Source: Pycnococcus provasolii
Lineage: Eukaryota; Chlorophyta; Pseudoscourfieldiophyceae; Pseudoscourfieldiales; Pycnococcaceae
Direction of reading: 5' to 3'
NCBI GenBank assembly: GCA_938743325.2
Contig: OW568876.1
Location: 372,001-436,000 of the forward strand
Length of the DNA: 64,000 nt
The first letter of the stretch is position 1. Every line of letters starts with the position of its first letter. The position numbers and the translations under genes were made by a program. Under the pieces are notes generated by a model. It searched no databases and was not told the DNA's origin. It saw only the letters and a program-made list of their open reading frames with translations. Of the stretch, positions 1 to 64,000 are shown one piece after another.

Positions 1-547
1 CAATCCAGTCAACGCGTATGTGCAGTGGCTCGTCCTCTGCCACGCCCGTCCCGCGGCCGCGCACGCTCGCCGTGACACCCGGGCACGCGGCTGCAAAGTA
101 GTCCAAGTTGGCACCACCTGGTCCACGTATCCTGTCCGCCGCCTCCACTCCCCCTCCCTGTGTCGTGTAGGCGAGCGCGCAGTCGGTGCCGCGCACGACG
201 CGCACGCTCGGTGGTTCGTGAGGGTGGGAGCGTGGTGCTCGCGCGTCACTAGCTCCTCCCGCGTTCAGGTCGTTTGGTCCCATGAGTTCGCTCACCGCAC
301 TCACCGCGGCGTCCACCGCAGCTTGCTTGTCTGCCCACGGCACGGCGGGCGCCGCCGTGATGTAGAGGTGCATGGGCCGCTGTTTCGCTGTTTCTTTGCT
401 TTGTCTTTGATTCTGCGTCGAGACATCGGTGACGTGCATGCCTCGCGTGACAATGACTGTTTGCGTTCGCTTCTCGAGTTCGTCTTGGAAGGCGCGACGC
501 GTGAGCTGCTGTCTAACGATGGGTGCGAGGTGGTTAATGGAAACCAT
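1..547 (-). CDS. KHDC4: KHDC4/BLOM7-like KH-domain RNA-binding protein, 5' part (runs off the left edge)
   Basis: The reading frame opens at an ATG at 547 on the minus strand and stays open to the first base, giving about 182 residues with no stop. Residues 1-85 (from MVSINHLAP, through TRGMHV, to RPMHLYI) resemble the first KH-like domain of KHDC4/BLOM7, where an EIND-L-P...TRG pattern is followed by a PLYLH strand. Residues 150-182 (GPGGANLDYF, then VRGRGTGVAEDEPLHI) resemble the second KH domain with its GRGSG...EP loop. In animals this family binds RNA and acts in pre-mRNA splicing in the nucleus. The linker between the domains is rich in Ala and Gly. It is divergently transcribed from the helicase gene at 1260, and the shared intergenic region carries a TTAGGG tract. 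The start is provisional because the frame could extend upstream through an intron. The family call rests on pattern similarity only. Confidence 0.55.
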   Translation of the reverse strand, partial: MVSINHLAPIVRQQLTRRAFQDELEKRTQTVIVTRGMHVTDVSTQNQRQSKETAKQRPMHLYITAAPAVPWADKQAAVDAAVSAVSELMGPNDLNAGGASDARAPRSHPHEPPSVRVVRGTDCALAYTTQGGGVEAADRIRGPGGANLDYFAAACPGVTASVRGRGTGVAEDEPLHIRVDWI

Positions 548-653
548 AGCGACAGGTTCCGTGCTCTTTGAGGAGGACGGAAGTCCATGGGTCCCCGAAC
601 GATGCTGCAAGTCTTCTCTTGAGGCATATTGGTACGATGAGGAGTTGGTGTGG

Positions 654-687
654 GCACTGGCACTGGCACTGGCACTGGCACTGGCAT
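654..687. repeat. CACTGG hexanucleotide tandem repeat
   Basis: About five perfect copies of a six-base unit (actggc) lie in the divergent promoter interval between the KH-domain gene and the helicase gene. No function is apparent. Confidence 0.85.
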
Positions 688-788
688 GGGTGGCAGCATT
701 GGTGGCGCCGATGCCGAGCGGCATGGCCTTCTCTTCGAAGAATCGAGAATGAAGAGAAGAAGAATGGTGATGAAGAAAGGGGAAGGGA

Positions 789-832
789 TTAGGGTTAGGG
801 TTAGGGTTAGGGTTAGGGTTAGAGGAGAGTGG
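789..832 (+). repeat. Interstitial telomere-like tract (TTAGGG)7
   Basis: Seven near-perfect TTAGGG units lie in the 712-bp region between the divergent genes starting at 547 (minus) and 1260 (plus). It is internal to a gene-dense region, so it is not a chromosome end. Similar tracts recur at other divergent promoters in this window. Confidence 0.95.
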
Positions 833-1148
833 TTAGTTCGGGGTTTTCGGTTCGGGGTGGTTAGTCTAGAACTATGAAATCTAAAAAGGATCTGCATTTC
901 CGCAGGTGCAGGGGGCCGGAATTTACCGTAGAAGGGGCCGTACATAGAACGGTAGACCAGAACCAGAAATATCGTAGGTAGAAGAGTTTCTTTCTGGAAG
1001 AAAAAGTAATGACGTGCATGACGTCATGTGCTGACTGTGCAAACTCACTCAGAAGATAGGTACCTATAGGGTCCATAGAATCGCTCTTAAAGTTTACCTT
1101 AGGCTAGGATAGCACCAGTCACCTGGACCACAGGACCAGTTCACCCGG

Positions 1149-1157
1149 TATAAAATA
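1149..1157 (+). promoter_or_regulatory. TATA box for the MOV10-like helicase gene
   Basis: TATAAAATA lies 103 bp upstream of the chosen ATG at 1260. A transcription start about 30 bp downstream would give a 5' leader of roughly 75 nt. This also argues against any initiation codon further upstream. Confidence 0.5.
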
Positions 1158-1259
1158 CCACTACAAAGCAGAGCAGGGAGGGACAAGGAAAGTTTGTGTG
1201 CGCCTGCTTCGTCCGTCCCCCCCCCCTCCGGCCCTCCCCCCGGAAAACACCTCCGAGCC

Positions 1260-4200
1260 ATGGACGCCGCTTCCATCCGTCTGGACGCCGCACGTACACT
1301 TCTTAGGTCTGTGACCTTGCTATGCTCATCCCAAAAACACGCGTGCTTTGGCGCATTCCTCTCGCGTGCAGGATCAGATGCAACCGCAGCGGCAGCAGCA
1401 GGGGCTTCTTTGTCATCCGCCTCCGTCGTCGTCATTGCTGCCACCGCAATCGTCCAGGCTCTCTCCGCGCTCAGAGAAGGATACCTGAATGGTACCAACA
1501 TCTCTGAACTTGTCAACCATGAGGTGAACTACAACGACCAGAGGGCAATCTTCAAAAGCTTACTCGAGGACATAGGCAAGCCTGCAGGCTTGCTCGCTGT
1601 CGACAAACACATCTGGTCCACCCTTGGAGGACGCGGCGTGTCCACACAGCACGAAGACGACGGCGACGGCGACGAAGGTGCCAACCCTAGTCAGGAGGAC
1701 AACCTTCGTGACGACGACGCAACCGCACCAGACGTGAGAGTACACGAGGCGCTGCAACGCGGAATTGCCGCGTGGAAATCCAACATCGCGCAAACGATGG
1801 GTGGGTCCCCCTCAAGCGTTCTAAGAACGTCGTCGCTGTGGATAGCACGATCGCTTGCTCCTGGTGCAGCACGCTTCGCGCCGTCTATCAAGGCACTTGC
1901 ACAGGTGAACGCTGCGCCGACAGTCGCAGCATTTTATCCGTCGACTTTGAACTTCGGGAGGCTGAGGGCTGCGCCGTTCGGAGACGTTCCGGAGACGTTC
2001 GAGCGTACCGTGTACCTCCAGACCCATGCCACAGACACTATCGCGGTCATTGCGCTTCGTCTGATCACCGATTGCGAGGCCACGTTCACCGCAAGACATG
2101 CTGACAGCGGAGAGCCGCTCACAACGACCACGTCACGCAGTGACGACCCGGACATCTCGTGGTTTCCAAGCACGGAACGTGCGCTCCTCATCCCACCGAA
2201 CGGATGCATGCCCATCACCGTGACCGCATCTTGCCACGAATTTCGCACGGGACGTGTTGGATGTATTCTCGCTGCATTGATTGTACCCGCACGAGCGGCT
2301 CTCGAGCAGGACCCTAAGACCATTCCAAGGATCATGCCCATGCTGTTCAGCACGTCGTTCGTGACCACGTTGGCAGCCTATGTGGAAGTTCTGCCAACCA
2401 AGGTGCTTAGAACTTCAACAGACGACGATCCCGCGTCAGCCAAGGCGACTGCCGCGAAGATGCTTGCGGTTGAGGCAAAGTCGTTCCGGACAAAGTACCT
2501 GGAGACTTTGTTCACAGATCGCCAACCGCACGAATTCGTTCGATGCCGAAGTGCGCTGGAGGATGTGCCGCTCATATCCTGGGAACCTGGGCCGGGGCAA
2601 GATGTGTCCTTGCATAGAGGAAACCCTTACTACGCATCTATCAAACGAGACGCAAAGGCGGCTCAGGATATGCCAAATTCACGCCTCGACTTCCTAACGC
2701 CGAGCACTGCCGATTCTTTCAGCACGCCGCAGATGGAGTGGATGAGACAACAACTTCAGCACTATCGCCTACTCACCCTTGACTGGCTTGCGGAGCAGCA
2801 TTTGTACAGAACGTTCGACGCGTTTCACGTGGAGGCAGAGTGGGTCCAGATTCGGGGTTATTGGGCACTTCAGCTGAAAGTTCAAGGTGTGGAGGATGCC
2901 CGACCAGCCGTTTCCGTTGGCGACTGTGTGTATGTCAAATACGCGGCTGTACATTTGCCAACCATCTACGTCGCGCGAGTGATTGATGTGAATGCGGCAC
3001 GTGCCCTCGTGTCGGTGGAGATGCCAGACGAGAGACACTTCTCCAAAACCACGGTGCATGTTCAATTCCTGCCCTCCGATGTTCGGCACACGCTGTGCGT
3101 GATGGCACTTTCGCGAATCATTGTCTCCGGGAACGACGTGCCACCAATGCTGCCCCCTCCGCGTAAGAGCAGCGCACATGACCTGCAGGCTGCGCAGATA
3201 CAATACAATAGGACGGAAGGGTACCAGGGAAATGGCAAGTACATACCAAAACGAGATGCGAATGTTGTTTCTAGACGCCGGATTAAGTATGATCGAAAGT
3301 CTCGGAAGGAGCGCCTCATGCAGCGCAGCGCGCACGACAGTGTTGGAATCGTCGAATTTGCGGGTGACGACGACGAGCCGCTCACCGTGCCAAGTGTTCC
3401 AACGCGACGTCGAATGCCGTTGAATGACGCTCAGGAGGCTGCCGTCAGAGGTTTTGTCACCTCATTTCGTCGTAGGCTTGCCGTTACTCCAACCAATAAT
3501 TGTGAATATGACTTGGGAACCTCCCCCATTTCGCTGCTTTTCGGACCGCCGGGCACAGGAAAGACACGCACCGTGGTGGAGATTGCCGCGCGCTTGCTCG
3601 CCGAGTACTCCACCATACGCATCCTCCTCGTGGCACCGGCACCATATGCGGCTGACGCTCTCGCGTCTGCCCTCGGTACGCGGCGGGGAGGCGTTGGCTT
3701 GACGGAAGGCGAGATGCTTCGAATAAACGAGCCGAATCGGATTCCGGCAACTGTCAAGGAGGACGTTTTGCGCTACACCCTCCCAGTTGCCAACCTTCCG
3801 CCGGGCTCGTGCACTTTCTACCAGCCGCCCACGGACGATGACGTAAAGTTTGCCCGCGCGCTCGTGTGTACGACGCTTTCAAGTCACCTCGTGACGGCTT
3901 TGGCTTGGAGGCCAGACGTCATACTGATTGACGAGGCTGCACAGGCGAGCGTTCCTGAAACGCTCATCCCGCTGTCGCTGATGGAGGGAGGAACGAGCGC
4001 ATTGTTGGCTGGTGATCCCTACCAGCTCGGCCCTCGCGTGTTTTCCCGCATCGCCTTCGAGCATGGTCTTGGTAAAAGCATGCTGGAGCATTGGCTCGAG
4101 TACATCAAGGGGGTGGACAGAAAAGTGGAGGCGGAAAATTGCATCGATGGAATCGCCACTCCGCTGTGCTATAGACTCTGTGCCAACTACCGTTCGCATC

Positions 4201-5204
4201 CTGATGTATTGCAGCTTTTGTCGCGACTTTTCTACGGCAATGCCGTGTACTCCGCCGCCGACGTGGCAAACTTCACGCTGCCCGAGGGTTGGAGGGACCT
4301 CTGCCTGTCACTGGGACAAACTGTCACAGCCGGTGGTGGTGCACAGCTCGTCACGCCCGCCGCAACGCCACGAGTTTGCTTTCTTGGCATCCAGGGCACC
4401 ACCTCGCGTGTCGGTTACGGTGACGCGTCGCCATCCCTATTCAACGCGGAAGAGGCAAATGCGCTCGTGACGGCTCTCGTGTCGTACCTGCAGATGGAGG
4501 GATGCGACACAAATTCCGTTGGCGTGGTATGTACATTCCGAAAGCAGGTGCAGCTCATTCGACTGATGCTTCGAGAACGAGGCTTAGGTGCCATTCGCGT
4601 CGGAACGATTTCTGACTACCAAGGCCAGGAAGAGAAAGTGCTGTTCGTCTCAACTGTGTACGTGAGCACCCGCCGTGCAATGCGTGCCGCGGGAGGTCCT
4701 CCAAAGCACGCGAAGGGAGGGGGAGATGCTGACCCCAATCACTATGCACTCGAACAGCTCATGCAAGCTCCCGCACCTGAGTTGCTTGGATCAACCTCGG
4801 CGGCACATGCGGGACACCATCGCCGCTTCGAGATGTCACCTCCTCCGGCTGATGGGACGTCCGTTTTCGAGAGTTTCTTGGTGAATCCTCGCTCCTTTAA
4901 TGTGGTCATGTCGCGTGCGAAGGCACTCACTGTGGTGTTTGGCCATCCAGCTACTCTCGCGAGTTGCGGAGATCACTGGCGTCAATTGCTGGCATTCAGC
5001 TTCGATCGTGGTTGGTACTTTGGACAAGGGTACGATGCCATGATGCACCTGCAGGGTGGCAGCGGCAGCGGTGTCGTCGGTGGCGGATTGCCACAGACAT
5101 TAGGAGCGGGATACCACTTTGACACCGCCGTCGATCCACCCGCCGACGAGTACGAGGACGACCACTTTAATGGCAATGCGCCGACTGCGAGAATCGAGCT
5201 GTAA
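1260..5204 (+). CDS. MOV10/SDE3-like SF1 RNA helicase
   Basis: A protein of 1,314 residues with the motifs of Upf1-like superfamily 1 RNA helicases. Walker A GPPGTGKT is near residue 762, the DEAA motif II (LIDEAAQAS) near 891, then GDPYQLGP, the ANYRSHP motif, SDYQGQEE, and a C-terminal FNVVMSRAK motif near 1211. The FYPSTLNFG segment near residue 225 resembles the ASH/Ig-like domain in the N-terminal half of MOV10, SDE3 and Armitage, which together with domain order favours that subfamily over Upf1 or senataxin. Such helicases act in cytoplasmic RNA silencing and mRNA decay. The ATG at 1260 has a good context (gccATGg) and a TATA box upstream. A UGUAA poly(A)-type signal follows the stop at 5213. 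No frameshift or missing motif is seen. The last ~60 residues are Gly-rich and acidic, without a known domain. Confidence 0.85.
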   Translation: MDAASIRLDAARTLLRSVTLLCSSQKHACFGAFLSRAGSDATAAAAAGASLSSASVVVIAATAIVQALSALREGYLNGTNISELVNHEVNYNDQRAIFKSLLEDIGKPAGLLAVDKHIWSTLGGRGVSTQHEDDGDGDEGANPSQEDNLRDDDATAPDVRVHEALQRGIAAWKSNIAQTMGGSPSSVLRTSSLWIARSLAPGAARFAPSIKALAQVNAAPTVAAFYPSTLNFGRLRAAPFGDVPETFERTVYLQTHATDTIAVIALRLITDCEATFTARHADSGEPLTTTTSRSDDPDISWFPSTERALLIPPNGCMPITVTASCHEFRTGRVGCILAALIVPARAALEQDPKTIPRIMPMLFSTSFVTTLAAYVEVLPTKVLRTSTDDDPASAKATAAKMLAVEAKSFRTKYLETLFTDRQPHEFVRCRSALEDVPLISWEPGPGQDVSLHRGNPYYASIKRDAKAAQDMPNSRLDFLTPSTADSFSTPQMEWMRQQLQHYRLLTLDWLAEQHLYRTFDAFHVEAEWVQIRGYWALQLKVQGVEDARPAVSVGDCVYVKYAAVHLPTIYVARVIDVNAARALVSVEMPDERHFSKTTVHVQFLPSDVRHTLCVMALSRIIVSGNDVPPMLPPPRKSSAHDLQAAQIQYNRTEGYQGNGKYIPKRDANVVSRRRIKYDRKSRKERLMQRSAHDSVGIVEFAGDDDEPLTVPSVPTRRRMPLNDAQEAAVRGFVTSFRRRLAVTPTNNCEYDLGTSPISLLFGPPGTGKTRTVVEIAARLLAEYSTIRILLVAPAPYAADALASALGTRRGGVGLTEGEMLRINEPNRIPATVKEDVLRYTLPVANLPPGSCTFYQPPTDDDVKFARALVCTTLSSHLVTALAWRPDVILIDEAAQASVPETLIPLSLMEGGTSALLAGDPYQLGPRVFSRIAFEHGLGKSMLEHWLEYIKGVDRKVEAENCIDGIATPLCYRLCANYRSHPDVLQLLSRLFYGNAVYSAADVANFTLPEGWRDLCLSLGQTVTAGGGAQLVTPAATPRVCFLGIQGTTSRVGYGDASPSLFNAEEANALVTALVSYLQMEGCDTNSVGVVCTFRKQVQLIRLMLRERGLGAIRVGTISDYQGQEEKVLFVSTVYVSTRRAMRAAGGPPKHAKGGGDADPNHYALEQLMQAPAPELLGSTSAAHAGHHRRFEMSPPPADGTSVFESFLVNPRSFNVVMSRAKALTVVFGHPATLASCGDHWRQLLAFSFDRGWYFGQGYDAMMHLQGGSGSGVVGGGLPQTLGAGYHFDTAVDPPADEYEDDHFNGNAPTARIEL

Positions 5205-5212
5205 TAGTGCTT

Positions 5213-5217
5213 TGTAA
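5213..5217 (+). terminator. TGTAA polyadenylation signal of the helicase gene
   Basis: TGTAA, the poly(A) signal used by chlorophyte algae, lies 9 bp past the stop. Similar TGTAA motifs follow stops at 10518, 14304, 25151, 44296 and 55570. Confidence 0.45.
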
Positions 5218-5300
5218 TATTGAACTGAACTGAACTGTGTATCAGGTTACCAACAATGACTAGACTAATCAAACTTTTCTTCTCTCCTCACGTTCCTCGC

Positions 5301-6434
5301 TTACGGAATCTTGTAGAGCACCTTGCCCGTCGACTTGCCAGCCTCGAGATAATCGTGGCCGAGCTGCACATCCTTCAGATCGAAGACCTTGTCCACGCTC
5401 ACGTTGAGCTTGCCAGCCAGCAGCCACCCGAAGATGTCGTCCGCACGCTCCAGCAGCTCCTCGCGCGTCACCGAGTAGTCGTTGAGCTTGGGGCGCGTCA
5501 TGAACGAGCTCTTCTCGATGTGGCGCAGCGGCGGGTAGGCGGGAACTGCTCCAGACGCGTTTCCGAAGCTCACGAAGATGCCACGACGTGCGAGCGAGTT
5601 CAGCGCAATCTCCCAAGTCGCAGCTCCGATTCCATCGATGACGCACTTCACGCCCTCTCCTCCCGTGATCTCCTTCACCTTCGCGACGATGTCGACGCTC
5701 GTGTAGTCCTCGTACGTCGTTCCTGGCACCTCGTCGAGCACGATGAGCTCGTCGACACCCGTCGCGCGCGCGACATCCGCCTTCGACTTGCTGCATGTTC
5801 CAATCACCTTGTATCCTCGAATCTTCGCCATCTGGCACGCCCACTGGCACGTTCCAGATCCGGCTCCGTGGATGAGCATCCACTCGCCAGGCTTGACGAG
5901 CTGCGCGTGCGCGCTGTGCGTGAGGTAGTGCGCCGTGAGTCCCTGCACTCCGCACGACACGGCGACGGCCATGTCGAGGTCGTCAGGCACGGGAAGCACC
6001 TTGGCTCCCGGCACGGCGGTGTACTCGCAGTACGTCTGGAAGACGCTGCTGTACGAGACGCGGTCGCCAACCTTGCAGAACTGCTCAGCCTCCGGGCTGA
6101 CTGCGACGACGGTGCCTCCTCCCTCCTGTCCCCCGATGAACGGGAGCTCTCGCTTGTACAGACCGCTGCGGTGGTACGTGTCAATGAAGTTGATTCCGGC
6201 GTACTCGTTTTTGATGATGACGCCTCCAGGCGCGAGCTTTGGCGTGGGGTAGTCCGTTTCGACCTTCATGACGCTCGATGGTCCCGTTTCGCGGATCACC
6301 GCCGCGGTCATGGTGGCGGGAACGTCGGCGAACGTGCGGAGGAACATCGACGACTGTTGTGCTGCTGCTGCTGCTGCTGCCGTAGGAATCGCTCCTCGTT
6401 TGAGGCTATGGCGTGCGAAAGCTGCGAGCATCAT
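5301..6434 (-). CDS. Zeta-crystallin/quinone oxidoreductase-like MDR enzyme, organelle-targeted
   Basis: A 377-residue medium-chain dehydrogenase/reductase of the NADPH:quinone oxidoreductase (QOR, zeta-crystallin) branch. Residues 1-35 (basic, Ala-rich, with an Ala run and no acidic residues) look like a mitochondrial or plastid presequence. The mature part starts near MTAAVIRETG. GroES-like N-terminal half: YAGINFIDTYHRSGLY, then GQEGGGTVVAV. The nucleotide-binding fold follows, with LIHGAGSGTCQWACQMA in place of the usual AxGGVG loop. There are no structural zinc cysteines, as expected for QOR. Enzymes of this type make a one-electron or alkenal/quinone reduction with NADPH. It is convergent with the helicase gene, the two stops being 96 bp apart. 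The two adjacent ATGs at 6434 make the start secure. Confidence 0.85.
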   Translation of the reverse strand: MMLAAFARHSLKRGAIPTAAAAAAAQQSSMFLRTFADVPATMTAAVIRETGPSSVMKVETDYPTPKLAPGGVIIKNEYAGINFIDTYHRSGLYKRELPFIGGQEGGGTVVAVSPEAEQFCKVGDRVSYSSVFQTYCEYTAVPGAKVLPVPDDLDMAVAVSCGVQGLTAHYLTHSAHAQLVKPGEWMLIHGAGSGTCQWACQMAKIRGYKVIGTCSKSKADVARATGVDELIVLDEVPGTTYEDYTSVDIVAKVKEITGGEGVKCVIDGIGAATWEIALNSLARRGIFVSFGNASGAVPAYPPLRHIEKSSFMTRPKLNDYSVTREELLERADDIFGWLLAGKLNVSVDKVFDLKDVQLGHDYLEAGKSTGKVLYKIP

Positions 6435-7602
6435 CGTGATACTGTATGATGGTAGCTAAGAAAGTATGTGTAAAACGTGAAAAGTGAGATGTGGAATCTA
6501 TCCGGGATGATAGATGATGAAGACGAAGTGGCTTGGCTTTGTTGGAACAAAAAGGAGGCGCCGTCACTCACAGGAGGGACTCACCCAAGGGAAAACACCC
6601 AAACACTCACTGGTCACCAGTCACCACGAGACGAGACGAGCCTAGAACTCAGCAAGAAACAACCACAACAACAAGTGGCACCCACCCTTCTTATCCCTGT
6701 TCACAGACGTTCCCTCAACCAAACGGCGAAACCTGTGCGGTGTCCCCCCTCCTTTCCTTCCCCGAAACCCCCAGTACAGTCACTTTTTGAGGGCACACCT
6801 GTAAAGTTTATTACCGGTAGTTTGTCTTAGTTTCCAAAGGAAAGGCGATCGATTCCGTCGGGAAACTCCACAGGGGAATGCATTGGAAATGCAGGGTCAA
6901 AAAGCACCCCCCGGGCTGCCGGGAGAGGAGTTGTACCCGAATCTTATCCTCAATCAATCACTGTGATCAATCAATTTTATAAAATTGACCGAACGGAACG
7001 GGGTTTTGGTTTCCCCGATCGATGGCACCGGTGCTCCATAACGCCTGTGGCCTCCCCCTCCCCAGCTGGCATATCTTTTTTTCCAAGAGCCTCTACGCTC
7101 CTCTTCGTCCGGATGGGAGCACATGGGGTTGCACAAGAATTTTTCCCCTGACTATTTCCTGGAGTGATCTCCTTTTTCGCCTCACCTCAGGCATCAGGGA
7201 ATCGCTGTGGTCATCGTGGTATTTTCGTCACCAGGTCGATCACGATTACCTCTAACTTGAACTAGTCTGGTCATACCTGCAGTCTCATCACTCGGTAGAC
7301 TAAGAAGGACTGTTTGGTAGAGTTCATCACTGTGAAGAAGGTCGTCAAGACTCACTCCTCAGAGAGGCTCAGGCTGGTTGTTTGCGTTCGTGGTTCTCAG
7401 CCTCCAGTTCTACCCGTATCATACCTTGGAAAAGAACAGATTAAAGGAACAAAAAACACCCCTTAGCCTCTACGAGTAACTCGCCGCCGCTGAGGCTCAA
7501 ACTCGCCGCCTCACTCGCGCCGATCGTCTCAACGCCTCACGAGGCTGGACTAACTTTCGACACCCTTTTTTCCCCCTTCGTAGAACTACGGTACGGTAAG
7601 CA
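6435..7602. other. 1.17-kb divergent intergenic region, no supported gene
   Basis: It lies between the 5' ends of the quinone oxidoreductase gene (minus) and the RraA-KDPG aldolase gene (plus). I see no open frame with protein-like composition, no tRNA arms and no telomere-like tract. The last ~150 bp are probably the aldolase 5' UTR and promoter. Confidence 0.5.
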
Positions 7603-9252
7603 ATGTCGTCAACGACGATGTTCAGGTCCGTCGCGTCCATGCTCGCGACGCGCGTCATGGCGTCGTCCGCATCCGCAGCGGCACCCACAGCAGCGTACAG
7701 CAACATGGCCCTGCGCGCATTCGCGACGGGACCTGCGGCAGCATCCGCAGGTGCCATCTCCGATGACCTGCTCGCCAAGCTCAAGACGCTCAGCACGCAG
7801 AGCCTCATCGACGGCCTGTGGGTCATGGGATGGCCAGACTCGTTCATCGAGGGAGCGAGGCCTCTCGCACCTGGACAGAAGATGGCTGGACGCGCAGTCA
7901 CGTGCAGATTCGTCATGCACCGCCCGGACATCCAGCAGGACAAGCCTGGCGGCGAGAACAGCCCGGAGTACGAGGCGTTCGAGATGGCTGGACCGAACGA
8001 GGCGATTGTCATGTCCAGCGGCGGACCGTGGGAGAGCGTCGGTGGAGACATCAAGTTCCTCCGACTCGCGCAGAAGGGATGCGCCGGACTCGTCACCGAC
8101 GGAAGCGTGCGCGACACCGACGCGCTCATCAACTACGGGTTCCCCGTGTACTCGTACAGCGTGACGCCAAAGCAGGGACCGAACGCGCACTGGCCTTGGG
8201 AGTGCAACAGCATCATCAACTGCGGAGGCGTGGTCGTGCGCCCGGGAGATGCGGTTGTCGGAGACCAGGATGGCGTCGTCGTCGTTCCCGCCGCGGTGGC
8301 GCAGCAGGTGTACGACATCGCGCACAGCCGCGAGACGGTGGAGGAAATTGTCAAGGAGGAGCTGGAGAAGAACCCGGGACCGCCGGGACGCTACTACCCG
8401 TTCGTGTCTGGAAAGATCAAAAAGGACTCGCCGCTCTGCAAGCTTCTTGCGTCCAAGGGCCTTGACTCGTCGAAGTACTACTCCACCTCCACCTCCTCGC
8501 GCTTCGGCGGCAGCAGCTCGGTGGCGACCGGCATCCGTGGCGGCGCATTCGGCGCACGCCGAAACTTCAGCAGCAGCGCGGCGGGAGATCGCCACATGCG
8601 AACGAAGGCTGACATGGACGAGGTTTCCAAGTTCATCACCGACTGGAGGGCGACCGCGGTGCTGCGCACGCCCACCGAGGCTGCGGCATCCAAGGCGATG
8701 GACGCCGCGATTGACGCAGGATTCAAGGTCTGCGAGTTCACGCTCACGACGCCTGGATGCCTCGACCGCGTGGCTGAGTACACGAAGAAGGAGGGAATCA
8801 TGGTTGGATGCGGAACCGTGATGTGCATTGAGGATGCCGAGAAGGCGATGGACGCCGGTGCGCGCTTCATCGTCATGCCGTGCCTCGTCGAGGAGGTGGT
8901 GTCGTGGTGCGCGGAGCGCAACATCACCTGCATCCCCGGATGTGGCACGCCGTCGGAGCTGTACCGTGCGTACAGGCTCGGAGCGCCGATCCAGAAGGTG
9001 TTCCCTGGCGTGGCGAACGGACCGATGTGGATCAAGGCTGTGAGCGCCGCCCTGCCGATGCTTAAGGTCAACCCGACGTCCGGTGTGGAGATTGACACCG
9101 CGGTGGACTACCTCAAGTGTGGCGCGAACAGCCTCGGTTTCGTCGCGCCTCTGTTCGATCCCGTGGAGATCAAGAACGAGGAGTGGGATAAGATTAACGC
9201 CCGTGCCGTGAAGATTATCAAAAATATCACGGATGCTGGGTTCATGCCATAA
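7603..9252 (+). CDS. Fused RraA-like (HMG/oxaloacetate aldolase) and KDPG aldolase protein, organelle-targeted
   Basis: A 549-residue protein made of two different pyruvate aldolase folds. Residues 1-47 form a Ser/Ala/Arg presequence (MFRSVASMLATRV...LRAFATGP). Residues ~50-245 match the RraA/4-hydroxy-4-methyl-2-oxoglutarate aldolase family, including the substrate- and metal-binding DGSVRDTD motif and PGDAVVGDQDGVVVVP. Residues ~335-540 match KDPG/KHG aldolase (Eda) of the Entner-Doudoroff pathway: ATAVLRTPT, CEFTLTTPG with the catalytic Glu, GCGTVMCIEDA, CIPGCGTPSE, and QKVFPGVANGP with the Schiff-base Lys near residue 464. The Arg of bacterial EVTLRT is Thr here. Residues ~300-330 between the domains are basic, Ser-rich and end in ARRNFSSSA, resembling a second mitochondrial presequence. 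Both domains look intact, so a bifunctional or post-translationally split enzyme is possible. The start is preceded by no other in-frame ATG nearby. Confidence 0.88.
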   Translation: MSSTTMFRSVASMLATRVMASSASAAAPTAAYSNMALRAFATGPAAASAGAISDDLLAKLKTLSTQSLIDGLWVMGWPDSFIEGARPLAPGQKMAGRAVTCRFVMHRPDIQQDKPGGENSPEYEAFEMAGPNEAIVMSSGGPWESVGGDIKFLRLAQKGCAGLVTDGSVRDTDALINYGFPVYSYSVTPKQGPNAHWPWECNSIINCGGVVVRPGDAVVGDQDGVVVVPAAVAQQVYDIAHSRETVEEIVKEELEKNPGPPGRYYPFVSGKIKKDSPLCKLLASKGLDSSKYYSTSTSSRFGGSSSVATGIRGGAFGARRNFSSSAAGDRHMRTKADMDEVSKFITDWRATAVLRTPTEAAASKAMDAAIDAGFKVCEFTLTTPGCLDRVAEYTKKEGIMVGCGTVMCIEDAEKAMDAGARFIVMPCLVEEVVSWCAERNITCIPGCGTPSELYRAYRLGAPIQKVFPGVANGPMWIKAVSAALPMLKVNPTSGVEIDTAVDYLKCGANSLGFVAPLFDPVEIKNEEWDKINARAVKIIKNITDAGFMP

Positions 9253-9936
9253 AAGCGCTTGCTTTTTCTGGAAAATGCACCACGGCATCTCATGTTTTGT
9301 TTCAGTTTGTTGTTGCAATCCCTGAGGAGGAATCAGCAGAATTTCCAAAAACAAAATTGAAAACGAAACGTGTGAACGTGTAGTGGGAGAGCAGAGAGAG
9401 AGGTGTGGTGTGAAGGGAAGTGTTTTCAAAAGTCAATGGGGCGATGTTTGTTACAGAAAGTTACAAAATACAGTAGAGAATTTTCGATTACTTACAATGA
9501 TGTATGTATTGGCTCAAGTGCAGTACTGTAGTTGTTCACATGCATGCATAACTTATTTTAATGATACATATCGTGCGGTTTATTGTCTCCTCCTAGCTAA
9601 ATTAGTTTTGGTTGTTCTGGTTGTTCTGTGGAGAGCCCACCCTTTTTTTTAAAACCAAAATTTGTTCAAGTGTTTTCGACTTTTCGACTTCCGAGCCGCG
9701 CCAAGACAATCCTTGACCTCAAGGGCAAGCGAGTCTGCGGAGTTGCTGAGAGAGCCAAGGAAGTCCGGTGGACGTCGTGATTTGGATAAGTCACAAAGGG
9801 AAAAACATTATGGGTGCGCCGATTGAGTCAGATTTCTTGTTGGTTTCAGGTCATTCCAAAGCCAAAACCCCAAAACGGAATGATGTGGTTTTCCGGGTCA
9901 GATTTTTTTCCGCCGATCTCTCCTCATAAAAGAAGC
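9253..9936. other. Intergenic region, nothing supported
   Basis: 684 bp between the aldolase-fusion stop and the small membrane-protein gene. Short AT-rich stretches are present. A ~70-bp piece near 9700-9780 reads as an open frame of normal composition but has no start and no recognisable match, so I do not call it. Confidence 0.4.
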
Positions 9937-10497
9937 ATGGCGCCGTCGCGCCGCGCCACCACCAACACCACTAGTAGTAAAAGTGCAGCAGGCCGACCTG
10001 AGGGCACGGATGGCAGCGACTACAAGTACAGGATGACTGTGGAGTCGAGTACGTTGTTTCGTTTGGTCTCTGAATGGAGTCGGACAATGAGTCTCTGACT
10101 AACTCCAACACCCAACTTATAACTAGAGTACAAGCGTGCCGCGGCAGCACGCGAACTGCTTCAACGCATGCTCCTGATGCAGGTGCTCGCCGCGTTCGTC
10201 GGATGGCTGCTGCACGTCGTCGTGCTAAGCGGGGGTGTGACTTCGGCGTGCAGCGTTGCCAATATAGTCAGTCTGCTATCGGCGATCGCCGGGTTCGCCG
10301 GACGCGCGCGTGCGGGTCGCCGAGGCATGCTTCGTGTTCACGCATACGCAAGCTTGTCTACGGCAGCTGTCGGAGTCGGACTTGGTGTCTTGTCAGGCTG
10401 GAAGGATGGAAGCCTTGTTGCCGCCCTTCCGTGCTTGATGAGCGCGTTGGCGAATGCCGCAGCTGGGTCCACGACCGTCGTGCTCTTGTCGTCGTAA
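9937..10497 (+). CDS. Small multi-spanning membrane protein, two exons (9937-10048, 10127-10497)
   Basis: The first exon (ATG at 9937) encodes MAPSRRATTNTTSSKSAAG... and ends within a codon after DYKYRMTVES. A 78-bp intron (10049-10126) begins GTACG, has a branch-like CTGACTAAC at 10097-10105 and ends CTAG. Joining the exons gives 160 residues, ...ESKYKRAAAARELLQRM followed by four hydrophobic segments separated by short basic loops (RARAGRRG) and ending at the C-terminus. The frame is continuous only across this splice, which supports it. The protein is small, with the N-terminus probably cytosolic, and I do not recognise its family. A UGUAA motif follows at 10518. It is convergent with the SufE gene, with 47 bp between the stops. 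Confidence 0.65.
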
Positions 10498-10544
10498 CAC
10501 GGTTATTCTCTTGTCTGTGTAATTTGCTTTTTCGTTACTCTTTG

Positions 10545-11132
10545 TTATGCCAAGTTTGCCGCCTTTTTCTGTATCAACCGGAACATGTTCAGAAAGCCGT
10601 TGCTCCTGCTCGGCGTAAGGCTTTGTTTGAGTCCAAGTTGTTCGATGAACGTCGGCTCGAGCGTCACCACCTCGTCTGGCGTGGCACCCGTAAGTCCCTT
10701 GCACAGCAGCGCCGCAAGTCCCTTGGTAAGTTGGCTGTCACTGTCCGCCTCGAGCTTGAGTTTGCCATCTTCATCCAGGTTCACGATCACCCACACTTGC
10801 GACACGCACCCTTCCACTTTGTTCTGATCAACTTTGTGTACGTCGTCCATGGCGGGTAGTTTCTGCGCCATGAAGAGCAGCTGTTTGTATCTCGCCATGG
10901 GGTCAGGGACCATTTGGAACGCGCCGACGAGTGACTGGAGGTTCGAAGGAAGACTAAACACACGAGAAGCAACACCACGACGCTGTCCTCCAGGACGTAT
11001 TCTACCAACGAAAGAATAACGAGGAAGACTACTACTGCGCGCCGCAAGAACACAAGAACGCACGACGCCGGTGCCTCCTCCTCCTCTGACGCTGACGGAC
11101 ATTGGTGCTCCGGATCTGGAGGCCAGAGACAT
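10545..11132 (-). CDS. Plastid SufE-like sulfur acceptor for Fe-S assembly
   Basis: A 195-residue protein whose C-terminal ~130 residues match SufE/CsdE: LQSLVGAFQMVPDPMARYKQ, LLFMAQKLPAM, then GCVSQVWVIV, whose Cys is the conserved persulfide-accepting residue, and GLTGATPDEVV. SufE takes sulfur from the cysteine desulfurase SufS and passes it to the SufBCD scaffold. In algae and plants this happens in plastids and mitochondria. Residues 1-60 (Ser/Arg/Gly-rich, no acidic residues) look like a transit peptide, plastid by family precedent. The ORF has no BolA or NadA fusion as seen in some plant SufE proteins. The start at 11132 lies only 18 bp from the end of the next upstream ORF. Confidence 0.85.
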   Translation of the reverse strand: MSLASRSGAPMSVSVRGGGGTGVVRSCVLAARSSSLPRYSFVGRIRPGGQRRGVASRVFSLPSNLQSLVGAFQMVPDPMARYKQLLFMAQKLPAMDDVHKVDQNKVEGCVSQVWVIVNLDEDGKLKLEADSDSQLTKGLAALLCKGLTGATPDEVVTLEPTFIEQLGLKQSLTPSRSNGFLNMFRLIQKKAANLA

Positions 11133-11150
11133 TATTATTAGGCTTCTTAG

Positions 11151-11858
11151 TTATCCAGAAATGCTGTATGCATTGATTGGGACGGAGAGCTCTCTCTGGG
11201 CGGAAACGGAAGCGACGGAGCCACAAGAAAGGGGCGGAAAAATCAGGGAAGTGGGGAACCCCGAAACGAAACCCCGAATCCTGGTTAGGGTTAGGGCTAG
11301 GCCAACCGCAGCAACAACAACGTTTGAAGGAGCGCTTATCGGCGTGAGTGTGATCCACTCCTTATCCACCGGAAGAAACGTGCGGTCGGTGGACTTCACG
11401 TAGAGCGGCGAGTCGGGCTTGAGAGGCGTCTTGCCGATGACGTCCCAGATGGTGAGCGGTGCACGGCGAGCAAGCGGGTACTTGCTACACCCTGGCAATC
11501 CTAGCTTTTTCCACGTGGCGTGGTTGTGCGCCGAGCGGTTGGTGGGCTTGACGCCCATGGTGTCAAGCCACTCTTTGATCGGGACGAGCGTGTTGACGAC
11601 TTGGATGCCGTACGCCGTCGACCACCAAGCTTCGGAGTCTGTGCAGACGATTCTCCACGACAAGCGCAGAGATGACATTTGCATATTTATCTTGAGGACC
11701 TCGCTCGCCATGTTGGCGATATCATCGAGATAGACATTTCCGCCACCGGGCGCCGCGAACTTCGCCAGACCTCCAGGCTCCAGCAACAGCGGCGGCGGCA
11801 CGCGCGCCACCGGCGAGAGGAACGTTTCCACCAGGCGCGGGAGCGGGTGCGTTGACAT
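11151..11858 (-). CDS. Orphan ORF, 235 residues, C-terminal part doubtful
   Basis: An open frame from an ATG at 11858. Residues 1-175 have protein-like composition (for example YLDDIANMASEVLKI, SWRIVCTDSEAWWST, IKEWLDTMGVKP). The last ~50 residues are translated through a TTAGGG-type tract at 11284-11296 and through the likely SufE promoter, so the true stop may be earlier or an intron may be present. I recognise no family. A TTGGGGATCCCG motif and a long G run (C run on the plus strand) lie just upstream of the ATG. It is divergent from the dihydroxyacetone kinase gene. Confidence 0.4.
   Translation of the reverse strand: MSTHPLPRLVETFLSPVARVPPPLLLEPGGLAKFAAPGGGNVYLDDIANMASEVLKINMQMSSLRLSWRIVCTDSEAWWSTAYGIQVVNTLVPIKEWLDTMGVKPTNRSAHNHATWKKLGLPGCSKYPLARRAPLTIWDVIGKTPLKPDSPLYVKSTDRTFLPVDKEWITLTPISAPSNVVVAAVGLALTLTRIRGFVSGFPTSLIFPPLSCGSVASVSAQRELSVPINAYSISG
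11284..11296 (+). repeat. Short telomere-like tract
   Basis: Two TTAGGG units plus a degenerate third, about 150 bp upstream of the SufE start, inside the 3' part of the orphan ORF. Confidence 0.7.
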
Positions 11859-11902
11859 CTTTTCCAGTACTAAAGTTACGACGCGACCGGGATCCCCAAA
11901 CT

Positions 11903-11966
11903 CCCCCCCCCCCCCCCCCCCCCAGCGAAATGTTTAACAAGTCTACGACGGATCCCCCCCCCCCCC
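11903..11966. repeat. Two long C homopolymers in a divergent promoter
   Basis: Runs of about 21 C (11903-11923) and 13 C (11954-11966), each preceded by a GATC-containing motif, lie between the orphan ORF (minus) and the dihydroxyacetone kinase gene (plus). Their exact length may be affected by sequencing. Confidence 0.8.
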
Positions 11967-12060
11967 AATGATTGATCCGTCCCAAAAACGCCTCCGCCTC
12001 GCTCGATGTGACTATCCGCCTCCTCCCTCTCCCAAATCCGTGCAGTGCGAATCGACCGAC

Positions 12061-14295
12061 ATGTCTGCGGCGTCCGGCGCGAAGAAGCGCGCGTTCCTCA
12101 ACGCGCCCGCCGACCTCGTGACGTCGTCGCTCGACGGCGTGCTCGCCACCTCCAGCCATCTCGCGCGCCTCGACGGATACGACACCGCAATCCGCGTTCT
12201 CGTGCGTCGTGACTGGTCAAAATCAAAAGTGGCGCTCGTCACCGGAGGAGGATCTGGACATGAGCCGGCGCACGGCGGCTACGTCGGACAAGGTGGCCTG
12301 ACTGCCGCGGTGTGCGGCGACGTCTTCGCGTCGCCGTCCACCGAAGCTGTGTGCGCAGCCATCAGGCACTGCGCGGGCCCGAAGGGGGCGCTGCTCATCG
12401 TCAAGAACTACACGGGTGATCGGCTCAACTTCGGGCTGGCTGCGGAAAGGTGCAAGGGCGAAGGTTACCGCGTGGAGATGATTGTCGTGGGCGAGGATGC
12501 CGCAATACCCTCCGCCGACGTCGGTATGGCGGGTCGTCGTGGGCTTTGCGGAACCGTTCTCGTGCACAAGGTGGCTGGTGCAGTGGCGGAGTCTGGCGCG
12601 GACCTCGACTCTGTGCTCGACGCCGCCAACCACGTCGCATCTCACATGCGCACGATCGGCATCTCTCTCACGTCGTGCAACATCCCAGGTGCACCTGCTG
12701 ACCCTAACTCAGCTGCAAGGCTTAACCACGACGAGATGGAGGTGGGACTTGGCATCCACGGTGAGCCTGGCTTTAAGAAGGAGGCGTTCAAGGGATGCCA
12801 AGACGCGATGGAGCGAGCCGTGCGCCTGCTCATGGAGGAGCGCAAGGGCGCGCTCGACGACAGCTTCGATGCAGGTGGTGGTGATGACGATTCGCCGACG
12901 GCACCACCACCCTCGACGGCACCACCACCCTCTTCAGCAGAAAAGTCGACTGACGAGGAGGAGGCGATGAAGCTGATAGATAAGCGCGTGATGAAGGAGT
13001 TTGACGGCGCGTTTTACGGAGGGGTCGTTACGAGCTACGACGCCAAGAAAAAGTGGTTTCACGTGCGCTACGATGATGACGACCAGGAGGAGTTGACTCG
13101 CAACGAGCTTGACAAGATTCTCGTGGACAAAAGCAAAAAGCGCCGATCGCTAGGAGACGCCCCGAAATACGTCAGCTTGCACAAGACTGACGTGTACGTT
13201 CTGCTGGTGAATAACCTTGGCGGATGCACGCCACTGGAGCTAGGTGTCGCCGCAGGTGACGCGCTTCGTGCATGCCACAAGCGCGGCATGCACGTTGTGA
13301 AGGTTGGCGCCGCGCCATTCATGACGGCGCTCGACATGGTTGGCATCTCGATCACACTGTTTCGCGTATCGCCGACGGGCGATGCGAAGTTCCGCATTCT
13401 CGAGCGTCTCGGCGAGGCATGCCAGCTTCCCGGTTGGCCCGTGCTTGGACTCAGCGCGGGTGCAAAGTCGACTAAGGAGTTTTTGCTGCCCCTGCCTGGC
13501 GGAAAGAAGAGCGCAGGAGGTGGAGGAGGTGGAGAGCCTAAGGCGAAGAAGCAGAAGAAGGCGGACGGCGGCGGCGGCGGCGGCGGCATCGTTCTTGACG
13601 CCGATGCGCACGATGCAGTGCGCTGCGCGCTCGATGCTGTTTGCGGGGGTATTGACATCATCGAGCCTGAGTTGACGAAACTTGACAGTGCGACGGGTGA
13701 CGGTGACTGTGGCACCACCTTCAAGGCTGGCGTCGCATCGATCCGTCATGCGCTGCAATCGAATTCGGGTGTTCTCAGCGCATCCCCGCCGAAGAATGTG
13801 ACGTTTGCGGATGTCATAGGCGCCGTGGCGTCGTGCGTTCGCTCATCCATGGGCGGTACTTCGGGTGCACTGTACGACATCATGCTGTCAGCGGCGGAGG
13901 CTTCTTTGCTGCAGGTTGATGCTGATGGGGAAGTGCCTCCTGCGGTGCGCGTCGCGCGCGCGATGCGTGCTGGTGCGGAGGCTGTGATGAAGTACGGACG
14001 CGCCAAGCCGGGCATGAGCACGATGCTCGACGCACTCGTGCCAGCCGTGGAGGCATTCGAACAGATTGCGTCGACGGCAAGTGCGGTTGAGTGTACAAAG
14101 GCGATGGCCAAGGCTGCGAAGGATGGGTTTGAGGCGACAAAGACGATGTCAGCCAAGGCTGGGAGAGCTAGCTATACCAGCGAGGCTGTGCAGGCTGGAC
14201 ACGGTGATCCTGGAGCATTCGCGTGTGCCGGTTGGCTGAAATTCATCGAGGCTAGTTTGTCTGACTTGGCGAACAACAACGGCGGTGGTGAGTAG
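12061..14295 (+). CDS. Dihydroxyacetone kinase (DAK1-DAK2) with a Tudor-like insert
   Basis: An ATP-dependent DHA/glycerone kinase, which phosphorylates dihydroxyacetone. Counting from the ATG at 12061 it has 744 residues. The DhaK (DAK1) domain begins with KRAFLNAPADLV and GGGSGHEPAHGGYVG; the covalent substrate-binding His is near residue 233 (GLGIHGEPG). DAK1 is interrupted after LLMEERKG by a Pro/Ser/acidic linker and a ~50-residue Tudor-like module near residues 303-355 (FDGAFYGGVVTSYDAKKK, then WFHVRYDDDDQEEL). DAK1 resumes at VYVLLVNNLGGCTPLE. The C-terminal DhaL (DAK2) domain has LDSATGDGDCG near 545 and SMGGTSGALYDIM. The typical enzyme has ~570-600 residues; the excess is the insert plus Gly/Lys linkers. 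An in-frame ATG at 11968 is possible but directly follows a C run. A TGTAA signal is at 14304. Confidence 0.88.
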   Translation: MSAASGAKKRAFLNAPADLVTSSLDGVLATSSHLARLDGYDTAIRVLVRRDWSKSKVALVTGGGSGHEPAHGGYVGQGGLTAAVCGDVFASPSTEAVCAAIRHCAGPKGALLIVKNYTGDRLNFGLAAERCKGEGYRVEMIVVGEDAAIPSADVGMAGRRGLCGTVLVHKVAGAVAESGADLDSVLDAANHVASHMRTIGISLTSCNIPGAPADPNSAARLNHDEMEVGLGIHGEPGFKKEAFKGCQDAMERAVRLLMEERKGALDDSFDAGGGDDDSPTAPPPSTAPPPSSAEKSTDEEEAMKLIDKRVMKEFDGAFYGGVVTSYDAKKKWFHVRYDDDDQEELTRNELDKILVDKSKKRRSLGDAPKYVSLHKTDVYVLLVNNLGGCTPLELGVAAGDALRACHKRGMHVVKVGAAPFMTALDMVGISITLFRVSPTGDAKFRILERLGEACQLPGWPVLGLSAGAKSTKEFLLPLPGGKKSAGGGGGGEPKAKKQKKADGGGGGGGIVLDADAHDAVRCALDAVCGGIDIIEPELTKLDSATGDGDCGTTFKAGVASIRHALQSNSGVLSASPPKNVTFADVIGAVASCVRSSMGGTSGALYDIMLSAAEASLLQVDADGEVPPAVRVARAMRAGAEAVMKYGRAKPGMSTMLDALVPAVEAFEQIASTASAVECTKAMAKAAKDGFEATKTMSAKAGRASYTSEAVQAGHGDPGAFACAGWLKFIEASLSDLANNNGGGE

Positions 14296-14355
14296 CAAAA
14301 GATTGTAACGGGTGGTATAGTTGGGCGGTAACCAAAAAAAAAAACGTCTTTCAAA

Positions 14356-15177
14356 TCAAAGCAGGCACTCTGGAATGTCGACAAGCGTGGCTGCCATCAA
14401 TTTCATGATTTCGAAGCGCGTGACCATGCCCACGAGTGTCTTACCATCCTTGCGGCTCACCACGGGAAGGCGCACGATGCCGTTGTTGACCATATCAGCC
14501 GCAGCCTCACTGATGGTGGCATCCTCCGTGACGACAATCGCTGGGCTGGTCATCGCCTCGTCGACAAGCCCCTCCAAGAAGGAGGCTGCCTCTCGCGCGG
14601 ATGCGGGCGCGTCGCTCAGGCAGCTGTTGAAGCGATCCTCCGAAAGCAGGTCGGCAATGTCATCCTCGTCCACGGAACCCACCATGATGTCCTCCGACCA
14701 CTTGGACATGAGGTTGTCCGAGTTTCGAGAGGAGCCAGAGCTGTCCTTAAGCTCGCGCCAGAGGACATCTGTTAGTGAGACGACACCAACCACCTCGTTT
14801 GTGGTTGGATCGACGACCGGCAAGCCGCTTGTGTCTTCTCCCAAGAAGGTGACAAGAGCACTGCGCAGAGGCGTGGACGGCGTGATGGGTGGATCGGGTG
14901 CTGGCTGCATGAGCTGGGAGACGAATAGCTTTGGTATTTTCGACGACGACGAAGACCACTGCTCGTTGTCGAATCGTTCCTCGAAGTCGGTTAGGAGCGG
15001 CGTTCCATCGAGGCCGGTTGGCGTATTTGTTGAGGAGGAGGAGGAGGAGGAGGAGGAGGAGGAGGACGCGACAAACCACCACCACCGCGAGGAACGAGAA
15101 CGATGACATGATGAGTGGCGAGAACGCCGAGCAGGAGTTACTGACGCCGCCGACGCTGACGACGCTGACTTCATCAT
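14356..15177 (-). CDS. CBS-domain pair protein with Ser-rich N-terminus
   Basis: A 273-residue protein with two CBS domains, the adenosyl-ligand-sensing module. CBS1 spans ~residues 85-140 (FVSQLMQPAPDPPITPSTPL, GLPVVDPTTNEVVGVVSLTDVL). CBS2 spans ~205-265 (AMTSPAIVVTEDATISEAAA, RLPVVSRKDGKTLVGMVTRFE). The N-terminal 50 residues are basic and carry a 13-Ser run, consistent with an organelle transit peptide, possibly plastid as for plant CBSX proteins. The first ~30 codons are duplicated at 21034-21160 in the inverted repeat. It is convergent with the DHA kinase gene. Two adjacent ATGs at 15177 fix the start. Confidence 0.75.
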   Translation of the reverse strand: MMKSASSASAASVTPARRSRHSSCHRSRSSRWWWFVASSSSSSSSSSSSTNTPTGLDGTPLLTDFEERFDNEQWSSSSSKIPKLFVSQLMQPAPDPPITPSTPLRSALVTFLGEDTSGLPVVDPTTNEVVGVVSLTDVLWRELKDSSGSSRNSDNLMSKWSEDIMVGSVDEDDIADLLSEDRFNSCLSDAPASAREAASFLEGLVDEAMTSPAIVVTEDATISEAAADMVNNGIVRLPVVSRKDGKTLVGMVTRFEIMKLMAATLVDIPECLL

Positions 15178-15349
15178 CTTGCGTGATCACGTTGTGGTGG
15201 AACAAGCAAGCGTCAGTGTGTTATCGCCCGAAGTGAGCTCACTCAGCGTACGTGCGAGAAGGAGGGAGGGTCCCGAGACATTCCTTGTCACCACGCTGTA
15301 CAACATCTACAGATTACCCTCGGGATACCGGTTTATCACGGGTCAAGGC

Positions 15350-15508
15350 TACAAAAGGTCAGCGGTTCAACTCCGCTATTCTCCAGTTTTCAGCTGCAGG
15401 GGAATTGTAAGTTCTCCCTTCATCATTCTTTCAATCTCTTTGGCTGTAGACTCGTGCTGACGATTTCAACCAATTTCAGAACTCAGTGGTAGAGTGTTTG
15501 TTTTGCAT
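15350..15508 (+). tRNA. Circularly permuted tRNA-Ala(TGC) gene with an intron in its 5' half
   Basis: The 3' half comes first: positions 38-73 at 15350-15385, with anticodon-stem ACAAA, T-arm AGCGG/TTCAACT/CCGCT, acceptor ATTCTCC and discriminator A. A 13-nt spacer follows, then the 5' half: GGGGAAT plus T8 at 15399-15406, a 73-bp intron, then A9 onward at 15480 with D-arm ACTC/GAGT, anticodon stem TTTGT and loop TTTGCAT (anticodon at 15504-15506). Assembled, every stem pairs fully, U33 and A37 are present, and the acceptor has G3.U70, the alanine identity element. A run of ten T at 15511 directly follows the 5' half, as expected for a Pol III terminator. GGTTCAACTCC serves as B box. Read in normal order there is no tRNA here. 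The sequence shows the structure; expression is inferred. Confidence 0.88.
15407..15479 (+). other. GT-AG intron inside the tRNA 5' half (between positions 8 and 9)
   Basis: It starts GTAAGTTC, has GTGCTGACG 19-27 bp before its end, and ends ATTTCAG. Removing it restores an acceptor stem that pairs 7/7 with the 3' half, plus T8-A9. In the second copy (20731-20808) the ends and the CTGAC box are conserved while the interior differs. The signals resemble a U2-type spliceosomal intron, although an ectopic splicing-endonuclease intron is the alternative. Confidence 0.75.
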
Positions 15509-15510
15509 AC

Positions 15511-15520
15511 TTTTTTTTTT
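15511..15520 (+). terminator. Pol III terminator of the permuted tRNA-Ala gene, copy 1
   Basis: Ten consecutive T two bases after the last tRNA 5'-half nucleotide. Confidence 0.75.
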
Positions 15521-15919
15521 GCTGGTGCCTGCGGATAAATGTGATCCACCCGCGGCCGCCGGCGTCCACTGTGCGGCCGCCGGGCCGAGAAAAGAATAGA
15601 CGATGAACCACGAACACACGCACGTGCTCTGACGTGCACGCCGGAGGAGGAGGAGACGTACAACATTGCTTACAAATAGTCACCAATAGCGCACGAACAT
15701 ACCCCAACTGCAAAATGCACACCACCACCACGTCGTCACCTCACACTCCTATGCAAGTCGCTGGTGGTCGTGCTCACCGGACAAAGTGGACATATCGTCA
15801 CGCTGAGCAAGTAAGTACGTGGAAAGGAGGAGTGGGAGATAGATTATGACGGATCTCAATCAATGGAAAGAGCAACGATTTATAACACTGTAACATACAG
15901 CACTCTCTCTCTCTCTCTT

Positions 15920-17008
15920 CTACGCCGCCTCCTTCTCCCAAAGTCCGTCGTGCGCGGCTGCCATGCCCTTGTACACCCTTTGCGAGGGCATGGCTGCGGT
16001 GCGGTGACTGCCGAACGGTTGCCACGCCTCCACAAGCTGCAAATCACCAGTCGCAGCCATTTCGATGTGGCGGCGCAAGCTCACGGCATTCACACGAGCT
16101 GGCGACCACGTCTCACTGCTATCGGTGTTCTCCATGGCCAACGGGAAGACAGCTTTCGAAGCGACATCGAACACCACCGCGGCTGGGACATCGTCCTCGT
16201 TGACGCCAAACGCAGACGCAAGACTTTCCGGCGCCTCGCTACGATCGCCGCAGCAAAGAATGAGTGCAAGTCCGCGCACGTGGCGTGCAGCTTCGACGAG
16301 ATCAGAAGCAAGAGGATGCGACTTGTCGCACACCTTGCTCTTGTCGAAGATCAGTGCCGCGAGGCGTTGTTCACCACCCAGATTGGCGCGAATGAATTCC
16401 TGCCACGCGTTGGAATCCAAGAAGGGAATCATAGGCGGCACGAGTGCGAGCGTGAGAAACTCGCGCACACCCTCTGTGGTGATGGTGTCGTCGGCGAGAC
16501 GGCTAATATACGTTCCCGAGTCTCCACCAGACTTCTCGATGGACGCCACGGCAGGTGCGGTGACTTGGTACTCGGGAATCGTGCAGTCTTCGTCGTCAGC
16601 TTCCTCGTCACACAGCAGCACGGCAATGGGCAGTGGTTGAGTGCTGTCGCCGGAAGTCGTCACGGGGACGTGTGCACCTTCGATGCCGTCAAAAAACGCT
16701 TGGTGTGCCTTTGAGTTGCGACGCAGAGCTGCTACGATGACCACGGGCGCCGTATGATCGTCCACGTACTGCTTGAACGCTTTGGGATTTTCGTAGAACG
16801 TGAGTGACTCGGCTGAGTCCGCGAAATCTTTGACGACGTGCGTGCGTCGCTTTCCAGGTAGAGGGAGTGTTGTTCCCTTGTTGTTCGCTGACTGGTCATC
16901 CACAACTGGGCATCCTCCTTCTCCTTGTTTAGAGATATCGCACGACTGCGCAAGGATGGCAGGAAGAGACGCTGCAAGCACGAGAAGAGTCACCAAGACC
17001 GAAGACAT
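15920..17008 (-). CDS. Secreted/ER PDI-like thioredoxin-fold protein without CxxC
   Basis: A 362-residue protein. Residues 1-21 (MSSVLVTLLVLAASLPAILA) form a clear signal peptide. The rest resembles the non-catalytic b and b' thioredoxin folds of protein disulfide isomerases: FYENPKAFKQYVDDHTAPVVIVAA, a YQVTAPAVASI segment, and LDSNAWQEFIRANLGGEQRLAALIF, but there is no CGHC or other CxxC active site and no KDEL-like end. A role as an ER-lumen chaperone-like or redox-inactive PDI relative is inferred. The ATG at 17008 is chosen because nothing upstream in frame is an ATG. The last third of the gene is duplicated at 20035-20271. It is divergent from the DOMON gene with a telomere-like tract between them. 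Confidence 0.6.
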   Translation of the reverse strand: MSSVLVTLLVLAASLPAILAQSCDISKQGEGGCPVVDDQSANNKGTTLPLPGKRRTHVVKDFADSAESLTFYENPKAFKQYVDDHTAPVVIVAALRRNSKAHQAFFDGIEGAHVPVTTSGDSTQPLPIAVLLCDEEADDEDCTIPEYQVTAPAVASIEKSGGDSGTYISRLADDTITTEGVREFLTLALVPPMIPFLDSNAWQEFIRANLGGEQRLAALIFDKSKVCDKSHPLASDLVEAARHVRGLALILCCGDRSEAPESLASAFGVNEDDVPAAVVFDVASKAVFPLAMENTDSSETWSPARVNAVSLRRHIEMAATGDLQLVEAWQPFGSHRTAAMPSQRVYKGMAAAHDGLWEKEAA

Positions 17009-17243
17009 CGCCAACGTGGTGGTGAATGAGTCGGTGGTCGACGAGTGACGCAGCGCACCACGTCATCCAGATCGCCAATATAGCGTCATCACGAGCCACC
17101 CACGACGAGCGAGACACGGCGGTGGTGGGCGGAAGAAAGGCGTCCGGGAGTCCAGGATACCAAATACGTTCAGTTCAGTTCAGTACAAAAGAGGAGGCTG
17201 GGAAGGCGGAGGATGAGGTCGAGGACACTAAAACGCCCTCGCC

Positions 17244-17290
17244 AACCCTAACCCTAACCCTAACCCTAACCCTAACCCTAACCCTAACCC
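17244..17290 (-). repeat. Interstitial telomere-like tract (CCCTAA)n
   Basis: About eight CCCTAA units between the divergent PDI-like (minus) and DOMON (plus) genes. The following ~250 bp (17300-17550) consist of short near-repeats of TGTCAG/CTGACA and TGATTGGT, with no coding signal. Confidence 0.95.
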
Positions 17291-17795
17291 CGCATTTGAT
17301 TGGTGTGATTGGTCGGCGTGATTGGTCGAGGTGATTGGTGATTAATCGGTGATCCCTGACACTGACACAATCTGACAGTTTCAGATAGGTGTTTCAGATA
17401 GGTGTGTCAGATTGTCACAGTCAATCTGACACTGTGATTTCCTGTGTGTCAGTGCCTGTCTGACACCGTGTGTCAGAGCAGGCCAGCCCTGTCACGGACA
17501 GCACTGACACGCACTGACACTCTCGTCACTCGTCTGGCACACATCTTATCCCCATCCTATCTATACACGGGTGGGTACTCGTTATCATATCACGGGTAAG
17601 AAGCGTATTCTGCAGCACGCCCGCCATCGCCGTCGATCGCCACGCAACCAACAACCAGTTGACGTTTCGGAACGAAGTCGGATAAAAATAAAACAGCGAG
17701 CCGTCATGGGACCCGTGCAGAAAAACACTTCCTCGCTCGCACGACTGCGTCGTCTCGCGCTCGATCTCGCTCAACCCCGGAGAACGGATCGCGGG

Positions 17796-19937
17796 ATGAT
17801 TGGACCCCGCCGCCTCGAGGGGCTCGCTATGTTCTTGGCCGTGTGCGCGCTGGCCGCTCCCGCAGCGCAGGCATCTCCTCACGTCGCCGTCGGTGACGTT
17901 ACGGACGAGCTGCGCGTCCCCACGGTCAGCTTCGCCGCCCTCGCCGATAAGAGCGGTGGATTCGACGCATCCGTCCTTCGCGACGCCATGACGACCGACG
18001 GCATCGTCGCCGTCACCGGTATACCGAACTTCGCCAGCCTCAGACGCGCCGTCATGCTTGACTCCGCGCGGTGCGGCGCCGAGGCCCCGGCGAGCCGGAC
18101 CACCACCTTCGAGGACGGGACCGCCCGGCGCACGTTCGCCGGCATCACCCGGGGAGTCGACGACTCGCGAGCCATCGAGTTCGGCGACGTCAACGCCGAG
18201 ACGTCCTGCTCCGACCCGCGGTTCAAGGCCCGCCTCGCCGACTTCCGCGGCGCCGTCTCCTCCGCGGCGGGCGCCTTCGCCTCGAGGATGTCAGAGCTAT
18301 TCCCGACTGCCGAGGGCCAGCCGCTGCTGTGGGATTTCCCTCACAAGACCGCGTTCCGCAACCTGGACGAGGTGGTGCGCGCGGCGGAGCACCTCGAGCA
18401 CTTCCACGCTTACCACCGCCCCGAGGGCGCAGCCGCGGCCGAGCCCGACGCAACCACGATCGACCTCCACGCCGACCAGGGCCTATTCATTGGATTCACC
18501 CCAGGCCTCGTCGTGCAGACGTCGGGTGATGCCTCGGTCGCCGCCGAGGTCGCCGGTGCGGACGCGGGTATGTTCGTCGTGGAGCGCCCCGACGGCACGC
18601 GCGCGCGCGCCGACTTTGGGCCGGACGGCGACATCGTCGTGTTCATGCTCGGCGACGGCGTCGACCAGATCGTCAACCCGCGCATGCCTGAGGGGGTGCG
18701 CCTGCGCTCCGCGCCGCACGCCATGTCGATGCCCCGCCTCGCTCGCAACCAGGCGCGCATGTGGTACGGACGCATGTTCCTGCCCCCCGCCGAGGCCCTC
18801 AGCGAGCCCCACGGCGTCACCTTCGGCGAGCTCCGCCGCCGTGCCGTGGAGGACGTGCACGAGGGCGGCGGCGTCGGCCGCGGCCTTGGGTGCTCCCGCG
18901 CGCTCCTCGAGAACGAGGGCACGCAGTGCAAGGACAACCAGATGTACTGCTGGATGCGCTGCATGGACCACACACCCGCGATCAACCCCAAGGCGTGCGA
19001 GGACAAGGGGCTCAAGCTCCAGTGCTTGAGCCAACGCAACCAGGTCTGGCGCCTCGAGGACAGCCATGGCGACTACAACCCTACGTGCTCCAACTCCAAC
19101 GACAACGTCACTCCGCCGCCCAAAATCCCCGCCCGCGCGGGCACCTGCAACGGCACCTTCGCGCCCTTCCTCGCCAAGGAGTCCTACCCCAACAGCATCG
19201 AGCTCGTCAAGGGCAAGTTCTACCTACAGTGGCGCGTCGCCTCGGGCGTGCTTGAGGCCCGTATGGCATACGACGGCGTCGTCGGCTGGATGGCACTCGG
19301 CGTCGAGAACCCGGGGGGTGGGCACAACGGCATGAACGGCGCCAAGACGGTCATGGGCATCAACGATGCCGACAAGGACATCTTCGGCGCGCCCTTCGTC
19401 GGCACGGGGGTGCACGAGTACAAGATTCACGACAGACTCAGCGCCTTCCGCCACTGGCAGACCCCCCTCGCGCCCGCCAACATCACGGGCGCGGAGATGA
19501 ATGTCACGGCTTGCCACACCGCGATGAAGTTCACAACCGCGCACGCCATCGGCGGTGAGCCCCTGCACCTCGCCGACAACGGCAAGAACGTCTCGCTCAT
19601 CTGGGCCGTGCATCCCGATACCTTCCTCAAGGGCTACCACGGCTGGGGCAACCGCGGGCACCTCGTGATTGACTTCGCCAAGCCCCACGGCCACAAGGCC
19701 TGGAAGAACCCCTACGGCGGCGGCGGCGGTCACAGCGGTCACAGCGGTCACAGCGACGGTGGGGGTCACAGCCCTGCGGCGGGAGATGACCGCACCGGCG
19801 CCGAGAGCCTGGACACCACCACCTTTTCGGTCATTGACCACTCCGGCTCCCGCGGCGCGACGACAGCCGGCGCCGCCGCGCTCCTCGCCGCCGCACTCGC
19901 GCTTGTCGACTTGTTCGCCATCGTGCTGGAATACTAA
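17796..19937 (+). CDS. Dioxygenase-like plus DOMON-domain secreted protein, GC-rich
   Basis: A 713-residue protein. MIGPRRLEGLAMFLAVCALAAPAAQA is a signal peptide, and the ATG at 17796 fits a TATA-like AT stretch at 17681. Residues ~30-340 resemble the 2-oxoglutarate/Fe(II) dioxygenase fold, with LHADQGLFIGFTPG providing an HxD pair and SAPHAMSMP a distal His. A Cys-rich linker follows (CKDNQMYCWMRCMDH). Residues ~455-630 form a DOMON domain (FYLQWRVASGVLEARMAYD, GWMALGVENPGGG, MNGAKTVMGI), which in other proteins binds heme or sugar. A Gly/His/Ser stretch and a C-terminal hydrophobic tail suggest a membrane or GPI anchor. The coding region is far richer in G+C, with C/G at nearly every third position, than its neighbours. 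It sits between the two arms of an inverted duplication, which points to a distinct origin or insertion. Confidence 0.7.
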   Translation: MIGPRRLEGLAMFLAVCALAAPAAQASPHVAVGDVTDELRVPTVSFAALADKSGGFDASVLRDAMTTDGIVAVTGIPNFASLRRAVMLDSARCGAEAPASRTTTFEDGTARRTFAGITRGVDDSRAIEFGDVNAETSCSDPRFKARLADFRGAVSSAAGAFASRMSELFPTAEGQPLLWDFPHKTAFRNLDEVVRAAEHLEHFHAYHRPEGAAAAEPDATTIDLHADQGLFIGFTPGLVVQTSGDASVAAEVAGADAGMFVVERPDGTRARADFGPDGDIVVFMLGDGVDQIVNPRMPEGVRLRSAPHAMSMPRLARNQARMWYGRMFLPPAEALSEPHGVTFGELRRRAVEDVHEGGGVGRGLGCSRALLENEGTQCKDNQMYCWMRCMDHTPAINPKACEDKGLKLQCLSQRNQVWRLEDSHGDYNPTCSNSNDNVTPPPKIPARAGTCNGTFAPFLAKESYPNSIELVKGKFYLQWRVASGVLEARMAYDGVVGWMALGVENPGGGHNGMNGAKTVMGINDADKDIFGAPFVGTGVHEYKIHDRLSAFRHWQTPLAPANITGAEMNVTACHTAMKFTTAHAIGGEPLHLADNGKNVSLIWAVHPDTFLKGYHGWGNRGHLVIDFAKPHGHKAWKNPYGGGGGHSGHSGHSDGGGHSPAAGDDRTGAESLDTTTFSVIDHSGSRGATTAGAAALLAAALALVDLFAIVLEY

Positions 19938-20034
19938 AAGCGGGGCTTCTTCTTTCTTTCAGCTATGTTTCGCTTTTCGGGCGATGAAAGAGAGAAAAGC
20001 CTTGCTTGCGTTCCGTTGTTACAGCACCCCCCCC

Positions 20035-20271
20035 AGGCGCCGGAAAGTCTTGCGTCTACATTTGGCGTCAACGACGACGATGTCCCAGCCAGCTCGTGTG
20101 AATGCCGTGAGCTTGCGCCGCCACATCGAAATGGCTGCGACTGGTGATTTGCAGCTTGTGGAGGCGTGGCAACCGTTCGGCAGTCACCGCACCGCAGCCA
20201 TGCCCTCGCAAAGGGTGTACAAGGGCATGGCAGCCGCGCACGACGGACTTTGGGAGAAGGAGGCGGCGTAG
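20035..20271 (+). pseudogene. Truncated 3' fragment of the PDI-like gene
   Basis: It encodes APESLASTFGVNDDDVPA and, after an internal deletion of roughly 75 bp relative to the complete gene that shifts the frame, the same C-terminus (LQLVEAWQPFGS... ending WEKEAA). It has no promoter or 5' part and follows the DOMON gene stop by about 100 bp. Confidence 0.8.
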
Positions 20272-20689
20272 AAGAGAGAGAGAGAGTACTGTATGGTAAA
20301 GACTTACAGTGTTATAAATCGTTTGCTTTTTCCATTGATTGAGATCCGTCATAATCTATCTCCCACTCCTCCTTTCCACGTACGTACTAACTTGCTCAGC
20401 GCGACGATATGTCCACTTTGTCCGGTGAGCACGACCACCAGCGACTTGCATAGGAGTGTGAGGCGACGACGTGGTGGTGGTGTGCATTTTGCAGTTGGGG
20501 ACTTGGGGTATGTTCGTGCGCTATTGGTGACTATTTGTAAGCAATGTTGTACGTCTCCTCCTCCTCCGGCGTGCACGTCAGAGCACGTGCGTGTGTTCGT
20601 GGTTCATCGTCTATTCTTTTCTCGGCCCGGCGGCCGCACAGTGGACGCCGACGGCCGCGGGTGGATCACATTTATCCGCAGGCACCAGC

Positions 20690-20699
20690 AAAAAAAAAA
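20690..20699 (-). terminator. Pol III terminator of the permuted tRNA-Ala gene, copy 2
   Basis: Ten T on the minus strand, in the same position relative to the tRNA as in copy 1. Confidence 0.75.
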
Positions 20700-20701
20700 G
20701 T

Positions 20702-20865
20702 ATGCAAAACAAACACTCTACCACTGAGTTCTGAAATTATTTTTTTTTCGTCAGCACGAGTATAATTATAGTCTGAGAGACCGAAGGTATGTTGAAGGGA
20801 GAACTTACAATTCCCCTGCAGCTGAAAACTGGAGAATAGCGGAGTTGAACCGCTGACCTTTTGTA
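20702..20865 (-). tRNA. Permuted tRNA-Ala(TGC) gene, second copy
   Basis: Same architecture as at 15350. The 3' half (positions 38-73) is at 20865-20830, a 13-nt spacer follows, GGGGAATT is at 20816-20809, a 78-bp intron at 20808-20731, and the rest of the 5' half at 20730-20702 with anticodon at 20706-20704. All tRNA bases are identical to copy 1, including G3.U70, so both copies could be functional. Confidence 0.87.
20731..20808 (-). other. GT-AG intron in the second permuted tRNA copy
   Basis: 78 bp. It starts GTAAGTTCTCCCTTCA as in copy 1, keeps GTGCTGACG near the 3' end and ends AATTTCAG, but its interior (about 35 bp) does not match copy 1. Selective conservation of ends and branch box supports it being spliced. 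Confidence 0.75.
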
Positions 20866-21033
20866 GCCTTGACCCGTGATAAACCGGTATCCCGAGGGTA
20901 ATCTGTAGATGTTGTACAGCGTGGTGACAAGGAATGTCTCGGGACCCTCCCTCCTTCTCGCACGTACGCTGAGTGAGCTCACTTCGGGCGATAACACACG
21001 CTTGCTTGTTCCACCACAACGTGATCACGCACG

Positions 21034-21160
21034 ATGAAGTCAGCGTCGTCAGCGTCGGCGGCGTCAGCGGCGGCGTCTTATACTACTACTCCTCGGCGGT
21101 GGCGGTCAGTAACTCCTGCTCGGCGTTCTCGCCACTCATCATGTCATCGTTCTCGTTCCT
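21034..21160 (+). pseudogene. Truncated 5' fragment of the CBS-domain gene
   Basis: It encodes MKSASSASAAS and then PARRSRHSSCHRSRS as in the complete gene, separated by a ~40-bp insertion, and stops matching at 21160. No CBS domain follows. Confidence 0.8.
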
Positions 21161-21595
21161 TGCAGCAGTGGCACCCCGCCCGGAGTCCCGTTTTTTACTT
21201 CTCCATTGTAACTAGACTCCACACTTTTCCTCCACCATTGTACTCCGTTGTAGCCTCGTAGGTACCGGGTACGTCCTCGTAGTCCTCAACATGAAATGCC
21301 GTCACACACCGCTACTAGCCCACCAGGCAGTCCCCCAGACACACAGTCTCCCTGTCGATGGGATCCCGGAAATCTCGTTACAGCTCCCCAACGGCTCCCT
21401 TCGACCATCCGGGCAAAGCAGGCATTGAGGGGAGAAAAGGTCGAAGAAACCCGAATAAAATCCATTTAAGTCCCCTGAGCAGGTCGGGTTCCGCCCGCCT
21501 GCCCGGGCCTGCTTCACATACAAGTATACTACGCGCCATGTCGCTGGCGCCGGCGCCGCAGCCGCCGCCGCCGCCACGAGGAAGGGGAAGGCCTC
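21161..21595. other. Intergenic region beyond the duplication breakpoint
   Basis: About 430 bp, GC-moderate, with no start-to-stop frame that looks coding and no repeat of the arms. Confidence 0.4.
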
Positions 21596-22453
21596 CTAAG
21601 CAGCCTCCTCCTCCGCCACCTCCTCCAAAACCTCACGCCCCTTGTGCGTGTCACTGAAGCAAAGTTCCCGCGATGCCGGCGACGTGAGCCCAAGTGCTGC
21701 CCACACCGCGTCTCCGACGATTGCCAGACCTGCTTTTAGCAAGGACCTCATCAGGTTCATGCTCTCGTGGCCCACGCCGAGGATGTAGTGGATGTTTTGT
21801 TCCTTGCGTGTCGGCATCGGCGGCATGGCGCCGACGTCTGAGCATACGAACATCCATTTTCGTTTTCCCTCGGGAGCATCCTGTGCGTTTATCTCGGCGG
21901 TAGTCTTCTCAATCAGCGCAGTGATGACCGCATTTTTCGCCGGATTGACCGGTATTACTGGGAGTTGGACGCGTTGGTCCTTTGCGCTAGGCAAGCTGGC
22001 TCGTGCCGCCTTCCGCTCGCCCGACGCGTGGTGTCTTGGCGCTGCGAACTCAGTGCGCTCCTTATTCAGAACACCATCGTATCCTTCCACTGCGGTTTTT
22101 GCTGCGGTTTCCACTCCATCATGGCATCCGCCACCCGCCACCTGTGCCGCTAACCGCGTTGCCACGTAGGCTAGTGCGTGCTTGCGAAGTTCTCGTCGGT
22201 CGAGGTCGCTTGCCACGAATGTGGAGGCTGGCAGTGTGTCAAGAGGCTTGAAGTTCCAATCTCCGTCGTCGTCGTCGTCGGCGCGTTCGTGCGTACATGT
22301 GCACCAACCGTCCACGTGCGCGTCGCCGCCGTGGTCGTGCGCGTCGGTCGCGCACCCAAACTGAACGACCGGTCGGCGCGATGACGTCCACGACCACGGC
22401 GACTCGTCTCCGGCTGCGCGACGGCTTCGGCGGTACTTTTCAATGTAGTCCAT
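21596..22453 (-). CDS. Orphan protein, 285 residues
   Basis: The start is placed at the ATG at 22453 (MDYIEKYRRSRRAAGDESP). There is an acidic stretch (ERADDDDDGDW) near residue 50. The C-terminal half has normal globular composition: NAVITALIEKTTAEINA, KWMFVCSDVGAMPP, and IHYILGVGHESMNLMRSLLK. The end is acidic (REVLEEVAEEEAA). There is no signal peptide, membrane segment or family that I can recognise. It is divergent from the malic enzyme gene. A TTGGGGATCCCG motif lies about 150 bp upstream of the ATG. Confidence 0.5.
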   Translation of the reverse strand: MDYIEKYRRSRRAAGDESPWSWTSSRRPVVQFGCATDAHDHGGDAHVDGWCTCTHERADDDDDGDWNFKPLDTLPASTFVASDLDRRELRKHALAYVATRLAAQVAGGGCHDGVETAAKTAVEGYDGVLNKERTEFAAPRHHASGERKAARASLPSAKDQRVQLPVIPVNPAKNAVITALIEKTTAEINAQDAPEGKRKWMFVCSDVGAMPPMPTRKEQNIHYILGVGHESMNLMRSLLKAGLAIVGDAVWAALGLTSPASRELCFSDTHKGREVLEEVAEEEAA

Positions 22454-22957
22454 TGGCGGCGCGCTTGGGGAGTACGACGAGGGACACTGTACAACAACAA
22501 AACTACAAGTGCAACGACGCGCACATACCATGATACCAACTACATGTGCAAAGACCGACGTGTTATGAAACCACCGTGAAAACACCGTGAAAGGATCCGA
22601 CCGGGATCCCCAACGGCCAACGCCTCCGCTCCTCCCAATAATGCCTAGGATGGTAAAAGAGGAAGGAATTCGTGGTGGAACGCGTGGGGCGTTTTTTCCG
22701 GCCCCGGAAATGCTCCCCCTGTTTCTCTGACTGTGTCTACGTGGTAGGGGATATCTAAAATTTACCGATAGTTAAATTTTTTCGGTCAATCAAAAGTGTT
22801 TCTCTCTGCGCATCTCAAAAGCCGTACGTATCTTGGTGACCGCTGACATTCTCACAGCCTCACAGCCTCACAGGCCTTCCTCATTGTGGTGTGGTGTGGT
22901 GTGGTGTGGTACACGTGACCAGTGCATCGTGCTTCGTCATACATAACATAACATAAC
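22454..22957. other. Divergent promoter region of the orphan and malic enzyme genes
   Basis: 504 bp without a gene. It contains two GGATCC sites near 22595-22606, and a short GTGTG run with ACATA repeats just upstream of the malic enzyme ATG. Confidence 0.4.
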
Positions 22958-25102
22958 ATGTCGTTTCCATTGCTCTCTCGGCGCTCTCTCGGCTTGCGTC
23001 TTGCTTCGGCTTCTTCGGGGCCCGGCTGTTTAGCGGGTGGTGCGTATGGTTTGTACCATCTCGAAGGTTTGTTTGGTGCGTCATTCTCCTCCTCCTCCTC
23101 CTCCTCCTCCTCCTCCTCCTCCTCCTCCTCGTCGTCGTCGTCCTCCTCGTCGTCAAGTGCTGCATTGCCAGCAGTTGATGACAGTGACAGTACCTCATCA
23201 TCCTCATCCTCATCACAATCTCGAGATAGTGACTCCGCTGATCCCCTCGACCCGCTCGCGCAATTCAAATGCGCCACGACCATATCACCAAAACGAGGCA
23301 TGTCTGTGCTACGCGACCCGTGGTTCACCAAGGGAACGGCGTTCACGCACGCCGAACGAGAACGACTCGCACTGCGTGGACTTCTGCCACCCGTGCCCAC
23401 GTCACTGGATGTTCAGAAAGACCGCATCATGTACGATTGGGCGAAAGGATTCAAAGATCGACGTGAGGCGGAGTCGCGCGAAAAGCTTGAGCTCGCACGG
23501 TCGGGTGTGACGCCTGAGATGATTCGACGACACCGACTTCTCCAAGACCTGCACGATCGCAACGAAACGCTGTACTACCACCTCCTGCAGGAAAATTTTA
23601 AGGACATGGCACCCATCGTGTACACGCCAACCGTCGGGTGGGCTTGCCAGCACTTTGCGCACACGTACCGCAACGCGCGTGGCATGTACTTCTCTGCCAA
23701 CGACAAGGGTGAGATGCACTCCATGGTGTACAACTGGCCGAACGAGCACGTGGACGCCGTCGTCGTCACCGACGGGTCGCGCATCCTCGGTCTTGGCGAC
23801 CTCGGCGCGGGCGGCATGGGAATCTCCATCGGAAAGCTTGACTGCTACGTCGCATCCGCAGGCTTCGACCCGCGGCGCGTCCTGCCCGTGTGCCTGGACG
23901 TGGGCACGAACAACGAATACCTCCTAAAGGATCCGCTGTACCTTGGACTGCGACAGAAGCGCATCACGGGCGACGCGTACGTCGAGCTCGTCGACGAAAT
24001 GATGGCCGCCATCCTGAATAGGTATCCCCGAGCGCTCGTGCAGTTTGAGGATTTCACCGCGAATCACGCCAACCTTCTGCTGGAGCGGTATCGCAACCAC
24101 CATCTCGTCTTCAACGACGACATACAGGGAACGGGGTGCTCGGCGCTCGCCGGCGTGCTCACGTCGCTCGCCGCGCAGGGCCTTCGAAAGTGCGCCATCA
24201 AGCGCATGCGATTTCTCGTCGCAGGCGCGGGAGGGTCGGCGCTTGGCGTCGTCGACTCCATTCGACAGGCGATGGTGAGACATGGCTTGTCGGACGAGGA
24301 GGCTCGTCGCAACTTCTGGATCTGTGACCATCACGGCCTCATCACAACGGCCAGGGATCCAAGCACAATGCACAATGAAACTGCCATGAAATACGCGCGA
24401 CCGGAGACGAAATACGAAAAGGCGGATCTCGTGACGGCTGCCGAGGCGGCGAGACCCACGGCCCTGCTCGGATTCAGCACGGCACACGGAATTTTCACCG
24501 ATCGCCTTCTCAAGCGGGTGCAGCACTACGCTTCGCACGAACAGCTCAGGCCGCTCATCCTTCCCATGTCCAATCCCACGTCCAACGCGGAGTGCACGCA
24601 CGCCGAGGCGGTTTTCGCGACGAATGGGCGCGCGATTGTGGCCACCGGGTCGCCGTTCCCCGACGCTGATCACGACGGCATCCTGTACCCGAACAACCAG
24701 GCGAACAACATCTACACGTTCCCTGGCATTGCACTCGGCGCGGTTGCTGGGCAGTGCGAGAGGGTGAGCGACGGCATGGTGATGGCTGCGGCGGAGGCGC
24801 TCAGCAAGCACACGATGGACGTGTACGGCGATGCGAATCGCATGATTTGCCTGAACCCCAACGATCAGAAGCCGATACGACTTTTCCCACCACTGGAAGG
24901 CGCGCGCAACGCGGCGGTGGACGTCGCGGTTGGAGTTGTTGTGCAGGCAGCGGAGGAGGGTCTCGTAAGGCGACATAGAACGGGTGCACTTGAGGTGCTC
25001 GAGAACAAGGGTGAGATGTCACTCCGTAGGTACATCGAGCGATGGATGTGGTCGGCGAAGTATGCCTCCATCTCCTTTTCGGCAGCCACCGTCAGGAGCT
25101 AA
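22958..25102 (+). CDS. Malic enzyme (NAD(P)-dependent), organelle-targeted
   Basis: A 714-residue malic enzyme, which oxidatively decarboxylates malate to pyruvate with CO2 release and NAD(P)H. The N-terminus (MSFPLLSRRSLGLRLASASS) looks like a mitochondrial or plastid presequence and is followed by a run of over 30 Ser encoded by TCC/TCG repeats. The core is complete: YTPTVGWACQHF, YFSANDKGEMHSMVYNW, VVVTDGSRILGLGDLGAGGMGI, PVCLDVGTNNE, the metal-binding VQFEDFTANHA and FNDDIQGTG, the NAD(P) site FLVAGAGGSALG, and SNPTSNAECT. There is about 100 residues of extra N-terminal length over cytosolic forms. Whether it prefers NAD or NADP cannot be told from the sequence. A TGTAA motif lies 49 bp past the stop. 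Confidence 0.92.
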   Translation: MSFPLLSRRSLGLRLASASSGPGCLAGGAYGLYHLEGLFGASFSSSSSSSSSSSSSSSSSSSSSSSSAALPAVDDSDSTSSSSSSSQSRDSDSADPLDPLAQFKCATTISPKRGMSVLRDPWFTKGTAFTHAERERLALRGLLPPVPTSLDVQKDRIMYDWAKGFKDRREAESREKLELARSGVTPEMIRRHRLLQDLHDRNETLYYHLLQENFKDMAPIVYTPTVGWACQHFAHTYRNARGMYFSANDKGEMHSMVYNWPNEHVDAVVVTDGSRILGLGDLGAGGMGISIGKLDCYVASAGFDPRRVLPVCLDVGTNNEYLLKDPLYLGLRQKRITGDAYVELVDEMMAAILNRYPRALVQFEDFTANHANLLLERYRNHHLVFNDDIQGTGCSALAGVLTSLAAQGLRKCAIKRMRFLVAGAGGSALGVVDSIRQAMVRHGLSDEEARRNFWICDHHGLITTARDPSTMHNETAMKYARPETKYEKADLVTAAEAARPTALLGFSTAHGIFTDRLLKRVQHYASHEQLRPLILPMSNPTSNAECTHAEAVFATNGRAIVATGSPFPDADHDGILYPNNQANNIYTFPGIALGAVAGQCERVSDGMVMAAAEALSKHTMDVYGDANRMICLNPNDQKPIRLFPPLEGARNAAVDVAVGVVVQAAEEGLVRRHRTGALEVLENKGEMSLRRYIERWMWSAKYASISFSAATVRS

Positions 25103-25885
25103 GATTGCTCCAAGATTGTTGCAATAATGGAATGGTCAATGGAGTTACAGTGTAACACATTTTCTTTACCCATCTCAATCTTGGAATATTACATGTCACA
25201 TAGTCTTGTCTGATGCGTGGGCTCTTATCCCACCCCCTCAAAACCCTAAATTTGGCAAATAGGTCTATTGCACCGTTAAGACACAGTCAAGCACCTTCGA
25301 GTACGACATATGCGACATATGCGACATATGGTAGTATGTCCATTACCGTAGGACTACTGTACAGTACTGTACATAGGTGAAGAGAGCGGAGCAAGGTATG
25401 GCAGTGACGGCCTGCCCGTCACCATATACCCACGTTTCCGCAGTGCATGCAAGGTGCTTGGCACCTATCGGTCTGATGAGCAAGCCCACGGGTCTCCAAG
25501 GCCATCTCCCGAAGCCGAAGACGACGAACCTGACGACACGCCCTGGTTCTATTCCCACGAGCGCAACTGGCGGGCTGCCGGCGGTGGTTCCTGCAACCTC
25601 AGGCGAAAGTTCTCTCCGGGCAGAGAGTGCGATACTCGCCCAGCTCGAAAAAATCCAGCAGCGAATGGAGGCACTTGAAAGTGCGAGTCGCACCAATGCA
25701 GCTGCCGGAACAAACGCTCTAAGGTTATAGATACGTACTCCCACATTTTTGCTGATCCCACCGGCCATGGCGCGCGTAGTCAATACATACGATCTCCCCC
25801 TTCAATTTCTCGCTGATAAAGACATCCACGGACCACGGCACGGAAAATAACGGGGACACCGTTAACCCCTGGGCACTCAAAACAT
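25103..25885. other. Intergenic region left of the MULE, no supported gene
   Basis: It holds a triple CGACATATG repeat (25304-25330), a palindromic ACAGTACTGTAC (25363-25374) and a 350-bp open frame starting with GTG at 25377 that has no recognisable match. It ends with the 9-bp target duplication at 25877-25885. Confidence 0.45.
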
Positions 25886-26798
25886 AGTAGTGGAGCCCCC
25901 CAGGCTTATAGAAATTTTTTTTTCCAGGCTTATAGAATCCCCCTCCCCCCTCCATTTTCCCGCCAGTCTGGGAACGCGCGTCTGGCCGAAGTGCCCGACG
26001 ATTTCCGCAGCTGAATGGCGCGCGACCCAAGCGTACATGAAGGCGACGAGTGGGAAGCTGGTGAGAGTGTGCCGTGCGTCACGCGTGTTCTACCCCTCGC
26101 ACGAAGGCTTTCTTAAGCTCAAGCAGAAAGTTCTCGACGACCCGTCAGTGCCGCATCAGGAGGAGGTGAGAGGCAAGCCAAATCCTCTGTTCATTGCCGA
26201 GATTCAGAAGCGTGCGGAGAGGAAAGCAAAGAAGTACGAGGCAGCCTTTCTCAACAACGACGATACGGAGCTGAAAGCCTTGACCTTCGACAAGGCGATG
26301 AAGTTGCTGCAGTCTTTTCACGTTCTGCAAGAGCTACCTGAGGAGGAGAAGATTTGTGATTGGGTTAGTTTCAGCTGCACGTGCCACGGAAAATTGAGCA
26401 TCAAGAATGCGTACGGTTACCAGTGCACTCGTAAGTGCAAGCACGTGCTGGCGGAAGGCCTGCGGACTGGCCTCTTCGACTTCGAAGTACCTGAGGACAT
26501 GTTACTTGGTGTTGTTAGCAAGCCGAAGAGCTTCGGGCGAAAGAAGGCGGGCAAGGCACTTGATCCCGAGTCGAGCGATTCAGAGGAGGATTGGTTTTCT
26601 GAAGAGTCTTCTGACGACGAGCCGTCTGACGACGAGAACGGCATCGAATAAGCAGAGTGCTGTGAAGTGTTGTGAAGCAGACGCCATAGAGGCGGGGACA
26701 ACGCAGACGCCATCGAACCCTAGGGATGGCGAGGGAGGGGAGGGGGATTCTATAAGCCTGGAAAAAAAAATTCTATAAGCCTGGGGGGCTCCACTACT
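25886..26798. mobile_element. Mutator-like DNA transposon (MULE), internally deleted, with 9-bp target site duplication
   Basis: A 913-bp element with terminal inverted repeats of about 65 bp (25886-25955 and 26733-26798). They begin AGTAGTGGAGCCCCCC and contain a doubled CAGGCTTATAGAA block around a T run. TCAAAACAT flanks both ends (25877-25885 and 26799-26807): a perfect 9-bp duplication, the size typical of Mutator-like elements. The interior encodes a fragment with a SWIM zinc finger as found in MULE transposases, but no DDE catalytic domain, so it is probably non-autonomous. The near-identical TIRs and intact duplication suggest recent movement. Confidence 0.88.
26037..26651 (+). CDS. 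SWIM-finger protein inside the MULE (transposase C-terminal remnant)
   Basis: A 204-residue frame from the ATG at 26037; the frame is open from within the left TIR, but without an earlier ATG. The central FSCTCHGKLSIK...CTRKCKHVL has the CxC...CxH arrangement of SWIM zinc fingers, a DNA-binding part of Mutator/FAR1 transposases. The C-terminus is Ser/Asp/Glu-rich. The catalytic DDE domain that normally precedes SWIM is absent. It could be a deleted transposase or a domesticated small DNA-binding protein. Confidence 0.6.
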   Translation: MKATSGKLVRVCRASRVFYPSHEGFLKLKQKVLDDPSVPHQEEVRGKPNPLFIAEIQKRAERKAKKYEAAFLNNDDTELKALTFDKAMKLLQSFHVLQELPEEEKICDWVSFSCTCHGKLSIKNAYGYQCTRKCKHVLAEGLRTGLFDFEVPEDMLLGVVSKPKSFGRKKAGKALDPESSDSEEDWFSEESSDDEPSDDENGIE

Positions 26799-27122
26799 TC
26801 AAAACATGGGACGTTTGTTTCCGCCTGTTAACAAGTTTTAGAAAACCGCGACAAGCCCGTCAAGGCGACCCCTGGCCGGCTTTTTCCGAAAACTTTAGGT
26901 ACCTGTGACCTCCGTATGTATGCCCCTTAAAGTACATACCCTTAAGGGGATGTGCGAAACCTGCGGTGAATCATTCCTTCCGCCTTAAGGGTCCAGAAGT
27001 GAAGTGTGCCTAACCTAACAGGTGTATCCTATCCTGCTTGGTACCAGATATTGGTGCTTGCATAGACTACTTGATTTTTAAGCTTACCTGTACCTTTATC
27101 TAACCTTAGTCAAATATTTGTC

Positions 27123-29873
27123 ATGGGCGGCGCATGCGCATCGAAACAGGTGTCGGCGTCTTCGTCTTCACCGTCTTCACCGTCGGCGTCTTCACCGTCT
27201 TCAGCGTCTTCAGCATCTTCTTCACGTGAACCTCACATGGCGGCCAATAACGTTTCGTCCGAACGCCGTGTTTCGTTAAACAAGACTGTTAAGCCGCAGC
27301 CGCGACGCGGACTGCTTGGGATTCGTTCAGTTGGTCGTGCAGTCATGCGTCTCACCCTTGGAAGAATGCAACACACCGCCCAGAACCGCATTTCTCCGTA
27401 CGACACGTCGTCAACACCAGCTTCGCCCGTATCTACCGCAATTTCAAATGCCACCAGACAACTTAGGGAGAACGCCGCAGACATTCCGCCGTCTTCGTCT
27501 GCCGCAGCTGCTCTGCCACCGCCACAGTCGCCTTCTCGTGCTCCCTCGAAAGTCGTGCTCCCACCGCTCGAACCGTCTAAGTTGAAACCTCACTTGAAGA
27601 AATTAAGCTCAGAAGTATCGAATAAACCAGCCATTCCAAGCGCAGATATCAAGCGCACAAGCAGCACGCCGGTATCGCCAAGGCCGAACGACGGGCCGCC
27701 GTTCCCACGCGAAGGTATTTCTGCAAACTGGCTCAAGAGCTTCGTGAAGAGCAACCGAGCGCAGCTGTTCAGCTGGGTCAGCAAAGAGTACCTCAAGCCC
27801 GAGCACGGAGGCGGGGGAGAAGTGCAGGTGACCGCCGACACGCTCGACACGCACCGCGACAGGATTGCTGCGGCGGCAGCAGACGGCGACGGCAAACCTG
27901 TGACCGTTTCGTACACTCAAATTCCTTTCGAGGACATGACAACCGATAACGTCTGCTTCGCCATTGTGAAGCCGGAGACGGAGGAGCGACGGTGCTCCTA
28001 CACAGAATTCCTGGAAACGGAGCCAGGCTCGCCTCACGGCGCGCACGTAACACGGCAAGGCGGCCGCGGCTGGGTCGCGCCCGCAACTATGTTTATCAGC
28101 CACGCATGGCGGTACCGCTTCCTCGACGTCGCGGACGTGATCATTGACATGGTTGACGAAATGGACGATGCGAGCAGTGTGTACGTGTGGTTCGACGTCT
28201 TCACCGTGAACCAGCACCAGACGACCGTCGTCCAACCGAGTTGGTGGTACACAACATTTAAGGAAGCTGTGGGCGTCATCGGACACACCGTGCTGATCCT
28301 GCTCCCGTGCCTCGACCCCGTTCCACTGACACGCGCGTGGTGCATTTGGGAAATCCTCTCCACAATCGACGGTGGCGCTCTTCTTGACATTCGATTGCCA
28401 AAGGAGGAGCAGCTTCGATTCATAACATTCCTCGTCGAGCACGGCAGCAAGCAGGTGGTGAATGCGCTCGTGAAGATTGATGTCAACCGCGCCGAGGCAT
28501 GGAATCACAATGATCGCGACAACATTCTCAATGCAGTTCGGGAGTACCCAGGTGGCGCATCTGGTGTTAACAAAAAGATCAAGGACTCCATTCGCGAATG
28601 GATCTGCAAATCCACGGAAATTGGACTCGACCTGGTAAGTGCCGCCGATCGACCAACGTCGAAATTGCTGATGGACTGCACATCTCTGATGCAGGAGATG
28701 GGCCGCTACGAAGCTGCGGAGCCACTATTGGTGGAGGCTCTGGCAGGACGCCGTGCGGCTTTCGGTGAGAGCCACCCAAACACACTCGCGTGCATGAACA
28801 ACCTGGCAAACACATACACGGGACAGGGCAAGTACGATTTGGCGATCCACATGTATCACCTGTGCTTGAGACGCTTAGATGAATCCAGTTCAGATCTGGC
28901 AAAAGATGTTCGTGTCACCATGCTGAAGAGTGCGAACAACCTCGCATCTGTCATTTTGGAAAGGTATTCTCACCGCGCAGATGAGGCGGAAGATCTCCTC
29001 AATCTCGCGTTGTCTGGCTTGAAGCGTGAAGTGGGCCGCGAGGATCCTGCGACGCTGTCGGCCATGAACAATCTTGCGACGCTGATGCAAGGAAAGGGAC
29101 CTAGCCACTTTGCACAGGCGGAGTCACTCTACCAAGAAGCGCTTGAAATTTATCGCGAAACCGTTGGAGAAAATCATCCTTCTTGCCTCAACGTAATGAA
29201 CAATCTTGGTAATCTGCTGAAATCGGATGGATACTTGGAGGATGCGGAGGTATTGCTTCGCAAGTCCATGACGGGAAGAAGGCGCGAGCTCGGCGACAAG
29301 CATCCAGACACGCTCACATCCATGAACAACCTCGCGGTGCTCCTGAAGGATCTTAAGAAGTTCGACGAGGCTCTGCCACTCTACCGCGAAGCGCTTGAGA
29401 GCAAGCTAAGCGAGATTGGCTCCGAGCATCCAACCACGCTGACAACTATGAACAACCTAGCGGTCCTCCTCCTTAGGCTTGGTCAATTTGAGGAGGCAGA
29501 ACAGCTTGCTGTTCAAACTCTGGAGGGACGAAGACGCGTGCTCGGCAACGATCATCCGGACACGATCTCCACGATGCAGACTGCCGCCACGCTGATGAAA
29601 AGCGTTGGTAAGGTGAACGAAACGATGGAGCTCTACAAGGAGCTCACGGATTGTCGTAAGAAGCTTGACGGAGAGAAGAGCGAGAAGTATGGTGACGTGC
29701 TGAACAGCTTTGCCATCTTTTTGAAGTCGATCGATCGCTATGCGGATGCCCAGGCAAAGTTCACCGAGTCAGCGGATATCTATGCTATAGTTCTTGGGCA
29801 AAACAGCGACAAGGCAACGAGGGCGCGCGAAAGCGCATCGATCATGGAAGAGGCGTTGGCAGGTACAAACTGA
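27123..29873 (+). CDS. TIR-like domain plus kinesin-light-chain-type TPR protein
   Basis: A 916-residue protein. Residues 1-200 are low-complexity Ser/Pro, with a possible myristoylation start (MGGACAS). Residues ~320-470 resemble the TIR-like domain seen in algal and oomycete TPR proteins: FISHAWRYRFLDV, VWFDVFTVNQHQ, a WWYTTF segment, IGHTVLILLPC, and LTRAWCIWEI. From ~520 to 900 there are about eight tetratricopeptide repeats of the KLC/TPR_12 type (repeated xxMNNLAxL, AExLYxEALE, GxxHPxTL), a protein-interaction solenoid. The combination is typical of signalling or NLR-like architectures, but there is no NB-ARC domain. Substrate or partner is unknown. A telomere-like tract follows the stop. 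Confidence 0.75.
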   Translation: MGGACASKQVSASSSSPSSPSASSPSSASSASSSREPHMAANNVSSERRVSLNKTVKPQPRRGLLGIRSVGRAVMRLTLGRMQHTAQNRISPYDTSSTPASPVSTAISNATRQLRENAADIPPSSSAAAALPPPQSPSRAPSKVVLPPLEPSKLKPHLKKLSSEVSNKPAIPSADIKRTSSTPVSPRPNDGPPFPREGISANWLKSFVKSNRAQLFSWVSKEYLKPEHGGGGEVQVTADTLDTHRDRIAAAAADGDGKPVTVSYTQIPFEDMTTDNVCFAIVKPETEERRCSYTEFLETEPGSPHGAHVTRQGGRGWVAPATMFISHAWRYRFLDVADVIIDMVDEMDDASSVYVWFDVFTVNQHQTTVVQPSWWYTTFKEAVGVIGHTVLILLPCLDPVPLTRAWCIWEILSTIDGGALLDIRLPKEEQLRFITFLVEHGSKQVVNALVKIDVNRAEAWNHNDRDNILNAVREYPGGASGVNKKIKDSIREWICKSTEIGLDLVSAADRPTSKLLMDCTSLMQEMGRYEAAEPLLVEALAGRRAAFGESHPNTLACMNNLANTYTGQGKYDLAIHMYHLCLRRLDESSSDLAKDVRVTMLKSANNLASVILERYSHRADEAEDLLNLALSGLKREVGREDPATLSAMNNLATLMQGKGPSHFAQAESLYQEALEIYRETVGENHPSCLNVMNNLGNLLKSDGYLEDAEVLLRKSMTGRRRELGDKHPDTLTSMNNLAVLLKDLKKFDEALPLYREALESKLSEIGSEHPTTLTTMNNLAVLLLRLGQFEEAEQLAVQTLEGRRRVLGNDHPDTISTMQTAATLMKSVGKVNETMELYKELTDCRKKLDGEKSEKYGDVLNSFAIFLKSIDRYADAQAKFTESADIYAIVLGQNSDKATRARESASIMEEALAGTN

Positions 29874-29907
29874 TACGGACCAATCATTCGTGATCATTGT
29901 TTATAAA

Positions 29908-29927
29908 TTAGGGTTAGGGTTAGGGTT
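29908..29927 (+). repeat. Short telomere-like tract between convergent genes
   Basis: Three TTAGGG units 35 bp past the TPR gene stop. It is the only tract here at convergent 3' ends. Confidence 0.9.
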
Positions 29928-30061
29928 CAATTAGTAATTCAAACTGTTACAAATGCGCTGCTGTTGAATGGGGTCGACGGTGAATGTGAATGGTGTGAAT
30001 GAACGATGGATGGACAAAAGTAAAGTACATTCCATTACTAAAAATGAGCAAACTTAGGAGT

Positions 30062-32824
30062 CTATTGACCCATGATCTCGTCAAGCACCGCCATGCACAA
30101 GTCCTCAGGTGAAGGAAGCTCGTGCGTGGGAGTCGCGGAAATGAGCTCAGCGACGCCACCATTCTTGAAGTGAAATTGGGAGGATGGTGCAGACGCAGAG
30201 TCTGCCGCCGTCGCTGGTGCACTGCCTCGGGACAGAAGCGCCGCGAGCGTTGTCGCTGGCAACGGTTCTGATGCCTTGTTCGAAGGCAGCGTCGCGTTGG
30301 CCGCTGCAGGTGTTCCCAAGGCACGGGTAGCTTGCCCGTCGCCGCAGGCGATGAATTCTCGGTCTGCTGTCACGACAATCGCTTCTCCACCCATACTTTC
30401 GGGGAAGAGAAGCGCGTCAGCTGGAGAAGGTAGAGGCCAAGCTCGCGTGGGATAGCCACCTTCGAGCAAAGTTGTGCCACCTTCCAGCGTGCGGCCGTCA
30501 AAGGCTACGAGAGCGGCGCCAGCGCCAGCGCCAGCCTCCTCAGGAAGGTCCACGGCGGCATACAGCGTGCCGAAAGCATTGGTGCCAAGACTGGCCACGC
30601 CAATCTCCAGCACACACGCCCACGCCAGCCGTGCGGCGTCGAGCAAAAGCAGTGTCCCGCCCCCTCCCGCCTGCCTTGCCGTTGCCACGGCAACGCATGC
30701 CGAAACACCTGCCGCACCGCGGCAGAATGCCACGTGTGTTGGAATTGCGTCATTCGCGGGTAGTGGCACCGCGCCAAGGAGAGACGTCGCGGCATTGTGA
30801 GAAATGCCAAACAAAGCCACGCACGCACCCGCCGTGCTCGAGGAGTCGGCACTGCGAGGCGCCACCGCAAGAGCTGCCGCGCTGCCGTCGGAGGTGACTG
30901 CCAGAGCGTGTACCGGCTGCGAGCGATATCCCATGCGTGCAACGCATCGCCAAGGCGCATTTTGGTCAGGTGCTTGCTCGTGCGTGCTGGCAAATTTGAA
31001 TTGGCGCCGTGCGTACAGCGCGGAATCCTCGCTGGACATGCGCATCCACAGCTTCGCGTCGCCGTCCATGCTCGCGGTGGCGAAGCAGTGACGCGTTGTG
31101 CTCTTGCTTGGCACCGCGACAAGGCAAGTCGCCGCGGCAGCATGAGGTTCATCCGCAAGAGCGACGGGCTCGTACAGATACGGCGCATCTTCTTTGCCGC
31201 AACGTTGCCAGAATCGAAGCACATCCGCGGAGCCACCCTGAGGTCGCGCGTCAGGGTGCCGATCGATGGTTGCGAGCGCCTCGCCGTCAGCGGTGAAGGC
31301 GAGAAGCGCAACATGTGGCGAGAAGGTGGCCACAGCGCCAGCCGACGGCGTCCGAGACGCGGCATCGACGGCTCCGAACGCGGCGTCTTCGGTCCACACA
31401 GCGCCGCGCGGACTCACCGAGAGCATCCCCGCATGCGCATCATTTGTGACGTCCCAGAACTGCAGCGACGCGCTCGCGCTCGCGGTTGCGGATAGGGCAC
31501 CACACGCGAGTGCGACTACGACGTTCCCTGCCGTTCCCTTGTCGCTGCAGGGCATAAGTGCGGCTGTTGCGGCGGCACCGCCGAATCGACGAGTGCGCGC
31601 CAAAGCTCCAGAGCCGCGCACAACCGTCGATGGAGGCCAGACGGACGGTGCTGGCGACGGCGATGGCACCCGCACAGCTTCACCAATTTGCATGGCACCT
31701 ACATCGGCAATCAAGCCCGCGCCGTCAGCCATCCCAATGGCGAGACGGTGCGCACAATTCGCGTCGCCACATGACACGAGGCTGTTCAGCGGTGCGCCGA
31801 GCCTTGGAAGGAAGCGAGGGCGCACAGAGGCACCGACATCTGCAATGTTCCATAGCACAAGAACCGCCTCGGCTCCTCCCGTGGCGAGTACTCCAGGTGC
31901 GCCAGGCACGGCGCCGGGAACGAAGCTTGCACATCGCACGGCACTTGCATGCCAGTGCAGCGTTGTGCAAGAGTATGTGTCAAGAGGGTGCGTTGTGACA
32001 ACGTGACTTGGTGCCTTCGCCATCGCCGGGTCGGCGGCACCGGCGGCGGCGGCACCGGTGGCAGCGGTTGGCTGTGGCAATCCATGCCAGACGAGCACTC
32101 TTCCAGTGACGTCGCCGGCGGCGACGCGCTTGTCGTCTGCATCGATGGCGAGTGCCGTGAGCGCCTTGGTATGATGCAGTGTGATGTGCGACGTTCGCTC
32201 CGCCGCCAAGGTATCACACAGCACAACGGTCCGTCGGTCGACCCACCCGACGTATCCTCCTCGACTGCTCGTGACTACAATTTTGGCGACTTGTGCCGAT
32301 TTTCCGAGAATGTCACTCGCCTTGGGTTGCCTGAGGTCTCGACGCAAGATGCGTCCGGCACTACTGCTTGCCGCTGTTGACGACGGCGCTGCGCTTGCAC
32401 CACCACCGGGACCATCTGTTGCCTTGTGCACAGAGAGGTACACGACGCTTCCTCTTGCCGCGAGCATGGGGCACGCCATCGCCGCGATGGGCGCGCCAAT
32501 GTTTGTTGTTTTGAGGATGGATCCGTCCGTGACGTCGATAGTGAAGAGTAGTCCATTCGCCGTTCCAGCGAGTATTTGCGTTCGGTTCGGCGCGGGTGCG
32601 AGACATGTCGCGAGTGAGGGCAGGTTGACACGGCACACGAGCGACGAGGAAGACCCACTGACATTATGGGATGGCCCCGACGCATGTGACGGAACCAAGC
32701 CGTACACAGGAGCAACAGAGCTACTACTACTACTCCTGTGTACTTTAAGTAAGAATCCGCTAGGGGAAAGTAGGGCCAAGTATGCGCCATCGCACGTGTA
32801 TATGAACCGCATTTGATTCATCAT
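30062..32824 (-). CDS. WDR75: WDR75/UTP17 (NAN1)-like WD40 protein of the small-subunit processome
   Basis: A 920-residue beta-propeller protein. The start MMNQMRFIYTCDG at 32824 places the first blade at the very N-terminus, as in UTP17. WD-like blades include ALAIDADDKRVAAGDVTGRV, the family-typical LHWHASAVRCASFVP...GGAEAVLVLWN, and RFLPRLGAPLNSLVSCGDA. A second set of blades covers residues ~450-800. The C-terminal helix LPSPEDLCMAVLDEIMG corresponds to the conserved tail of WDR75. The yeast and human proteins belong to t-UTP/UtpA and act in nucleolar 18S pre-rRNA transcription and processing. Ala-rich insertions lengthen several loops. The assignment rests on the LHWH and FLPRLG signatures. 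Confidence 0.7.
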   Translation of the reverse strand: MMNQMRFIYTCDGAYLALLSPSGFLLKVHRSSSSSSVAPVYGLVPSHASGPSHNVSGSSSSLVCRVNLPSLATCLAPAPNRTQILAGTANGLLFTIDVTDGSILKTTNIGAPIAAMACPMLAARGSVVYLSVHKATDGPGGGASAAPSSTAASSSAGRILRRDLRQPKASDILGKSAQVAKIVVTSSRGGYVGWVDRRTVVLCDTLAAERTSHITLHHTKALTALAIDADDKRVAAGDVTGRVLVWHGLPQPTAATGAAAAGAADPAMAKAPSHVVTTHPLDTYSCTTLHWHASAVRCASFVPGAVPGAPGVLATGGAEAVLVLWNIADVGASVRPRFLPRLGAPLNSLVSCGDANCAHRLAIGMADGAGLIADVGAMQIGEAVRVPSPSPAPSVWPPSTVVRGSGALARTRRFGGAAATAALMPCSDKGTAGNVVVALACGALSATASASASLQFWDVTNDAHAGMLSVSPRGAVWTEDAAFGAVDAASRTPSAGAVATFSPHVALLAFTADGEALATIDRHPDARPQGGSADVLRFWQRCGKEDAPYLYEPVALADEPHAAAATCLVAVPSKSTTRHCFATASMDGDAKLWMRMSSEDSALYARRQFKFASTHEQAPDQNAPWRCVARMGYRSQPVHALAVTSDGSAAALAVAPRSADSSSTAGACVALFGISHNAATSLLGAVPLPANDAIPTHVAFCRGAAGVSACVAVATARQAGGGGTLLLLDAARLAWACVLEIGVASLGTNAFGTLYAAVDLPEEAGAGAGAALVAFDGRTLEGGTTLLEGGYPTRAWPLPSPADALLFPESMGGEAIVVTADREFIACGDGQATRALGTPAAANATLPSNKASEPLPATTLAALLSRGSAPATAADSASAPSSQFHFKNGGVAELISATPTHELPSPEDLCMAVLDEIMGQ

Positions 32825-33095
32825 ATGTGATATGTGCTGATATGGCGACAGCGACAATGACGGAGACGGAGACATATGCACACGAACACAACACGTGCAG
32901 TGGGCGCACCCGGGTGAAAGGTGGTTGGGTGGCGGCGGGTTTTGTTTTTTTCCCTTTTTTGGGGGGGCAGAAACAACGAAAACAAAAGGGAAAGAATAAA
33001 GTTCGGGTTTAACAAATCAAATGATTCGGGGTTGGTTTTCTCGTTTTTTTCATCTGTTGGTTTCGTGGTGGTTGAATAGTTGGTAGTGGTTGTGC

Positions 33096-33779
33096 TTACA
33101 AGCCGCTCACCGCCTTGTTGACGCCCGCGCTCCTCGCCCAACGCTCCAGCGCGCTCACCGCAACCACGTACGTGCTCTTGATCGCCTTCACGTCGCCGCC
33201 CGACCGAGCCGCGCTGCTCAGGTCGCCCAAGCCCTTGTACGCGGCGTCCAAGTCCGCGCCCGTGCTGACGCGCTGCGCGGCATCCTTGAACCGGCCGACC
33301 CAGTTTGCATCGCCGAGCAGGTCTGCGACCGCGCTCCTGTCGCCCTCCTCAAGCAGAGATCCCGCGCGGCTGAGCGTGTTGACGGTGTTCTGCACGACGC
33401 TGATCTCTTTCTTCAGGCCCGACGTCGCGAGACCCTCCTCCTTGAGGAAGTCCTTCTCGGCGCTCTTCTCACGCACGACGGCGTCCTTTCGCTTCATCAT
33501 CAATTTTTTTTTAAGTTCTTCATCCTCGTCGTCGTACTCTAGTATAGCGCGCGCGGGCAGAGGCGCGGCGACGGTGGCTGCGAACGAAGCCATCCCCACG
33601 ACTCCAGAGATGAGCGCACCACGGCGGTCCAGGAGGGGGACCTTAGGAGCAACCACGGAAGGACGTGAGGAGGAGGGTGGTGAGGATGAGGATGCACGCA
33701 CGGGGGCGACACGCTGACCCGACATCGATGATACATTAGCGGAGCTACGAGAGGGAGCAGATCCTTTCATCGCCATCAT
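33096..33779 (-). CDS. Thylakoid-lumen protein, MPH2/TL16.5-like
   Basis: A 227-residue precursor. Residues 1-~50 are a Ser/Arg/Val plastid transit peptide. LDRRGALISGVVGMASFAA...LPARA is a twin-arginine-type thylakoid-transfer signal ending in an AxA site. The mature part starts ILEYDDEDEE, as in Arabidopsis thylakoid lumenal 16.5-kDa protein (MPH2), and ends with a helical region (SALERWARSAGV) matching that family. MPH2 supports photosystem II repair under fluctuating or high light. MM at 33779 is chosen as start because the upstream frame lacks a sensible targeting sequence. It is divergent from the GT8-like gene with telomere-like repeats between them. Confidence 0.7.
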   Translation of the reverse strand: MMAMKGSAPSRSSANVSSMSGQRVAPVRASSSSPPSSSRPSVVAPKVPLLDRRGALISGVVGMASFAATVAAPLPARAILEYDDEDEELKKKLMMKRKDAVVREKSAEKDFLKEEGLATSGLKKEISVVQNTVNTLSRAGSLLEEGDRSAVADLLGDANWVGRFKDAAQRVSTGADLDAAYKGLGDLSSAARSGGDVKAIKSTYVVAVSALERWARSAGVNKAVSGL

Positions 33780-33960
33780 GATCCAACAAATGATAGCAAA
33801 TGAACGGGGGGGGTGAACGAGAAACAAAACAACGGTTTGCCACCACAAACAGCAAACTAAAAAAAAGAAAAGATGAGCTTCAGATTGATTATTGAGGGTT
33901 GTGTGATCCGGTATCCCCCCCCCCACCCAAGGCCCACCCCCATTCTGTCTCAAATTTTTA

Positions 33961-34028
33961 TAACCCTAACCCACGAACCCTAACCCACGAACCCTAACCC
34001 TAACCCTAACCCAGTAAACCCTAACCCA
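33961..34028 (-). repeat. Degenerate telomere-like tract
   Basis: Nine CCCTAA-related units, several with an ACG or AGT interruption, between the divergent MPH2-like and GT8-like genes. Confidence 0.9.
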
Positions 34029-34230
34029 ACGCCCTCCCTCCTCCTCTCCCTGCACGTGCTCCCAACACCCACCCCCGCTGGTTCCTTTCCTTTCCGGCCT
34101 TGCAATGCAAGGCCCTTGCAAGCCCTTGCAAGCTCACGTTGCGCGCCCATACCAAATATATCTCTTCATCATTCTCCAACAACACAACGTCAGTACAGGT
34201 CGGCTTGTTTCTTCTTATTATTATTGTTAC

Positions 34231-36171
34231 ATGGCCGCCTCTTCCGGGTCGCGGCCTGGTGGTTCGGCCTTAAAGTCACGGCAGTGTTTGATCTTCGCGA
34301 TTATTCTTGTCAACGTCACGTGGGTTTTTATTGTTGGCACGAAACAAACCATACGATACCACCGCGTTCCGCACCGCGTCGCCGACCTCGCGCACAGGAG
34401 ATTTCATATCAACACGGAAGGATGGGAACGATCGCCGCCGCCGCCACCACCTACGACCACGACCACGACCACGACCACGAAGACAACAACCACCACCACG
34501 GATCCCATGGCTTTCTACGAAAGACAGCACGTCGCCAATCCCAACACAGACAACCCTTTCACAAAACAAAAAAACTCAGCCATGGCAAAAGTTCAGGCGA
34601 AACTTGCTAAAGCGCGCATGAAGACGATGGTTGTGCACGCGCACGCGCACGAAATTGCTGAGCACTCCGCGCACAATATGGACCACCACTTTGACCCACA
34701 CAGTTTCGCGAACCTCAAACCGCTCGACAAGAGTGCGCACACCAGCAAACGGACTGACAAACTAATGTGCGCCGGCGACGAGAATGCCGTGCACGTCGCA
34801 CTCATCGTCGACGGTCCAAGCTGGTATGCCGCCGCCGCAGGCGCAGCCTACAGCTACCTGTACAACACAAAAAATCCCGAGCGCCTGCGCATCTACTTCG
34901 TGCTTCCCTACGAGTCGTGGGTAGACGGCGGCGTGGGCGGTCACCTCATGTGCCACGAGGCGAACCAGTATGTGGACAAATTTCCCGACGAGGCGTGCAC
35001 GACGACGACGACGAGGAGACGGCGGCAATACCATCGCCGTCGCTTGCATCAGGGAGGCGATATGCTTGAGGGCGATGTCACCGACGGAGGGGACGAGTTA
35101 CTCGCGTCGGCGGAGGAGGACATTGCGATCGACATGGCGGCAGATGACAGCTCCAATGCCGACATGGTGGTGGAAGAAGCATCCCCGGAATCTGGTGGTG
35201 GAGAGAATCCTCAGGAGGTGCAGCAGGAGGTGCAGCAGAGGCAGCGCAGCGCTGACGAGCCTGCACCGGCGATCATCCCATGCTCGCCCACCTCGCGGCA
35301 ACTTCAGGTGGTGCCCTTCGATGCGCGCAAATTCCCCACCCTGGAAGAAATCCCAGATGCCGGCAAGCATGGTCGCGTGGCTCTGCTATTCCTTTCCGAC
35401 CTGCTGCAGCCGCTCGGCGTCGAGGACGTTCTCGTTGTGCCCACGTCGGCCGTCGCCGAGATGGACGTCGTTGCAGCATACGAAAGAAGCTTTCCTCGTG
35501 GCACCGGCCGCGCCGAGCGCGCCATCACGCGCAGCGACGAGGGGAACTGCGCATCGTCGAACGACGCCTCGTTTGATTTCGACCAGCCAGCTGTGGCGAG
35601 CCTCGCTCGCGAGGTGCCAAGTTGCCTGAGTCCCGACGCGTGCCTTGCCGACATCGGCGTTGCGCGCCTGCACCTTCCAACGTTTGGGGAGAGCGGGGCA
35701 CGCCGCGAGGCTGAGGAGCTTGCGCGCCGCGCATGGATGTCGGGTGACAACACCGGCAGCCTTTGGCGCAGGTCAGCTGACAGCTACGGCGTCGACGTCG
35801 AGCGCGCTCTCGTGCTTGCGCTTTGCCGTGCGGAGGCTGACGCCATCTCCCGCAAGCGCAATTCTCTCGTGAATCAGGATGGCGACCTGTTTAGCGCGGA
35901 GGGATCTGCTCCACCGCCGGTGTCGTACGCGGGTCCATCGACGCTCCCTCGTGACATGGACGTGGTTCTGTACTACTCGGGCGTGAAGATGCAGGCGCGC
36001 GTTCCCCACGGCGCGATAATATTGCGCTGGCCTGGTCCCCCTTGGCCGTGGGAATTCGATCGAAACGGCGTTCATCCTTCGGGCGAGCACGGCTTGCACG
36101 TCGCGTTTCACGTGCACTGGTTCAAGTACCAGATGGGTAGCGTGTTTCAGAAGAACGCGAGAGGCGGCTGA
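34231..36171 (+). CDS. Type II membrane protein, divergent GT8-like glycosyltransferase
   Basis: A 646-residue protein from the ATG at 34231. A short basic N-tail and one membrane anchor (CLIFAIILVNVTWVFIVG, residues ~18-36) are followed by a Pro/Thr stem with a long Thr run, a usual Golgi enzyme layout. The VHVALIVDGPSWYAAAAGAA...NPERLRIYFVLPYE region resembles the start of GT8 transferases, and GAIILRWPGPPWPWE near the C-terminus resembles their HxxGxxKPW closing motif. A DxD metal-binding motif is not clearly identifiable. About 200 residues of low-complexity acidic/Gln sequence are inserted in the middle. The family call is tentative. Confidence 0.5.
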   Translation: MAASSGSRPGGSALKSRQCLIFAIILVNVTWVFIVGTKQTIRYHRVPHRVADLAHRRFHINTEGWERSPPPPPPTTTTTTTTTKTTTTTTDPMAFYERQHVANPNTDNPFTKQKNSAMAKVQAKLAKARMKTMVVHAHAHEIAEHSAHNMDHHFDPHSFANLKPLDKSAHTSKRTDKLMCAGDENAVHVALIVDGPSWYAAAAGAAYSYLYNTKNPERLRIYFVLPYESWVDGGVGGHLMCHEANQYVDKFPDEACTTTTTRRRRQYHRRRLHQGGDMLEGDVTDGGDELLASAEEDIAIDMAADDSSNADMVVEEASPESGGGENPQEVQQEVQQRQRSADEPAPAIIPCSPTSRQLQVVPFDARKFPTLEEIPDAGKHGRVALLFLSDLLQPLGVEDVLVVPTSAVAEMDVVAAYERSFPRGTGRAERAITRSDEGNCASSNDASFDFDQPAVASLAREVPSCLSPDACLADIGVARLHLPTFGESGARREAEELARRAWMSGDNTGSLWRRSADSYGVDVERALVLALCRAEADAISRKRNSLVNQDGDLFSAEGSAPPPVSYAGPSTLPRDMDVVLYYSGVKMQARVPHGAIILRWPGPPWPWEFDRNGVHPSGEHGLHVAFHVHWFKYQMGSVFQKNARGG

Positions 36172-36447
36172 GCAGTATCTGAGTCTATAGGGTGATACAG
36201 TCTACCAACATGTAAAAGAAGTCCCAAGCCAAGCCAGAAGATCCGTGGTAACTGCCTCCCAAGCCGGCCCACCTAGGCAGCCAGAGGGAGAGTGCCAGAG
36301 GGGGGTTGTTGTTGCGATCCCCGACCGATGCCAGGGAGAATAATTTATTGATGGATGGGTCCCCCCCCCATTTTCAATTTTTTCCATTTCCCATGTGATG
36401 TGATGATCGGCCAGTTCAGTCGGAATCCTTCTTGTGATCAGTCAGTC

Positions 36448-36495
36448 GGGTTAGGGGTTAGGGTTAGGGTTAGGGTTAGGGTTAGGGTTAGGGTT
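36448..36495 (+). repeat. Telomere-like tract upstream of the selenoprotein W gene
   Basis: Eight TTAGGG-type units about 150 bp before the selenoprotein W start, in the 477-bp interval after the GT8-like gene. Confidence 0.95.
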
Positions 36496-36648
36496 GTGAT
36501 CGGTCGGTGTTGGAGAAGGCCACGTCCTTCGAATCCTGACTCTGGATCTGGCCATCACCGCATCTCGGAGGCTGATTGATCGCGTCATTGTATGTTCCGA
36601 TCTCGGTTCCCCTCTTGCACTCCTTTCTTTTCCTTGAAAGCTCGTCTC

Positions 36649-36912
36649 ATGTCGTCGTCTGTATCTGTTGACTGCACGTACTGCGGTGCCTGAGGGTACA
36701 GAAGTAAGTGGGAGGCCATCTCTCACGCCATTCAAGCCAAGTTTCCCGGAAAGTGTGACCTGAACGGAACAGGCACGCGAGGGGCCACGGGATGCTTGGA
36801 AGTCTCTGTCAACGGAACGCTCGTGCACTCCAAGAAGAACGGTGACGGGTACGTCGACAGCCAGGACAAACTTCAGAAGATTTTTGACGCCATCGAAGAG
36901 GCGCAGAAATAA
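36649..36912 (+). CDS. SELENOW: Selenoprotein W (UGA = selenocysteine)
   Basis: Reading the TGA at 36691-36693 as selenocysteine gives an 87-residue protein, the usual SelW length. It starts MSSSVSVDCTYCGA, has Sec at residue 15 in the redox motif CxxU, continues GYRSKWEAISHAI and then has the typical GATGCLEV and LVHSKKNGDGYVD segments, ending at TAA 36910. SelW is a small cytosolic thioredoxin-fold redox protein. An in-frame ATG at 36592 would add 19 residues; the second ATG is preferred by family length. The 3' UTR carries a type II SECIS at 36995-37053. Standard gene finders would miss or truncate this gene at the UGA. Confidence 0.9.
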
Positions 36913-36994
36913 AATGAAACGTCTACAGGGTTGGGTGCGTGTGCAGGACGTCGCACCTTTTCAAAACGTTGCTTTCTGAGGAAAAAGAAATCAT

Positions 36995-37053
36995 GTGAAG
37001 AGTCTGTGCGCAAAAATGATACCCTGTAGGGTACCGAATGTGCAGATTCGGAG
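36995..37053 (+). promoter_or_regulatory. SECIS element, type II, of the selenoprotein W mRNA
   Basis: The 5' quartet TGAA (36996-36999) is followed by a 10-bp helix pairing 37000-37009 with 37040-37049 (GAGTCTGTGC with GTGCAGATTC, three G-U pairs). The conserved unpaired A run is at 37012-37016, a 5-bp helix III is TACCC/GGGTA (37020-37033), and the 3' quartet GGAG is at 37050-37053. The distance from quartet to AA is 13 nt. A lower helix can form from TTGCT and AGCAA on either side. It begins about 80 nt after the stop. Confidence 0.75.
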
Positions 37054-37274
37054 AACCGTTCTCAAAACAGCAAAGACATAGACGCGAAAAGGTACAACGA
37101 TGGCGGCACACTGGCAAGGTGGTCGGTGAGGTTCAACGGTAGAGTCCAAATATTTCTTTGGTGAATATTCTTTTATTTGTGTATATGGCAGTGTAGATAA
37201 AAGTAATAAAACGCATTTTGTCTTGTTTTTCGTTTTGGTTGGTAAAACTTTGGTATAGCTACATACTTGGCTCA

Positions 37275-39545
37275 TTACTTGTGCATGTCAGTCAGGCACT
37301 CCATAAAGCGTGCGAGGTTCACCTCCTTGCCCTGCAGCGGCGTTGCGACTTCAGAAGAAGACGACGCATTCGTGCCATCGTCATCCTCTCTTGCCATGTC
37401 CAGCAGGAGAAAGAGACGCTTCACAGGCATGCCCACCTCGCCGATAAGCTCCACCGCCTTTGCCGCGTCGCCCACATCGCGCGTGAAGCACTTCAGCTGG
37501 ACAAGCACGTTCGTGATGTCTTTCTGGCGTAAGCTCGGCACGTACTGAGGGACTTGGAAGGAATTGTACACCTCAAGAGCTGTTAGGACATCCGATGGAA
37601 GCGACGTCGTCGCAAGGACGAAGAGACGGTGCCCCTTTGGCGGCGGTCTCTTCGCCAGCACGAGCAGAGACTGCAGCACCCCATTCGAGAAGCGCGGGCC
37701 GATGCTCACGTACTCAATCAGACGCTCAATCTCGTCAAGAATGATCATCGACAGCGGGCTCCTGTATGCGTCCTCGAATATTTTTGCAATGTGGCTGCTT
37801 TTCATGCTCTCGCTGTATCCCACCATGTGATCTGCCGAGATGAACTTGATGAAAGGGAACGAACTTGCCTTTGCCACCGTGCAAGCCAGCGCCGTCTTGC
37901 CACTGCCCGCCGGACCCTCGAGCAGGCAGGAGAGCAGGCTCGTCTTCGGACCAGAATCCGCCGAATCACCCGCGAAGCGCGTCTTCAGCATCGTGAGCGT
38001 CTCGTACACCTGGTCGAATGCCGCACCGTAGCTGAAAATTCCGTGCGGCACGTAGGCGTCCAGCTCCTCGATCTGCGAAGCTCCGAACGCGCTCTTCACT
38101 TCCTTCAGAGCTTCCTCAAAGTCGTCCGCTGTGACCTTGATGTCTTCCTCGTTCACCGCCTTGGACAGATTGGTTGCGTCCAGCTGCCTGCGAAATGCAT
38201 ACGATGTCGCCGCCTTGGTGAGCCCTTCGATCTCGGCGCCGGAGTAATTCTTCGTGCGAGTCGCCAGGCTTTGCAGGTTCACGTCAGCGCCTAAGAAAGA
38301 GTTCTCGGACATCTTGGAGGTGTGGATTTTGAGAATCTGGTGGCGTCCCTCCTCGTCCGGCAGGCTTATCTCGATGTGAACCTCCAGGCGGCCAGGTCGA
38401 AGCAGCGCTTCGTCGAGCATATCCTTTCGGTTCGTCATGCCGATGAGCAGGATGTTATTCAGCGCGTCCACGCCGTCAATCTTCGTCAGAAGCTGGTTGA
38501 CGACCGTGTCGTGCACGCCGCTACCATCGCGCACCGACCCACGGCTCTTGCAGATGGCGTCAATCTCGTCGAAAATGATAACGTGCAGGTCTGCGGCATC
38601 GCCATTCTGCTTTTGATCCGCCTCGGCATCCGCGAACAGGTTACGAATGTTCTCCTCCGATGCGCCGACGTACTTGTTCAGCACCTCCGGTCCGTTGCAG
38701 ATTTTCGGCTCGCGACCGTTAAGCATCTTCCCAATCTGCCTGGCGATGAGCGTCTTGCCTGTTCCCGGCGGTCCGTAAAGCAGCATGCCCTTGACGTGCT
38801 TGACTCCGAGTCGCGACACGAGGTCCGGTGATAGCACGCGCGACGCGAACGCGCGTCGGAAGATACTTTCAAACTGGTTCTCAAGTCCACCAATGCCGAG
38901 TTTCTGAAAGTCGAGGTCTTTTTTGCGGAAGAGCTGCTTTCCACCCCCTCCTGGTCCCCCTCTCTGTCCTGTGATTTTGATGGGAACGCCGCTCGCCACC
39001 TCGAATGTGATTTGCGTTTGTGGCGTCAATATGCCTCGTTTTGCGGCTCCACTGGTTTGCGCGCCAGCTGCCGCGTCGATTGCGTCCTGTTCGCTGACGG
39101 CATCGACGACTCGTGCGACGTAGTTGGTCCCAACGAACTCGAAGGTGAACTGCTGTTCGTCCGTGAAAACTTGCGAGTTGAATCTTGTGACGAGCAGAGA
39201 AGAGAGTCGATCAGCCGGGAGCTCCGAAGTCGCTGCGGATGCGGTGCGTTTCGCGAATCCAATCTCCAGCGACAGGAAAGACAGAGCGGACGACGAGGCG
39301 TGTGCGTCGAAAGCCGCGACTTGTATCGGGTCCCCCGTCGACAGTCCGAGACATCGTCGTTGTATGGCGTTTAATCCGAGCGAGCCTGCTGGTACGCGCG
39401 GGTCGCTCAGGACGGAGAAGACGAACGGGTGAACGAGCACGTGTGACGATCGCAAGTTCTTTGAGTCTTCCTCACTGAGAGCAGCGACGTTCGCTAAAGC
39501 GACAGCCTGGTCAGGTGCGTTTCCTATAGAAAGAAGAGCGGACAT
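37275..39545 (-). CDS. NSF: N-ethylmaleimide-sensitive factor (NSF/Sec18), vesicle-fusing ATPase
   Basis: A 756-residue type II AAA+ ATPase that disassembles SNARE complexes after membrane fusion. The N-domain (residues 1-~200) contains HVLVHPFVFSV, GLNAIQRRCLGLSTGD and FEFVGTNYVARV. D1 has GPPGTGKTLIARQIG, IIFDEIDAIC and a GMTNRKDMLDEALLRPGR second region of homology. D2 has GPAGSGKTALACTVAK and MIILDEIERLIEY, and lacks the arginine-finger region, as usual for NSF. The length is normal (744 in human). The ATG at 39545 (MSALLSIGN) starts the N-domain directly. It is divergent from the gene at 40021. Confidence 0.93.
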   Translation of the reverse strand: MSALLSIGNAPDQAVALANVAALSEEDSKNLRSSHVLVHPFVFSVLSDPRVPAGSLGLNAIQRRCLGLSTGDPIQVAAFDAHASSSALSFLSLEIGFAKRTASAATSELPADRLSSLLVTRFNSQVFTDEQQFTFEFVGTNYVARVVDAVSEQDAIDAAAGAQTSGAAKRGILTPQTQITFEVASGVPIKITGQRGGPGGGGKQLFRKKDLDFQKLGIGGLENQFESIFRRAFASRVLSPDLVSRLGVKHVKGMLLYGPPGTGKTLIARQIGKMLNGREPKICNGPEVLNKYVGASEENIRNLFADAEADQKQNGDAADLHVIIFDEIDAICKSRGSVRDGSGVHDTVVNQLLTKIDGVDALNNILLIGMTNRKDMLDEALLRPGRLEVHIEISLPDEEGRHQILKIHTSKMSENSFLGADVNLQSLATRTKNYSGAEIEGLTKAATSYAFRRQLDATNLSKAVNEEDIKVTADDFEEALKEVKSAFGASQIEELDAYVPHGIFSYGAAFDQVYETLTMLKTRFAGDSADSGPKTSLLSCLLEGPAGSGKTALACTVAKASSFPFIKFISADHMVGYSESMKSSHIAKIFEDAYRSPLSMIILDEIERLIEYVSIGPRFSNGVLQSLLVLAKRPPPKGHRLFVLATTSLPSDVLTALEVYNSFQVPQYVPSLRQKDITNVLVQLKCFTRDVGDAAKAVELIGEVGMPVKRLFLLLDMAREDDDGTNASSSSEVATPLQGKEVNLARFMECLTDMHK

Positions 39546-39718
39546 ATTTCTTTCTTTCTTTCTTTCAAGAAGACAGATGTATTTATGAAAGTTAATTCTC
39601 CACCCACGGGATAAATGATGAACCAGATGAAGAATGAAAAAGAATATGGAACGAGAAAAAACCAACCGCCGAAGGAAAACGGAACCTGCGAATGCTCGGA
39701 ACTAAAATGTTAAATGGG

Positions 39719-39886
39719 AACCCTAACCCTAATCCGAACCCTAACCCGAACCCTAACCCTAACCGAGCTCGCTCTTTAGGGTTTCCTTCCTCCTGCCTGG
39801 GGCACCCTCTCTATCGTAAAGAAATCAATCGTAAAATACTAAAATCGTAACCCTAACCCTAACCCGAACCTAGCCCTAACCCTAAC
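39719..39886 (-). repeat. Two degenerate telomere-like tracts
   Basis: CCCTAA-type units with CCGAA variants at 39719-39764 and 39848-39886, between the divergent NSF and export-factor-like genes. A copied CTCGCTCG/AGGGTTTCC context follows both tracts, suggesting a local duplication. Confidence 0.9.
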
Positions 39887-40020
39887 ACAACTCGCTCGCT
39901 CGCTAGGGTTCCGCCCCGTGTTTGATTTGTCGCTCGTCCAAGGCTCGTCTCGTCGCTCTTCGATCTACTGCTCGGCCCTTGTTTTTTTCTTTTTTCTTGT
40001 CAGTCAGTTTTAAGTCCGTC

Positions 40021-40491
40021 ATGGCGCGTGGCCGTGGTGGTGGTGGTTCGAATGCGAATGCTAGTGAAAACAAGGCATCACCTTCTGCAGGTGGTGTACG
40101 TGGTGGTGGTGTCTCAAAGAAAGGTGGTGGTGATGGCGCGAAGTCACCTGCTGGAGGACAGGGGAAACTCAAGCAAAAACAACAACAACAAAACCTTGTG
40201 AAGGGGCAGAAGCAGCAGCAGCAACAAACGACAAAAAAAGGTGGTGCGAAGCAGCAGCAGCAACAACAACCGAAAAAGCAACAGCAAAAAGCCAAACCGA
40301 AACCTGTCAAGGAAAAGAAAAAGACTGCCGAGGAACTTGACGCTGAGCTCGACGCTTTCCTCATGAAGGACCCGAAGATGGCGAAGAGCAAACTCGACAC
40401 CGACATGGACGACTACTTCAAGGCGAAGCCTGCGCCTGCGCCCGAAGGTGCTGCCGCGGCAGCGGACGGCGAGCCGGCGGCGGAAAAGTGA
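40021..40491 (+). CDS. UAP56-binding-motif protein, ALYREF/FoP (CHTOP)-like
   Basis: A 156-residue basic, low-complexity protein: an RGRGGGG start, then Lys/Gln-rich repeats. Near the C-terminus TAEELDAELDAFLMK (~residue 105) and KLDTDMDDYF (~125) match the UAP56-binding motifs (LDxxLDxYM) of ALYREF and the C-terminal duplication of FoP/CHTOP. Proteins of this kind link the DEAD-box ATPase UAP56 to mRNA in TREX-mediated export. No RRM is present, so FoP/CHTOP-like fits better than ALYREF. The start at 40021 is the first ATG. Confidence 0.65.
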   Translation: MARGRGGGGSNANASENKASPSAGGVRGGGVSKKGGGDGAKSPAGGQGKLKQKQQQQNLVKGQKQQQQQTTKKGGAKQQQQQQPKKQQQKAKPKPVKEKKKTAEELDAELDAFLMKDPKMAKSKLDTDMDDYFKAKPAPAPEGAAAAADGEPAAEK

Positions 40492-40656
40492 GGTTGTTGC
40501 AGAGACAACAACTTTATCTGTGAATGCTCATTCAGTAACGATTTAACGAGTTTACATTGTCTCACTGATCGTCGACGCGTCGTCCACGCACCCCACTCCG
40601 GCTCACCAGACCACCCCTATCAGCGACACCATTCTTAACAGAGCGTTTTTACGTTT

Positions 40657-41835
40657 TTACAAGTTGCTTAATGTCATCAAAGCCGTCGCCGCTGCTTGGC
40701 TGAACGTCCTCGGTGCACTGCCCTCAGGTGGGACATCTGTATCCAGCAACATCCCCATGAACGTCTCGTTGTTGCCCTCGTTTCCTTCTCGCTCCCGCTC
40801 CGCAGCGTGCTCGTCGCGAATCCTCTGCAGATCTAGAACATGCTTGGTGTGCATGCTCTGCAGCTCCGCCTCGCACTCTGTGCGCACACACTGCAGTTCA
40901 AGGGCGTGCTTGGACCTCAGTGCGGCGATGTGCTTGTTCGCCACCTCGACTTCCTTTCGCAGCGAATCAATCAGCGTTTGCGCTGCCGCTGCTTCGTGTC
41001 GCAAGCGAGCAGCCTGTGCCTCGTAGTACTCGTTCATGTCATCGTTATCGGTAATGACAAACTTGTGGCGCTTCGCGCTCTTGCGCGCCGTCTCGTCGCG
41101 GAGAGATGCCTGCTTGCGCTTGTGCAATTCCAGTTTCTTCTTCGCCAATTCCTCCCTCGTCTCGTGCTCGGGCAATTCCTCCCAGCTCGGCTCCGTCTCA
41201 AATTTTAAACGCAAATTCTCGCGCTCAGCCTGTGGCAACTCGCCGGCGGTTTGCGCGGTTGGGCGCAGTATCTGTGGCGGCGCTGGAGACTGTGGCGGCG
41301 TTCGCTCGTTGTCATTGTCAGGCACCGAAAAGTGCAGGCTTGGTCTGGGTCTGTGATTTGTATTTTGGTAAATGCCGCACGCGTTGCACAGTACCTTGCT
41401 CGTCTTGTCGTGCTTGCGGAACCTCCGCCAGGTTGGGGTAGAGTCCGTGCCGCAGTTCTCGCATCGGCACTTTCCGTCGTCGTCGTTTTCGCGCTCCACG
41501 TGCGCCGGCGTGCCGGCCAGTCCAGGAGATATGTCCTGTTCGCGCGGCGGTAGTGGTAGTGGTAGTGGCGCAGGTGCCCCCGCGGTCACTTCGAAGAGGT
41601 GCGTTTCTATCGAGGATGTGCGCTTTGGTTCCTCCTTGACCAGCATCTGCATAATATCGTTTAATGCATACTCCTCTTCGTCTCCATCGTCGTAACTCAC
41701 AAAAAACCATTGGTTCTGAGGGTCAAAGCCGGTGATGGTCCCTTCGAATATGCCCAACGAGCCAAACGACTTCGCGACGCGGCATCCCAGTAAAGCTTTG
41801 ACGGTGAAGTCGTTAATGCTCCTCACAGAAGACAT
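40657..41835 (-). CDS. Tudor-like plus GATA zinc-finger protein with coiled coil
   Basis: A 392-residue protein. Residues ~12-65 form a Tudor-like module (LLGCRVAKSFGSLGIFEG, TITGFDPQNQWFFVSYDDGD, EEYALNDIMQ) like that in plant PTM/DIR17 proteins, a chromatin-reader fold. A GATA-type zinc finger is near residues 123-150 (CENCGTDSTPTW...LCNAC, with a 21-residue loop, slightly longer than the usual 17-20). The C-terminal half (~230-370) is a charged coiled coil. It is probably a nuclear transcription or chromatin factor. The same Tudor-like module occurs in the DHA kinase at 12061. Confidence 0.8.
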   Translation of the reverse strand: MSSVRSINDFTVKALLGCRVAKSFGSLGIFEGTITGFDPQNQWFFVSYDDGDEEEYALNDIMQMLVKEEPKRTSSIETHLFEVTAGAPAPLPLPLPPREQDISPGLAGTPAHVERENDDDGKCRCENCGTDSTPTWRRFRKHDKTSKVLCNACGIYQNTNHRPRPSLHFSVPDNDNERTPPQSPAPPQILRPTAQTAGELPQAERENLRLKFETEPSWEELPEHETREELAKKKLELHKRKQASLRDETARKSAKRHKFVITDNDDMNEYYEAQAARLRHEAAAAQTLIDSLRKEVEVANKHIAALRSKHALELQCVRTECEAELQSMHTKHVLDLQRIRDEHAAEREREGNEGNNETFMGMLLDTDVPPEGSAPRTFSQAAATALMTLSNL

Positions 41836-42065
41836 GAATGAAGCCAGATGAATGAGCGAATGTGCCAGCGAATGTGCCAGCTGCCGGCGTCAAATCAAGA
41901 CTCGAGTGTGACAATTATGCCAAAGCAGGCCGGCTTCAGCTCGCCGGTCCCGGGATGAAGCGACGTTTTCTCGGCCTGCTTCGCCTTGGGGGGAGGGAAT
42001 TTTAAAGGAAAAATGGAAAATTCCAAATCTGCTTTGGCGTCCGTTAAAGTTTAGGGCTAAAAAGT

Positions 42066-42302
42066 AGGGTTAGGGTTAGGGTTACGGGTACGGCCCCCGG
42101 ACGACGAGTCGACGACTGGACCCGTGCCCCGCGAGGTTTTAGAATTTACATAGATCCCTCCCTGGAAGAGATCCCTGGAGGGGAAAAGTCCCTGGAAAAT
42201 GGAACGAACAAACCAGATCATAGACTATGGGATTACGATAGGGTTTTACGGTTAGGGTTTCAGGGTTAGGGTTTCAGCGTTAGGGTTAGTGTTAGGGTTA
42301 CG
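42066..42302 (+). repeat. Scattered telomere-like tracts
   Basis: GGGTTA units at 42066-42085 and degenerate ones at 42239-42302 in the 593-bp divergent interval between the GATA and PX genes. Confidence 0.85.
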
Positions 42303-42428
42303 GTCCGGGTTCTTAGAGGTCGGTTCAAGTTCTCCCCGTCCTCCACACCTCCCTCGAGGCTCGAAACTTCGCGTGTCCGTCATTCTCATTCTCATTTTCT
42401 GCTCCGAAGCATCCATCGCCCGCTCCTC

Positions 42429-44098
42429 ATGAGCATGGCGTCTCGCTCTTCGCCTTCGCAGGTGGTTTTTTCCCCTCGTGTTCCCAGCTGGACCATACAC
42501 GCCATACGCTCTCTAAGTCTCTCTGAGTCATCTTCATCATTATCTTCATTATCTTCAGAGTCGGAACCTGTCATCTTCTATCGGGTCGAAGTCACGGTTT
42601 TTAGGAGTTCGTCGTCGTCGTCACATTCTCTGACGTCTGGTCTTTCATCTGGTCTTTCTCATTCTTCAGCCGCTCATTCTTCTATTGGGCTCATCAACTC
42701 AGGCGAGTTCTCAGGAGGAGTTCGAACGGACCGTCGTTCGGTACTCCGGCGATTCTCAGACTTTCGACGGTTATACGCGATTTTGAAAGATACGTTCGCA
42801 AACAACCCAACGATGAGAAGAAAGCTGCCCGACCCACCACCCAAGGCGCTCTTCGAAAGCCTCACCGCAAACACCGCACTCATTGAAAAAAGAAGAAAAC
42901 AACTCGAGGCATGGCTCGTCGCGCTCGTGCAAATGGGACCGGACATGTGCAACCTAACACCCGTGGCTCGGTTCCTCGAAACAGAAGCGGCGGCCAAGAA
43001 GCTGGCTGACGGCGAGAAAAGGGAGGCGATGTTCACCGCAAGCATGCTTGCCTCGGAAGAGTCCGGTGGCACACAGACAGCAGCAGCAGCAGCAGCGCCG
43101 ACGCCGACGCCGACGCCGTCGCGAGCAAACAAGGTGGGACTGCGCCTTATGCTCCGCGAGCAGAAGCACCAACAAGTACGCCAACTTGCCGCCAACATGC
43201 AGAAACGCGTCGCCATGGCGCGTGACGACATCAACGACGCCTTCATGTGCCTTCGCTCCGAGACGGCAGCAAAGGAGCTGCTCGCATCCAAGGTGGACGA
43301 CCTCGAGGCGGCAGCCACCACCGCGAAGAATGCCGCGGCACGCACGCAGGAAAGCGCGGTGGCGGCGGAGCGTGAGAAGAGAACGGCGCTGCAGTGGGAG
43401 ATGGAAAATACTCTCGCGTCTGCGCGCGCCGCCGAAGGACGCGCAACCGCCGCCGAGCAGCTTAGGGCCGCGGCGGAGACGCGCGCGGCGGAGTCGGAGG
43501 CGCAGGCGGAGGCGGCACGATCCGAGGCGTCGTCGGCCGAGGCACGCGTGCAAGCGGCTCGCGCAGAGGCGGCAGCCTCCCTCGAGCAGAGCCACGCGGA
43601 GAAGAAGGCACTTGCGAAGGAGATCAAGCGATTGCGAAAGGAGCTCTCGTCGGCGGAAGAAAAGTGCACATCCGCAGCGACGGAGGCGGCGGACCTGCGG
43701 CGCAGAGTTGAGAACATGGAGGGAAACGAGAGGCTTGAGCTTGCTCGCGAGGAGAAGTTGCTGCGCGAGGTGGATGCGCTACGCACGAAGCTGTACGACT
43801 GCAGTGTCGAGCGTATGGTGGCTGAGCAGAACGGCGACACGGAAGGCGGCAGTGGAGGAGGAGGAGGCAACCCAAGCCACGGTGATCTGATCGAGCTGCT
43901 TTCACTCAGCGACAATCGTCTCGCCATCTTGACGGCAGAGGCGGGGCTGCTGTCGAGTGCGGCCAGTGAAAACGACGGAAGGAGACAGATGCTCCTGTCG
44001 TCGACTTTCGGTGCCCTGCTCGAGGACCTCGTTGGTCTGCGCAAGTCGTGCAATTCGCTACTTCGCAATGGCGTTCATGGCGCCGCGACCTACGCGAA

Positions 44099-44143
<45 letters not shown>

Positions 44144-44276
44144 GGACGGCTCGGCACCCGCTCTTTCTTCGATGGGTGCTGCGGTACTTGGCAGCGCGGT
44201 GGACACGGCAAAGCGAGTTTCGCTCGCGTCTCTGGCGGGAAGCCTCTCGTTTGGTGGAGGTGGAGGTGGCAAATAG
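42429..44276 (+). CDS. PX-domain coiled-coil protein (sorting-nexin-like)
   Basis: A 615-residue protein. Residues ~36-185 form a PX phosphoinositide-binding domain interrupted by a Ser-rich loop: FYRVEVTVFRSS, VLRRFSDFRRLYAILKD, RRKLPDPPPKALFES, and RRKQLEAWLVAL. A long Ala/Glu-rich coiled coil occupies ~230-470 (AAATTAKNAAARTQES, repeated AEARxEA). A Gly run of about 14 is near residue 570. By family it would associate with endosomal membranes carrying PI3P. There is no BAR signature I can name with certainty. A TGTAA follows the stop at 44296. Confidence 0.75.
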
Positions 44277-44397
44277 AGTGCGCCGGTTGCTATATTGTAA
44301 TGTAGATATTCTAAAAGAACCTTCAAAAACAAAATCATCAGCGCAATCGACTGCGTTGAACGAAGTAAATCACATTCTATTACTGAATGAGCGGATC

Positions 44398-45732
44398 TTA
44401 GCCCCACAGGTAGGCGTGAACTGCATCGGCAACGAGGCTGTCGAGCTCGAATAGAGGCACCGCCGCGATGGGGCAAGGCGTGTACTCGTCCTCGGGGTGG
44501 ATTCCCTTCGGCGGAACGTGCCCTCGGTTGGCGCACATGATCAGCGTCTCGGCGAGCTTCCTAGTTTCCGGCGGATGTGCCGGGTGCATGGCTCGCGTCC
44601 ATCGCAAAGGCGTGCCTCGCTCTCGCAGGCGGCAGAGGCGTGCGCACGACTCGTGGCCCGCCTTTTCTGCATACACCGCCGCGGTATCCCCGAACACGTC
44701 CATCATCGTCGCATCCGCGCCGTGGAAGAGCATCCAACGCACGACGTCATGCTTCCCCTCTCCTGCGGCGTACATCAGCGCCGTCGCTTGCCTCTGCGTG
44801 GTTTGGCGGTTGATGTTCGCGCCACCCTCTTCGACGAGGTACTGCACGATGTGCAGATGTCCGTTGTGAACAGCGTGGCTGAGCGGCCCTCCACTGTAGC
44901 AGTTGGCGTCCACGCAAGCCTGTTCAACGAGGTAGCGCACGACGTCGAGGTGTCCACCCGCCGCGGCGGTGTACAGCGCGATGGGCGCGGAGCTCTGCAG
45001 ATTGCGCGCACTGCGGTGGTTCGCGTGAAGCGCCCCGAAGAACGGAATTGTCTGCAGAGCTCGTCGTTGCTCCGCTTGTGCGGCGGTGACTGTGGCGGTT
45101 GTGGCGGTGGCTTGGTCTGGTGTGGCTGCAGCGTCGTCTGGTGTGGTGGTTTGTGGTCGTTGTATGGGGATGAGGGCACGCACTTGGTCGATGTCACCCA
45201 CCCGCGCGGCATCCACGAGCGGTAGTCGCAGCGCGTCCATCGCCTCCTCGAGGCTGTTCCGAGGCTGCGGTGGTGCCGTTGCGTTGTTTCTTTGAGCGTT
45301 GGTTGGCGGAACGGTGATGGGCGCGGTGGTTGTGGTTGGTGGTGTATGAGTTGGTGTTGATGCTGTTGACGTGTGCGTGTGCGTGTGCGTGCGTGTTTCA
45401 GGACTCGTGTGCGCCTCGGCCGCCGCCGCCTCCGCCGCCGCCGCCGCCCCTTGCTGTTGTTTCGCAATCTCCTCTTCTAATTTTTTCATCTCACGCATTC
45501 TCCACGCCGCGGCTTCGTGATTATGGTGTTCATGAAGTCTTACAAAACTCTTCTCCTTTTCAAGCGAGGACATCGAAGACCCGTGAGCTAAAGAGGAACC
45601 TTCTTCACCCGTCATCGAAGAGGACGAAGGCAAGGATGATGAAGGTGACGCTGACGAGGCTGACGACGCCACAGACGAGCGACACGTCTTCGGCCACAGC
45701 TGACCGAGCGACACGAGAAGCTCGAGCAGCAT
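44398..45732 (-). CDS. Ankyrin-repeat protein
   Basis: A 444-residue protein; the start is placed at the ATG at 45732. The N-terminal 190 residues are Ser/Thr/Ala-rich, with a predicted helix (REMKKLEEEIAKQQQ) and a HTHTHT run encoded by a CA repeat. Ankyrin repeats follow: LPLVDAARVGDIDQVRALI, ALYTAAAGGHLDVVRYLVEQ, PLSHAVHNGHLHIVQYLVEEG, ALMYAAGEGKHDVVRWMLFHG, and DTAAVYAEKAGHESCARLC. A conserved-looking C-terminal segment (PPKGIHPEDEYTPCPIAAVP) is not recognised. It is a protein-interaction role by family only. Confidence 0.7.
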   Translation of the reverse strand: MLLELLVSLGQLWPKTCRSSVASSASSASPSSSLPSSSSMTGEEGSSLAHGSSMSSLEKEKSFVRLHEHHNHEAAAWRMREMKKLEEEIAKQQQGAAAAAEAAAAEAHTSPETRTHTHTHTSTASTPTHTPPTTTTAPITVPPTNAQRNNATAPPQPRNSLEEAMDALRLPLVDAARVGDIDQVRALIPIQRPQTTTPDDAAATPDQATATTATVTAAQAEQRRALQTIPFFGALHANHRSARNLQSSAPIALYTAAAGGHLDVVRYLVEQACVDANCYSGGPLSHAVHNGHLHIVQYLVEEGGANINRQTTQRQATALMYAAGEGKHDVVRWMLFHGADATMMDVFGDTAAVYAEKAGHESCARLCRLRERGTPLRWTRAMHPAHPPETRKLAETLIMCANRGHVPPKGIHPEDEYTPCPIAAVPLFELDSLVADAVHAYLWG

Positions 45733-46558
45733 GCCCCCCGAGGGAGAGAATGACAGACAGGTTGGGAGAAAGAAAAGGGAAGGGGAAGGGACGCGGAAGG
45801 GGAAGGGGGAGCCTCGAGACCAAAAGTCCCTGTCAAGGTGATCGGAATTATGGGGAATTCCCATTGTTGGACGCCAGTTTCTTTGGATGGCTCGTGCTCA
45901 TTCTGTGTGGTTTTACTTTTTTGTTTAGTTCGTTTGGTTCGATGGAGGTTTCGACCTCCTTTCTCGTTGTGGTTTGGGTTTTACTTTTTACCTTTTTTTC
46001 GTCGTTTTCTGGTGTTTGTTTTTCGTCGATATGTAGTTCTTATGAGGTGTTCTTAAGGACTACGTACAGTAGTACAGGGACATGCGATGCGCGTGCGCGC
46101 TTAAGTTTAGTCTTCCAGTCACGGTCTCAAGCGCACGGACTCTCTGTGTCTGTGTCTGTGATGATGTGCGCCTTGTGCGGCATGAGTGAGGAATGAGGAT
46201 GGGCATCCCGAAGCGGCCTATTCCGAAAGGTTCCATCGCGTCAACCTCAAACCTTGACAGGTCAGCACCTTGCCGTTGGGTAAATTATCCTGCAACGAAA
46301 CTTTTTGTTGCCATGAACGAACCGTGGGTCCGAGTCTGGCAGTCTGGCATCATGGGACGCCACAGAAACCCCGAAAAAAAAAAGTGGGGGTTCAGTTCCA
46401 CCCGCCAGGCAGTCAGTTCCGATCCGGATCATCACACAGTATGCTACGCGTGCTACGCTATGTACGGTCGGTACAGTCGTAACCTCACAGCGCTCTTTCA
46501 AGTCTAAGAAAAGAAACGTGTGTAAAAAGCACTTGTCACTCAAACTTACACGCAAACG
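45733..46558. other. Intergenic region, no supported gene
   Basis: 826 bp between the ankyrin gene 5' end and the transporter gene 3' end (both on the minus strand). T-rich near 45900-46030. No RNA gene or coding frame with support. Confidence 0.4.
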
Positions 46559-47776
46559 TTACACGCTCGTTGAGCTGCCGTTCGCGCTCGCGGGAGCAGA
46601 CACCACCGGCCTGTTCTCGCCATCGCGACCGCGCTTGTTCAACTTGTCCTGGTACTTCACCCAGGTATACCACATGCCACCAAACGTGTTGATGGCAATG
46701 CCGGCAAAGTTCAGGAAACTCGGTCTCTTCACGCCCCCGAGCAGGAAGAAACCAAGCACCGTCGAGACGACGCCTTTAAGCACGCCGACGATGGTGGTGG
46801 TGAGTGCGGAGTTGGTAATCGTACAAAGGAAGAGTGAGAAGTTGAGCATGCAGCCCATGACGGCGCCAGTGAAGAACACCGTCAAGAATGTGGTGTCGAA
46901 CATCAGTGATCTCAGCTTCGGCAAGCCAGTGTAGATCTCGCCCGTGCCGGCGACGGTTAAGACCAAAAACGGTATGCTGAGAATTGCGTTGTAACGCAGA
47001 AGCTCCCAGCTTCCGATGTCCCTCTCCGCTCCCGTCTTCTCCACGAGAACCAGATACGAGCTCTGCAGCAGCACGGACGCGCCGGCGTAAAGGTATCCCA
47101 GCGGATCGAATGCAAGATCGCCGAGGCCGGCGACGAAGCACCCAGCCACCGTGACGAGCACGCTCGCGGTGATCTGACCGGACGGCGAACGACGCGTCAT
47201 CACCGTCCGAGTCGCCAACACGACGACGGGTGTAAGCCGCTTGAGCGTATTGTACATCGGTATGTTCAAGTTTCCCAGCGACATGAGGCCGAACGCGACG
47301 TTGGCATTGTAGAGCAGGACAACGGGGAGGAGGAGGTGCGAGCGGGCCATGCTCAGCGCAGGCAGCTCGATCACGCGAAAAAAGCACAGGAACTCAATCA
47401 CCACCAGCGTGACGAACATCTGGATGAGAAGGACGAGGTTGGGGTAGCGAAAGTCCATGACGATCGCTTTGTTGAGAAAGTTCATGCTTATTGCGCAGGC
47501 GGCGTAGAACACGCAGGCGAATATGGAGAGCGCTGTGGATGGGCTTTTCAGGTGGTTGTTCGGCTTCTGAGTTTTCGCATCCGAGTTCGCAGCGCCTTGG
47601 TTTTGCATTTGTATGCGCTGTCGATCGAGGTCCGACAGATTCTCATAGCTTACGCGACACTCCAGCGACGCCTTGGGGCTCAACGGCACGAAGTTCCCCA
47701 TGTTGTCTGATCTTCTCGAGTTCACCGTGAGCCCGGAAAGAAAACCGCCAGGCTGTTGTGCGGATGTGGATGACAT
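46559..47776 (-). CDS. Nucleotide-sugar transporter, SLC35D/TPT family
   Basis: A 405-residue protein with about ten membrane spans in the drug/metabolite transporter fold. Signatures include AISMNFLNKAIVMDFRYPN, FGLMSLGNLNIPMYNTLKR, LTPVVVL, and NSALTTTIVGVLKGVVST near the C-terminus, as in SLC35D and plant UDP-sugar transporters. It probably exchanges a UDP- or GDP-sugar with the nucleoside monophosphate across the Golgi/ER membrane; the substrate cannot be told. N- and C-tails are hydrophilic and cytosolic. Start MSSTSAQQPGG at 47776. Confidence 0.85.
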   Translation of the reverse strand: MSSTSAQQPGGFLSGLTVNSRRSDNMGNFVPLSPKASLECRVSYENLSDLDRQRIQMQNQGAANSDAKTQKPNNHLKSPSTALSIFACVFYAACAISMNFLNKAIVMDFRYPNLVLLIQMFVTLVVIEFLCFFRVIELPALSMARSHLLLPVVLLYNANVAFGLMSLGNLNIPMYNTLKRLTPVVVLATRTVMTRRSPSGQITASVLVTVAGCFVAGLGDLAFDPLGYLYAGASVLLQSSYLVLVEKTGAERDIGSWELLRYNAILSIPFLVLTVAGTGEIYTGLPKLRSLMFDTTFLTVFFTGAVMGCMLNFSLFLCTITNSALTTTIVGVLKGVVSTVLGFFLLGGVKRPSFLNFAGIAINTFGGMWYTWVKYQDKLNKRGRDGENRPVVSAPASANGSSTSV

Positions 47777-49073
47777 AAACTGCCGCCGCGATCAAGCTGC
47801 GCAAGGGAAAAAAACTTCCCACCAGCTTTTGGAATGCCACGAGAGAGTTCTGTCCGTTGAGACAGGCAACGCAAACAGCACAGCACAGCTACTAAGTTGC
47901 AGGCACGCCTTAAGTTGGACGTGAAGCAACACCGGCACCGGCAACGGCTTCGGCTTCGCAGAGCACGGGCCGCCTCGGAGCACGCGTCGACTGAGCTTGT
48001 TTCGACGCGGTTCAGTACTGCGCGTGGACTCGAGTCAAGGTGTTGAGTCAGTCCTTTCGTCACGGGAACTTAAAGGCGCAGCAAGGTGAACCTATGGCGT
48101 GTGAACGTCCTGTAAGACCAACGTCACCTCCGTAGCTCCCACCGCACTACTCGAATCACTGCCGCAGAGCACACACGCACACGCACACGCACACGCACAC
48201 GCACACGCCCGTCTCAAAGCCCGCGGCGACTCTTTTTTTTCGTCCCGATCGGCCTTTGTTTCCCGATTGTCTGAGAGCACCGCGCCGAAGACCGTGGCCG
48301 GCTCACTTCCCTCCCTCTCGACTCCTCAAAGCTCTCGAGCTTGCCAAAGTTGCCCGTTGGTTGCCAAAATAAATAAATAAATGAGGAAAAATGTGTAAAT
48401 AATGAATGCAAAAATGCAAAAATTCGCATTCATTTGTTTTTCCATATGTCAGAGCGAGTTTGCTTTGCAGTTTGCGCGTGCTTCGACGTTGAAGTTCAAT
48501 GCATGGACTGCATGGTTGGAGAGTTCCACGACTCTGGTATCTGGAGCGCTTTCTCACGTTTTCTTGCTCGCTCGCCCTTCCTCGCTCGCCATTTTATCGT
48601 CCTTTTTCCTCGTTTGAACTGACGCGCACGCAGTTCTCACAGGTTCTCACGACCAGTCTGCAGTAGGAAGGCCTAGCTTAGGAGCCATCGCATGCATCCC
48701 ATGGGCGGATGGTCCAACTACCCTACGGGTTGGTTCTTTTTTAGGTTTTGTCAGTTGTGCGACTCGAGTGGGGAGAACAAGCACTTGTTCCGTCGTTCTG
48801 AAGTCTGCTGCTTTGACGCGTTGAAAAATGAAAACATCTTCTCTCGTCGTCCTCAACGAGGTTCAAAATCCGTGCTGGATCCCTGGTAAGAAAGATAGCC
48901 TTGTGCATGACCTTAGCTGTTAGAGAGCCTTCAGCGTTTATCTTGACAGGCTGGCTGGCTGGCTGGCTGGGTCTCACTGAGAAGCAGGGAAGCTAAGGGT
49001 AGGTGTGTTATGCTGACGTGTTTCAGAGAGCGAAGGTGAAATCTTTTGACAAAGACAAAGTGTGAAGCTTTCG
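47777..49073. other. 1.3-kb intergenic region with simple repeats
   Basis: It contains a CGCACA-type repeat at 48170-48208, AAAT repeats near 48367, and six GGCT units at 48949-48970. No open frame has recognisable protein features and no tRNA arms are seen. Confidence 0.5.
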
Positions 49074-50873
49074 TTACACTTTCGCCGAGGACGAGAACAT
49101 TCGAAGAGGAGTAGGAGTAGGAGGTGTCCAGACGAGATCCACGAGAACGTCCATCGAAACATCCCAGCGACGGTTGCGAAGCTTTACGATGGTGCTCGAT
49201 TGCGCAGTGCTCTCCGCGATCCAGCGCTCCCACGCGCCGAAGTTGCCGTTGCGGAAAATTGGGTAGGCGCACCCACGTGCAGCTTGCATGACGTTTCCAT
49301 GAGCTACCACGCTGCGGAATCCCAGTTCGCCTGACTTGCTGCGCATCACCACGAGATGCGCGTCGGGTCTATTCGCGGTTGAGCTTCCCATGGATGAAAC
49401 AGACGACGCGTCGCCCAGAAATCCAAGCACGAAAGCTCCCATCGACTCGTCGAAGGTCGCACAGCGACCTCGGAACGATACGACTGAACCATCCGCAAGC
49501 GCGTTAATTTCGCTGTAAGACAGCGGCGGCCCATCATTCTTGTCATGCATCGTAGAACGCATCAAAGGTCGGCTGGAGGATGCCAGCGAACTCGCAGTGT
49601 TGGCACGAGACCGAATGAAAGCCCCAATTCCATTCGCCGCCGATCTTAGGCCCGTGTCACCCGATCTTGCGTATGCAGCGCAAACGTCGCGCGCTAGCCT
49701 CAGTGCCTCTCGGCGGCGCTCGCGGGAGGACCGAAACATGCCCGGCGTGACGGGGATGGTGTTCAGGTGGTCACGAAGCCACGCGTCGGTGCCAAGCATG
49801 GGAATGGCGGCTCCAGAGAGCTTACCGTCGTTCGCGAGGCCCATTTGTATGAAGTTGCGAGACACCGCGTCGTCGAGCGTGTCGTTTGCGACTACAATAC
49901 ATGTCTTCGGCTTGAGCAGTGGCAGGTGATTCTCCGTGATGACTGGTGGTGACGAGGGGCTGCTGCACGTGTGTGTAACTATAACCGCGTCTGACGATGC
50001 CAGGATCGTCTCGAGAGCACCCTCGGGCGTGTCGTGCATTTGATTCGGGTCCACGCCATGAATGTCCATGCGAAACCCTTGCAGGCGCCTGGCGATCGCA
50101 ATCGCGGTGGCGGCGCTGCCAAGTACACCAACTTTCATATTCTTCAGACGCCGCGTGACGGGCACGGACCTGGATGGCCACTGCCTTTGGGGTTTGGAAC
50201 CCACACCGCGCGCGAGCGCGAGGAGCAGCGCGACGCACGTGTCCGCCGCCTCGTCGGCGAACGGCAGCGTGACGTTCACAACACGTGGCAGCTGCAGCTG
50301 TCTTGTCGTGAGTTCGACATCTCTGTCGTCGAGTTGTTCGTCGTACGTGACGAGAAGGGGGGCGTCGTCGTCCTTCTTGCGGTGCGCGTCGAGCTCGGTT
50401 GGCGGCAGAAGCGTCAGAGACGGCAGAACGATGGCGGAAGCGTGTGAGAGGTGTATGGCAAGGTGTTGGTCGAAGTTGGGGTCGTGCAGGTGTAGGTGGT
50501 GGTGGTGTCGCTTCGTCGTGCTGTACCCTTCGTCGTCGGTGATGACGAGCGTGTACGAGTTTCTGATCTTCTTGGCTGACGCCGCGGCGATCTTCTTTCT
50601 TTTCGTCGACGCGAAGTTACTTTCCGACCCCGTCGAAGCTGATGGTGAGGAGGACATCGACCGCGCGGACCCTGGCGCGTCCTGTCCGTTTTCCCTTCCA
50701 GGTCCGAGTGTCGGTTCGGACCTCGCACCGTGCTTTTGTGAGACTTGTCTGTCGAACTTAGAAGCCGAGGCCGACTTATTATTAAGGGTACCACGGTCTC
50801 CCTGCAAGCCCGAGGAGGCCTTCGAATTCTGTTTCGAGGAGGCCGATCCCTCAAGAGACATGGATGGCGACAT
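49074..50873 (-). CDS. ANGUSTIFOLIA-like plant CtBP homologue
   Basis: A 599-residue protein. After a Ser-rich tail and a His-rich patch, residues ~200-430 form a D-2-hydroxyacid-dehydrogenase/CtBP fold: FADEAADTCVALLLAL, KVGVLGSAATAIAIARRL in place of GxGxxG, SSDAVIVTHTC, and KPKTCIVVANDTLDD. The catalytic Arg-Glu-His triad is not preserved (TPGMF where CtBP has TPH), as in plant ANGUSTIFOLIA. Residues ~455-590 match the plant-specific AN C-terminal domain (DGSVVSFRGRCATF, GELGFRSVVAHG, GAWERWIAESTA, WDVSMDVLVDL). Arabidopsis AN acts at the Golgi/TGN and on cortical microtubules. The start at 50873 is chosen because the upstream frame has no ATG and atypical composition. It is good evidence of green-lineage DNA. 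Confidence 0.75.
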   Translation of the reverse strand: MSPSMSLEGSASSKQNSKASSGLQGDRGTLNNKSASASKFDRQVSQKHGARSEPTLGPGRENGQDAPGSARSMSSSPSASTGSESNFASTKRKKIAAASAKKIRNSYTLVITDDEGYSTTKRHHHHLHLHDPNFDQHLAIHLSHASAIVLPSLTLLPPTELDAHRKKDDDAPLLVTYDEQLDDRDVELTTRQLQLPRVVNVTLPFADEAADTCVALLLALARGVGSKPQRQWPSRSVPVTRRLKNMKVGVLGSAATAIAIARRLQGFRMDIHGVDPNQMHDTPEGALETILASSDAVIVTHTCSSPSSPPVITENHLPLLKPKTCIVVANDTLDDAVSRNFIQMGLANDGKLSGAAIPMLGTDAWLRDHLNTIPVTPGMFRSSRERRREALRLARDVCAAYARSGDTGLRSAANGIGAFIRSRANTASSLASSSRPLMRSTMHDKNDGPPLSYSEINALADGSVVSFRGRCATFDESMGAFVLGFLGDASSVSSMGSSTANRPDAHLVVMRSKSGELGFRSVVAHGNVMQAARGCAYPIFRNGNFGAWERWIAESTAQSSTIVKLRNRRWDVSMDVLVDLVWTPPTPTPLRMFSSSAKV

Positions 50874-51280
50874 GAAAACGTATTGTCGTATTATTAGATA
50901 AACGGTCGTCCAATATTCTGAGATTGCAGAGAGAGAGAGATCGCACAGAAAAGACGAAGGCCTGAAGTGTTCGGCAAGTGTGGGAAGAAATAATGGCGAG
51001 CACTCAAGGGATCCGAAAGCACCTTGGATGGAGAGGGTTCGGACTTCGGAGGAGGAAGGGCGGGATGTGAGATGGGATTGTTGTGATGGGATGTGAATAA
51101 TATTTTGATGTGATGTGGGTGATGATGACGAGCCCCCAACTGTTCGCTCCCTGCAAGAAACAGCCGGTGGAAACCAGTGCAATGCAAAAAAACAATACGA
51201 GATTCCAATTTTTCATCAAGAGAGGGATGGGAGATGATGGGATGGGAAGAAAGGAACTCGTATTATAACAAATAATAACT

Positions 51281-51600
51281 GGTTCGGGTTCGGGTTAGGG
51301 CGTAGGGTTAGGGCGTAGGGTTCGGGCGTAGGGTTAGGGCGTAGGGTTAGGGCGTAGGGTTCGGGCGTAGGGTTCGGGCGTAGGGTTAGGGCGTAGGGTT
51401 AGGGCGTAGGGTTAGGGCGTAGGGTTCGGGCGTAGGGCGTAGGGCGTAGGGTTAGGGCGTAGGGTTATTAGGGCGTAGGGTTAGGGCGTAGGGTTAGGGC
51501 GTAGGGTTCGGGCGTAGGGTTCGGGCGTAGGGTTATTAGGGCGTAGGGTTAGGGCGTAGGGTTAGGGCGTAGGGTTAGGGCGTAGGGTTAGGGCCTTAGG
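51281..51600 (+). repeat. 13-bp minisatellite derived from telomere-like repeats
   Basis: About 24 tandem copies of GGGTTAGGGCGTA and its GGGTTCGGGCGTA variant, with a few ATTAGGG insertions. It fills a third of the 937-bp divergent interval between the ANGUSTIFOLIA-like and RING genes. Alternate TTAGGG units appear to have become CGTAGGG. Confidence 0.95.
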
Positions 51601-51810
51601 GGTACGCGCACCTTCGTGTCGTGGTGAGCATGGAGAGCTCTGGGTTTGGTTTTTCCTCTTTCCATTTTTGGAACACTTTTTTCGCCTTAACGGAACACGT
51701 GTGTTGGATTTTTCATTTTCCCGTCGGTTCCCTTGTTTTGTTTCGCTTGCTTGCTCTCTTTGTGCTTCTTCGTTGTGCCGCCGCCGCACAACTAACTGTG
51801 GAAGTCATTC

Positions 51811-53205
51811 ATGCTCAGCTGGCTCTCTGACCTTGCCTTGCAAGCACAGACCAAGGCCTCGACCAGCTCCGCGCTGTGCAATGCAGCCGCAGCCGCAGGC
51901 ATTGTCGGCCTGCTCGCAGCCGCAGCCAAATTCGTGTTCGGAGACCCCGACTACGACAACGCGAATGTGAGCCGAAAACTCAGATGGAACCTCGTCAGCA
52001 AGCCGCGCCAAACAATCAGAAGACACAGACCGGTGGACATCTTTCGCGCGGCGAACGGTGCGTCGTTCGCGGATGCGTTGAGGGAAGCGGCAAGGATTCA
52101 CGGCGCGCTGGAAGTTGTCGTCGCGTGCAACGGCGCGCGAGGGGGGGGTATGGACGCCGTCGTCGAAGCGGACTCGCAGGTCCCTTCACTGCTCGCAACT
52201 CTCGTACACGAGCAGCTGACTACGGCAAATCACGCATTCGCCTTGCAGGATCTGAACTCCGCCACGAACGACCAAGGTTGGCTCAGGGTGGTCGCCGCTG
52301 GTGACGAGCGACTCACCAACGCCGTCGCTGATGCCGTGCGTCAAGCCATCTCGCAAGCATCACTCCGCGACATTGCGGAAACTTGCGACGGTCGAATCAT
52401 TCGCGAACATGGGTTAGAAACCGCGCGTGCTGCCGTGCAAGCGCGCGCGGCATACCTGAGTCTCGTCGAAGCAGCACGCCTTGCGACGAGGCGCGGACTC
52501 CGCGAGCTGCGAATGACAGAGCTCATCACATCAGACAACCTCGCTGCGATGGTGCAGCGCGACGCGCGTGGTGGGGCGAGACTCTCGGACGTGCTGAGCA
52601 TTGCAGGCCATGAGACAGTCGAGGCAGCGGTGGCGATGGGAATGCAGGGCGAAATGCGCGCAATGCTACGCGAGGACATGGCACGCGCGTCTGACAGCGG
52701 AAACGTTGACGGGCTCATTGCGAGTAATGCTATTAGCTTCGCGCAGCGACATGGAGGCTTCGGCGAAGGTGCGCTGCTCGCGGCTCTTGGCGAGATGAAG
52801 CGAAGGAAGGCGGCAGCTGAGGAGGAGGAGAAGAAGAAGGGGCAAGGCGAACATTTGGATCACAGCGAGGATGGCGAGGCGCGCGTAAAACGCAATCTGA
52901 AGGAACAGGATGAAAAGGCGAAGCGGCACAAGGACCGCAACGAAGAGTGGAAGCGCCTATGGCGTGCTGCCGCTTCCGACTGGTCGTACGAGTCTGCATT
53001 ATCCTCAACGTCACCGGCGCGTTCTGGTGAGGCACAAGCGACGTGCGTCGTTTGCCTGACTCGACCCTCTCAGATGCTCATCCAACCTTGCCGACATCTC
53101 TGCATGTGTGGCGAGTGCGTATCGCGAGGTGGACAGGCGTTGTCGCGCTGCCCCGTTTGCCGTGGAAATGTGAGTCGCATTGAGCGCATTTACGTGGTAA
53201 CTTAA
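51811..53205 (+). CDS. C-terminal RING-HC protein (putative E3 ubiquitin ligase), membrane-anchored
   Basis: A 464-residue protein. An N-terminal Ala-rich hydrophobic segment (AAAAAGIVGLLAAAAKFVFG, ~residues 27-46) may be an anchor. Ala/Arg-rich helices fill the middle, then a charged Lys/Glu stretch near 330-375. The C-terminus is a C3HC4 RING: CVVCLTRPSQMLIQPCRHLC, then CGECVSRGG and CPVCRGN, ending seven residues before a terminal VVT. A RING-HC at the extreme C-terminus recalls MUL1/SP1- and LOG2-type E3 ligases, but their middle domains are not recognisable here. Confidence 0.75.
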   Translation: MLSWLSDLALQAQTKASTSSALCNAAAAAGIVGLLAAAAKFVFGDPDYDNANVSRKLRWNLVSKPRQTIRRHRPVDIFRAANGASFADALREAARIHGALEVVVACNGARGGGMDAVVEADSQVPSLLATLVHEQLTTANHAFALQDLNSATNDQGWLRVVAAGDERLTNAVADAVRQAISQASLRDIAETCDGRIIREHGLETARAAVQARAAYLSLVEAARLATRRGLRELRMTELITSDNLAAMVQRDARGGARLSDVLSIAGHETVEAAVAMGMQGEMRAMLREDMARASDSGNVDGLIASNAISFAQRHGGFGEGALLAALGEMKRRKAAAEEEEKKKGQGEHLDHSEDGEARVKRNLKEQDEKAKRHKDRNEEWKRLWRAAASDWSYESALSSTSPARSGEAQATCVVCLTRPSQMLIQPCRHLCMCGECVSRGGQALSRCPVCRGNVSRIERIYVVT

Positions 53206-54202
53206 TTCACTATGCACTAAATTGAACATTTAGTCTTGTACTTAACTAGTGGGCCGTTCTTTGTTGTTATTTGTCAAGAAGGGCAAGCGCGTCGCAAAGG
53301 GCATCACGAGGAATCGAGGATGCGCGACGCGATCTGTTCGTCGTTTTGCACTTCATTTTCGAGCGGGATCCCAAGAAACCCGAGGGCGCATGAAGTCCTG
53401 GAAACGAGTGGTGTTACAAAAACTCCACTTATTCCTTCTCACATGCGCGCTTCCTCTTGTTATCTTCTCGAACCCTCTTGATATCTTGCCCTGTGAGCGT
53501 CGCTTCGCCATGCATCATGACCCAACTCACCTTCGCCCATCCTACTGAAGCATTGTATCCACGGCCGCAATGATCGCAATCATTGGCCAAAGTTTTGAGT
53601 TGTCTCATAATTGAGCCAGCGCAATCTGGCAATGCTCGTAGGTACGCGGATGCTCTCACATACATCGAGCACGACGATTCACCCGGCGCCCGGAATAAGT
53701 AATGTGCGTTCGGCGACAATACCGAGCGGATCGCCAGCACATCGATGCCCGCGGTCTCCGGGTCGTACCGCGGGCAGCCGGGCACCGGCGTCCCTCGATG
53801 TCCCATTGACCCATTCGTCGTCGACCGCTTCCGCGTACGTAGGTTGTGCCATTCCGATGAGCACGAGCCACCTTGCGTTGGCCAGCACATATGCCTCTCT
53901 CGTTCAAGTCGTAGCCCACGACTGCATCAATGTGCTCTTGCGCGTCCGTCGCCCGTTCGCCGTCTGGCGACACGACAGCCGCGAGGAATGCTTTTCTGCT
54001 CAAGCGGGATCCCCAAACAACCTCCCCCCGCCCAAAAATCACATGAACACGGACACGGGAAATGGCTCAACGAGGTATCCCCATATATGAACGAGCCCCT
54101 GTCCCAGAGTCCCGACCCCCCTTCCCCAAGCCAAGCCAAGCCACACGTTTCTTTCTCGTCCCATCCGTTTTCGTCATTTATTTTTCTCACGTGACGTTTC
54201 GC
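53206..54202. other. Intergenic region with a shifted coding-like stretch
   Basis: The minus strand between about 53430 and 54000 reads as protein-like sequence in three successive frames (for example DAQEHIDAVVGYDLNERG, then WLVLIGMAQPTYAEAVDDEW, then RYDPETAGIDVLAIRSVL), with no single continuous frame. It could be a decayed gene, a gene with small unrecognised introns, or coincidence. No family is recognised. Confidence 0.25.
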
Positions 54203-55561
54203 ATGCGCGCGGCCAATCGATCGTTGTGGAACCACTCGTGTTCATCAAAGTTCACGTCGCATCAGCTTGTTCATCTTCATTCTTGGAAAGGGTCAGGGTT
54301 AGGCCACTGCCTTGTTAGGAAGCGTCACAGCCTCGTCGTCTCAGGGAGGGTTAGGTCTTCATCAGCCTCAGCCTCATCATCCTCTTCCATGTCTGCTTCT
54401 TCTTCGCGTTTAGTTTCTCGTCCTCTGGGATCGTCGGGTCTCGAAGTAAGTGCGATTTGCCTCGGAACCATGACGTTCGGCGTGCAGTCCTCCCTCGAGG
54501 AATCGTTCGCCATCATCGACAGGTACGTCAAGCACTGGGGAGGCAACTTTCTCGACACCGCGGAAATGTATCCTGCGCCGTCCTCGGACAAAAAGGGTAG
54601 GTGGTTTCCAGGAAAGTCCGAAGTCATCCTCGGAAAATGGCTCGCCGCGAACCCAGACTTAAGAGCTTCCTTGGTCGTCGCGACCAAGGTGTCGGGATTC
54701 AACCCGAGCTCGGAAACGGGAGGGAACCGCAAACTCACGCTCGGCACAGGGGGGGCAATCGACCCAGCCACAGGCTTGCCCACGAAGGCGCCGTGTCGAC
54801 TTGACTACGACAGCGTGATTGAAGCCTGCGACGCGTCTCTCAAACGACTTCAAATTGATACCATTGATCTGTATCAAGTGCACTGGCCGGACCGTGCGAC
54901 GCCGCTCTTCGGCGCGTCTGGATATAACCCAGGCCAGGAACGTGATGCCGTGCCTATTGCAGAGACCGTGCGCGCGATGAAGAAGCTCATCGATGATGGA
55001 AAAATCAAGCATTACGGCCTATCGAACGAAACGACATACGGCGTGTGTCAATACTGCATGGAGGCTGATAAGATAGGCTGCCCGAGGCCAGTGAGCATCC
55101 AGAATCAATACTCGCTGCTTTACCGACCGTTTGATACTGAGCTCGCCGAGGCGTGTGCGCCGAGCCACTACAACGTCGGACTGCTCCCGTGGACACCGCT
55201 CGGCGGTGGCATGTTGACGGAGAAGTATCTCGGTCTCGACGAGAAGGACTTCCCGAAAGGCTCGCGATACACGGAGTTCCCGACGTTTATGTATCGCTTC
55301 AAGTCGCCGCAGGCGAGAGCTGCCGCGGACAAGTACGCGGCTATCGCGAAAAAGGAAGGCGTTAGCCTAGCCACACTCTCTCTCAAATTTTGCCTGTCTC
55401 GTTGGTTCGCTACGAGCACAATAATCGGCGCAACGACCCTTGAGCAGCTCGACGAAAATTGCGCGGCATTTGAAGTGAATGGCGCACCACTTAGCGACGA
55501 AGCTCTCGCGGCGATTGATGAGGTGCACATGATGCAGCAGAACCCAATCATGTCAATGTGA
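54203..55561 (+). CDS. Aldo/keto reductase, Tas-like, organelle-targeted
   Basis: A 452-residue protein. Residues 1-~75 are Ser/Arg-rich (transit peptide). The barrel starts RPLGSSGLEVSAICLGTMTFG. It keeps the AKR Asp and Tyr (FLDTAEMYPAP), Lys in VATKVSG and His in YQVHWPDR, with the NADPH-binding end ATSTIIGATTLEQLDEN. The size and YQVHWPDR signature point to the E. coli Tas/YajO-like group. Its physiological substrate is unknown. The ATG at 54203 is preferred because it starts the targeting peptide; the upstream frame from 54062 would add 47 residues. A TGTAA is 8 bp past the stop. Confidence 0.85.
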   Translation: MRAANRSLWNHSCSSKFTSHQLVHLHSWKGSGLGHCLVRKRHSLVVSGRVRSSSASASSSSSMSASSSRLVSRPLGSSGLEVSAICLGTMTFGVQSSLEESFAIIDRYVKHWGGNFLDTAEMYPAPSSDKKGRWFPGKSEVILGKWLAANPDLRASLVVATKVSGFNPSSETGGNRKLTLGTGGAIDPATGLPTKAPCRLDYDSVIEACDASLKRLQIDTIDLYQVHWPDRATPLFGASGYNPGQERDAVPIAETVRAMKKLIDDGKIKHYGLSNETTYGVCQYCMEADKIGCPRPVSIQNQYSLLYRPFDTELAEACAPSHYNVGLLPWTPLGGGMLTEKYLGLDEKDFPKGSRYTEFPTFMYRFKSPQARAAADKYAAIAKKEGVSLATLSLKFCLSRWFATSTIIGATTLEQLDENCAAFEVNGAPLSDEALAAIDEVHMMQQNPIMSM

Positions 55562-55687
55562 TTTTGTCATGTAATAAAAAAACGAAGATTTGTTACTGCC
55601 ACGAGATTCTACACGAGCTCGCCCTCACGAGGCTCTCACTCTTCCCTCACCCCTCTTGTTGTTGTTCTTGTTAAGCCGCGAGACCAT

Positions 55688-56752
55688 TCACGCGTCGCCA
55701 CCCTCAGCCGCCATCACCCAGTCGTCGTCAAGCGCCAACGGCGTCGACGACACGTCCACCGTCATCTCAGCAGGCTCGCGCACCGCGGCGTTGTCCGCCC
55801 ACACCGCCATCACGCCGTTCGCGATCGCGGCATGAACGTGCTCGTGGTTCTTCACCGAATCAGGCAGGCTCGCAAAGCGCTCGCGCTTCTCGCCGTTTTC
55901 CTTCGAGAGCTTGATGCGGAGCATGCCTCGCGTCACCTCCACCGTCGCGTCTGACGGCTTGAAGCCAGGCACGTTCAAGTGAGCGAGATGAATGTGGCGC
56001 TGCTCAGCCTCAGGAATTGTGTCCGACACAGGCACGGCGACGGGAACGGGCACCGGCTTCTTCGGGATGCGCACAGTCAGCACGCCAAGCGCACACGTCG
56101 CGGAGACGCCGCTTCGTTCGGCATCCTCCGGCATCGCAAACGTCCGCTTGTACGAAGTGCTCGTTTCTCCGCGTCGACGAGCCTCCACACGAAGCACATC
56201 ATCGTCGACGGTGACTTGAACGTCCTCCGCAGCCACGCCGGGCACGTTCTTGCGCAGCACGTACGGCTTGTTGTCGTTTTCGTTGTCGTTGCTGTCGTTG
56301 TTGTTGTCGTCGTTGTCAACGTCCGCGGACACCGGCACTGTCACGGGTGTCGGTTTGGCCATCTTGCTAGCAGCCACGTGCAGCTCCCCGTTCACAACCG
56401 CGGCGCGCAGAGACGTGGGGTCGGCATCGTCAGGAAGCTGCAAGCGCCGGTCGAAGATTGTGCGCTTGCCGTCCGCGGACTTGACCTTCACGTGGAAGCT
56501 TCCGTCGTCGTGCTTGGTGACTTGGGTGGAGTTTGCGTCCGCACCCGGTACGCTGATTCGCGTCGAGTACTTGTTCTTGTCATCCTCCGCCTCAAATTCG
56601 GAGTCGTGCTCCATCATCATTGCCGCGAACAGGTCGCACGGGTGGTACCCACCAAAGGGATCACCACCGCCACAGCGTCCGGTGGCTACAGGGAACGCTC
56701 CGCGGGAGTGCTCCGACATTGCTGCAAGGAACGGCGCCGTTGCGAACATCAT
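55688..56752 (-). CDS. Small-heat-shock-type protein with three tandem alpha-crystallin-like domains
   Basis: A 354-residue protein with three ~75-residue HSP20-like units. Unit 1 spans ~residues 58-130 (KYSTRISVPGADANSTQV, VNGELHVAASKM). Unit 2 spans ~160-235 (YVLRKNVPGVAAEDVQVTVD, CALGVLTVRIPKKP). Unit 3 spans ~260-335 (HLAHLNVPGFKPSDATVEV, IANGVMAVWADNA). Each repeats the VPG...V.V...L.V beta-sandwich and the GxLxV strand of alpha-crystallin domains. The first two are joined by an Asp/Asn-rich linker. There is no C-terminal IxI motif except IPKKP-like tails. Most sHSPs have one such domain, so it may be a chaperone-like monomer or an HSP20-like scaffold. Confidence 0.7.
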   Translation of the reverse strand: MMFATAPFLAAMSEHSRGAFPVATGRCGGGDPFGGYHPCDLFAAMMMEHDSEFEAEDDKNKYSTRISVPGADANSTQVTKHDDGSFHVKVKSADGKRTIFDRRLQLPDDADPTSLRAAVVNGELHVAASKMAKPTPVTVPVSADVDNDDNNNDSNDNENDNKPYVLRKNVPGVAAEDVQVTVDDDVLRVEARRRGETSTSYKRTFAMPEDAERSGVSATCALGVLTVRIPKKPVPVPVAVPVSDTIPEAEQRHIHLAHLNVPGFKPSDATVEVTRGMLRIKLSKENGEKRERFASLPDSVKNHEHVHAAIANGVMAVWADNAAVREPAEMTVDVSSTPLALDDDWVMAAEGGDA

Positions 56753-57257
56753 GGTTCAGTTAAGCGTAAAGAGTAGAGTTAAGGTACGGTAAGAAAGTAA
56801 ATGAAGTGTAAGAATGAATGCACGCTGTGGTGAAATAAATGTGCCAATGAGCCCGGCACCATGAGAAAGGTGTACGGCAAGAAACACCACAGGTCTCTGG
56901 ACACACATGCAAGAAACAGTGCTCAAGTCTCCGGAAGAAACAGCCATAGTCTCATGGAAGCACCCCATGGAAGCCATCACGCTTCCATCGGACGATATCC
57001 CGGACGTGTCCAGAGACGTCCAGAGACGTCTGGAGAATGGAAGAAGAAGAAGGTGAAGAAAAGGCGAAGCTACGACTACGACGCGGAGTTATTCGGGGTT
57101 CTGAAAAAAAGTCTTAAAAAAAGGAAAACATACCTGATCTGAAAACCAAACCCCCAAACAAGGCTGGCCCCCTTTTTCTCCCTTTTTCGCTTTTTCGCTT
57201 TTTCCCCTCCAAGTGCGACTTTTTCGTCGCCAAAGTTCTCCCCCCTCCCCTCATCCC
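56753..57257. other. Divergent intergenic region of the sHSP-like and DEAD-box genes
   Basis: 505 bp, with a TCCAGAGACG direct repeat and an inverted CGTCTGGA near 57005-57032. There is no telomere-like tract, unlike most other divergent intervals. Confidence 0.45.
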
Positions 57258-59288
57258 ATGGCGGCCATGGCGGCGGCTCCATGCTCTCGCTCCTCCTCCT
57301 CAAGGGGTGGTGGCTTCCATCGTGCCTTCTTGCCCCGTTTTCGTTTCAAGGCGCCTTGTATTCAACCCTCTGCTCGTGTTTCTGCACGTGTCTCACGCCG
57401 AAACACGTGTGGGTTGGGCCCCGTGGGGAGTTTATCAGGAAAGGCAGAGGTTCCTGGTGGGGGTGCGCTGGACGACGCATCCACGTCGTATCCCGTCAAA
57501 GCACCACCTGACGACGCATTCTCACCAGCCCTTCCAACAACGGCTTCGGCATCATGGCCGCGTAACGGAAGCGTACACCCCTCGCTCCTGCTTGCCATGG
57601 ACTCACTAAGGCTCACGGAACCGACGGACATTCAGCAGAAAGCGATACAAGCCATACTCGCGGAAGATTCCAAGTCAAAGTCAGCAAACAAAAATAACAT
57701 CGCCATACAAGCACACACAGGATCGGGAAAAACGCTCGCATATCTTGTGCCAGCACTCTCGCGCGTGCTCAAGCGCACGGACGAAGAAGGGGCCGTGCCG
57801 TGGCCACTCGTCGCAGTCGTCGCGCCGAGCAGAGAACTCGCCGTGCAAATCAGAAGAGTTGCCGTCGCACTGCTTGGAGGAGGGAACATTGCCAAAGATG
57901 CAGTCGCAATCGCCATCGGAGGCGCAAACTCCAAAAAGCAAACAAAGCACATACGTAGAACCAAGCCTCTCGTCGTCGTCGGAACGCCTGGCAGACTGCA
58001 AGATCTTGTTAAATCCGGCGCATTCGGACTTCACGAGCTTGACGCGATTGTGTTTGACGAGGCGGACGAACTCGCAAGCGCAGCTGCGCGCGAAAGGAAA
58101 AAGAGAAACGAGGAGCACAGCGAATACGCCAAAATAGGGGCGCTCGATTACCTGCTTGCGCACGCGGGCAGGCGTGCAGACGGCGGAGGACAGGCAGTGT
58201 TCGTCAGCGCAACGCTTCGCCTGGACGAGGCGGAGCAACTCGCGCATCTGCGACACACAAAGGAGGCTGTTCAGCTCGTGCAGGGTGGCGTCGTCGCGCC
58301 TCGGGATGAGATGGACGTGGAGGATGATGGGGACCCACCTCCCGTCTTCACGACGACGACCGAACAGAGAACGATGCTGCCACCCACCATCAAGCACGTG
58401 TTCGTGCGCGCACCACCCACGGATCGAGCACGCGGAAAAGCTGAAATGCTTCGAAAGCTCTTCCACGCTTTGGACGGAAGTGTCAGCCTTCCTTTCCTGG
58501 CGTTCGTGCGTGCAACGGGAGACGCCAACAACGTCGCAGACGCGCTGCGATCGCGACGTGGGATAGACGTGGATGTGCTCACGGGAAGCGAGCAGAGAGA
58601 GGCGCGTGCAAATGCCGTGCGGCGCATGGGTGGCGGAGGCATGGCAGAGATGGCGGCAGCGACATCTGCTGCTGCTGCGGGCAGCAGCGACGCTGTTGAA
58701 GATGGCGACGAGCAGCTGGACGACGAATCACCAGTTGTGGGTGGTGGGAAGAGCGACATTCTCGTCGTCACGGACATTGGCGCGAGAGGTCTCGACACCA
58801 CACTTGTCGATGTTGTGGTCCATACGGACGTTCCTGAATCGAGTGACGCGTACGTGCACCGAAGCGGACGTACGGCGCGCATGGGCCGGCGTGGATTGGT
58901 TGTCAGCTTCGTCCCGGAGGGCGACGAGGCTTTGTATCGCAAGGTTGTGCGCGGTGCAGGTGTGAGCTTTGACGAGGTGGAGGAGGTGGAAGTGAGGCAA
59001 GGACGCGTGTGGTTCGTGGGCGAGAAGACCGCTGAGGCTAAGAAAAAGGATGCGAAGACATCAACGGCGAAGCAGCACGTGCAAAAGGGAAAACGCGACG
59101 ACCGTCGCAACGAGAATCGTTCGCAGCGGGAGCAAAAGCAGCAAAAGCAGCAAAAGGTGTCTGCAAAATCTGCCTCTACCACGTCATCTGCCGTTCCTAC
59201 GGCTTTGTCAGCTCCTGCACGCCAGTCGACATTCGATGCATGGAATGTGCCTCATAGTGTTCGTCGACACCGCAAAACAAAAAGATGA
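57258..59288 (+). CDS. DEAD-box RNA helicase, organelle-targeted
   Basis: A 676-residue protein. The N-terminal ~50 residues (MAAMAAAPCSRSSSSRGGG, then many Arg and Ser) look like a plastid or mitochondrial transit peptide. SF2 motifs: Q-motif EPTDIQQKAI, motif I AHTGSGKT, Ia PSRELAVQ, Ib GTPGRLQDL, II VFDEADE, III SAT, V DIGARGLDT, and VI HRSGRTARMGRRG. An acidic insertion of ~50 residues separates the RecA folds. The tail is Lys/Gln-rich. It probably acts in organellar rRNA or mRNA maturation. The DEAD family in plastids is large, so the precise orthologue is uncertain. Confidence 0.88.
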   Translation: MAAMAAAPCSRSSSSRGGGFHRAFLPRFRFKAPCIQPSARVSARVSRRNTCGLGPVGSLSGKAEVPGGGALDDASTSYPVKAPPDDAFSPALPTTASASWPRNGSVHPSLLLAMDSLRLTEPTDIQQKAIQAILAEDSKSKSANKNNIAIQAHTGSGKTLAYLVPALSRVLKRTDEEGAVPWPLVAVVAPSRELAVQIRRVAVALLGGGNIAKDAVAIAIGGANSKKQTKHIRRTKPLVVVGTPGRLQDLVKSGAFGLHELDAIVFDEADELASAAARERKKRNEEHSEYAKIGALDYLLAHAGRRADGGGQAVFVSATLRLDEAEQLAHLRHTKEAVQLVQGGVVAPRDEMDVEDDGDPPPVFTTTTEQRTMLPPTIKHVFVRAPPTDRARGKAEMLRKLFHALDGSVSLPFLAFVRATGDANNVADALRSRRGIDVDVLTGSEQREARANAVRRMGGGGMAEMAAATSAAAAGSSDAVEDGDEQLDDESPVVGGGKSDILVVTDIGARGLDTTLVDVVVHTDVPESSDAYVHRSGRTARMGRRGLVVSFVPEGDEALYRKVVRGAGVSFDEVEEVEVRQGRVWFVGEKTAEAKKKDAKTSTAKQHVQKGKRDDRRNENRSQREQKQQKQQKVSAKSASTTSSAVPTALSAPARQSTFDAWNVPHSVRRHRKTKR

Positions 59289-59420
59289 TTTGATTGTATT
59301 ATTGCAAAAGTAATTGTTACCTAACATTCATTCATTCGTTTGCGCAAAAGAACAACTTTGAAATTTGGAATCTTTGAAATCACCAGCGCCGTGTACTTAG
59401 TCACATGTTTCTTCTCTGTT

Positions 59421-60065
59421 TTAGTCGGTATCAGCAAGCGGTTCGATGAACACATCGGAACGTGAAACGACGCCCACAAGATGGTTATTCGTTGGGTCGA
59501 TGACGGGAACGCGGCAGATGCGATGTTCTAGCATGATTTTCGCCGCGTCTTCAATTGAGCCATCGCTAGGAACGATGATTGCTGGTGATGTCATGATGCT
59601 TCGGCAGAGATGCGTTTGGTAGAAAGTGTCGTCAGCGTCCGCGGGCAGATCTTTCTTGGAGATGATTCCTACCACAAGGCGCCCATCTCCTCCTTGCACC
59701 GACTGATTCGGCGATGCGGCGTGGTAGGACCCATCCGCGCCTAGATGATGCTCAGTCACGGGAATGCCTGTGAAGTTGTACTTGTTGAGCAGTTCGCGAG
59801 CACTGCTGATTGGCGCGTCGGCGTCGACATCGTGCACGAGATCCGTCATGACGGAAGATACGGGCGACTCGTACCAATCCACGAACCCTGGCGTCGCATG
59901 ATCTTTATTATTGTTATAGGAAGGACAATGGACGCGTGGACGACTACCCAGAGCCAGAGGTTGGCGTGCGACTGCCCTCACTGCTGCCGGTACTACTACA
60001 CCACCAGGACTGATTCGAGAACGGAGACTGAGAGAGACAGAGGACGCAGCAGCGGTCGCCATCAT
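59421..60065 (-). CDS. CBS-domain pair protein, organelle-targeted
   Basis: A 214-residue protein with two CBS domains after a ~65-residue Ser/Arg/Val targeting region. CBS1 spans ~70-140 (SVMTDLVHDVDADAPISSAR, GIPVTEHHLG...VVGIISKKDL). CBS2 spans ~150-210 (SIMTSPAIIVPSDGSIEDAA, RVPVIDPTNNHLVGVVSRSD). It resembles plant plastid CBSX1/2, which bind AMP and modulate thioredoxins. It is divergent from the GST-like gene. A second CBS-pair protein occurs at 14356; the two share architecture but little sequence outside the motifs. Confidence 0.8.
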   Translation of the reverse strand: MMATAAASSVSLSLRSRISPGGVVVPAAVRAVARQPLALGSRPRVHCPSYNNNKDHATPGFVDWYESPVSSVMTDLVHDVDADAPISSARELLNKYNFTGIPVTEHHLGADGSYHAASPNQSVQGGDGRLVVGIISKKDLPADADDTFYQTHLCRSIMTSPAIIVPSDGSIEDAAKIMLEHRICRVPVIDPTNNHLVGVVSRSDVFIEPLADTD

Positions 60066-60220
60066 TATGCACCTGCCACCTGCGAACAATTAATTGCCTG
60101 CACGCCCAGTTGCGGAGTGGAGTGCGGGACCCCGGACGACAAATCACATAGAGTGCGGGAAGGCGAGAGAGAGATCACACGATAATAGAATTTACAGGTC
60201 ACGCACTCGGACAGTCGGAC

Positions 60221-60245
60221 AGGGTTAGGGGTTAAGGGTTTAAGG
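60221..60245 (+). repeat. Short telomere-like tract
   Basis: AGGGTTAGGGGTTAAGGGTT between the divergent CBS-pair and GST-like genes. Confidence 0.7.
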
Positions 60246-60298
60246 GGGAGTTTTTAACGGGTTCCTCCCTCCCCGATGTTCTGTTTGTCTCTTAAGGT

Positions 60299-61204
60299 AT
60301 GATCCCCCCTCTCGGTGCCACGTCAGGTATTGGTTTTCCCTGTCTCCTCTCGGCTGCCATGCCTGCCATGCCGCTTGAGGCTCCGTCGTCCATGGTGGGA
60401 GTGGACGGGAGAGTGGTCGTGTACGTCTTAAGGGGATCGCAGTACTGTGCAAAGGTACTCGCAGCACTCGACTTCCACAACGTTACGCACACTGTCGTGT
60501 TCGTATCCGCGCTTCCCGGAAAAAGAGGGAAGCAAATGCCGTCAAGACAAACTGGCGCACTCGTACCAGAAGCGACCATCTCAGGGGAGGTCATTCAAGA
60601 CTCGGACGTGATCTTAAGGCGAGTCGACGAAGTTCTGTTGCAAAAACCGTCGCTATTTCCGAACCAAGAGTCCATAGATCTTAACGAGAGAGTCAGCAAC
60701 GGTGTGCTTGCGGGTGCCGTCATATACTACAACTGGGTGCACTGGCAAACGCACGAGAAAACCATCAGAAATGTTTTCGACAGAGCCTTGCCAGCAGCTT
60801 TGTGCTGCTTGCGTGGACTGATTATAACCGCAGCCACCAAAGATGCACGGGTGCGCTACCGCGTGAAGGCGGCGAAGCAGCTCGCCGTGAGCAACGACGC
60901 GCTCGACGACGAGCCTGCAGTCAGGCGTGTGCTCGACGCGGAACTGCGGTACTTATCGAGCACGCTCAGTGACGGTGACAACAAGTATCTACTTGGCGCA
61001 AGCGAGCCCGCTGCCGCTGACTTCACAGCCTATGCCATGATCGAGAGGCTTTGTGGCGACGTGGGTGATGCCAAGTTTCCGTGCGCGCTGCCAGGCTTGC
61101 TTGACGACGACAACCAATTTGCCGCACTACGCGCGTGGCACTTGCAAATGCGCGCAAAGGCTCCTATCAAATTCAATGGCAAAAGGCTTGTCGAACGCAA
61201 GTAG
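60299..61204 (+). CDS. Glutathione S-transferase-like protein
   Basis: A 301-residue protein. After ~30 leader residues the thioredoxin-like N-domain starts VVVYVLRGSQYCAKVLAALD, with TGALVPEATISGEVIQDSDVIL as the cis-Pro/Glu-Ser equivalent glutathione site. The helical C-domain carries PAAADFTAYAMIERLC, the usual N-capping region of GSTs. The catalytic residue is unclear (YC in SQYCAK could serve). It may be a GST/glutaredoxin-like detoxification or FAX/metaxin-type protein. Confidence 0.65.
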   Translation: MIPPLGATSGIGFPCLLSAAMPAMPLEAPSSMVGVDGRVVVYVLRGSQYCAKVLAALDFHNVTHTVVFVSALPGKRGKQMPSRQTGALVPEATISGEVIQDSDVILRRVDEVLLQKPSLFPNQESIDLNERVSNGVLAGAVIYYNWVHWQTHEKTIRNVFDRALPAALCCLRGLIITAATKDARVRYRVKAAKQLAVSNDALDDEPAVRRVLDAELRYLSSTLSDGDNKYLLGASEPAAADFTAYAMIERLCGDVGDAKFPCALPGLLDDDNQFAALRAWHLQMRAKAPIKFNGKRLVERK

Positions 61205-61262
61205 TTAAGTTATGGTGAGTATTGATAAATTAAATTACCCGTGTTGCGATTTACTATATTTT

Positions 61263-62567
61263 TTAGGAATCTTCAATCAATTTACGCTGGTGGTTGTCAG
61301 CCGCGAACTGGGAAGCAACGAGCTCTCGCGCTCCGTGCGCGTACAGGTCGTCGGACATGTCATCTTTCATTCCCTTCATATCTTGGCACAGCTTGTCGAA
61401 CGAGCTTGCGGAGATGAGGTGGCAAGCCCGGTCCACCTGCCACGTGATGGGCGTGTACCGCGAGCAGACCTGGTTGTTGCGAGTCGTGCCCGTGGTCGAT
61501 CCCGTATACTTAGCGACGTCAATGCCCATGTGCTTGTCTGTGTTGATGATCATGCCACTAATCAGGTTATCGTAATAGAGATTATCGTCGTTGACGATCG
61601 TGAACACCTGCGCCTGCACGCCGATCTTCTGGTACGTGTTCAGCGGGTCGAGGCTGATGATACCATCTCTGCAGAACACGCCGTCGTAGAAGGGCGTCTG
61701 CATCTGCCACTCCGTACCGCACATGCCCGCGGCGGAGTGCGGCCAGTGAATTTCGTATGTCTGTCCAATCTGCATGCCCACGCAGTGCTTCCATGCGTAC
61801 GGCTTGGTGTACTTCTCATCGCTTTTGTCGTACACATGGCACTGGAATCCCTGGCGAACGCTAGCGCCCGCGGCTGCGTTCAAGCTGCGGCGAGCCTTGC
61901 GATACATGAGCGGCCCGTTGCCATTTTCATCGTACTCGCCCACACTCAAGTGCTCGGCGCCGAGATGCCAGTGCACGTTGACTGGGCAAAGACCTGCCAG
62001 CTTGTAAGTAGATGTGATAGGCATGCGGCCCTGCGTGTCGATTTCGCCCTTGTATCCCTTGGTCACGTTCGTGCCCGACTGCTCAAGCGACTGCTTTACA
62101 CCATCGACCAAGCACGGCACGTTGTTGAAGTACCCGTCGCCTGGCGATGCATCCTTGGGCTTCTTGCCATTGCACGGGTTCACCGTAGACGTAGACGGCG
62201 GAGTCTTCGTAGGAGACGAAGACGGGCTAGACGGCGAAGAGGACCCGTACGGGCTAGACGGCGAAGAGGACCCGTACTTCGTCGTCGCTGGCGTAGCCGC
62301 TGGCGTGTAGCTCGACGGTGAGCTTGACGGCGAGCTTGAATACGAGCTCGACGTGGAGGAGAGAACCGCGTTCCCAAGTTTGAGCTTGCCCACCTGGTCG
62401 TTTGTGTCCACGGCAATTGCGAGCGTTGCGGAGACAATCGCGAGAATCACCAGGGCGAAGGACGTGAGGAGGTAGAGCGTTCCCTTAGAGACTTGCACGA
62501 CCTCGGCAGGGGCAGGCTTCGGCAGGGGCACGGCCGCCGTGTTTCCGTTCACTGTGTTGCTGGGCAT
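61263..62567 (-). CDS. Delta-class carbonic anhydrase, membrane-anchored
   Basis: A 434-residue protein. A short N-tail is followed by one membrane span (LYLLTSFALVILAIVSATLAI, ~residues 30-50) and a Ser/Thr/Pro stem of repeated SSPSSPYG units. The catalytic domain (~145-410) matches the TWCA1-type delta carbonic anhydrase: CPVNVHWHLGAEHLS with the zinc-binding histidines, YEIHWPHSAAGMCG, and WQVDRACHLISASSF. The enzyme interconverts CO2 and bicarbonate with Zn2+. The topology suggests a surface or lumenal anchor, plausible for a carbon-concentrating role. Delta enzymes are known from diatoms, haptophytes and prasinophytes. It is convergent with the GST-like gene, with 58 bp between the stops. 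Confidence 0.85.
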   Translation of the reverse strand: MPSNTVNGNTAAVPLPKPAPAEVVQVSKGTLYLLTSFALVILAIVSATLAIAVDTNDQVGKLKLGNAVLSSTSSSYSSSPSSSPSSYTPAATPATTKYGSSSPSSPYGSSSPSSPSSSPTKTPPSTSTVNPCNGKKPKDASPGDGYFNNVPCLVDGVKQSLEQSGTNVTKGYKGEIDTQGRMPITSTYKLAGLCPVNVHWHLGAEHLSVGEYDENGNGPLMYRKARRSLNAAAGASVRQGFQCHVYDKSDEKYTKPYAWKHCVGMQIGQTYEIHWPHSAAGMCGTEWQMQTPFYDGVFCRDGIISLDPLNTYQKIGVQAQVFTIVNDDNLYYDNLISGMIINTDKHMGIDVAKYTGSTTGTTRNNQVCSRYTPITWQVDRACHLISASSFDKLCQDMKGMKDDMSDDLYAHGARELVASQFAADNHQRKLIEDS

Positions 62568-63500
62568 GGAGCACACGTACAATAATGGAAAGCTGTAAGG
62601 CTGTGCAAGGCGGAGGTGACGGACTGTGCGACAGGGGGGCGACTACTAGAACTACGGGTGACGGACGGGGTCCAGGGAGAAGTTCCGATAGTTCTTACCA
62701 AATACGCCGTACGCGAGAATACAACCCCCTTGCGGCGGACGGGACGGGACCCCCTAGGTGGCCTTCCCGTCCGGCTTTCCTGGAATGGGATCCCCAGGCT
62801 GCCAGGGTGTGACAAGTCAAATGTCGACTACTACGCGACTTCGTTATATCACGAAGCACCTCAGACAAAGCTTCATAAATCGTTACCCTACCCGGTATCT
62901 TACTTACCAAATAGCAGACTGGCAAGGCAGTTGCCCCGACCTGTCGCCCCGTTGTTTCCCGTTGTTTTTGGTATTGTAGTATTAACGAATCCATGAAAGA
63001 AGAGAACATCGGCGCACCTCATCGGCGCCTGTTGTACCTGCACTGTATCCCCTCGAAGGTTTGCTTGACAGAGCTTGGCAGAGCCCGTTGCAGACCTCCT
63101 CCGTTGCAGGCGATGGCTTTCCAAGATTCCAAGAAGCACCTGGTGGCCGAACGGGTATCCCATCAATCTTGGGTGGGAAGGCGTGGGAAGGGTGGGCGGA
63201 AGTTTGTGAACTTTATAAGATATTTGGTACCCGGGTATCTGTCACGTTCACGTACCTGGCTGCCTGGGTACAACTCGTTGCCTGACATGAAGAATTATGT
63301 AGAGAATAGAGTAGTGGTAACCTCAACACTCATAACTCAAGCTTCATAACTTACCTCTACTCGCCTTAAGACGTACGCTTCGCCTTAAGGCTCGACGGCT
63401 CGACCACCATTACATATATATATTAGACTAGTCTATGGTACCGTACAGTCACAGTCACAGTCACGACGATGATGACGACGACGACGGCGACTTATGGTAT
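62568..63500. other. 933-bp intergenic region, no supported gene
   Basis: Carries repeated CGCCTTAAG motifs near 63361-63390, an AT-rich TATATATATA stretch at 63413 and ACAGTC repeats at 63444. No gene is supported. Confidence 0.4.
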
Positions 63501-64000
63501 TTACACTTGTTTGAGATCTTCGAGGGAGCCAAACTCACCTCCGCGCACGTGTCTGTAGTGAACCTTGAGTAATGGAATCGAGCCAGCCGCAGAGTTGCTG
63601 CTTGCCTCAAGCCTCGGGAACACCAGGAGGTCGCGAATCTTTTGCTCACATAGCGAAACCACTTCGCCGCTGAGCGAGCGCAGCTCAATGTCGCCGTCGT
63701 TGACGCCTTTGTATCCATCCTCTCGAAGCATCTGCGCAACATACATGGCGGCATATCTAATCTCGAGCATTGGAGTGTCAAAAACGATGAAGCGCTGCAA
63801 AATTTGCGGCAGCGTGATGTCGTTTAATTCCTTTTTGAGCGCCCTCGGCAGTGTAATCAGCTCGATGCAAGCACTTCCCGTTGAGACAGCATCCGGTGGT
63901 GGTGTCGTCGTCCCTGCCGCCGCGGTGGACGCCGCGGCCTGGTGGCCTCCTCGTGGTCCAACCTTTGGCTTAGGTTGAGGTTGCGCGAATGTTTCGACGT
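63501..64000 (-). CDS. 3' end of an unidentified gene (runs off the right edge)
   Basis: The frame is open on the minus strand from the last bases to a stop at 63501, giving ~166 residues without a start. A Pro/Ala/Thr-rich stretch (KPKVGPRGGHQAAAS...) is followed by a globular end: IELITLPRALKKELNDITL, RFIVFDTPMLEIRYAAMYVA, and VVSLCEQKIRDLLVFPRLEA. I do not recognise the family. Confidence 0.55.
   Translation of the reverse strand, partial: VETFAQPQPKPKVGPRGGHQAAASTAAAGTTTPPPDAVSTGSACIELITLPRALKKELNDITLPQILQRFIVFDTPMLEIRYAAMYVAQMLREDGYKGVNDGDIELRSLSGEVVSLCEQKIRDLLVFPRLEASSNSAAGSIPLLKVHYRHVRGGEFGSLEDLKQV

Follow-up and report, generated by a model that had tools for sequence, protein, structure and literature searches.

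Probable spliceosomal introns, some of them introners, in permuted nuclear tRNA genes of Pycnococcus provasolii

By which machinery is an intron with mRNA-type signals removed from a tRNA gene whose two halves stand in reverse order? The question is raised by a permuted tRNA-Ala(UGC) gene in a stretch of 64,000 nucleotides (the window), which lies on contig C16 of a genome of 32.3 Mb and 46 contigs that encodes eukaryotic proteins. Known tRNA introns fall into three classes, endonuclease, group I and group II. An initial annotation of the locus had offered two readings, namely a Pol III transcript spliced by the spliceosome and an endonuclease intron that has come to resemble a spliceosomal one. 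In our opinion, the locus is probably a working permuted nuclear tRNA-Ala(UGC) gene with a spliceosomal intron between positions 8 and 9 (8/9), and the class of genes to which it belongs would have been invaded by introns, some of them introners. Introners, found in Micromonas and other algae, are short near-identical spliceosomal introns that occur in many genes and extend from splice site to splice site; to our knowledge, they have been described in protein genes.

The gene, here copy A, consists of the following parts.

15350 to 15385, forward strand: 3' half of tRNA-Ala(UGC), positions 38–73, located by rejoining and by the match to the model R2 described below
15386 to 15398, forward strand: 13-nt spacer, which separates the 3' end of the tRNA from its 5' end
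15399 to 15406, forward strand: first exon of the 5' half, GGGGAATT, acceptor strand 1–7 and U8
15407 to 15479, forward strand: 73-nt GT-AG intron (GTAAGT...CAG) at 8/9
15457 to 15461, forward strand: branch-point-like box CTGAC in this intron, its A 20 nt from the 3' splice site
15480 to 15507, forward strand: second exon of the 5' half, positions 9–37, with anticodon TGC
15511 to 15520, forward strand: run of ten T resembling a Pol III terminator, after TAC downstream of the gene

After excision of the intron and rejoining of the halves, ARAGORN calls tRNA-Ala(tgc), every stem pairs, and G3.U70, U8, U33, the TGC anticodon and A37 are present. The same program reported no tRNA in the window or in the genomic-order stretch of the gene, and Rfam at the gathering score gave none in the 64 kb. 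For independent recognition, nine plastid, mitochondrial and non-permuted nuclear tRNAs, none of them Ala, were rewritten in permuted order and used to build a permuted-tRNA model (R2); tRNA-Ala(UGC) was left out because a first model, R1, had included that gene and was circular in this respect. Over the 64 kb, with E up to 10, R2 matches two places only, copy A (37.2 bits, E 1.6e-10) and a second copy, B (36.8 bits, E 2.2e-10). Chance origin of the permuted gene was rejected on the basis of this independent model (E about 2e-10). Thus, the order of 3' half, 13-nt spacer and 5' half claimed in the initial annotation is confirmed by rejoining, by ARAGORN and by R2, as is the splitting of the 5' half after U8 by 73 nt with GTAAGT, CTGAC and CAG; its statement that the arms pair only once this segment is removed and the halves are rejoined agrees with the recognition of the rejoined form, and not of the genomic order, by ARAGORN.

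When single segments were deleted from copy A, 36 of the 333 deletions were still accepted by ARAGORN, and therefore the intron boundaries are not fixed by this program alone. Just one of these 36 deletions has both GT at its start and AG at its end, namely the 73-nt intron of the initial annotation. In RNA folding, the T arm and acceptor stem form in the spliced precursor and the T arm only in the unspliced one; a full cloverleaf was not obtained by folding the tRNA-Ala(UGC) precursor.

Copy B is inverted with respect to copy A, about 5 kb away, and lies in the other arm of an inverted repeat.

20703 to 20865, reverse strand: copy B, permuted tRNA-Ala(UGC) gene, its tRNA identical to that of copy A (R2 match)
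20731 to 20808, reverse strand: 78-nt intron of copy B, with splice sites and CTGAC kept and the interior diverged
15079 to 16236, forward strand: left arm of the inverted repeat, with copy A; matched stretches 15079–16103 and 16181–16236
20035 to 21171, reverse strand: right arm of the inverted repeat, with copy B

The tRNA exons of the two copies are identical. Their introns differ at 16 of 73 aligned sites, with 5 gap columns, and share the start with GTAAGT, ACTCGTGCTGACG and AATTTCAG; the arms outside the intron (aligned over 15079–16103) differ at 11 of 943 sites, with 72 gap columns. Such divergence with conserved ends and box is the pattern to be expected if the signals of the intron are under constraint. 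Gene conversion is expected to even out both the intron interior and the arms, and the two differ in this respect (16/73 against 11/943). Inverted pairs a few kilobases apart were also observed for several other nuclear tRNA genes, on contigs C3, C7, C9, C15, C18 and C26.

Further permuted genes were located by two A-box patterns and a T-arm pattern, and many of them were confirmed by the permuted models. At least 20 distinct permuted tRNAs were rejoined by hand: Ala (TGC, AGC, CGC), Arg (ACG, CCT, TCT), Lys (CTT, TTT), Val (AAC, CAC, TAC), Thr (AGT, TGT), Phe (GAA), Cys (GCA), Gly (TCC), Ile (TAT), Gln (CTG), Glu (TTC) and a Met-like gene (CAT) on C9. The counts below refer either to these 20 genes or to 21 rows, in which Ala(UGC) is counted twice; the inverted partners of other genes are left out of both. 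ARAGORN recognises 20 of the 21 rejoined sequences (16/16 in a first batch, 4/5 in a second), and Val(AAC) and Gly(TCC) give clean cloverleaves. The exception is tRNA-Ile(TAT), which by inspection has a large D loop and one mismatch in the T stem; the C9 gene is called Met(CAT) only with a U31-U39 mismatch.

Introns are present in 11 of the 20 permuted genes. There are 26 distinct ones, copy B of Ala(TGC) excluded, at 16 tRNA positions and with one to five per gene.

Ala TGC: intron at 8/9
Ala AGC: introns at 8/9, 25/26, 31/32, 47/48 and 69/70
Ala CGC: introns at 31/32, 47/48 and 64/65
Arg ACG: introns at 26/27, 44/45, 47/48 and 61/62
Arg TCT: intron at 28/29
Lys CTT: introns at 8/9, 33/34 and 67/68, the third of 77 nt
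Phe: introns at 6/7, 23/24, 47/48 and 61/62
Cys: intron at 8/9
Thr AGT: intron at 30/31
Ile: intron at 6/7
Gln CTG: introns at 32/33 and 69/70

All 26 introns carry signals of the spliceosomal type, namely GT-AG ends, a 5' consensus and a properly spaced branch box, represented in the window intron by GTAAGT, CTGAC and CAG. Their lengths are 69–80 nt. Intron limits were set by hand from tRNA structure and GT-AG, so that the GT-AG ends of 26/26 introns are partly built into the result; similarly, GTAAGT-like starts helped to spot the introns, and the G at +5 in 26/26 is therefore not fully independent. The openings are GTAAGT (11), GTACGT (7), GTAAGA (2), GTGAGT (2), GTATGT (2), GTACGA (1) and GTGCGA (1), and position –3 is C in 23 introns and T in 3. 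The branch box and the length played no part in setting the limits. A CTNAY motif with its A 18–26 nt from the 3' end occurs in 26/26 introns, against 3.6 on average and at most 10 in 2000 shuffles of the intron interiors. In tRNA-Arg(ACG), in the region of C7:702024, an apparent exon of 3 nt, GGT (positions 45–47), lies between two GT-AG introns.

Some of these introns have relatives outside tRNA genes. A DNA search of the whole genome with the 73-nt intron that tRNA-Ala(CGC) carries at 64/65 gave 40 listed places, the query itself included, of which 32 were full length (1–73). Two of the relatives lie in other tRNA genes, tRNA-Ile(UAU) at 6/7 and tRNA-Arg(UCU) at 28/29, and the three introns, at three different tRNA positions, are 83–96% identical in pairs. 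Further copies were read at 8 of the 40 listed places. Exact removal of the intron leaves one frame open across 400 nt in 6 of these 8 copies, and unspliced, all eight have stops in every frame; by inspection, one of the remaining two meets an apparent further intron and the other a stop near the gene end. An open frame is also found in 43% of random 400-nt stretches of the window, and therefore Pfam domains that span the junction are the stronger support. Such a domain crosses the splice junction in 4 of the 6 open copies (dynein AAA_9 in two paralogues, dynein DHC_N2 and FAD_binding_4); in the other two no Pfam domain was found across it. Thus, members of the Ala(CGC) intron family appear to behave as mRNA introns in protein genes such as those of dynein heavy chains, and they are near-identical full-length introns at unrelated sites, as introners are. 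A second, smaller family unites the introns of Lys at 8/9 and Phe at 6/7.

The window's own intron (15407–15479) gave no listed relative in the genome, the copy B intron also not being listed, and so neither the likeness to introners nor the occurrence in mRNA genes extends to it. Three introns read in CCT genes start with GTACG(A/T) and, at 244, 272 and 340 nt, are longer than the tRNA introns; the GTACG opening is common to them and to 8 of the 26 tRNA introns. No clear intron was seen in the HSP70 genes examined. In the window, a frame test for de novo mRNA introns gave no excess over control hexamers, and the count of strong intron-like patterns was uninformative, with 5 on the two strands, both tRNA introns among them, as compared with 8 and 4 on the reversed strands. 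In viral contigs, no exact match to the introner tail or to the tRNA-Ala exon was found.

The best reading, as judged from the sequence, is that spliceosomal introns, some of them mobile (introners), invaded permuted Pol III tRNA genes. Its main rival is that the window intron is an ectopic bulge-helix-bulge intron, as in Cyanidioschyzon merolae, cut by the tRNA endonuclease and merely resembling a spliceosomal one. In the bulge-helix-bulge register, exon bases –6 to –3 pair with intron bases –6 to –3. The window intron has all four pairs of this central helix in both copies, positions 3–6 pairing with intron –6 to –3, and the catalytic domain of the tRNA endonuclease is encoded at two loci; intron-bearing permuted tRNAs of that type are, moreover, known (PMC3978253). 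For this gene, the full helix thus counts in favour of the rival. The full helix occurs, however, in only 1 of the 26 distinct introns, the window's own, and random re-pairing of exons and introns over 23 rows gave 0.9 full helices on average against the 2 observed, which are those of copies A and B. By inspection, there is no outer helix around the window intron. The rival also leaves the uniform consensus of GT-AG, G at +5 and CTNAY unexplained, and the sequence of a sister tRNA intron seems to act in protein genes as an ordinary mRNA intron. The full helix is more frequent at the permutation junction, 37/38 (6/21), than at the introns (1/26); 4 pairs form at this junction in 6 of 21 rows, 3 in 4, 2 in 7 and 1 in 4, and the window gene has 4/4 central pairs there. 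As a general explanation, endonuclease introns were rejected, 25 of the 26 introns having failed the register test.

Of the two readings in the initial annotation, the spliceosomal one is thus favoured by the consensus in 26/26 introns and by the copies in mRNA genes, and the endonuclease look-alike loses ground for the class with its single full helix; for the window gene alone, whose intron has the 4/4 helix, the latter is a possible reading, and we consider it improbable. Spliceosomal splicing is strongly supported for the gene class and likely for the window gene, for which the support comes from the consensus and from the other genes, since its own intron has a full helix and no relative.

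The transcripts would probably be made by Pol III. In 21/21 rows, the 110 nt next to the 5' half contain a run of at least six T. Upstream boxes are found as well, and in the window they occupy the following stretch.

15285 to 15329, forward strand: upstream stretch with TTGTCACCA and GATACC boxes, common to several permuted tRNA genes and of putative promoter function

The motif GATACC lies upstream of 9 of the 20 permuted genes, against 0.7 in shuffles, and TGTCAC boxes, counted without a control, also occur upstream of such genes. These boxes may form an external Pol III promoter. We infer Pol III transcription from the T-runs in the 21 rows together with the upstream boxes, the internal boxes being swapped in order and often split. 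GATACC, e.g., at 15324 of the window, is often followed by (G/T)GTTC, which resembles an external B box. GC frequently comes after the terminal T-run, possibly as a fixed terminator context.

A related possibility, that the spliceosome acts and the precursors are Pol II transcripts, would agree with the position of the TGTCAC and GATACC boxes upstream, outside the gene, and with the U2 snRNA gene, which is present in the genome as the same kind of inverted pair (C6:154029 and C6:158553). Against it stands the T-run after the 5' half in 21/21 rows, as expected of Pol III termination, and we regard this variant as marginally less probable than the endonuclease intron.

The conventional nuclear tRNA genes were sought with the Rfam tRNA model RF00005, which gave 27 matches over the cut-off in the whole genome, among the best 63 of 587 candidates scored. 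Of these, 24 sit on two contigs of 24,277 and 80,243 bases, taken as organelles. The three nuclear matches (within the same best 63 of 587 candidates) are tRNA-Tyr, once, and tRNA-Trp, twice, all of conventional gene order and with anticodon-loop introns at 37/38 that have no GT-AG ends. A conventional nuclear tRNA-Ala, the UGC isoacceptor raised by the initial annotation included, was not found with RF00005 among the best 63 of 587 candidates. The least probable explanation, decayed relics with working tRNAs supplied by missed ordinary genes or by import, could draw on the fact that the search scored the best 63 of 587 candidates, but is opposed by Tyr and Trp (twice) as the only nuclear matches at the cut-off within that number, by recognition of 20/21 rejoined sequences as tRNAs with a T-run in 21/21 rows, and by the Ala genes, of which TGC, AGC and CGC are all permuted and intron-bearing, so that the relic envisaged in the initial annotation is weakened, the exons forming intact tRNAs.

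On the preferred reading, spliceosomal introns in permuted tRNA genes, both the spliceosome and the tRNA endonuclease would be needed. Components of the two are encoded in the genome, namely the U2 snRNA gene and the two loci with the endonuclease catalytic domain. The primary transcript of the window gene would contain, in order, the 3' half, the spacer, the first exon of the 5' half, the intron, the second exon and the T-run, and would presumably be made by Pol III from an upstream promoter to the T-run. The spliceosome would then excise the 73-nt intron by means of GTAAGT, the CTGAC branch site and CAG, a step suggested by the consensus of the 26 introns and by the introns shared with mRNA genes. 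As in the known pathway of permuted tRNAs, the tRNA-splicing endonuclease would cut the product, and the ends would be joined at 37/38 to give a circle, from which RNase P and tRNase Z would take off the spacer, and CCA would be added. Ten or more other permuted tRNA genes, with one to five introns each, would use the same two-machine route, and at least one intron family would have spread as an introner, with insertions in tRNA genes as well as in protein genes. A Pol III transcript has no cap and no poly(A) and is an unusual substrate of the spliceosome. If the reading is correct, such transcripts undergo as many as five rounds of spliceosomal splicing, in one case around an exon of 3 nt.

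Seen across the genome, introners have probably colonised nuclear tRNA genes, mostly permuted ones, so that 11 of the 22 nuclear tRNA kinds found would need the spliceosome and then circularisation by the endonuclease; this broader statement is held with slightly less confidence than that on the window gene. The finding is thus larger than the window and concerns a class of genes. If true, spliceosomal tRNA introns would be a fourth kind of tRNA intron, the supply of tRNAs would depend on the spliceosome, and Pol III transcripts would be its routine substrates. Introners in genes that hardly tolerate intron retention would also provide a stringent natural test of introner splicing. In such a genome, nearly all nuclear tRNAs can escape a search with a standard tRNA model.

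Several known systems are comparable in part. Introners of the Micromonas type are known from protein genes, whereas here one intron family is present in protein and tRNA genes alike. The U6 snRNA gene of Schizosaccharomyces pombe has an mRNA-type intron in a Pol III transcript; this is a spliced Pol III transcript such as that proposed here, but from a single snRNA gene and not from permuted tRNA genes. The introns of tRNA-Tyr and tRNA-Trp at 37/38 provide a contrast within the same genome, with conventional gene order and without GT-AG ends.

Soma (2014; PMC3978253) tabulated 34 permuted tRNA genes, 7 of them with an intron, one per gene, and the abstract terms these introns bulge-helix-bulge mediated. 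Like those genes, which come from Cyanidioschyzon, Ostreococcus, Micromonas and the Bigelowiella nucleomorph, the genes described above have the 3' half first, a short spacer, commonly a 37/38 junction, a T-run and, in some cases, an intron. They differ from the set listed there (7/34, one endonuclease intron each) in that 11/20 genes have one to five GT-AG introns. According to its Table 1, permuted tRNA-Ser(TGA) of Ostreococcus lucimarinus has a 56-nt intron at 27/28 without a central helix (PMC3978253). It is similar to the present genes in that the host is a green alga, the permutation is of type II and the intron is non-canonical and without this helix; compared by table entry, it is a possible overlooked precedent. 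In the green alga Auxenochlorella, an incomplete tRNAscan-SE set had its gaps filled by permuted genes, as here; the passage in question (PMC12636532) mentions no intron, whereas 11 of 20 permuted genes have introns in the present case. Among open-licence papers, no title or abstract was found that reports spliceosomal introns in tRNA genes. Permuted tRNAs, spliceosomal introns and introners are each known, and it is their combination that appears to be new.

Two further observations concern the permuted genes themselves. A further permuted gene, in the region of C7:498910, may be His-like; it has several GTAAGT segments, was rejoined in part and lies outside the 20 genes counted. In addition, 10 of the 20 rejoined tRNAs, belonging to Val (three), Arg (three), Lys (two), Ile and the C9 gene, end with U72-A73, which gives G1-U72 as their first pair.
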